A DNA stretch of 28,428 bases from an uncultured Mucilaginibacter sp. (GTDB taxonomy: Bacteria; Bacteroidota; Bacteroidia; Sphingobacteriales; Sphingobacteriaceae), in the NCBI RefSeq assembly GCF_946479965.1, contig NZ_CAMLHX010000052.1:1-28428 (forward strand). The letters run 5' to 3'. Below the pieces are notes generated by a model that saw nothing but the letters and a program-made list of their open reading frames with translations, was not told the DNA's origin and made no database searches. A program made the position numbers and the translations under genes. Positions 1 through 28,428 of the stretch are shown here, one piece after another (within the stretch, counting starts at the first letter, position 1; every line of letters starts with the position of its first letter).

Positions 1-9
1 CAGTAGAGT

Positions 10-78
10 CAAGAGCCAAGAAACAAGAGTCAAGATAAAGTATCCGTAACTGTCTTGATTCTTGCCTCTTGAATCTTG
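10..78. repeat. Inverted array of CAAGANN heptamers (hairpin)
   Basis: Four CAAGA pentamers lie exactly 7 bp apart at 10, 17, 24 and 31. Four TCTTG pentamers, also 7 bp apart, lie at 53, 60, 67 and 74. The two arms can fold into a stem of four 5-bp helices separated by 2x2 internal loops around a loop of about 17 nt. The element sits just downstream of the pruA stop codon (minus strand), where it could act as a transcript 3' end. It looks like one copy of a dispersed intergenic repeat; other copies cannot be seen in this window. Confidence 0.7.
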
Positions 79-91
79 TCTTTATAAAAAA

Positions 92-1720
92 CTATCCCAG
101 GAAAGGATACCTATAATCCTTCGGCGGATCAAAAGTTTCTTTAATTGTTCTTGGTGATACCCAGCGCAGGAGGTTGATCATGCTGCCGGCCTTGTCATTT
201 GTCCCGGAGCCACGGGCGCCGCCGAACGGCTGCTGGCCCACGACTGCCCCGGTTGGTTTATCGTTTATGTAAAAATTACCTGCAGCATTGCGTAAATGGT
301 AGGTAGCCTTATCAATAGCATATCTGTCTTGTGATATGATACTTCCCGTAAGGGCATAAACCGATGTCTTGTCAACTACATCTAATATCTCGTCAAATTT
401 GTCGTCCTCATAAACATAAACTGTTAGCACCGGACCGAAAAGTTCAGTACACATGGTAACGTAATAAGGATCGTTTACTTTAAGTACGGTTGGCTCAATA
501 AACCAGCCTTTGCTTTTATCATGGCTACCACCTGCAACTATCTCGACAGTGCTGTCGTTTTTTGCAGTATCAACGTATTTGGCCAGTTTATCAAAGGATA
601 GTTCTGATATTACAGCATTAACAAAATTGCCGAAATCCTCAACCGGACCCATTTTAATAGCAGCCAGATCGCGCTGCATCAGTTCTTTAACCTTTGGCCA
701 TAGAGATGCAGGAATATAAGCCCTTGAAGCGGCGGAGCACTTTTGCCCCTGGTATTCAAATGCGCCGCGCACCAAAGCTGTGCTTACAACTTCCGTATTA
801 GCACTTGGGTGGGCAAGAACGAAATCTTTGCCACCGGTTTCGCCAACAATGCGCGGGTAGCTTTTATATTTATGGATGTTGTTACCTATGGTTTGCCATA
901 TGGTTTGGAAAACAGGCGTTGAGCCTGTAAAATGTATGCCTGCAAAATCAGGGTGATTAAATATTACATCGCCGGCAACAGGCCCATCTACATAAATTAA
1001 GTTGATAACACCCGGCGGCACCCCCGCTTCGCGGAAAACCTGCATTAGTACATTAGCAGCGTAAATTTGGGTATAAGCGGGTTTCCAAACCACCACATTA
1101 CCCATCATAGCAGCCGAGGTTGGCAAATTACCCGCTATAGCCGTAAAGTTGAACGGCGTAAGGGCAAATACAAAACCTTCCAAGGGGCGCTGCTCCACAC
1201 GGTTCCATATTCCTTTAGGCGATATGGGTGGCTGCTGCGCGTAGATCTCCGTCATGTAATGCACATTGAAACGCAGAAAATCTATCATTTCGCAAGCCGC
1301 ATCAATTTCAGCCTGGTAAACATTCTTTGATTGCCCCAGCATGGTGGCGGCGTTTATTTTATAGCGGTATGGACCTGCAAGTAACTCAGCTGCTTTTAAA
1401 AATATGGCTGCGCGTTGTTCCCATGGTAGACGTTCCCAATCAGCTTTGGCGGCTAAAGCAGCGGCTATGGCTTCCTGAACGGTACCTGTATCCCCTTCAG
1501 AAAAAGTAGCTAAAACGTGTTGATGATCGTGCGGAGGGCGTATCTCTAATTTAGTAGCAGTATGCACTTCCTGGTTGCCGATATACATCGGGATGTCTAT
1601 TTGTTGCGAGCGGGCCTCTTTCAACGCGGCTTGTAGTAAAGCGCGTTCGGGGCTTCCGGCGGCATAATTCAATACCGGTTCATTGTGCGGAGTAGGCACA
1701 TTGAAAAATCCTTTGAGCAT
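92..1720 (-). CDS. pruA: L-glutamate gamma-semialdehyde (1-pyrroline-5-carboxylate) dehydrogenase
   Basis: NAD-dependent aldehyde dehydrogenase, 542 residues, the usual length of the stand-alone P5C dehydrogenase. It catalyses the second step of proline catabolism, oxidising glutamate semialdehyde to glutamate in the cytoplasm. The general base Glu294 lies in the motif VGETGGKD and the catalytic Cys328 in GQKCSA. The cofactor-binding motif FTGST is at about 264-268, and the C-terminal PFGGARGSGTNDKAG signature is intact. The ATG start is supported by a TACATTTG -7 element about 25 bp upstream. The gene is divergent from the PAS protein gene and followed by a CAAGANN hairpin. The partner proline dehydrogenase (putA/prodh) is not in the window, so this copy is monofunctional and unlinked to it here. 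Confidence 0.95.
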   Translation of the reverse strand: MLKGFFNVPTPHNEPVLNYAAGSPERALLQAALKEARSQQIDIPMYIGNQEVHTATKLEIRPPHDHQHVLATFSEGDTGTVQEAIAAALAAKADWERLPWEQRAAIFLKAAELLAGPYRYKINAATMLGQSKNVYQAEIDAACEMIDFLRFNVHYMTEIYAQQPPISPKGIWNRVEQRPLEGFVFALTPFNFTAIAGNLPTSAAMMGNVVVWKPAYTQIYAANVLMQVFREAGVPPGVINLIYVDGPVAGDVIFNHPDFAGIHFTGSTPVFQTIWQTIGNNIHKYKSYPRIVGETGGKDFVLAHPSANTEVVSTALVRGAFEYQGQKCSAASRAYIPASLWPKVKELMQRDLAAIKMGPVEDFGNFVNAVISELSFDKLAKYVDTAKNDSTVEIVAGGSHDKSKGWFIEPTVLKVNDPYYVTMCTELFGPVLTVYVYEDDKFDEILDVVDKTSVYALTGSIISQDRYAIDKATYHLRNAAGNFYINDKPTGAVVGQQPFGGARGSGTNDKAGSMINLLRWVSPRTIKETFDPPKDYRYPFLG

Positions 1721-1744
1721 AGTAGTAGTCAGTTAATGGTATGT

Positions 1745-1752
1745 CAAATGTA
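1745..1752 (-). promoter_or_regulatory. Candidate -7 element of the pruA promoter
   Basis: The minus strand reads TACATTTG, a perfect match to the Bacteroidota -7 consensus TAnnTTTG. It would place the transcription start near 1738 and give a 5' leader of about 17 nt. No good -33 TTTG is visible at the expected spacing; the best is a TTTC about 21 nt upstream. Confidence 0.5.
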
Positions 1753-1853
1753 ACAATAATAGTCCGTAAGTCTGAAAGTCAGCAAGTCGGGGAGATGTAA
1801 AATTTTGCTCCGGATAAGGAACAAAGCGGATGACTACAACGTAAAAACAGTTT

Positions 1854-1884
1854 TTTGAATTGCGCCTGCATTGTAGTAATTTTA
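1854..1884 (+). promoter_or_regulatory. Promoter of the PAS-GAF-PAS gene
   Basis: TTTG at 1854-1857 is followed, after exactly 19 nt, by TAATTTTA at 1877-1884. This matches the Bacteroidota consensus TTTG-N19-TAnnTTTG except for the last base. The predicted start near 1891 leaves a leader of about 16 nt before the ATG at 1907. The 13-bp sequence GGAACAAAGCGGA at 1818-1830, just upstream, recurs at 21366-21378. Confidence 0.55.
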
Positions 1885-1906
1885 ATTACCGTTATTTTCT
1901 CCAAAC

Positions 1907-3394
1907 ATGATTATAGAAAACGACCCGTCGCAACTTTACTCTCTCCTCCAATCTATAGGCGCTATAGTTTGGAAGGCCGACATGAGCATGCACAGGTTCT
2001 TTTTTATCGACGAGCAAATGACGGTGGTTTTAGGCTTTAAACCCGAAGAATGGTTGCGAACCCCCGGTTTTTGGGAGACGAGAATTCATCCGGATGACCG
2101 CCACATTGTTGAAAAATACCGGGCGTTAAGAACGGATACAGCGCCTGGGCAGGTTTTTGAATACCGTATGATAGCCGCGGACGGTACAGTGGTGTGGATA
2201 AAGGATACCGTATCAATAGCTGATAACGACGAGGAAGGATACAGGTTATGTGGCGTAATGCTTGATGTGAGTATTAAAGAACGCCTGCTGCTTGTAGAGC
2301 AATTGGAGCGTAATATCCTTCGCCTCAACTCAGATCTGTCGGTGTCCCTTAATGATGTGCTTATGGCATACCTTCGGGGACTTGAGGAATTGTTTCCGCA
2401 AATGCGTTGTTCTATTCATCGCATTGATAATGGCCGGCTTGCTGAGGGAATGGCGCCGTCGTTACCGCAAATGTATATGCAAGCTATCGCAGGTATTGTT
2501 ATCGGTAAGGACGTAGGTTCGTGCGGCGCTGCGGCGGCATTAAAGCGGCAGGTTATAGTAAGCGATATAGCGACGGACTATCGTTGGGAAAAGTATGCCG
2601 AATTGGCAAAAACATATGACTTGGCAGCCTGCTGGGCCAACCCGGTTATAAACGGCGATGACAAAGTTGTTTCAGTACTTGGAATGTATTACAGCACGCC
2701 TAAAAGCCCGGGGCGCGAGGAACAGAATGTGATGGAAAAAGCTACCGCTCTGCTTCGCATAATTTTAGAGAACCGCCAGCATACCCAGGAAATACGCGAA
2801 GCCAATTTACTGATGCTTCAAAGCCAGGAACTGGCCCAGTTTGGTAACTGGCGATGGAACATTGTTAATGATGTAGTTAGCTGGTCGCCGGCGTTGTTTA
2901 CTATTTACGGGCTTGATCAGGATAATTTTAGAGCAACATTTGCCGGCTACATGGAGCGGCTTCACCCTGATGACCGCGATAATGTATACGGTATAATTAA
3001 GCAGGTTTTAACTACAGGGGAAGGGGCTGAGTTTGATGAGCGCGTATTCCGGCCGGATGGCAGTATCCGCTACCTTCGCTCATGGGCTAAATTGAAAACA
3101 GACGTCGACGGCAAACCGCTTGAGATGATTGGTGCCTGTTTGGATAACACCGAAAAAGTGCTTTATGCCAATGCTGTTGAACAGCAAAGCCGCCAGTTAC
3201 TTGACATTGCCTGGCTGCAATCGCACTCTATACGTTCGCCGTTAGTAAGGATAATGGGCCTTGCTGATCTGCTTTGCAATATGCAAAATAGCCCTGAAGA
3301 GCAGAGCAAACTTATGGAGTACCTAGTGACTTCGGCAAGTGAGCTGGATGAGCAGATCAAGCTTATCTCACTTAAAACGGAATCAGCAGGGTAG
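1907..3394 (+). CDS. PAS-GAF-PAS sensor protein ending in a histidine-kinase DHp domain without ATPase
   Basis: Soluble 495-residue protein with no signal peptide or membrane segment. PAS domains lie at about 10-125 and 305-420, both with the HPDDR motif. A GAF domain lies at about 135-290 with the GSCG and ACWANP motifs typical of that family. The C-terminal part (about 427-490) resembles the HisKA/DHp dimerisation domain common in Bacteroidota PAS kinases, with candidate phospho-acceptor His440 in the context QSHSIRSPL. No N, G1 or G2 box of a kinase ATPase domain follows; the gene stops 5 bp before a convergent gene, so this is not an obvious recent truncation. It cannot autophosphorylate alone. 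It may accept phosphate from another kinase, hetero-dimerise, or act by binding only. The signal is unknown. Confidence 0.85.
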   Translation: MIIENDPSQLYSLLQSIGAIVWKADMSMHRFFFIDEQMTVVLGFKPEEWLRTPGFWETRIHPDDRHIVEKYRALRTDTAPGQVFEYRMIAADGTVVWIKDTVSIADNDEEGYRLCGVMLDVSIKERLLLVEQLERNILRLNSDLSVSLNDVLMAYLRGLEELFPQMRCSIHRIDNGRLAEGMAPSLPQMYMQAIAGIVIGKDVGSCGAAAALKRQVIVSDIATDYRWEKYAELAKTYDLAACWANPVINGDDKVVSVLGMYYSTPKSPGREEQNVMEKATALLRIILENRQHTQEIREANLLMLQSQELAQFGNWRWNIVNDVVSWSPALFTIYGLDQDNFRATFAGYMERLHPDDRDNVYGIIKQVLTTGEGAEFDERVFRPDGSIRYLRSWAKLKTDVDGKPLEMIGACLDNTEKVLYANAVEQQSRQLLDIAWLQSHSIRSPLVRIMGLADLLCNMQNSPEEQSKLMEYLVTSASELDEQIKLISLKTESAG

Positions 3395-3399
3395 CGCGG

Positions 3400-3786
3400 C
3401 TACTTAACCTCTCTGGTCTTCTCGTAGATATCAGTTTTGGTAACAATGGAGTCTTTACTGAAGTAAAGCACTAAGTTTTTGATATAAACCGGCTTCTTTT
3501 TGGGGTTATACTTAATCCCGGTGTCCTCTATTTGGTAGGAGTATTTAAAATTTGCCGTATCCCTGTATTGCGGACTTCCCAAAAGCTGGATAACTTCGTA
3601 ATGGGTAAGACCTACTATTTTATGGTTGGCTAACAGGTCATCCAGTACTGCTTTTCGCGACGGATAATCCAGTCCATCGCCATAGCTCCACTTTTCACGG
3701 GTGAATTCTTGCTGGCGGTTGCAGCTTGTAATACCGGCAAAAACAAGCGCGGTAAGCGTTAATATAAAAAGCGGCTTTTTTAACAT
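3400..3786 (-). CDS. Small BamE/SmpA-like lipoprotein
   Basis: 128-residue protein with a type II signal peptide. The hydrophobic segment ends in the lipobox AGITSC, so Cys22 would be lipidated. The mature part contains LTHYEVIQLLGSPQY, which resembles the motif with V, LLG and P found in the small two-layer BamE/SmpA/OmlA fold, followed by beta-rich sequence (YSYQIED, LVLYFSKD). True BamE belongs to the outer membrane barrel assembly machine, but Bacteroidota carry many similar short lipoproteins of unknown role, so I do not assign the name bamE. It converges with the PAS protein gene. A TAGATTTG element lies directly before the ATG. Confidence 0.7.
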   Translation of the reverse strand: MLKKPLFILTLTALVFAGITSCNRQQEFTREKWSYGDGLDYPSRKAVLDDLLANHKIVGLTHYEVIQLLGSPQYRDTANFKYSYQIEDTGIKYNPKKKPVYIKNLVLYFSKDSIVTKTDIYEKTREVK

Positions 3787-3793
3787 ATCAAGG

Positions 3794-3801
3794 CAAATCT
3801 A
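3794..3801 (-). promoter_or_regulatory. Possible -7 element before the lipoprotein gene
   Basis: The minus strand reads TAGATTTG, matching TAnnTTTG. The predicted start would fall only 1-3 nt before the ATG at 3786, giving an almost leaderless transcript. No -33 TTTG is seen at 19 nt. This may be chance in an AT-rich gap. Confidence 0.3.
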
Positions 3802-3989
3802 CTAAATGCTTTGTTAAACCGGTATGATGCTTTACAGGTGATCCAAAATAAATACGTTACCGAAAAATCAAAAATGCAAACAATTGAATATTAAGTATTT
3901 AACAATTTAATGTGAAACTACTTATTCGTCAGGAAATTTAGCTGTGGATTGGTTTTAAATTGCTGATTGTAAGCATATTGTGAAAGGCT

Positions 3990-4017
3990 AAAAATGGCGA
4001 TTTTTTGCCGTTTTTTT
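3990..4017 (+). terminator. Possible intrinsic terminator in the 3787-4127 gap
   Basis: On the plus strand, AAAAATGGC and GCCGTTTTT can pair (with one U-G wobble) around an 8-nt loop, followed by a T run. On the minus strand the same stem has one C-A mismatch and ends in a T run. It may therefore end the DUF202 transcript (minus strand) or an unannotated plus-strand transcript. The stem has only three GC pairs, so the call is weak. Confidence 0.35.
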
Positions 4018-4038
4018 GGATCAGTTTGGATCACATTT

Positions 4039-4077
4039 GCAACACAATAGCAACAGTTTAGCAACACTTTTGCACAC
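4039..4077. repeat. Short direct repeats phased at 11 bp
   Basis: GCAACA starts at 4039, 4050 and 4061, and a related GCACAC starts at 4072, so the copies are exactly 11 bp apart. The gap 3787-4127 (341 bp, between the lipoprotein and DUF202 genes) holds these repeats and the weak hairpin at 3990-4017, and I see no gene in it. Helical phasing would suit a protein binding one DNA face, or repeated triplets in an RNA, but the tract may be simple sequence drift. Confidence 0.45.
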
Positions 4078-4127
4078 CTATGTAAACCTATTTCAGGAAT
4101 AGATAAACACATTTCCACAATACGCTA

Positions 4128-4523
4128 TTACGTCGTCAAAACAAGATAAACCAACAGTGCTATACCTATCAACGAGATCAGCGCCACAAGCGTTTGGATG
4201 AGCCAGGATGAATGGTGATACTCTTCTGCATCTAACTGGCGCTCTGTATGGCGATACTGAATGTAAGCAAACACTATACTGAGTGTACCCAATGCAACCA
4301 GAGCAATTCCGATCTCGGCAGAGTAGCCATGAGGTTTACTAAGGTTTTTGCCGAGCGCGGCGGAGATCTGGCGCACAAAGAGCGAAAATTTAACCACCGC
4401 GAAGCCAAAAGCTATAACACCAATGCCTGTGCGCACCCAGGCCAGCATGGTGCGTTCATTAGCCAAATGATCATTTACGTTTTGCCGCTTTATCAGTTTG
4501 CCCGTCTCTTTACTGTTCTCCAT
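4128..4523 (-). CDS. DUF202 (YidH-type) inner membrane protein
   Basis: Small integral membrane protein, 131 residues from the ATG at 4523; a TTG two codons upstream would add MD. It carries the family signature LANERTMLAWVRTG near residue 20-33, followed by three hydrophobic segments: GVIAFGFAVVKFSLFV, the segment ending LSIVFAYIQY, and a C-terminal segment with LVALISLIGIALLVYLVL. DUF202/YidH proteins occur widely in bacteria and also as the transmembrane part of fungal VTC proteins, but their bacterial role is not established. It is transcribed divergently from the blaI-like gene and is probably monocistronic. Confidence 0.88.
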   Translation of the reverse strand: MENSKETGKLIKRQNVNDHLANERTMLAWVRTGIGVIAFGFAVVKFSLFVRQISAALGKNLSKPHGYSAEIGIALVALGTLSIVFAYIQYRHTERQLDAEEYHHSSWLIQTLVALISLIGIALLVYLVLTT

Positions 4524-4619
4524 ATCCAATCAAATTACAAGCATATATACAGATTTGAAACTGTAAAAAAAAGCTGAGCCGGCAGGCGTTCTTAAAACTT
4601 ATTTAAAAATATTCTCAAA

Positions 4620-4627
4620 TAAATTTG
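4620..4627 (+). promoter_or_regulatory. -7 element of the blaI/M56 operon promoter
   Basis: TAAATTTG matches TAnnTTTG. The transcription start should be near 4634, inside the first operator (4632-4647), so bound repressor would block initiation or early elongation. The -33 region is poor: no TTTG 19 nt upstream. Confidence 0.55.
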
Positions 4628-4631
4628 GAAG

Positions 4632-4671
4632 TACGACGAAAATCGTATAACATTGTACGACGAAAATCGTA
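4632..4671 (+). promoter_or_regulatory. Twin BlaI-type operators
   Basis: The 16-bp sequence TACGACGAAAATCGTA occurs twice without change, at 4632-4647 and 4656-4671, with centres 24 bp apart. Each is an inverted repeat TACGA-N6-TCGTA, close in shape to BlaI/MecI operators (TACA-class dyads). The second copy ends 9 bp before the blaI-like start codon. The position over the predicted transcription start indicates autorepression of the whole operon. Confidence 0.85.
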
Positions 4672-4680
4672 GTTTAGATT

Positions 4681-5058
4681 ATGGAGCAGCAAAAACCAAC
4701 CGAGGCCGAAATGGAAGTATTGCTAATACTATGGCAGCTTGGGCAATGTACCGTTAGGCAAGTGCATGATGAATTAGCAAAAAATAAAGACGCTGGCTAT
4801 ACTACCACCTTAAAAATTATGCAAAACATGTTCGAGAAAGGGCTGATAGAACGTGATGACAGCGCCCGCAGTCATTTATATAAAGCGGTTTTTTCACAGG
4901 AGCAGGCACAGCATACCGCCCTGGATAAAATAATAAATACGGTTTTTAAAGGCTCAACTACTGATCTGATAGTGCAGGCCCTTGGTCAGCATCGCGCGTC
5001 AAAAGATGAGATCAATTTTTTAAAGAATTACCTGGAACAGTTTAAATCTGAAAAATAG
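4681..5058 (+). CDS. BlaI/MecI/CopY-family transcriptional repressor
   Basis: 125-residue winged-helix repressor of normal family length. The N-terminal winged helix (about 5-75) shows the family pattern: PTEAEMEVLLILWQLG, TVRQVHDEL, GYTTTLKIMQNMFEKGLIER and the wing SHLYKAVFS. The C-terminal helical part (about 77-125) should dimerise. In the BlaI paradigm the repressor sits on tandem dyads and is removed by proteolysis triggered by the membrane metallopeptidase encoded next door. Two identical dyads lie directly upstream, and the M56 gene starts at the base after this stop codon, so the pair is co-translated. No beta-lactamase or penicillin-binding protein is nearby, so beta-lactam sensing is not indicated. 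Confidence 0.92.
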   Translation: MEQQKPTEAEMEVLLILWQLGQCTVRQVHDELAKNKDAGYTTTLKIMQNMFEKGLIERDDSARSHLYKAVFSQEQAQHTALDKIINTVFKGSTTDLIVQALGQHRASKDEINFLKNYLEQFKSEK

Positions 5059-7230
5059 ATGATGCAATTGCTAATGGATAATATGGGGCAGGTTGTAGGT
5101 ATAACGCTTATCCACTCGTTATGGCAGGGGCTGCTCATTTATTTGGCCTTGCGTATACTGTTTTTGTGTTTCCCTGCGCTTTCTGCCGAAAAAAAGTACC
5201 TCTTTTCACTATCCGCTTTATTTAGCATAGCAATTGTTTTTGTTTACACCTTTATTGCTGAAGTTGATAAATTTGATTGGCAGCCGTCTATTTCTGCAGA
5301 TTATGTGCCTGTTTCCAAACCGATTGACATAACTCATCAAACAGCATACACAGGGTATGCCGACTTAGTCAAGGTCGATTTAGATACTTCAAACACATCG
5401 TTCAATAGTATATTCAAAGCATCGTTACCTTATATAACCTGGTTCTATCTTATTGGTCTTTTTGTCAATATAAGTATGATAGGCATTGCCTGGAACCGGA
5501 TACAGGTCATCAAAAAAAACCTTTGGGACGCGCAATATCTACAAGCTAAAGTAGATGCCTTTTTAGTGCAATTTAAAATAGACGCAAAGGTGCGCGTTAG
5601 TTTTAGCGGGTTAATAGATGTGCCGTGTGTAGTAGGTTATTTAAAACCGATAATACTATTACCTGTAACCTTAACCACACTTTTATCAGCCGAAGAGGTG
5701 GAGTCAATATTACTGCATGAACTTTCGCACATTAAAAATAACGATTATGTGCTGAACCTGATACAGCAGATGGTAAGCGTTTTGTTGTTTTTCAATCCGT
5801 TTGCGCAGCTAATTGGCCGGTTGGTATCAACAGAACGTGAAAACCGTTGTGATGACTGGGTGGTAAGCAAAACAGGTAAGCCGCTTATATATGCCAGCGC
5901 GCTGGTTAAGTTAGAGGAAACCAGGTATGAAGAACTTAGGCTTGTATTGGCAGCAAGCGGTAAAAAGCATTTTTTAAGAACGAGGATAGAGCGCATTTTA
6001 AACAACCATCAATCTGCCAGGCATATCAGGCATTGGTTATTGCTGGTGCTTTTTATCTGTAGTATGGCGTTTTGGTTTTCATTTAAAACGGCTTCTAAAA
6101 CAGAATTTAACTTATTGGGCAAAATATCGGGCGACGTAGAAAGCGTAAGCCTGGCGTATACTAATGAGCAAGGGAAAGCGCTTACGGAGAAGTGTATAGT
6201 TAAAGATGGAGCGTTTTATTTTAACGGACATATCAGTGGGTCGCGGTTGGTTTTTCTTAGTGCCTTTAACTATAAAAACAAGCGGGTCGATGCAAGTTTT
6301 TTCATTGGTCCGGGTGCGGTTACAGTAACCGGAGATTACAATGACCTGGAGCATGTAACCGTACGGGGTTCTGCTGCGCAGGAGGATTATCGGGATTATC
6401 AATTACAAGAAGCTTCATTAAACCGAAATGCAGCCTCACTTATTGCGCAATGGAAGGGGCTTAGAAAAGAAGCGCGACAAGCTATAAAACAGCATAAAAG
6501 TGAAAAAGAGATTTCTTTGATCGAACACCAATTGGAAATAATTTCAGATCAGATAGACCCTTATCGTGGCAAAAAGGAAGACAATGCACGTAATTATATA
6601 AGCAGGCACCCTTACTCCTACGTAAGTGCGCTGCAGCTGATTGTGTATGCCAAGGGCTGGCCAATTGACACTGTAAAAAGCATGTTTAGTAAGTTCGATC
6701 CTGAGATAAAAAGTAGTTCTTACGGCAAAGCCATCAGCCGGATAATACTTGAAATGGACGGCAATGCGCCGGGAACAATGGCCGCCGATTTTAAAGCTCA
6801 GGAGAATGATGGAAAGCAGATACGTTTAAGCGACTTTAAAGGTAAAGTGGTACTGCTCAATTTTTGGACAAGCGTACAACCGCAATTAGATAATACACCT
6901 AACCTTATCACATTATATAAAAAATATCACCAGAAGGGTTTCGATATGATCAGCATAGCTGATGACGATGCAGACCCCGATGCATGGAAAAGATACATCA
7001 AAAAAATGGGTGTTGACCGCCTATGGCACCAGGTTTTAAGAGGGGTTAAATACAATGAGGATGGCCCACCGGATATGACCAACGCTATTGATAAACAGTT
7101 TAATGTAAGCGTTCTGCCAACCCGTATTTTGATTGGGCGGGATGGCGAAATTATAGGCCGCTATATAGGCACAGAAGCAAACGCGGATTTAGATAAAAAA
7201 TTAACCGTGCTATTTGATAAAAAACCTTAA
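5059..7230 (+). CDS. M56 (BlaR1-type) metallopeptidase fused to DUF4369 and a redox-dead TlpA-like domain
   Basis: 723-residue sensor-protease. Transmembrane helices lie at about 12-38, 46-67, 123-147 and 325-342, a BlaR1-like topology. The zinc motif HELSH is at 220-224, with ERENRCDD at 259-266 as the likely third-ligand region. After the last helix the chain should be periplasmic. In BlaR1 a penicillin-binding sensor sits there; here there is a DUF4369-like beta domain (about 349-445), a charged helical stretch, then a TlpA/AhpC-like thioredoxin fold (about 570-720). The usual CxxC is replaced by Gln607-Pro-Gln-Leu610 in the motif NFWTSVQPQL, while the cis-proline motif LPT (686-688) is kept. 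The periplasmic part has a single cysteine (379), so it cannot act as a disulfide reductase and is probably a ligand- or partner-binding sensor. ATG at 5059 follows the blaI stop directly; a second ATG follows at 5062. Confidence 0.9.
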   Translation: MMQLLMDNMGQVVGITLIHSLWQGLLIYLALRILFLCFPALSAEKKYLFSLSALFSIAIVFVYTFIAEVDKFDWQPSISADYVPVSKPIDITHQTAYTGYADLVKVDLDTSNTSFNSIFKASLPYITWFYLIGLFVNISMIGIAWNRIQVIKKNLWDAQYLQAKVDAFLVQFKIDAKVRVSFSGLIDVPCVVGYLKPIILLPVTLTTLLSAEEVESILLHELSHIKNNDYVLNLIQQMVSVLLFFNPFAQLIGRLVSTERENRCDDWVVSKTGKPLIYASALVKLEETRYEELRLVLAASGKKHFLRTRIERILNNHQSARHIRHWLLLVLFICSMAFWFSFKTASKTEFNLLGKISGDVESVSLAYTNEQGKALTEKCIVKDGAFYFNGHISGSRLVFLSAFNYKNKRVDASFFIGPGAVTVTGDYNDLEHVTVRGSAAQEDYRDYQLQEASLNRNAASLIAQWKGLRKEARQAIKQHKSEKEISLIEHQLEIISDQIDPYRGKKEDNARNYISRHPYSYVSALQLIVYAKGWPIDTVKSMFSKFDPEIKSSSYGKAISRIILEMDGNAPGTMAADFKAQENDGKQIRLSDFKGKVVLLNFWTSVQPQLDNTPNLITLYKKYHQKGFDMISIADDDADPDAWKRYIKKMGVDRLWHQVLRGVKYNEDGPPDMTNAIDKQFNVSVLPTRILIGRDGEIIGRYIGTEANADLDKKLTVLFDKKP

Positions 7231-7266
7231 CACCTAATCATTAACCATATAATTATCAATTAAATC

Positions 7267-7746
7267 ATGATGAAAAATATTATGATAACACTGGCGCTTT
7301 GCCTGTGTACGGCCACTCTTTTTGCCCAGGCGAAAGCTAACACAACAGCCACTCAAAGTGTTTACACAGGTCGCGAAGCAAGGTATAGTTACAATGGCAG
7401 CGCAGATGATCTTCGTAGAAAGAGAGCTGCAGAAATAAGAGATGTGTTGTGGAATTCGCCGGAGTGGAAGAATGAGCGCGAAGCCTATACTGCCGAGTAT
7501 CACAACACCGACACTTGGAAAAAACACTATGGCAGTTCTGTTGAATCGTTAAAGATATTGGGGGACCATCCCGGTCCTAAAGAGTACGCGATATGGCGCG
7601 AAGTAGTATCACGAGATAATGCCGAAATGGAAAACAGCGAGGCTTATAAAATTTACGATGCAAAATTAAAAGATTTTAACAAGCGCCTAAATCAGGAGCA
7701 AATGAGAAGGCTTGCTGAAGAATACCCGGAACCGCGCAACAGATAG
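7267..7746 (+). CDS. Secreted protein of unknown function
   Basis: 159 residues with a clear type I signal peptide ending TLFAQ at about residue 21. The mature part is strongly charged, mostly helical in appearance and rich in W, Y, E, K and R (for example NSPEWKNEREAYTAEYHN and a C-terminal EQMRRLAEEYPEP). It has no cysteine in the mature part. I recognise no family. The gene sits between the M56 sensor and the barrel receptor, 36 bp after the former and 18 bp before the latter, so it belongs to the operon. Its signal peptide is nearly the same as that of the next gene (16 of 21 residues), which suggests copying or shared descent of the leader. It may be a periplasmic adaptor or ligand of the receptor or sensor; that is a guess from position only. 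Confidence 0.75.
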   Translation: MMKNIMITLALCLCTATLFAQAKANTTATQSVYTGREARYSYNGSADDLRRKRAAEIRDVLWNSPEWKNEREAYTAEYHNTDTWKKHYGSSVESLKILGDHPGPKEYAIWREVVSRDNAEMENSEAYKIYDAKLKDFNKRLNQEQMRRLAEEYPEPRNR

Positions 7747-7764
7747 CTTTTTAACCCCATCAAC

Positions 7765-10548
7765 ATGATCAGAAATCTTATGATCACACTGGCATTTTGC
7801 CTGTGTGCAGCCACGCTTTTTGCCCAAAAGAACCATTCGGTTAAGGGTATTATTATAGATAAAACAGAAAAAAACGCGTTGCAAAATGTAACCGTGACCA
7901 TACTGAGCGCTCGCGATTCTATGTTGCAGGCTTTTAGTTATACGCTGGCAGATGGATCGTTTGCTGTTAACAAATTAGATACGGGCAGTTACCTGCTGCT
8001 GGTTAGTTTACATAGCTATGCCGATTATATAGCCCCTTTTATGTTGAACGCACAATCGCCTGATCATGATCTTGGCAGCATCAGCATTACCCTTAAAGCT
8101 AAGCTCTTGCAGGAGGTTATGATAAATGGTGGTGTAACAGCCATTAAACTAAAAGGCGATACCACAGAGTTTAACGCGAAGGCCTATGTTATACAACCTA
8201 ATGATAAAGTGGAGGACCTGCTGCGGCAGCTGCCCGGCATACAGGTAGATAACAATGGCCGTATTACAGCACAGGGCCAGGTTATTAACAAAGTGCTTGT
8301 TGATGGTGAGGAGTTTTTTAGCGATGACCCTTTGCTGGTGACAAGAAATATCCGGGCGGATATGGTATCGAAAGTGCAGCTTTTTGACAAAAAGAGCGAC
8401 CAGGCCACCTTTAGCGGTATTGATGACGGAAAGAAAACCAAAACCATCAACATTGTGCTAAAGGAAGATAAACGCAAAGGTACTTTCGGGAAGGTGGATG
8501 CGGGGCAGGGTACAAACAACTACTATCAGCTACAGGCCATTGCTAACCGTTTTAATAAGGATGAAAAATTTTCGGCTTATGGTACCGTTGCCAATACCGG
8601 CAGATTGGGGTTGGGTTTTATAGATAATAACAGGCTGGGCTCGGGTAACCTGGACATACCTGATGACGGCGTTGTGCCTTTGCCCACCAACGGAGATCTG
8701 GATGCATCAACCGGTGTTTACGATGGTCGTGGAAATCCCGTAGCGCGAAGCGCAGGCGCTCATTATGATAATAAATGGGCAGACAAAAAACAGTCTATCA
8801 ATACCAATTACAAAATAGGATCGCTGGATGTTAGCGGCATAAATACTACGGATGTTCTGCAAAGTCTGCCTGCTGGCAGCATTAATACAAACACTTTTCA
8901 AACATTTAAAAACTACGTTTCAAGGCAAAAGGCGGATGTTACTTACCAGTTGGCTATTGACACTTCGGCAAACATTAAGTTTTATGTGGATGGCACAAGC
9001 AAATCTATACGCAATGCCGGCGATTATTATACAGTGAATAAAGACGGGAACAATGCATTGTTGAATAACGAAGCCAGAAGTAATAGCAGTGAAGGCACGC
9101 AGCAGATTTTTAACGCTAATGTGTTCCTAACAAAAAAATTCAGCAAACCGCGCCGCACGCTCTCCTGGAACTTCGTTTTCTCGCACAACAAGGGCAACAC
9201 CAACGAGCAACTAAAATCTGCAATCAATTTTTATGATAATGCAGGTTCGGTAAGCAGCTCGCAAATTACAGATCAGTATAAGGATGTTGAAATAGCAAAT
9301 GAGGTACTGAGTAGTAATATCGCCTATACAGAACCGTTGAGCAAGAGTTTTTCATTAATGTTTAACTATGCGCTGGGAATAAATAATAATGACTCACGCC
9401 GCGAAACATTCAATCAATCGGCTACGGGCCATTATGATGTTTTAGACCCCCGCTTTAGTAATCATTACAAATTTAACCAGTTATATAACCAGGCCGGTGC
9501 CATTATAAATTATAAAAGCAATAAGGCGGTGTTAAACTTTGGTACACGTATATCTTTGGTTGATTTTAAACAGACTAATGTTTATGCGGGCGATGTTACT
9601 AACAGAGATTTTCTGAACTGGGCGCCACAGGTTAGGTATCAATACAGTTTCTCAAAAAGCCTCACACTTGCAGCAAGCTACAACGGAAGCAACACACAAC
9701 CAACTGTAGATCAAATACAGCCGGTAACCATAAACAATACCCCGCTTGTTTTAACGGTAGGCAACCCTGATTTAAAACCCTATTACACCAATTATTTTAG
9801 TGTTACGTTTAGAGGCAACAAACCGTTGGGTGGCCCATACTTTTATATCAGCCCAAGCTATTCAATAATATCCGATCAGGTTGTTGATGATGTTACAACT
9901 GATGCAAAGGGCAAAACCGTACTTACATATCGTAATTTGGGCGGCAGGTCAGCCTATAATTACTACCTGTTTGTAAACTACGGGCGCTCTATAAAAGCGA
10001 TTACCGCGTCAATGGACATATCGATGACAGCAGGCGGCAATATCTCTTATAGTTACAGCAATGGCTTATTGAACACTTCTAATAACCGGGAGTATTCTGC
10101 CAGAATAGGCCTTTCAAAATCAAAACAAAAGAAATATGTGCTCGGAGCAAACTTCTCGCCCAATTATACGGTGAGTAGTTTCTCGCTTACGCCACAAATC
10201 AACAATAACGCTGCAGGGTTTTCGACAGGTGGAAACGGTACGCTTTATTTACCCGGCAAAACGCAGGTATCTGCAAATATAAACTACAGGTATAAAGCCA
10301 AAACAGAAATACTGCCCGAGCAACGCGTTACGCAGTTGAACGCCGCGTTAAGCAAGACTTTTTTTAAAGGAGATAATCTTAAACTATCCTTATCAGTAAA
10401 TGACATTTTAAATCAAAACGTAAATATAAACAGAGCTGTATCAGGCAATAGCATTACCCAATCCAGCCTTTCTGCCATAAGGCGATACTTTATGTTCTCT
10501 ATTTCCTGGGACTTTACAAAATTTGGTACAACAGCTACAAATGAATAA
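7765..10548 (+). CDS. Outer membrane beta-barrel receptor (TonB-dependent receptor-like, GLPGLI-associated type)
   Basis: 927 residues. A signal peptide (1-21) is followed by a carboxypeptidase-regulatory-like beta sandwich (about 24-110), a plug domain (about 115-230, with DLLRQLPGIQVDNNG and the VLVDGEEFF motif) and a long barrel of the outer-membrane-barrel family common in Bacteroidota (about 235-927). The C-terminus is rich in alternating aromatic strands and ends near FSISWDFTKFG. The class probably imports or exports an unknown ligand across the outer membrane. Such barrels are often paired with GLPGLI-family genes, as here: the next ATG is 2 bp past this stop. It lacks the STN domain seen in the SusC at 14159, so surface signalling through a sigma factor is not expected. 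Control comes instead from the BlaI/M56 pair upstream. Confidence 0.88.
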   Translation: MIRNLMITLAFCLCAATLFAQKNHSVKGIIIDKTEKNALQNVTVTILSARDSMLQAFSYTLADGSFAVNKLDTGSYLLLVSLHSYADYIAPFMLNAQSPDHDLGSISITLKAKLLQEVMINGGVTAIKLKGDTTEFNAKAYVIQPNDKVEDLLRQLPGIQVDNNGRITAQGQVINKVLVDGEEFFSDDPLLVTRNIRADMVSKVQLFDKKSDQATFSGIDDGKKTKTINIVLKEDKRKGTFGKVDAGQGTNNYYQLQAIANRFNKDEKFSAYGTVANTGRLGLGFIDNNRLGSGNLDIPDDGVVPLPTNGDLDASTGVYDGRGNPVARSAGAHYDNKWADKKQSINTNYKIGSLDVSGINTTDVLQSLPAGSINTNTFQTFKNYVSRQKADVTYQLAIDTSANIKFYVDGTSKSIRNAGDYYTVNKDGNNALLNNEARSNSSEGTQQIFNANVFLTKKFSKPRRTLSWNFVFSHNKGNTNEQLKSAINFYDNAGSVSSSQITDQYKDVEIANEVLSSNIAYTEPLSKSFSLMFNYALGINNNDSRRETFNQSATGHYDVLDPRFSNHYKFNQLYNQAGAIINYKSNKAVLNFGTRISLVDFKQTNVYAGDVTNRDFLNWAPQVRYQYSFSKSLTLAASYNGSNTQPTVDQIQPVTINNTPLVLTVGNPDLKPYYTNYFSVTFRGNKPLGGPYFYISPSYSIISDQVVDDVTTDAKGKTVLTYRNLGGRSAYNYYLFVNYGRSIKAITASMDISMTAGGNISYSYSNGLLNTSNNREYSARIGLSKSKQKKYVLGANFSPNYTVSSFSLTPQINNNAAGFSTGGNGTLYLPGKTQVSANINYRYKAKTEILPEQRVTQLNAALSKTFFKGDNLKLSLSVNDILNQNVNINRAVSGNSITQSSLSAIRRYFMFSISWDFTKFGTTATNE

Positions 10549-10549
10549 T

Positions 10550-11323
10550 ATGAAAACACTTTATTGGCTTGGCATTGCCGTGATGCTACTGAATTGTAGC
10601 ACTGCCTTTTCTCAATCGTTACAGTTTAATGGTCCGTTTATTATTGAGTATGATAGAACGGTAAATACTTACGCTATCATTAAAAAACTGCTCGGGAAAG
10701 ATCCGATGGCTTTAGACGCGGAAAAATTTGAGGTATACAAAAAAACGCAACCGCAGTTTAAGGTGTTGAAAAGCACGCTAAGCTATAAAAATGGTAAAAG
10801 TATTTTTGTTCCGGCTGCTGCTGATATAAGCGTGCGGCCGTTATTTAACATTCCGTTTGCCGAGCAGCAAAATACGGTTTACACAGATTTTTCAAGTAAA
10901 CGGATTGTATCGCAGAAAGATCTTTCGGGCGATTTTCTGCTGCTAACTGATAGTATAAGGAACATTAAATGGAAGATTACCGACGAAACGCGCGAAGTGA
11001 TGGGGCACCAGTGCCGCCGCGCCAATGCCCTTGTGCTCGATTCTGTTTATGTTGTTGCGTTTTATACTGATGATATTCATGTATCCGGCGGGCCGGAGTT
11101 ATTTTCGGGCTTGCCCGGAATGATATTAGAACTTGCCTTACCGCATGATAATGTGATCTGGAAGGCATCCAAAATAACATTTGCAGAGCCTGCAGTTAAC
11201 GTAGCGCCGCCAAAAAAAGGCAGAGTAGTAAATTACAAACAATCAGAAGATCTTTTTAAAGCGCGTGCTAAGAATAGAGTGGGAACTGAGGCGGGTCTGA
11301 TGTTAAAAGAATCGCTGTTATAA
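10550..11323 (+). CDS. GLPGLI family secreted protein (Porph_ging)
   Basis: 257 residues from the ATG at 10550; an ATG at 10541 would overlap the previous gene by 8 bp and add three residues. A signal peptide ends near CSTAFSQ. The family hallmark appears as GLPGMI at 187-192, in the context FSGLPGMILEL, and the preceding CxxxxA-type segment HQCRRANA is typical. GLPGLI proteins are known only from Bacteroidota, often beside outer membrane barrels of the type just upstream; their biochemical role is not established. The near-zero spacing implies translational coupling with the barrel gene. This is the last gene of the operon and it abuts the convergent START-like gene with no gap. Confidence 0.88.
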   Translation: MKTLYWLGIAVMLLNCSTAFSQSLQFNGPFIIEYDRTVNTYAIIKKLLGKDPMALDAEKFEVYKKTQPQFKVLKSTLSYKNGKSIFVPAAADISVRPLFNIPFAEQQNTVYTDFSSKRIVSQKDLSGDFLLLTDSIRNIKWKITDETREVMGHQCRRANALVLDSVYVVAFYTDDIHVSGGPELFSGLPGMILELALPHDNVIWKASKITFAEPAVNVAPPKKGRVVNYKQSEDLFKARAKNRVGTEAGLMLKESLL

Positions 11324-11875
11324 TTATTTGTATTTAAATAATTTGGTGAGTTCTTTATATGTCCAAATGTTCCCTTTATCAAAAAAGGCGTAAGTTTTAT
11401 CCCAGTCGGGGCCTTGGCCCCAGCCTATCATAGATGATATGATCTTGGTATGGGTATCGTCAACAGCAATAAACTGTATCACTTCCTGCAGGTTTTTATC
11501 CTCGGCTTGCGCCTTTTTGGTAAAGTTGCCATTAAGATTGACCTTTAAGGTGATCAGTTCGTTTTCTATATAATTAACGATGTCATTTTTAATGGCCGAT
11601 TTGTCATTTATTGACTTGGTTTTATCGTAGTTGGTTAGTAAGGCACCGCCTGTTTTAAGGTTGATATGTGCTACCGGTGCTATCCATTGTTTCAACTTTC
11701 CGTCGCTGGTAAAATATTGCCAAGCTTGTAATTTAGAAACAGGAACAATAAATTCTAACCGTAGTACTTTTTCGCCGGTAGTAGTAATATACGACGTGTT
11801 TTTCACGTCTTGAGCCTTTACTTGCAGTAGGCTGAAGGCAATTAGTATTACCAATGTGGCTAATGTCTTTCTCAT
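11324..11875 (-). CDS. Secreted START-like (SRPBCC/AHSA1-type) domain protein
   Basis: 183 residues from the ATG at 11875. An upstream in-frame start at 11908 exists, but the signal peptide MRKTLATLVILIAFSLLQVKAQ begins at 11875, so I prefer this start. The mature part has the AHSA1/SRPBCC pattern: LEFIVPVSKLQAWQYFTSDGKLKQW, a central GGALLTNYD, and the C-terminal helix with the motif DWDKTYAFFDKGN. SRPBCC folds bind hydrophobic ligands in a deep cavity. Most AHSA1 relatives are cytoplasmic; the signal peptide suggests a periplasmic role here. The stop codon abuts that of the GLPGLI gene, so the two transcripts must overlap in their 3' ends. No terminator is seen between them. Confidence 0.82.
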   Translation of the reverse strand: MRKTLATLVILIAFSLLQVKAQDVKNTSYITTTGEKVLRLEFIVPVSKLQAWQYFTSDGKLKQWIAPVAHINLKTGGALLTNYDKTKSINDKSAIKNDIVNYIENELITLKVNLNGNFTKKAQAEDKNLQEVIQFIAVDDTHTKIISSMIGWGQGPDWDKTYAFFDKGNIWTYKELTKLFKYK

Positions 11876-12210
11876 TTTATAAATATAGTTTCTTCTTACT
11901 ATATACAAGCGTTAAACCACTGACAGCGTTTATAACTTACGTTTTAGTTAATGAATTTTCAACTATAGTCATAAAATTGTCAGTAAATCAACCTCAGTAT
12001 AAAATTTTTCAACACCATCGCAAACGATGTAGTAGCCGGATGCCTAATTTGGTACTAACCAATTAATGAGCATACCGGTTCTGTTAGTAAAGAAAACTGT
12101 CGTCATATTTTGATAACAGAAGTTTCCTTTTTTCGGAAATATATAACAGGCTGACTAATACGATTAAACTATTATAAACCCGGAGACTTCTCCGTTTTAT
12201 ATTACAAAGC
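11876..12210. other. Intergenic region with three small hairpins upstream of the sigma factor
   Basis: This 335-bp gap holds no gene I can support. It contains three perfect small dyads: CATCG/CGATG (12016-12029, 4-nt loop), TTTCC/GGAAA (12123-12139, 7-nt loop) and CGGAG/CTCCG (12181-12194, 4-nt loop followed by TTTT). The last lies 16 bp before the TTG start of the sigma factor and resembles a short attenuator-like hairpin. No clear TAnnTTTG promoter is visible for the sigma factor gene. Confidence 0.5.
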
Positions 12211-12849
12211 TTGAATTATAAAAAAGAGCATATTTTGCCGCTTTGGCAACGTATCTGTTTTAACGATGACGTTAAGGCATTTGAGTCGTTTTACTATTTG
12301 TTGTACGATGCGCTTGTACGGTTTAGTATGATGTATATCCATCAAAGAGAAGAGGCTGAAGAAATAGTAACCAATGTGTTTGTAAAAAGCTGGATAAACC
12401 GGAGCAATATGCAACACGTAGAGCGCCCCGATACTTATTTTTTTGTTGCCGTAAAAAATCAATCATTAAATCATCTTAAAAAATATTCTTCTATTCATGT
12501 TGTTCCTGTAGAAGATTCAGGCGATGTAAATTTGATAGACAATGCCGATCCGCAGTTCCAACTCGAAAAAAAGGAATTGCATTTTTACCTCGATAAATCA
12601 ATAGACGCCCTGCCTCAGCAATGCCGCATCATCTTTAAATTGATAAAAGAAGATGGTTTGAAATATAAGGAAGTGGCAGAGATATTAAATATATCTCCGC
12701 GAACAGTGCAAACGCAATTATTCAGGGCAATGCATAAACTTACCGTTAGTTTGACGGCTTATACTGTGCAGCCTTTGCGCGAGACAATGACCACCAATAT
12801 TATGTCAGGCATTTTAATGACGCTGACTTTTTCAGAAATATTTTTTTAG
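12211..12849 (+). CDS. ECF RNA polymerase sigma factor (FecI-like, Bacteroidota expansion family)
   Basis: 212 residues, the usual length. Region 2 is at about 25-90 (FESFYYLLYDALVRFS, EEAEEIVTNVFVKSW) and region 4 at about 125-178, with LPQQCRIIFKLIKEDGLKYKEVAEILNISPRTVQTQL split by the usual turn. A hydrophobic C-terminal tail (about 197-212) is common in this family. The start must be the TTG at 12211: a stop lies in frame at 12175, no ATG lies between, and the first internal ATG is inside region 2. A non-ATG start behind a hairpin suggests low translation. The gene is followed after 63 bp by its anti-sigma factor and then by susC/susD, the standard surface signalling arrangement. Confidence 0.93.
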   Translation: MNYKKEHILPLWQRICFNDDVKAFESFYYLLYDALVRFSMMYIHQREEAEEIVTNVFVKSWINRSNMQHVERPDTYFFVAVKNQSLNHLKKYSSIHVVPVEDSGDVNLIDNADPQFQLEKKELHFYLDKSIDALPQQCRIIFKLIKEDGLKYKEVAEILNISPRTVQTQLFRAMHKLTVSLTAYTVQPLRETMTTNIMSGILMTLTFSEIFF

Positions 12850-12912
12850 CCTGTAGGCAATTTCTCTTTTTTTATTGTCCTTACATTAAATCAGATTGAA
12901 TTCTTGTTTTAA

Positions 12913-14016
12913 ATGATAGAACCACGCTTTGTTGAGTTGCTTACAAAAGATTTGACGGAAGAACTAACTTCTGTTGAAAGGGAAGAACTTGTCCTTTTGT
13001 TACAGCAAAGCCCCCTGCATAAAAAGCAAAGCGCCATTATAAAAGAATACTGGAAGAGCGACAAAACAGAATATAGAACAAGTGCGGCTAACTTCAATAA
13101 ATTAATGGATACGATCCGTGATACGGAGGAATCTGTTAATGGAAATAGCGAAGTTGATGAGGGAAAAGGGTCATATCGATTCTGGCGTTCTGCGCTAAAA
13201 TATGCCGCTGTTTTGATTTTGGGAGCAACATTGTTTTTATGGCATTTATCAGCCCAAAACGGTAAGGAAACGGCTATTGCGGCAAACTGGCAAAACAAAA
13301 CCACTGCGCCGCGGGCTAAAGAGCGACTGATTTTACCGGATAGCTCAATTGTTACGCTTAACTCGGGTACTACATTAACTTATCCGCTTTCTTTCGGCAA
13401 TAAAACCAGGGAAGTATATTTAAATGGTGAAGCTTTTTTTGAAATACATAAAGACCGCGAGCACCCGTTTATTATCCACACAAAAAAAATGAATGTGAAG
13501 GTGCTGGGTACTGTGTTTAATGTCAAATCATACGATAATGCAGCGCAGAGTGAGACATCGCTTATTGAAGGCTCAATAGAGGTAACGCTTAATGAAAGGA
13601 AGGCCGACCGTATTATACTGAAGCCGAAGGAAAAGTTGATCGTCGAAAATAACTCAGTAACACAAACTTTAATAAATAAACCAACCGGCCGTAATATAAA
13701 GGCCATTATAGAGGGAACTACTCAATATTCTCTTACCAATTTAACCTACCTCCCAAATATTGACAGTGCAGCAGTTGAAACCTTATGGCTAAAAGACAAG
13801 CTGGTGTTTAAAAATGAAGACTTTGAATCTATTGCAGCGGATATGGAACGCTGGTATGGTATTCAGATCGTTTTTGAACACAAGGAGTTAATGAATTTAA
13901 GGTTCACCGGAACGTTTGAAAGGAAAACCAACGTTTTGGCGGCGTTTGAATCTTTGCGTACAGCGGAGCATTTTAATTTAAAAAAGAAAGATTTAACATT
14001 TTACATTTCAAAATAA
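12913..14016 (+). CDS. FecR-family anti-sigma factor
   Basis: 367 residues. The cytoplasmic N-terminal sigma-binding part (1-90) is followed by one membrane helix (about 97-113), then the periplasmic FecR domain (about 130-225; RLILPDSSIVTLNSGTTL, GEAFFEI, VLGTVFNVKSY). The C-terminal DUF4974/STN-like domain lies at about 295-365 (KLVFKNEDFESIAADMERWYG). In the FecIRA mechanism the STN domain of the receptor touches the periplasmic part of FecR and releases the sigma factor. The SusC at 14159 carries the matching STN domain, so this is a complete signalling set. A minus-facing terminator follows within 35 bp of the stop. Confidence 0.93.
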   Translation: MIEPRFVELLTKDLTEELTSVEREELVLLLQQSPLHKKQSAIIKEYWKSDKTEYRTSAANFNKLMDTIRDTEESVNGNSEVDEGKGSYRFWRSALKYAAVLILGATLFLWHLSAQNGKETAIAANWQNKTTAPRAKERLILPDSSIVTLNSGTTLTYPLSFGNKTREVYLNGEAFFEIHKDREHPFIIHTKKMNVKVLGTVFNVKSYDNAAQSETSLIEGSIEVTLNERKADRIILKPKEKLIVENNSVTQTLINKPTGRNIKAIIEGTTQYSLTNLTYLPNIDSAAVETLWLKDKLVFKNEDFESIAADMERWYGIQIVFEHKELMNLRFTGTFERKTNVLAAFESLRTAEHFNLKKKDLTFYISK

Positions 14017-14041
14017 GATGCCTATGAAGAAAGTATGACCT

Positions 14042-14074
14042 AAAAAAAACGGGACAACCTAATGGTTAGTCCCG
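14042..14074 (-). terminator. Intrinsic terminator facing the minus strand between fecR and susC
   Basis: On the minus strand, CGGGAC and GTCCCG flank AACC/GGTT with one bulged base and an ATTA loop (14050-14074), immediately followed by eight T (14042-14049). This is a textbook intrinsic terminator for leftward transcription. On the plus strand no T run follows, so it should not stop fecR-susC transcription completely. No annotated minus-strand gene lies upstream of it; the nearest genes to the right are all on the plus strand. Confidence 0.8.
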
Positions 14075-14145
14075 CTCCAATAAGATGACCAATTATTAGT
14101 AACAGCAGATGTTGTTGGCACGGCTACCTGTTGTTATTTCACCTT
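14042..14145 (-). ncRNA. Candidate antisense RNA over the susC leader (DonS-like position)
   Basis: The minus-facing terminator at 14042-14074 needs a leftward transcript. A candidate -7 element TAACTTTA (7 of 8 to TAnnTTTG) lies on the minus strand at 14152-14159, so a start near 14145 would give an RNA of about 105 nt. It would be fully complementary to the susC 5' leader. In Bacteroides fragilis, DonS-type cis-encoded antisense RNAs sit between the anti-sigma gene and the susC gene in loci with the same order. The -33 box is not visible, so the promoter is weak evidence; the terminator and the location are the strong parts. Confidence 0.4.
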
Positions 14146-14158
14146 AATTCCTAAAGTT

Positions 14159-17100
14159 ATGAAAATATTTATGCACTCGCGGAGTGTATCGGAAAAATTT
14201 TATCTATTTAAGCGTCTGTTAATAATGAAACTGACACTATTTTTTATATTGATTTTTAACATCGGGGCGTTTGCAAATGTTTTTTCGCAAACCACAATTT
14301 CCCTTAATTTAAAGGATGCCGATCTGGACAAAGTGATTGAAACTATCCAAAATAAAAGTAGTTATCGGTTTGTTTATAGCAACTCAAAAACGCTTACAGA
14401 CAAAAAGATATCTATAAAGGCGGATAACGCGAACCTTACTGACGTGCTTAACAAAGTATTTAGCGAAATGGGCCTCGTTTACAAGGAAATTGACAATCAA
14501 CTGGTATCAATTGCCCGGGCGGATGACATGGCAGCTTACAATGCGGGCCCCCAGCAAGGTTTTAGGGTATCCGGTCAAGTTACTGACGAGGGTACGGGCG
14601 AAACCCTTATTGGTGCGACTGTTAAGGTAAAAGGCACCACCAATGCTGTTGCGGTTGACATTAATGGTAGATTTACATTGGATGTGCCAAATGCCAATTC
14701 AATTTTAGTGGTGCAATTTATTGGTTATACCGACCAGGAAGTGCCGATAGAGGGCAAAAAAGTGCTTGACGTTAAGTTGGCAAAAGTAACGCGTAACTTG
14801 GATGAAGTTGTTGTTACAGGCTTTGGTTTAGGCCAAAGGAAGGCTACACTTTCCGGGGCTGTTTCACAAATTAGCGGCGAAGAACTATCACACTCAAAGG
14901 CAACTTCAGCTTCAGGTGCATTGATAGGTAAAGTGGGTGGGGTTAACTTTAGGCAAACTACCGGCAGGCCGGGAGCAACACCAACAATTCGTGTACGTAA
15001 CTTTGGCGGCGATCCTCTTATTGTTATTGATGGTACAAGGCGTAACATGGATGCCTTTAACGCCCTTGACTATAATGATATTGAATCAGTAAACATTCTA
15101 AAAGACGGCTCGGCTGCTATTTACGGTTTCGACGCAGAAAACGGTGTAATAGTTGTAGTAACTAAAAAAGGTAAACGCGGCCAAAAGCCAACTTTCGGTT
15201 TTGATACTTATTATGGTACCCAAGCTTATACTAATTTTGCTAAGCCGGGCGATGTAAAAAGTTATATCAAAGGTATAGTACAAACCGAAACTTATGGTGA
15301 CGGCAGACAAAGTGTTCCCAGTAGAACTATAACCCCGGAAATCTATCAGAAATTTATGAATGGCGATCCGGGTTATGAAGGATTTGACTGGTATAAATAT
15401 ATATATAAAAGTGCGCCACAATACTCAGCAAAACTCTCTGTTTCTGGTGGAACAGAAAACTCAGACTATTATATTAGCGGATCTACCTTATCTCAAGGTG
15501 TAGCCTTGCGCGACTTTGGTGATGGTTTTAAACGCCAAAATATACAAGCCAATTTTAATGCTAATATTAGCAAGCGTATTAGATTTGGTATGCAAATGAA
15601 CGGATACTGGTCAAAACAATCAAATACCAATGTTCCGGGCGATGATTTTGGCTGGCAGGCCGAAGCGCCATATCGTAATTTACCGGTACTACCGGGGTCA
15701 GGTTCGCCGTATTCTAATCCGGTATCAGGTCCGTACGCTAATGGTAACCCTTTGTACCCTGCAGTTACATCTCCTTCTGATTTCGGATACAGCTATGGTT
15801 TAGTAAATCCTGAATTGCAAGGAGTAGAATCAACCACCAGGAGAAATGTTTCAATAAACGGTAACTTAGAAGTAGACATTGTTACCGGCTTAAAGGCACG
15901 TATGCAGGCCAACTACTCATTCCTGAATGATCAGTTCGATTCGCGCCGTTTATCACCTCAATTATACGCATATAATGCTGCAACAGGTAACTATGATGCA
16001 GATCCATATTCTGCACAACGTAATGTTCAGCATACTTATTCAAATACTGACAACACTTCGCTTATATTTCAGTTGGAGTATCAAAAGTCAATAGGTAAAC
16101 ACAATTTCAAAGCAACTGCCAGTCAAAGTTTCGAGCAGAGATATGCGCCGTCTATATCGATAACCGGTACACCTCCGGCTAATAATATCGCTTATATACC
16201 AAATACACTTACCTATCTTACAGCTTTTAATGATAACATTAGTAACTATGCACCACGTCAGGGTTATATAGTAAATGCAAATTATGACTTTGCAGGAAAA
16301 TATATTATTGAGGGTCATGGACGTTATGATGGGTCATCTGACTATAGACCAGAGAAAAGATGGGGATTCTTCCCGGGCGGGTCAGTAGCTTATCGTATCT
16401 CTCAGGAAGATTTCTGGAAACAAAGCGCAGTACTAAGCATCTTTAACGATTTTAAGATCAGGGCATCATATGGTATTATACCTTTCAATACCGGAGAAAA
16501 CTGGTTAACGGGTTATAATTATTCTCAAGGCTCAGCAATACTAAACGGTGCTCAGGTTACCGGTGCACAGGTAAGAGGACCCGGATCTACTGCGCTAACC
16601 TGGGGAAAAACCTACAATAGTGATATCGGTATTGACATGAGCTTGTTAAATAGCCGGTTAAGTATTACTCTAGATTATTTTAATAAAACCCGTACAGGTA
16701 TTCCCGGAAACCGAGGCGTAACTTTACCTGCTTTAGTGGGTTTTCAGGCGGGTGACGAAAACATAAATACAGATAAAAATCGCGGTGTTGACGGTAACAT
16801 TTCATGGCGTGACCGTATAGGCGACCTAAGTTATGGCTTTAACGGTAGCTTTAGCTATGGCAGAAGTATAACAGGTTTCCGTTACGGAGATCTTTATTCC
16901 AGTGACTATAGCAGATTTCGCGGTAATGCCGTAGACAGATTAGGTGGTGGACCATTTCAATTCACAACTACCGGACAATTTCAAAGCTGGGAACAAATAC
17001 AGAACTACGGTATTGACCAGGATGGCAAAGGTAACGTTACCCTGCGCCCCGGCGATTTTATATTCAAAGATACAAATGGTGATGGTGTGATAAACTCCCT

Positions 17101-17683
17101 TGACCAGGAAAGAGTGACCTATCAAGTAAATGGTGGTCAAAACGGTCAGGGTGTGCCAATATTTGGTTTTGGCTTTGGTTTTAACGCGGCCTATAAAGGG
17201 TTTGACTTTAGGGTTGATTTTACAGGTGGTTCATTGTTTACGTTTCAACAATCGTCTTCGGGTTTTAGCAGTGCTAATGGCGCCTATTTGCGCGAGTGGT
17301 TACCAGGCAGAAACACATCACAGTATTTATTTGATAACTCAAGCTATTATTCTGACCCATTTGACAGAAACAGCACTATTATAGTAGGTAAGTACCCGTT
17401 GCTTTTACAAACAAATCCTGCACCTAATACAAATTTTGATCACAACGGATATCAAACCAACATAACCTATGTTAAAGTACGTAATATAGAAATAGGTTAC
17501 ACCATACCATACGCTGTTTTAAAACCTTTGGGTATATCTAACTTAAAGGTATATGTAACAGGCCAAAACTTGTTCAGTTTTTCAAATATGCCTGGCAAAT
17601 TTGATCCTGAACTTTCAAATGGCAGCGGTGGCGGATTGCCTAACCCAAGGGTTTTAACCGCAGGCGTTAACGTTAAATTCTAA
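14159..17683 (+). CDS. SusC/RagA-family TonB-linked outer membrane transporter with STN signalling domain
   Basis: 1174 residues. The long N-terminus before the signal peptide (hydrophobic core from Met23, cleavage near VFSQ, 41-44) is typical of FecR-linked SusC proteins; an alternative ATG lies at 14225. The order is STN domain (about 50-118), carboxypeptidase-regulatory-like domain (about 135-207), TonB-box-like DEVVVTGFG (215-223), plug (about 225-336, with SALIGKVGG-type and DGSAAIYGFDAENGVI motifs) and the barrel to the C-terminus (GVNVKF). It forms the barrel of a SusCD 'pedal-bin' importer, with SusD as lid. The STN domain couples substrate binding to the FecR upstream. The plug has DGSAAIYGFDAENG, slightly different from the common DASAAIYGSRAANG. 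The substrate is unknown: no enzyme genes are linked. Confidence 0.95.
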   Translation: MKIFMHSRSVSEKFYLFKRLLIMKLTLFFILIFNIGAFANVFSQTTISLNLKDADLDKVIETIQNKSSYRFVYSNSKTLTDKKISIKADNANLTDVLNKVFSEMGLVYKEIDNQLVSIARADDMAAYNAGPQQGFRVSGQVTDEGTGETLIGATVKVKGTTNAVAVDINGRFTLDVPNANSILVVQFIGYTDQEVPIEGKKVLDVKLAKVTRNLDEVVVTGFGLGQRKATLSGAVSQISGEELSHSKATSASGALIGKVGGVNFRQTTGRPGATPTIRVRNFGGDPLIVIDGTRRNMDAFNALDYNDIESVNILKDGSAAIYGFDAENGVIVVVTKKGKRGQKPTFGFDTYYGTQAYTNFAKPGDVKSYIKGIVQTETYGDGRQSVPSRTITPEIYQKFMNGDPGYEGFDWYKYIYKSAPQYSAKLSVSGGTENSDYYISGSTLSQGVALRDFGDGFKRQNIQANFNANISKRIRFGMQMNGYWSKQSNTNVPGDDFGWQAEAPYRNLPVLPGSGSPYSNPVSGPYANGNPLYPAVTSPSDFGYSYGLVNPELQGVESTTRRNVSINGNLEVDIVTGLKARMQANYSFLNDQFDSRRLSPQLYAYNAATGNYDADPYSAQRNVQHTYSNTDNTSLIFQLEYQKSIGKHNFKATASQSFEQRYAPSISITGTPPANNIAYIPNTLTYLTAFNDNISNYAPRQGYIVNANYDFAGKYIIEGHGRYDGSSDYRPEKRWGFFPGGSVAYRISQEDFWKQSAVLSIFNDFKIRASYGIIPFNTGENWLTGYNYSQGSAILNGAQVTGAQVRGPGSTALTWGKTYNSDIGIDMSLLNSRLSITLDYFNKTRTGIPGNRGVTLPALVGFQAGDENINTDKNRGVDGNISWRDRIGDLSYGFNGSFSYGRSITGFRYGDLYSSDYSRFRGNAVDRLGGGPFQFTTTGQFQSWEQIQNYGIDQDGKGNVTLRPGDFIFKDTNGDGVINSLDQERVTYQVNGGQNGQGVPIFGFGFGFNAAYKGFDFRVDFTGGSLFTFQQSSSGFSSANGAYLREWLPGRNTSQYLFDNSSYYSDPFDRNSTIIVGKYPLLLQTNPAPNTNFDHNGYQTNITYVKVRNIEIGYTIPYAVLKPLGISNLKVYVTGQNLFSFSNMPGKFDPELSNGSGGGLPNPRVLTAGVNVKF

Positions 17684-17695
17684 AATATAAGAACC

Positions 17696-19750
17696 ATGAA
17701 AAAGAAATTTTTATACAGTCTATTTGCACTCTTTTTAATAAACACCATGTTTATTGGATGTAAAAGAGACCTAACGGTTGTTCCGAACAGCCTGCAAACA
17801 GCAGATGATGTTTTTACAGATAAGAACCTGATCACCGCAGTGTTGGCACGCTTCTATTCGCAAGTTAACCAGGTAACTAACCCTCCTGGTAATCCCCCCA
17901 ATTTTACTCCCGGAGGTGCTGCCTGGGGCGCAAGTAACGCTACTGATGATAGTTTTCAACAGGATCCTGATGATGCTGTCAATAATAGGGGCGGAGCGTC
18001 TGCTCAGCAAGTTGCCTTCACCAAAGACAGGTACAGGGCCTTTGATTATGGCCTTATACGCAGAATAAACCAATTTTTAATTGGCATACGGTCTGAAGCT
18101 GCAAAAAAAGCGATGACCCCGTTTGAGAATGCGTCCTTTGAAGGACAAGCTATGTTTTTACGTGCCTGGACTTTTTTCCACATGGTAAAAACTTTGGGTG
18201 GTTTGACCATTGTAGGTGACGAGGTATTTGAATTTGCGGGCGGCACAGATGCAACGCCACTGCAAAAACCACGCGACTCAGAAGAAAAATGTTATGATTA
18301 CATCCTGGATCAGTGCGACAAAGCAGCTGCAAAGTTGACCAATGGCGGGATAGCAACTATTCCGGCCGGACAAAATGCTAACGCTGCTTTGGCTAACAGG
18401 TGGGCATGTAAAATGCTTAAAGCGCGTGCTGCTTTAACTGCGGCTTCAATTGCCAAATGGAATAACGGCAACGTTAATCTTAACAAAACGGATAAATTGG
18501 GCGTTCAAACCCATGGTATACCTGCAGCTAAAGCTGATGCTTATTACAAGGCGGCTTTCGACGCTGCTAAAGAAGTTATTGACGGTGGTGCTTACTCAAT
18601 AATGAAAGGGACCGATCTGGCATCAGCACAACAGGCATTTCAAAACGCGATAAATATAAAAGCCGGTAATACCGAAGTAATATGGACAGCAGATCGTCTA
18701 TTGCCTAACGTAAATACCACATGGACCAGGGTTGTTGGCCCTGTAACCCATACAGAAGAAGCTTTAGGTAATCAATTGGGTGCAGGTGCTGAGTTTGTTG
18801 AATCGTTTGAAGATAGAGCCACTCGTGCCCAAGGTATAAAAACCAGAACCGGTACGGGAGATGCAGTTGGTGTAACTGGTCCGGTAACTAGTGGTGCAGG
18901 TCTTATTGGTACTACACCGATCATGTATGACTTGTCAAATCCGGCTGATAATCCATTTATGCAAAAGGATGCCCGTTTATATGCATCAGTTATATGGCCT
19001 CAAGCTCCGTTCAAAGGTATCCCGGTAGATCTGCGTGCAGGTGAGTGGCGCGGTGAGTATAATTCCGACGGCACGCTTAAGGTTTATACCTCTGCCCCTG
19101 CACCAAAAGGAACTGCCGGTACTTTTCTTACCAGTATAAACGGACCAGCTGAGAATACCAGTCAAATTGTAAATAAAACAGGTTTTATCCCCCGCAAATG
19201 GCTTGACGAAAAACCCGGTGCCTCGCTGGGACCAAACTATAGCGATATGTGGGTAATACGTTTCCGTTTGGCAGAAGCGTATAGTATATGTGCTGAAGCC
19301 GCTTTATTAAGCGCTCCGCTAGGTGGGGCAGCCGTAGGTGTTAATTATATTAACGTTTTAAGGAGCCGTGGTTTACTTCAGCCGCTTAGCGCCGGTCAAT
19401 TTGACTTTGAACAGTTAAGAAAGGAACTACGCGTTGAATTTTATATGGAAGATCACCGTCTTTGGGACATGAACAGATGGAGACTGGCGGATTCATTTTG
19501 GGACGGTGTAACCTGTGGAAAATGTTCACTATATCCAAATGGTACGTCATTTCCGTGGCAATTATATGGTTACACTGTAAATATTGCAGGCAATCCTGGT
19601 GGTAATAACGGTAAATATGTATTTGAAAGAAAAAGGGCTTTCAGAAAAAGAGCTAATCCCAATTACTTTGAGAGTTCAAGCTATTATTCAACTATGGACA
19701 ATGCATGGTTAACTTATAACCCAAATTGGGAAAGAAATCCAGGTCAGTAA
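17696..19750 (+). CDS. SusD/RagB-family outer membrane lipoprotein
   Basis: 684 residues, on the long side for the family. The signal peptide ends in the lipobox MFIGC (Cys22), so the protein is surface-anchored. The family pattern is visible: the N-terminal DLTVVPNSLQTADDVFTDKNLITAVLARFY split by the usual loop, the RAFDYGLIRRINQFL helix, FLRAWTFFHMVKTLGG, and a C-terminal RKELRVEFYMEDHRLWDMNRWRLAD segment matching the conserved SusD end. It covers the SusC barrel and captures substrate. It lies 12 bp after susC, in one operon. The insertion around residues 330-500 makes it larger than many SusD proteins and may shape the binding site. Confidence 0.95.
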   Translation: MKKKFLYSLFALFLINTMFIGCKRDLTVVPNSLQTADDVFTDKNLITAVLARFYSQVNQVTNPPGNPPNFTPGGAAWGASNATDDSFQQDPDDAVNNRGGASAQQVAFTKDRYRAFDYGLIRRINQFLIGIRSEAAKKAMTPFENASFEGQAMFLRAWTFFHMVKTLGGLTIVGDEVFEFAGGTDATPLQKPRDSEEKCYDYILDQCDKAAAKLTNGGIATIPAGQNANAALANRWACKMLKARAALTAASIAKWNNGNVNLNKTDKLGVQTHGIPAAKADAYYKAAFDAAKEVIDGGAYSIMKGTDLASAQQAFQNAINIKAGNTEVIWTADRLLPNVNTTWTRVVGPVTHTEEALGNQLGAGAEFVESFEDRATRAQGIKTRTGTGDAVGVTGPVTSGAGLIGTTPIMYDLSNPADNPFMQKDARLYASVIWPQAPFKGIPVDLRAGEWRGEYNSDGTLKVYTSAPAPKGTAGTFLTSINGPAENTSQIVNKTGFIPRKWLDEKPGASLGPNYSDMWVIRFRLAEAYSICAEAALLSAPLGGAAVGVNYINVLRSRGLLQPLSAGQFDFEQLRKELRVEFYMEDHRLWDMNRWRLADSFWDGVTCGKCSLYPNGTSFPWQLYGYTVNIAGNPGGNNGKYVFERKRAFRKRANPNYFESSSYYSTMDNAWLTYNPNWERNPGQ

Positions 19751-19771
19751 ATCTATCATAAAAAATATATT

Positions 19772-20578
19772 ATGAAACAGAAAAATAAAATAGCACTTTT
19801 TATAATGGTGCTGGCTGCAGCAAGCATGCTTGTGCAATCGTGCGGTAAGGATAATATGAAGTACCCCTCATCAACAATATCCGGACGCTTCACTTACCAG
19901 AACCAGCCGGTTGGATTAATATTTTCCAACCCCGATATCATCGCCACAGCCGGGTCTACCACTGCTGCAATGCTTTTACAGCAAAAAACGGGGGCCCAAC
20001 CTGCATATGGTGTTGGAGAGGTTTCGGTTTATACCAGGCATGATGGTAGCTTCACCGGTAAATTTTTTGATGGCGACTACCTGGCCAGAACGCAAGGGGG
20101 TAAAGTCCCGTTTGAGGACTTTACTAACAAACCTTTTTCAGTTAAAGGGGATACTAATTTTGGTAATGTCGAGGTGGTTCCCTATTGGTGGATGAATAAC
20201 CTTGCAACCACGTATGCTGGTGGCGTTTTTACAGCTACGTTTAACCTTACTAAACCTTCTGCTAATACAGCAAGAACGTTAGATAGAGTATATATATTTC
20301 TTAGTCCGGATAATACACCGGATATTCAATCTTCTACTCAAGGTGCAGTACGTTCCTTTGTTGCCGGTGTAAATGCCGGGGGTATAGTAGTTCCTGCTGC
20401 TGCCAGCTCAGGTGGCGCTGTTACTGTTAAATTTGATTTGAATACCCTTACAGCCGGCGAAAAGCAATTCTTGAGAGCCTTTGGTAATAATAGTACTATC
20501 TGGGCCTCTGTAGCTGTTAAAACCACCTCAGTAACTGATGCGTTATATTCAGATCCGATAAAATTGCAACTGCCGTAA
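19772..20578 (+). CDS. DUF3823-family surface lipoprotein
   Basis: 268 residues with a type II signal peptide; Cys24 in VQSC is the lipidation site. The mature N-terminus (KDNMKYPSSTISGRFTYQNQPVG) shows the DUF3823 pattern, a beta-sandwich domain found almost only directly after SusD. It ends with a second Ig-like beta domain (about 155-268). Such third genes occupy the place of SusE/SusF and are thought to be accessory surface glycan- or ligand-binding proteins. The gene follows susD by 21 bp and precedes the operon terminator. No catalytic motif is visible. Confidence 0.88.
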   Translation: MKQKNKIALFIMVLAAASMLVQSCGKDNMKYPSSTISGRFTYQNQPVGLIFSNPDIIATAGSTTAAMLLQQKTGAQPAYGVGEVSVYTRHDGSFTGKFFDGDYLARTQGGKVPFEDFTNKPFSVKGDTNFGNVEVVPYWWMNNLATTYAGGVFTATFNLTKPSANTARTLDRVYIFLSPDNTPDIQSSTQGAVRSFVAGVNAGGIVVPAAASSGGAVTVKFDLNTLTAGEKQFLRAFGNNSTIWASVAVKTTSVTDALYSDPIKLQLP

Positions 20579-20609
20579 TATTTAACAATTACTAAACAAT
20601 TACATTAAG

Positions 20610-20638
20610 AAGCTGCCCCGTATACGGGCAGCTTTTTT
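20610..20638 (+). terminator. Terminator of the susCD operon
   Basis: AAGCTGCCC pairs with GGGCAGCTT around a short loop that is itself palindromic (CGTATAC), followed by a run of six T on the plus strand. It lies 31 bp after the DUF3823 stop codon and separates the uptake operon from the AraC gene. Confidence 0.92.
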
Positions 20639-20713
20639 GTTTTATAGCTTTTGCCAATGTGGTAGATATTGATCCAGGGATTTCTGTTTTTTATTATTTA
20701 CACCATTGTTATA

Positions 20714-21250
20714 ATGATTAACTTTATTATCGATATGGGACACGAGTTACGCATAAGACTTACATTAATTTTAAGGCAGCTTGAGTCAATTATAAAAAGT
20801 GTAAATGATGAGCAGCTTAAAGCCCGGTTGGAGGGTGTTTATAAAAATGCGTTGAACGTTATAAACCAGATAAGTGAACATGATAGTGCAACCGCGAGTG
20901 ACTTATCAAGCTGCGATAGCCCGCTATCACTTGATCAGGAACTAATTGAAAGGGCGCTCAAATTTGTAGATGAGAATCTGCTGAATCCATCATACTCTGT
21001 TGAGCAGTTAAGCAGGGACATGAATATGGACAGAACCGGGCTATACAGAAAATTAATAGCACTTACCGGGCAGGCTCCCACAATGTTTATACGCTCAGTA
21101 CGTCTAAAAAAGGCAGTCATGCTTTTAAATCAAAAGCGATACAGCCAGGCTGAAATAGCCGACAAAGTGGGATTTAGCAATGCCGCGTATTTTAGCAGAT
21201 GCTTTAAAGAAGAATTCGGGGTGAGCCCTTCAAATTATCAGGCGAGTTAG
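20714..21250 (+). CDS. AraC-type DNA-binding protein with a vestigial histidine-kinase DHp domain
   Basis: 178 residues from the ATG at 20714; a TTG at 20669 would add 15 hydrophobic residues. The C-terminal half (about 75-178) is an AraC/XylS double helix-turn-helix, best matching the output end of Bacteroidota hybrid two-component systems (SVEQLSRDMNMDRTGLYRKL, FIRSVRLKKAVMLL, VGFSNAAYFSRCFKEEFG). The N-terminal 60 residues (INFIIDMGHELRIRLTLIL then QLESIIK, YKNALNVINQI) align by eye with a kinase DHp helix pair: phospho-acceptor-like His10 in GHELR is kept, but the RTPL motif is RIRL. The ATPase and receiver domains normally between them are absent. It could be a relic or a compact regulator that dimerises, or accepts phosphate, through the DHp remnant. 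It may control the susCD operon upstream. Confidence 0.8.
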   Translation: MINFIIDMGHELRIRLTLILRQLESIIKSVNDEQLKARLEGVYKNALNVINQISEHDSATASDLSSCDSPLSLDQELIERALKFVDENLLNPSYSVEQLSRDMNMDRTGLYRKLIALTGQAPTMFIRSVRLKKAVMLLNQKRYSQAEIADKVGFSNAAYFSRCFKEEFGVSPSNYQAS

Positions 21251-21271
21251 ATAATATTGTTATTTAGCTGG

Positions 21272-21382
21272 TTGCTTGTTCCGCCTGCGTAGGTGAAACA
21301 AATGGAGCAAAGTGGAACAATAATTTATATAAAGCGCTTATAATTAATTGCTTAATTTTACAAGTGGAACAAAGCGGAGCAA
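21272..21382. repeat. Reiterated GGARCAAAGYGGARCAA elements, direct and inverted
   Basis: TGGAGCAAAGTGGAACAA (21303-21320) and TGGAACAAAGCGGAGCAA (21365-21382) agree at 15 of 18 positions. An inverted relative, TTGCTTGTTCCGCC, lies at 21272-21285 and can pair with the first copy. Thirteen bases (GGAACAAAGCGGA) recur exactly at 1818-1830, with an inverted TTGCTCCG at 1805-1812 beside them. The elements fill the gap between two convergent genes, as expected for a dispersed intergenic repeat. Confidence 0.65.
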
Positions 21383-21383
21383 C

Positions 21384-21698
21384 TTATTCGTCAGTTCTCA
21401 TTTTAGCCGGAGGTAGAAATTGTACTACTAAAGCTTCCCATTCTTCTTCTAAAGTCATCTTCGGGCGTACTTGTTTAGCTTTATTATACCAGTAATCAGC
21501 ATTCCAAATATCGCCTTCTTTACGATGCAGGTAAGCATGTACCCATGCAGATGCCTGATCCGTTTGATCATCAACCTGTGAGTGCGCCTTATGCCATTCT
21601 CCTTTGCCATCATACCAAAGACTTTTTAACTGTACAGAAAACTTACTATTTGGTTGTTCTAAGCTTAGCGATGCTTTAAATTCGGTTAGTGTTTTCAT
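21384..21698 (-). CDS. Small conserved Bacteroidota protein of unknown function
   Basis: 104 residues, no signal peptide, no membrane segment, ATG start. The sequence is rich in tryptophan and tyrosine, and the pattern WHKAHSQVDDQTDQASAWVHAYLHRKEGD and NADYWYNKA (split here) resembles a short conserved family I have seen in Bacteroidota, where the helices look like one or two TPR-like hairpins. No function is known to me. The gene is divergent from the hybrid kinase and convergent with the AraC gene. I cannot see its promoter clearly. Confidence 0.75.
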   Translation of the reverse strand: MKTLTEFKASLSLEQPNSKFSVQLKSLWYDGKGEWHKAHSQVDDQTDQASAWVHAYLHRKEGDIWNADYWYNKAKQVRPKMTLEEEWEALVVQFLPPAKMRTDE

Positions 21699-22004
21699 TC
21701 TGTAGTTTAGTTAACGATAGCTTTTGGTGATGCCGCGCTGTAATTTACAAATTTGGCTAATAGTCCTTCGCTTTTTAAAGCGAACTATTTTGCTTGATTT
21801 ATTTTTTCTTGTAAGTAATGAGTGCCATTTAAAATTTACCGATCCAAATAGTCAAAATTTAGGGATGTTACTTTTAATCGCTTCCTATCAATATAAAGGC
21901 AACATATTAACTTGTTTTTCGTAAAGAGATTAGAAGTTTGCTTACGGCGGGGGGGGAATTGACCATTCACATAATCTGCCGTTTGCGATTTTTTCATAAA
22001 AAAA
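21699..22004. other. Divergent intergenic region with a G8 tract
   Basis: This 306-bp gap separates the small conserved gene from the hybrid kinase. I see no supported gene in it. Its notable feature is a run of eight G at 21949-21956, 48 bp upstream of the kinase start codon, in otherwise AT-rich DNA. A TTG (21959-21961) and a GCCGTTTG (21978-21985) resemble a promoter only weakly, with spacing of 16 nt. Confidence 0.5.
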
Positions 22005-25000
22005 ATGTTAAAACGATCAGTGTATTTCTATATAAGGGTATTGGCCTTATCCTTCTTCTTGGCATCGGGAATGCTATGCAATTTTTCTGCAAATGCCCAG
22101 CAAAAAATAAAGTTTACACACCTCACCACAGAAGACGGGTTATCGCAAAGTACAGCAAGGGGCCTTTTAAAGGACAAATATGGCTTTATTTGGGTTGGCA
22201 CCGAAGATGGCCTTAACCGCTATGATGGCTATAGTTTTACTGTTTACCGTAATATCCCCCAAAATGCACATAGCTTAAATGGCAACAGTATAGGAGCACT
22301 ATTTGAGGACCACGACGGCACGCTTTGGATAGGCACCAATAATGGTTTAAATAAATATGACCGGGCAAGTGATTCATTTATCAACTTCCCTACAAAAGCA
22401 AGCGAAGGTTCATTAAGTAATAATTATATATCGAGTATAATTGAAGATTACCTGGGCAATTTATGGGTAGGCACAAGTATAGGCCTTAATTTTCTCGACC
22501 GGAAAACTAAGCGGTTTATGCATTATAACGCAAATCTCCTTAATCCTGATAGTTTGAGCAACAGCGAAATCAATTCAATTGTGGAAGATACTCAACATAA
22601 TTTATGGATTGGCACCATTGACGGCTTAAACCTTTATGATCGCAGTAAAGACCAATTTGTTAAATTTTTGCACCACGATAATGATCCGGGTTCTATTTCT
22701 AATAACCACATAAGGGCAATTGTGTGCGATGCAGTTGGTAATGTATGGGTTGGCACCCTGAATGGCTTAAATAAATACGATGCCGTTAACCATAACTTCA
22801 TTGTTTATAAAAGCGATGGTAAAGATCCGAAAAAGCTTAGCAGTAATTTGATATACTCACTAGCGGCAGGCAAGGATGGTTCTGTATGGGTTGGTACCGA
22901 AGAAGGCTTGAACCTTTTAGATATTAAAAAGGGTGGATTTACCGTTTACAAAAATGATCCTGCTGACATAAATTCTTTAAAGGGTAAAGCGGTAGGCCCC
23001 ATATTGCCAGACGATGCCGGTATATTGTGGGTAACCACTTATGGCGGAGGAATAAATAAATACGACAAAAATTTACCCCTGTTTGATGTATACCGCAACA
23101 AAGATTTTATAAGTAATACCCTAAATCAAGGTAGTATAACCGCGTTTGAGGAAAGCGATAAGCATGGGATATGGATAGGAAGTGATGGCGGAGGGCTTAA
23201 CTTATTGAATAATAAAACCAGGACATTTAAGCATTATGTCCACAATCCTTCAAATAGCAACAGCTTATCGGCCAATGCAGTACTTGCTATATACAAACAT
23301 AAAAACAGCGAAGCTTTATGGCTGGGCATGTACGGAGGAGGTGTAGATTATTTCGACCCGATAAAAAATACTTTTAAGCATTATAGGAAAGGTAATGGAG
23401 CGAACCATTTAACCAGTGATAATATTTTTACCCTTATGGAGGACCATAAGGGCAACCTATGGATTGGTACAAACGATGCAGGGGTAATGGTACTCGATCC
23501 GGCGACCGGAAAAGTTACAGATTTACACGCTCCGGGGAGTCTTGCTATCCGTTCATTATATGAAGACAGCGAAGGGAATATTTGGATAGGTGCGTATAAC
23601 ACCGGGATCAGCATTTTTAATCCTGTAACTAAAACCTTTACCAGGCTCGATAAGCAAAACAGCAACTTGTCGAACAATATCGTTTATAGTATTATGAACG
23701 ACTCAAAGGGCAATATTTGGGTGGGTACTATGGGCGGTGGGCTTAACCTGTGGAACCCCGGGCGCCGGCAGTTTACTTCCTATACAGTTGCGAATGGTTT
23801 AAGCAACGATGTGATTAACAGTATTGTGGAAGATAGCGCTGGTTTTTTGTGGATAAGCACCAACAATGGCATCAACAGGTTTAACCCTAAAACACATCTT
23901 TTTAATATTTATGATGCGAATAATGGGCTTCAAAACCGTGAGTTTTTTCAGCGCGCAGGTTTTCGAAGCAGCACCGGAGATATCTACCTTGGAGGGATAG
24001 ATGGATTTAATGTGATAAACCCTACCGGCATCAGGCACAACCATAATATTCCTAAAGTTATATTTACAGATTTTCAATTGTTCAACAAATCTGTCAAGGT
24101 TAATTCAAAAAATTCACCATTGACCCGCCACATTACCTATACCAAAGAAATTACCCTTAACTACGATCAAACTGTACTTACTTTTGAGTTTACGGCACTG
24201 AATTATACCATGCCCCAAAAAAACCAATATGCTTACATGCTCGAAAATTTTGATAAAACCTGGAATTATGTAGGCAAGCAACGTAAAGCTACTTATACCA
24301 ACCTTGACCCGGGTACATATATTTTTAGGGTAAAAGCTGCTAATAACGATGGGGTTTGGAATGAAAAAGGCAGTGCAATAAAAATCATTATCACCCCCCC
24401 TTTCTGGGCCACGTGGTGGTTCAGGATGATGGCATTGCTTTCTATCTGTGCAATTATTTATGCCTGGTATAAATACAGGGTACGTAACATTGAGGAACAA
24501 AAATCCAGATTAGAAAAACAGGTGATAGAACGCACCCATGAAGTGAATAAAAAAGCCGAAGAACTACAAGACGCGAACAATGAACTTCAGGCACAAGCGG
24601 AAGAGTTGCAGGCTCAATCTGAGGAGTTGCAATCTCAATCTGAGGAGTTACAGGCACAGTCTGAAGAGCTGCATGTACTTAACGAAGAATTGAAAACTCA
24701 AACCATTGAAGCAGAGCGGGCCAACCGGGCTAAAAGTGTATTCCTGGCAACCATGAGCCACGAAATACGGACACCTATGAATGGTGTATTAGGAATGGCT
24801 TCGCTGCTGAACGAAACCAATCTTGATGATGAACAGTTTGAATATTCGCAAACCATATTGCATAGCGGTGAAGCGTTGCTGAACGTAATAAACGATATCT
24901 TGGATTTCTCTAAAATAGAATCCGGCAAAATGGAGCTCGACCCGCATGTTTTTAACCTAAGAACCTGCGTAGAGGAAGTACTCGATCTTTTTGCCGGTAA

Positions 25001-26261
25001 ATCCGCCGAATCTGGGCTCGACTTAATGTACCAGCTGGACAACCAACTGCCGGCCTATTTAATAGGTGATAGTATGCGGCTTAGGCAGGTTTTGATCAAT
25101 TTACTAGGCAATGCCACGAAATTTACCAACAAAGGCGAGATTTTTTTAGATGTGAGTCTTAAAAACATGTTGGGCAATGACGAAATGGAACTTGGTTTTG
25201 AAATAAGGGACACGGGGATTGGCATACCGGCAGATAAGCTTTCTAAATTATTCGAAGCGTTTTCGCAGGTTGACTCCTCTACAACCCGAAAATATGGCGG
25301 TACTGGCTTGGGCCTTGTTATTTGTGAGCGCCTGATAAATCTAATGGGAGGAAACATCACGGTTGCCAGCGAACCTGGTATTGGTACAACCTTTTATTTT
25401 ACTATAAAATGTAAATCAAGCAAGGAGGAAAATCAGGAAGTTGAACCACCAAACCTAGACAAAGTTAAAGGGAGACAGGTTTTGGTAGTGGACGACAATG
25501 CTACCAACCGCCGAATTTTGCAACTACAGTTGGAGAATTGGGGCCTTAAAGTGACTTTGGCTTCCTCCGGCCAAGAAGCATTACATATTTTGAACAGCAA
25601 ACCTGGTTTTGACCTTGTGATAACCGATATGCAGATGCCGGAGATGGATGGTGTACAGCTTAGTACCGCTATAAAAGAAAAAAATAAAACCTTGCCCATT
25701 ATATTGTTAAGCTCCATTGGAGGCGAAACTAAAAAGGAACACCCCAACTTATTTACTGCCGTATTAACCAAACCGGTTAAACAGCACGCTTTAAGCAAAA
25801 TAATAGTAACCGAACTGCTGCACTTACCGCCGCAAACAGATCAGAACCAAAAACAGGCTACATTGCTTAACAACGATTTTGCGGTTTTACACCCCTTAAA
25901 TATTTTGGTGGCCGAAGATAACCAGATCAATCAGAAAATGATATTAAGAGTGCTTGAGAAACTCGGTTTCCAACCGGCACTGGCAGAAAACGGATCAGAG
26001 GTTATTGCCATGCTTGACAAACAGTACTACGATGTAATTTTAATGGACGTGCAAATGCCGCAGATGGATGGATTAGAAGCCACCCGTTATATAAGGCAGC
26101 ACTATTCAAAACAACCGGCTATTATAGCGATGACCGCCAACGCCATGTTAGAAGACCGCGAAATATGCTTAGAAGCGGGCATGAACAATTATATTGCTAA
26201 GCCTGTAAAACTTGAAGCGCTGGTTACCATGCTAGAGGAAACATACCGGTTGATTAAGTAA
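22005..26261 (+). CDS. Hybrid sensor histidine kinase with periplasmic two-component propeller and two receiver domains
   Basis: 1418 residues. Signal peptide (1-31), then about fourteen propeller repeats of the WVGTxxGLNxYD type (about 40-690, two stacked seven-bladed propellers), a Y_Y_Y domain (about 705-797), one membrane helix (about 801-822), a coiled coil with seven perfect heptads (852-900), HisKA with His919 in MSHEIRTP, and HATPase_c with the N box (about 1028-1040), DTGIGIP and GGTGLGL. Two receivers follow: REC1 (about 1157-1275, Asp1208, Lys1256) and REC2 (about 1298-1415, Asp1348, Lys1399). The front matches SusCD-linked hybrid two-component systems, which normally end in an AraC DNA-binding domain; here that domain is missing and a second receiver is present. 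It must act through an Hpt protein or a separate regulator, perhaps the AraC protein at 20714. The start ATG directly precedes the signal peptide. Confidence 0.95.
24558..24704 (+). repeat. Seven coiled-coil heptads in 21-bp tandem units
   Basis: Residues 852-900 of the hybrid kinase form seven uninterrupted heptads of the type EELQAQS. The central three or four are close to identical at the DNA level (21-bp units such as GAGGAGTTGCAATCTCAATC). The segment links the membrane helix to the DHp domain. Gain or loss of a unit would keep both reading frame and coiled-coil register. Confidence 0.85.
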
Positions 26262-26287
26262 TTTAAGCTATAATATCTAAAATGCAT

Positions 26288-26319
26288 AAAGCCTCTTTAC
26301 AAAAGTAAAACGGCTTTTT
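26288..26319 (+). terminator. Terminator of the hybrid kinase gene
   Basis: AAAGCC pairs with GGCTTT, with an inner TTTAC/GTAAA stem, followed by a T run on the plus strand (26315-26319). It lies 26 bp after the kinase stop codon. Confidence 0.7.
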
Positions 26320-26382
26320 AGCAGGAACCGGCGATTTGGCGAACTTTTTAATTTATTTAGGAATTAATAAGAGACCTGAATC

Positions 26383-27975
26383 TTATCTGTTATTTTTCTT
26401 TGCTACGATTTTTATAAGGAGTTTAACATCGTCAGAAATAGTTAGATCACCATTCTTGTCAAAGAACTTTTCTGATCTGTAATCGATACCCCAATCTGTT
26501 CTATCAATTATCAGCGTGCCATTCAACACCACGGTTCCGTCCATCCCGTCCTTAAAATGCATTATGGCCGGAAAAGTAACTGCCTTCGTAATACCTTCCA
26601 TGGTCAGGTTCCCGCTAACTTTTATAGTCGCGACAGCTTCAATGGTCATGTTCCCGTTCCTACCTTCAGTTTTTCGATCATTTACTGTTTCAACCTTTGT
26701 AATTGAGAATGTAGAAACAGGGACTTTTTTGATATCAAAAAAGTCTGGTAATTTATTGTGTGGACGTTGATCTTCAAATTTTTGTTCAATTGTATTCATG
26801 TCAACTTCAACAGCGCCGCCCACCAAGCGACGGTTTTCGATCAACAATTCTCCTTTTAATAGATCCACGTCCCCCGTGCCGGCATCATCACCAAGTAGCA
26901 TAGAACCTTTCCAAATCACAACACTTTGCTTCGTATCTATGATATATTTTTTCTGCCCCTCTTTATTATAGAAGTCCGTGATGGTCTTTCCATCATAACG
27001 ATAAGCTCCCGTGGCAGATCCAAACCAAATACTTCCATCGTTAGCTTCCAAAAGGCCCAAAAAAGCGTCTCCTGCCATAATTTCGGCTACAGTAGGCTTA
27101 TTACTATACAAGGACATTGCATCATAACGTGAGAGCGCCCAGACCGCCACATGAGCAGAATTTACCGGCCCGGTAGTCCAGATGTTTCCTTTTTTATCTT
27201 CGATTATAGCATGAGTTCCTCTTTCCGATACATTAGTAAAGGTACTGCCGTCATAGCGCCAAAGGCCGTGGGTTACGTCACCAAGCCAAATATTGCCTTT
27301 TCTATCTTCTATTATACTCCAAACGTTTGTAAAGGTTTTGCCCTTATGTATCAACGGGGTAAATGTTTTCCCGTTATAAACGAAAGCGTCGCCCCTTGTT
27401 CCAACCCATAATTTCCCGGTTTTATCTTCAATGATGGTAGTAATATCATTATTCCAATTTCCTCCTTTATAAACACGCGAGGGGTTCGGATTTTTAAAAT
27501 TTCGAAAAGATTTTCCATCGTAACGGCTTATTCCGTCTCCGGTGCCGAACCAAATAATGCCGGCTTTATCTTCATAAACAGACATAACCCGATTATTGGC
27601 AAGACCCTCCGTGGTAGTAAAATGTTGAACGGATTTGCCATTATAATAATAAACGCCTGAATCGGTAGATGTGAACCAAATATTTCCCAGTCTATCTTCC
27701 AGTACATCCAGAAATCTGTACGAACCTATTTTACTTGTAAGATTAGTAAAAGATTTTCCATCGTATCGAAAAACATCACCGAATGATGAGTTGTTCGGGC
27801 CGGCAATCAAAATGGTCCCATTTCTGCCCTTTTTTATACTACGAACCATTATGTTAGGCCCTATGTCTTTAATTTCGGTATTGATATTATCTATTGGTAC
27901 GTTTGTTTGATTTTGTCCAAAGGAAGTGAGAAAAACAGAAATTAAGAACAAAGCATATACGTGTATATATTTCAT
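26383..27975 (-). CDS. Secreted seven-bladed propeller fused to a YceI domain
   Basis: 530 residues with a type I signal peptide ending near TSFGQ (residue 21). Seven propeller repeats follow (about 43-337), each of the form IxEDxxGxIWxGTxxGxxRYDGKxF, enough for one closed propeller as in the sensor part of hybrid kinases. The remainder (about 343-526) is a YceI domain, a lipocalin-like barrel that binds long polyisoprenoids: YIIDTKQSVVIWKG, GGAVEVDMNTIE, LPDFFDIKKVPVSTF, GNLTMEGITKAVTFP, DRTDWGIDYRS. No membrane helix or kinase follows, so it is a soluble periplasmic or secreted protein. It converges with the hybrid kinase, whose sensor is the same kind of propeller. I know of no described protein with this domain pair; a search is needed to tell how rare it is. 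The intact frame and both complete domains argue against an assembly artefact. Confidence 0.9.
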   Translation of the reverse strand: MKYIHVYALFLISVFLTSFGQNQTNVPIDNINTEIKDIGPNIMVRSIKKGRNGTILIAGPNNSSFGDVFRYDGKSFTNLTSKIGSYRFLDVLEDRLGNIWFTSTDSGVYYYNGKSVQHFTTTEGLANNRVMSVYEDKAGIIWFGTGDGISRYDGKSFRNFKNPNPSRVYKGGNWNNDITTIIEDKTGKLWVGTRGDAFVYNGKTFTPLIHKGKTFTNVWSIIEDRKGNIWLGDVTHGLWRYDGSTFTNVSERGTHAIIEDKKGNIWTTGPVNSAHVAVWALSRYDAMSLYSNKPTVAEIMAGDAFLGLLEANDGSIWFGSATGAYRYDGKTITDFYNKEGQKKYIIDTKQSVVIWKGSMLLGDDAGTGDVDLLKGELLIENRRLVGGAVEVDMNTIEQKFEDQRPHNKLPDFFDIKKVPVSTFSITKVETVNDRKTEGRNGNMTIEAVATIKVSGNLTMEGITKAVTFPAIMHFKDGMDGTVVLNGTLIIDRTDWGIDYRSEKFFDKNGDLTISDDVKLLIKIVAKKNNR

Positions 27976-28052
27976 AGTTTTTTAATTATTGATCCTAGTT
28001 AGAATTGATTCAGCGAATCTACCTTGATATTTTTCGATGCGACGAATTTGGA

Positions 28053-28085
28053 TTGTAAATAAAAATGTAAACTTTGTAAATAAAA
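28053..28085. repeat. 12-bp direct repeat at 21-bp spacing upstream of the propeller-YceI gene
   Basis: TTGTAAATAAAA occurs at 28053-28064 and again, unchanged, at 28074-28085. The spacing is two helical turns, and the pair lies 78-110 bp upstream of the start codon at 27975. A third TGTAAA lies between them at 28066. This layout would suit a transcription factor site, but the sequence is AT-rich. Confidence 0.45.
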
Positions 28086-28327
28086 TATTGACGTTGTGCA
28101 TGATAGCCTAAACCCTCTTTCCCGGAAACGCAAGTCGTCCGAAGTATAACCGATAGAAGTTTGTTGAATTTTGGAGAATAAGGCGTAAATGGGAATATTA
28201 TTGTAAAATTACATATTTCATACCCAAAACCGCGCGTAAGAGACCCAAAGGCGATACTTGTTATCGGCAAGAAACAAGAGTTGCCCTTAAAGATAAAGGA
28301 TTTTCAATCCGCGAGGCGACACACGTT
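28086..28327. other. Unassigned tract before the tRNA
   Basis: About 240 bp between the propeller-YceI promoter region and the tRNA terminator. I find no coding sequence with a recognisable product, no transposase remnant and no structured RNA I can name. Short open frames exist but look like chance. A GC-richer patch at about 28105-28150 might be a relic of a larger element. Confidence 0.4.
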
Positions 28328-28332
28328 AAAAA

Positions 28333-28364
28333 AAAAGCCTCAAATCTTCCGACTTGAGGCTTTT
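28333..28364 (-). terminator. Terminator of the tRNA-Met transcript (bidirectional form)
   Basis: AAAAGCCTCAA (28333-28343) pairs with TTGAGGCTTTT (28354-28364) around a 10-nt loop. On the minus strand, downstream of the tRNA, the stem is followed by a run of nine T, so it should end the tRNA transcript. Confidence 0.88.
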
Positions 28365-28374
28365 GATTAATAAG

Positions 28375-28428
28375 TAGCGGGGAGCAGGATCGAACTGCCG
28401 ACCTTAGGGTTATGAATCCTACGCTCTA
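28375..28428 (-). tRNA. tRNA-Met (CAT anticodon), 5' part outside the window
   Basis: The minus strand shows the end of a D arm, an anticodon loop TTCATAA, a variable loop with AAGGTC, a T arm with GTTCGATCC and an acceptor 3' strand CCCCGCT with discriminator A. CCA is not encoded. About 22 nt of the 5' end lie beyond the window edge. The anticodon stem TAGGA/CCCTA has an A-C mismatch at its closing pair. CAT tRNAs can be initiator, elongator or (modified) isoleucine tRNA; without the 5' acceptor strand I cannot decide, though the lack of three G-C pairs in the anticodon stem argues against the initiator. Confidence 0.85.

Follow-up and report, generated by a model that had tools for sequence, protein, structure and literature searches.

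The 142-nt gap between fecR and susC in a 28,428-nt stretch of DNA from an uncultured Mucilaginibacter sp. (the whole analysed stretch, here called the window) very likely encodes an antisense RNA on the minus strand. We consider it probable that this RNA is a cis-antisense RNA of about 100 nt, of the type of DonS of Bacteroides, that pairs with the susC leader and keeps susC low. The computed support consists of a terminator hairpin, a T run, a promoter motif, strand-specific folding across a family of related elements, recurrence of the layout, and restriction of the layout to fecR loci; from it we infer transcription, pairing, repression, and threshold behaviour of the RNA, with repression of susC in particular being expected by analogy with Bacteroides. 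The features of the locus, with the basis of each assignment, are:

12211..12849, plus strand: ECF sigma factor gene (Pfam Sigma70_r4_2, 1.3e-15)
12913..14016, plus strand: fecR, anti-sigma factor gene (Pfam FecR, 3.5e-16; FecR_C, 5.4e-17)
14042..14147, minus strand: predicted antisense RNA of about 98-106 nt (fold; layout recurring in relatives)
14042..14049, minus strand: T8 tract of the terminator (sequence)
14050..14074, minus strand: terminator hairpin of 10 pairs (6 GC) with one 1-nt bulge and an ATTA loop (sequence, terminator detection, fold)
14081..14146, minus strand: 5' domain of the RNA, with a closing stem that pairs 14139-14146 with 14081-14088 and an inner hairpin at 14100-14136 (fold)
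14152..14159, minus strand: -7 box TAACTTTA, whose TA shares position 14159 with the A of the susC ATG (sequence, profile)
14159..17683, plus strand: susC, with an N-terminal STN domain (Pfam Plug, 6.4e-15; CarbopepD_reg_2)
17696..19750, plus strand: susD (Pfam SusD_RagB, 8.6e-28)

The sigma factor gene, fecR, susC, and susD all lie on the plus strand, and the STN domain of the window SusC scores 5.7e-6 and 26.5 bits, slightly below the Pfam cut-off of 28.4. The original prediction, made from the sequence before this analysis, had placed the antisense RNA where no minus-strand gene exists, and this is borne out: FecR and SusC are both encoded on the plus strand, and the ORF list of the window contains no minus-strand ORF of at least 100 aa covering the gap. 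No Rfam family matches the gap at gathering score (the sole match in the window is a tRNA at its right end), and none matches 18 related loci at gathering score.

On the minus strand, positions 14074 to 14050 read CGGGAC-T-AACC-ATTA-GGTT-GTCCCG. The minus-facing terminator with a 10-bp stem, a four-base loop, and eight T that had been claimed is seen here, together with a 1-nt bulge that had gone unmentioned; a simple terminator scan missed the hairpin, probably since it does not allow bulges. Terminator detection found no plus-facing terminator in the fecR-susC gap of the window. The predicted RNA would have its 5' end near 14145-14148, as placed by the -7 box, and its 3' end within the T run, in agreement in strand and length with the RNA of about 105 nt antisense to the susC leader that had been proposed. 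The minus-strand RNA from 14147 to 14042 (106 nt) folds at -32.0 kcal/mol (z -3.8), a value equalled by 0/200 shuffles. The 5' domain of the window taken alone does not fold better than shuffles as minus RNA (-12.9; z -0.4) and folds better as plus RNA (-16.7), making the window one of 3/70 elements whose 5' domain folds better as sense. Because the window is exceptional in this respect, the evidence for the window copy is its terminator, its promoter, and its context.

Minus-facing terminators are present in 81 of the 121 gaps of 80 nt or more downstream of fecR (a set that omits shorter gaps and duplicates), and plus-facing terminators are present in 6/121, as compared to 1.2 and 0.3 in dinucleotide shuffles. 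The proposed check on the antisense RNA was whether the hairpin and its T run are conserved among related fecR-susC gaps; they are conserved in 81 of these gaps and missing from the other 40. In gaps of 40-500 nt from 40 stretches of 20 kb of G269, a genome of the family draw around a Flavisolibacter genome, plus the window, minus-facing terminators occur in 29/41 fecR>susC gaps vs. 10/114 x>x gaps and 1/33 x>fecR gaps (Fisher p 8e-14 vs. the 114), and plus-facing terminators occur in 2/41, 28/114, and 1/33 gaps, respectively. A chance hairpin was rejected on the basis of the shuffles and the control gaps. By genome, minus-facing terminators are found in 28/37 gaps of G269, 5/7 of G271, 5/6 of G178, 4/5 of G405, 2/4 of G333, 3/3 of G358, 1/1 of G366, and 0/2 of G326, in the window itself, and in 22/39 single loci from other searches. 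They are found also in 10 of the 16 gaps of 80 nt or longer that were fetched from G399, a genome that carries Bacteroid-trp RNA (RF01692), a marker that gives only a hint of a Bacteroidales genome. In a class-wide draw of one locus per genome from 29 genomes, a terminator is found in 8/14 gaps of at least 80 nt and in 0/15 shorter gaps. There was no next gene in 2/63 loci of the set that includes the class-wide draw and in 3/59 loci of the set that includes the G399 gaps, and no FecR frame in 1/60 fetched loci.

The consensus of Bacteroidota housekeeping promoters is TTG at -33 and TAnnTTTG at -7. The window box, TAACTTTA, matches 5/6 fixed bases of TAnnTTTG, differing in the final base (the final G is absent). 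With a profile trained on other genomes, window excluded, it scores 14.2 bits, the top of 56,788 window positions on both strands, and no other position reaches that score; the near-consensus minus-strand -7 box that had been reported at 14152-14159 is present and is the best match in the window. The motif fitted to the 81 elements reads, on the minus strand, CATAnnTTTG, with nn unconserved, and its TA falls on the A of the start codon in 51/81 elements. The distance from motif to hairpin has a median of 71 nt (IQR 63-80, range 44-120) in the family and is 85 nt in the window. The best promoter score exceeds the maximum of shuffled sequences in 75/81 elements, and a score of at least 10 bits near the start is found in 75/81 gaps with a terminator (the training set), 13/40 gaps without one, and 4/329 control gene starts. 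The family shows no visible -33 box, perhaps owing to overlap with the sequence coding for the SusC N-terminus.

The context of the start codon was considered as the source of the motif and was rejected: in the fit, positions -2 and -3 are free and positions -1, -4, and -5 are fixed, with T(-1), A(-4), and A(-5) on the sense strand each at 0.96 or more, frequencies that are biased toward the motif by the selection of the best match during fitting. Such a pattern is a better fit for TAnnTTTG than for a translation context. The form CAAANNT-ATG is found at 11/41 fecR>susC starts vs. 0/254 x>x, 0/36 x>fecR, and 0/38 susC>x starts (0/328 controls), the looser context T-1, A-4, A-5 is found at 10/246 other ATG starts vs. 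13/20 with an element, and the motif form is kept where the ATG is displaced by 4 nt (L040, L089, L113).

For the 70 elements that were folded (the 81 less 11 with low promoter score or unsuitable length), the 5' domain is stabler as minus RNA in 67 and less stable in 3 (p 2e-12). The pairs that close the 5' domain number 12.7 on average vs. 6.1 in shuffles and are at least 5 in 66/70 elements, and the predicted RNA length in the family has a median of 93 and a 10-90% range of 82-122. A MAFFT/RNAalifold consensus of 67 RNAs failed (-3.4 kcal/mol) because the length of the 5' domain is too variable, and single folds and z-scores, with no covariance model, were therefore used. The 5' ends of the sister RNAs in G269 have a common GTTTNGGTT-like motif. 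Cross-pairing of 25 G269 RNAs with other susC leaders is weakly above shuffles (-22.8 vs. -20.2 kcal/mol), a difference that is not taken as proof.

The main rival to an RNA that acts by pairing is that antisense transcription itself acts, through polymerase collision or occlusion from the start-codon promoter, with the RNA as a by-product. The position of the promoter motif on the susC start codon, facing the sense polymerase, and the position of the terminator, which would halt antisense transcription before fecR, both fit this rival; however, it does not require the observed selection on the RNA fold of one strand, and we regard it as unlikely, although more credible than any other alternative. 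We favour the DonS-type RNA that pairs with the susC leader.

The antisense element is tied to fecR-controlled susC and not to susC generally. In a held-out scan of both strands of 800 kb of G269, with a profile trained off G269, the combination of terminator and promoter occurs 31 times. Thirty of these occurrences are antisense, each in its own gap among 46 that follow fecR; the 31st (L090 at 19641), judged by coordinates, comes 157 nt after a FecR_C match that is truncated at the end of its stretch. For 29 susC loci from SusC searches, the combination is found in 3/3 loci with an upstream fecR and in 0/26 loci without fecR, where fecR was sought inside each locus only (1.5 kb upstream; 4 kb for L001) and where the 26 include G001 twice (L001, L008). 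Among the SusC relatives retrieved, the one closest to the window SusC (about 73-76% identity) comes from a Flavisolibacter MAG, and relatives of the window SusC that are 62-76% identical have no STN, no fecR in the locus, and no antisense element. Since the nearest relatives (L001/G001, L009/G173) have neither fecR nor element, the window element is without an orthologous comparison. The window SusC has the STN domain, with sigma/fecR upstream and the antisense element, while L001 and L009 have no STN domain, no fecR in the locus, and no element, and the signalling front end seems to have been gained or lost as one unit. The strand, the promoter at the susC start, and the length fit the DonS-type reading put forward in the original prediction, which is refined here in that the link is to fecR-controlled susC.

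These results also bear on the proposal that the hairpin is a mere insulator that keeps stray antisense transcription from susC out of fecR and the sigma factor gene. Such an insulator would be a minus-facing hairpin just behind fecR, as observed, and minus-facing hairpins with no promoter motif are present in 3/26 fecR-less susC loci. It would not account for a promoter motif at a narrow distance from the hairpin, for a folded 5' domain, or for the absence of terminator and promoter together from all 26 fecR-less loci, and we consider it improbable as compared to a DonS-type RNA.

The assignment of the RNA to the minus strand is further indicated by G-U pairs. For 76 stems, from a stem search that treats both wobble kinds alike and requires the minus T run, G-U pairs are possible solely on the minus strand in 78 cases and solely on the plus strand in 10; 26 ordinary sense terminators show a G-U bias of 20 to 3 to their own strand. 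Folded as minus RNA the elements have a mean z of -2.75, and folded as plus RNA one of -0.70, as compared to -0.43 (minus) and -0.75 (plus) for 107 control leaders, and perfect stems picked strand-blind have an A run before them in 24/36 cases and a T run after them in 0/36. The proposal that the gap holds a sense leader structure of susC (an attenuator, a translational switch, or an mRNA stabiliser), with the minus T run incidental, draws on the window, where the sense strand reaches -38.7 kcal/mol (z -2.7) and where its 5'-domain stretch outfolds the minus RNA. It is made very improbable by the family-wide G-U asymmetry toward minus, by sense z-scores like those of control leaders, by the lack of T runs after strand-neutral stems, and by the lack of an Rfam family. 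A chance terminator confined to the window is the least credible alternative: minus-facing terminators do appear in 10 of the 114 x>x gaps, but the window terminator stands in the expected locus type and coincides, 85 nt away and within the family range, with the best promoter position of the window.

To the gaps compared above can be added pattern searches in whole genomes, which return the same context. The hairpin pattern has 21 matches in four whole genomes, 21/21 antisense behind fecR. A looser hairpin pattern matches 48/294 genomes of a family draw, with 132 matches in total (summed rows) and 0 for a reversed control pattern. The context was checked for 30 of these matches, from 30 genomes (3 shared with the four-genome count): 29/30 lie behind fecR, 28 of those 29 also precede a susC-like ORF, and 24/30 have a promoter motif of at least 8 bits.

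Named species contributed 13 fecR-susC gaps with a length of 100 nt or more, of which 7 have both the hairpin and the promoter motif (P. distasonis L197, L199, L218, and L221; B. finegoldii L212, L216, and L220), 1 has the hairpin only (P. massiliensis L198), and 5 have neither by the detector (L196, L200, L202, L209, L214). The motif lies on the annotated susC ATG in 4/7 (L197, L199, L218, L220), the motif of L216 scores 7.4 bits, below the 8-bit line applied elsewhere, and L221 folds better as plus RNA. By eye, L200:2369-2528 (Haliscomenobacter hydrossis plasmid) has, instead of two short hairpins, a single long antisense-facing hairpin with a T run that the detector missed. None of the named loci outside the 13 has an element; these were excluded for a gap <80 nt (L203, L205, L210, L213, L215), for a fecR that touches the receptor gene (L208), for a fecR parted from susC (L207, L217, L219), for an unresolved susC start (L204, L211), or for having no upstream fecR (L195, L201, L206). 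For L211, the B. fragilis fecR locus, this result applies to the 436 nt searched. The element is present in 0/15 loci (among L115-L134) and in 0/5 named loci in which fecR almost abuts, or overlaps, the following gene, and FecR/receptor pairs seem to come in two architectures. Short called gaps with an element are found in 3/9 cases in G269, and a minus-facing hairpin is present in the short called gaps of L152, L165, L179, and L182; both are ascribed to start codons called too early.

Short, folded cis-antisense RNAs that are fully complementary to a leader operate in plasmid copy control of the CopA/CopT type. The window RNA would, as likened by description, share these properties with CopA/CopT; CopA/CopT is not known to be linked to a sigma/anti-sigma pair.

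According to the available part of one report, DonS-type RNAs of Bacteroides measure 78-128 nt, are encoded divergently to susC homologs, and reduce the expression of these homologs (PMC7366714). As given in accessible portions of other reports, 15 PULs of B. fragilis have such antisense RNAs (PMC9723704), the annotation of B. thetaiotaomicron has 32 PUL-associated cis-antisense RNAs, with antisense/PUL correlations that are negative in some cases and positive in others (PMC10994844), and DonS represses its susC in Bacteroides by a mechanism that is not known (PMC11697453). The window RNA is alike in being predicted to be cis-antisense and divergent to susC in a susC/susD locus, in the locus order sigma, anti-sigma, susC, susD, in a predicted length of about 98-106 nt, within 78-128 nt, and in having a rho-independent terminator, and 7 of the named Bacteroides and Parabacteroides loci show the same layout as the window. 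In a comparison by position, predicted length, and locus order, the window RNA would belong to the DonS kind. The window RNA differs in lying outside Bacteroides, and the elements are here defined by a promoter on the start codon, a two-hairpin fold, and dependence on fecR. In Flavobacterium psychrophilum, also of the Bacteroidota, the transcriptome contains antisense RNAs over CDSs, none of which is linked to fecR-susC gaps or to this structure in the available part of the source (PMC9723704). The accessible part of PMC12632263 holds nothing on susC antisense RNAs, and a literature search by title and start of abstract, with few subscription journals covered, returned no report of susC antisense RNAs outside Bacteroides. 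The DonS-type RNA kind is already known; the spread to Chitinophagaceae, the start-codon promoter, the fold, and the FecR link, as read from genome sequence, are the additions made here.

According to the mechanism that we propose, a housekeeping-type promoter with its -7 box on the susC start codon would start the minus RNA ~14 nt upstream of the ATG, and the RNA, comprising the 5' hairpin domain and the terminator hairpin, would stop before fecR. The whole RNA would be complementary to the susC leader, nearly reaching the start codon; because it would cover the leader to ~14 nt before the ATG, pairing with the leader is its likeliest act. Such pairing might block ribosome loading, target the susC mRNA for decay, or both. 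The T run ends at most 30 nt from the fecR stop in 16/81 elements, and this proximity, together with the scarcity of sense terminators, suggests that transcription from fecR may continue into susC; the RNA would then pair also with leader read through from sigma-fecR. In this way the antisense RNA would hold the costly transporter off without preventing production of sigma and FecR. Upon release of the ECF sigma factor, strong sense transcription would rise above the antisense level, titrate the antisense RNA, and cross its promoter.

As a possibility that we advance tentatively and hold to be somewhat less likely than its opposite, the antisense RNA may be a permanent fourth component of the ECF sigma / FecR / STN-SusC cassette, inherited since before the Bacteroidales/Chitinophagales split and present in tens of copies per genome, with G-U pairs allowing one stretch of DNA to specify both an antisense RNA that folds and a leader that stays open and is easy to translate, and with sister RNAs that have a common 5' motif perhaps cross-talking between receptors of one cell. 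G269 has 110 FecR_C matches, and members of the Bacteroidota that have dozens of sigma/FecR/SusC sets are predicted to operate matched antisense brakes by the dozen. The promoter on the susC start codon, the folded 5' domain, and the terminator behind fecR provide a searchable definition for DonS-type RNAs, and the same layout is present in a family draw around the Flavisolibacter genome (Chitinophagaceae). The mechanism is easy to test, as the -7 box can be disrupted without touching coding sequence.

Elsewhere in the window, a BlaR1-type M56 peptidase with a C-terminal thioredoxin-like domain is encoded at 5059-7230 (plus strand) and is preceded by a penicillinase-repressor-like gene at 4681-5058, and a single protein encoded at 26383-27975 (minus strand) combines two-component propeller repeats (Reg_prop) with a YceI-like domain.
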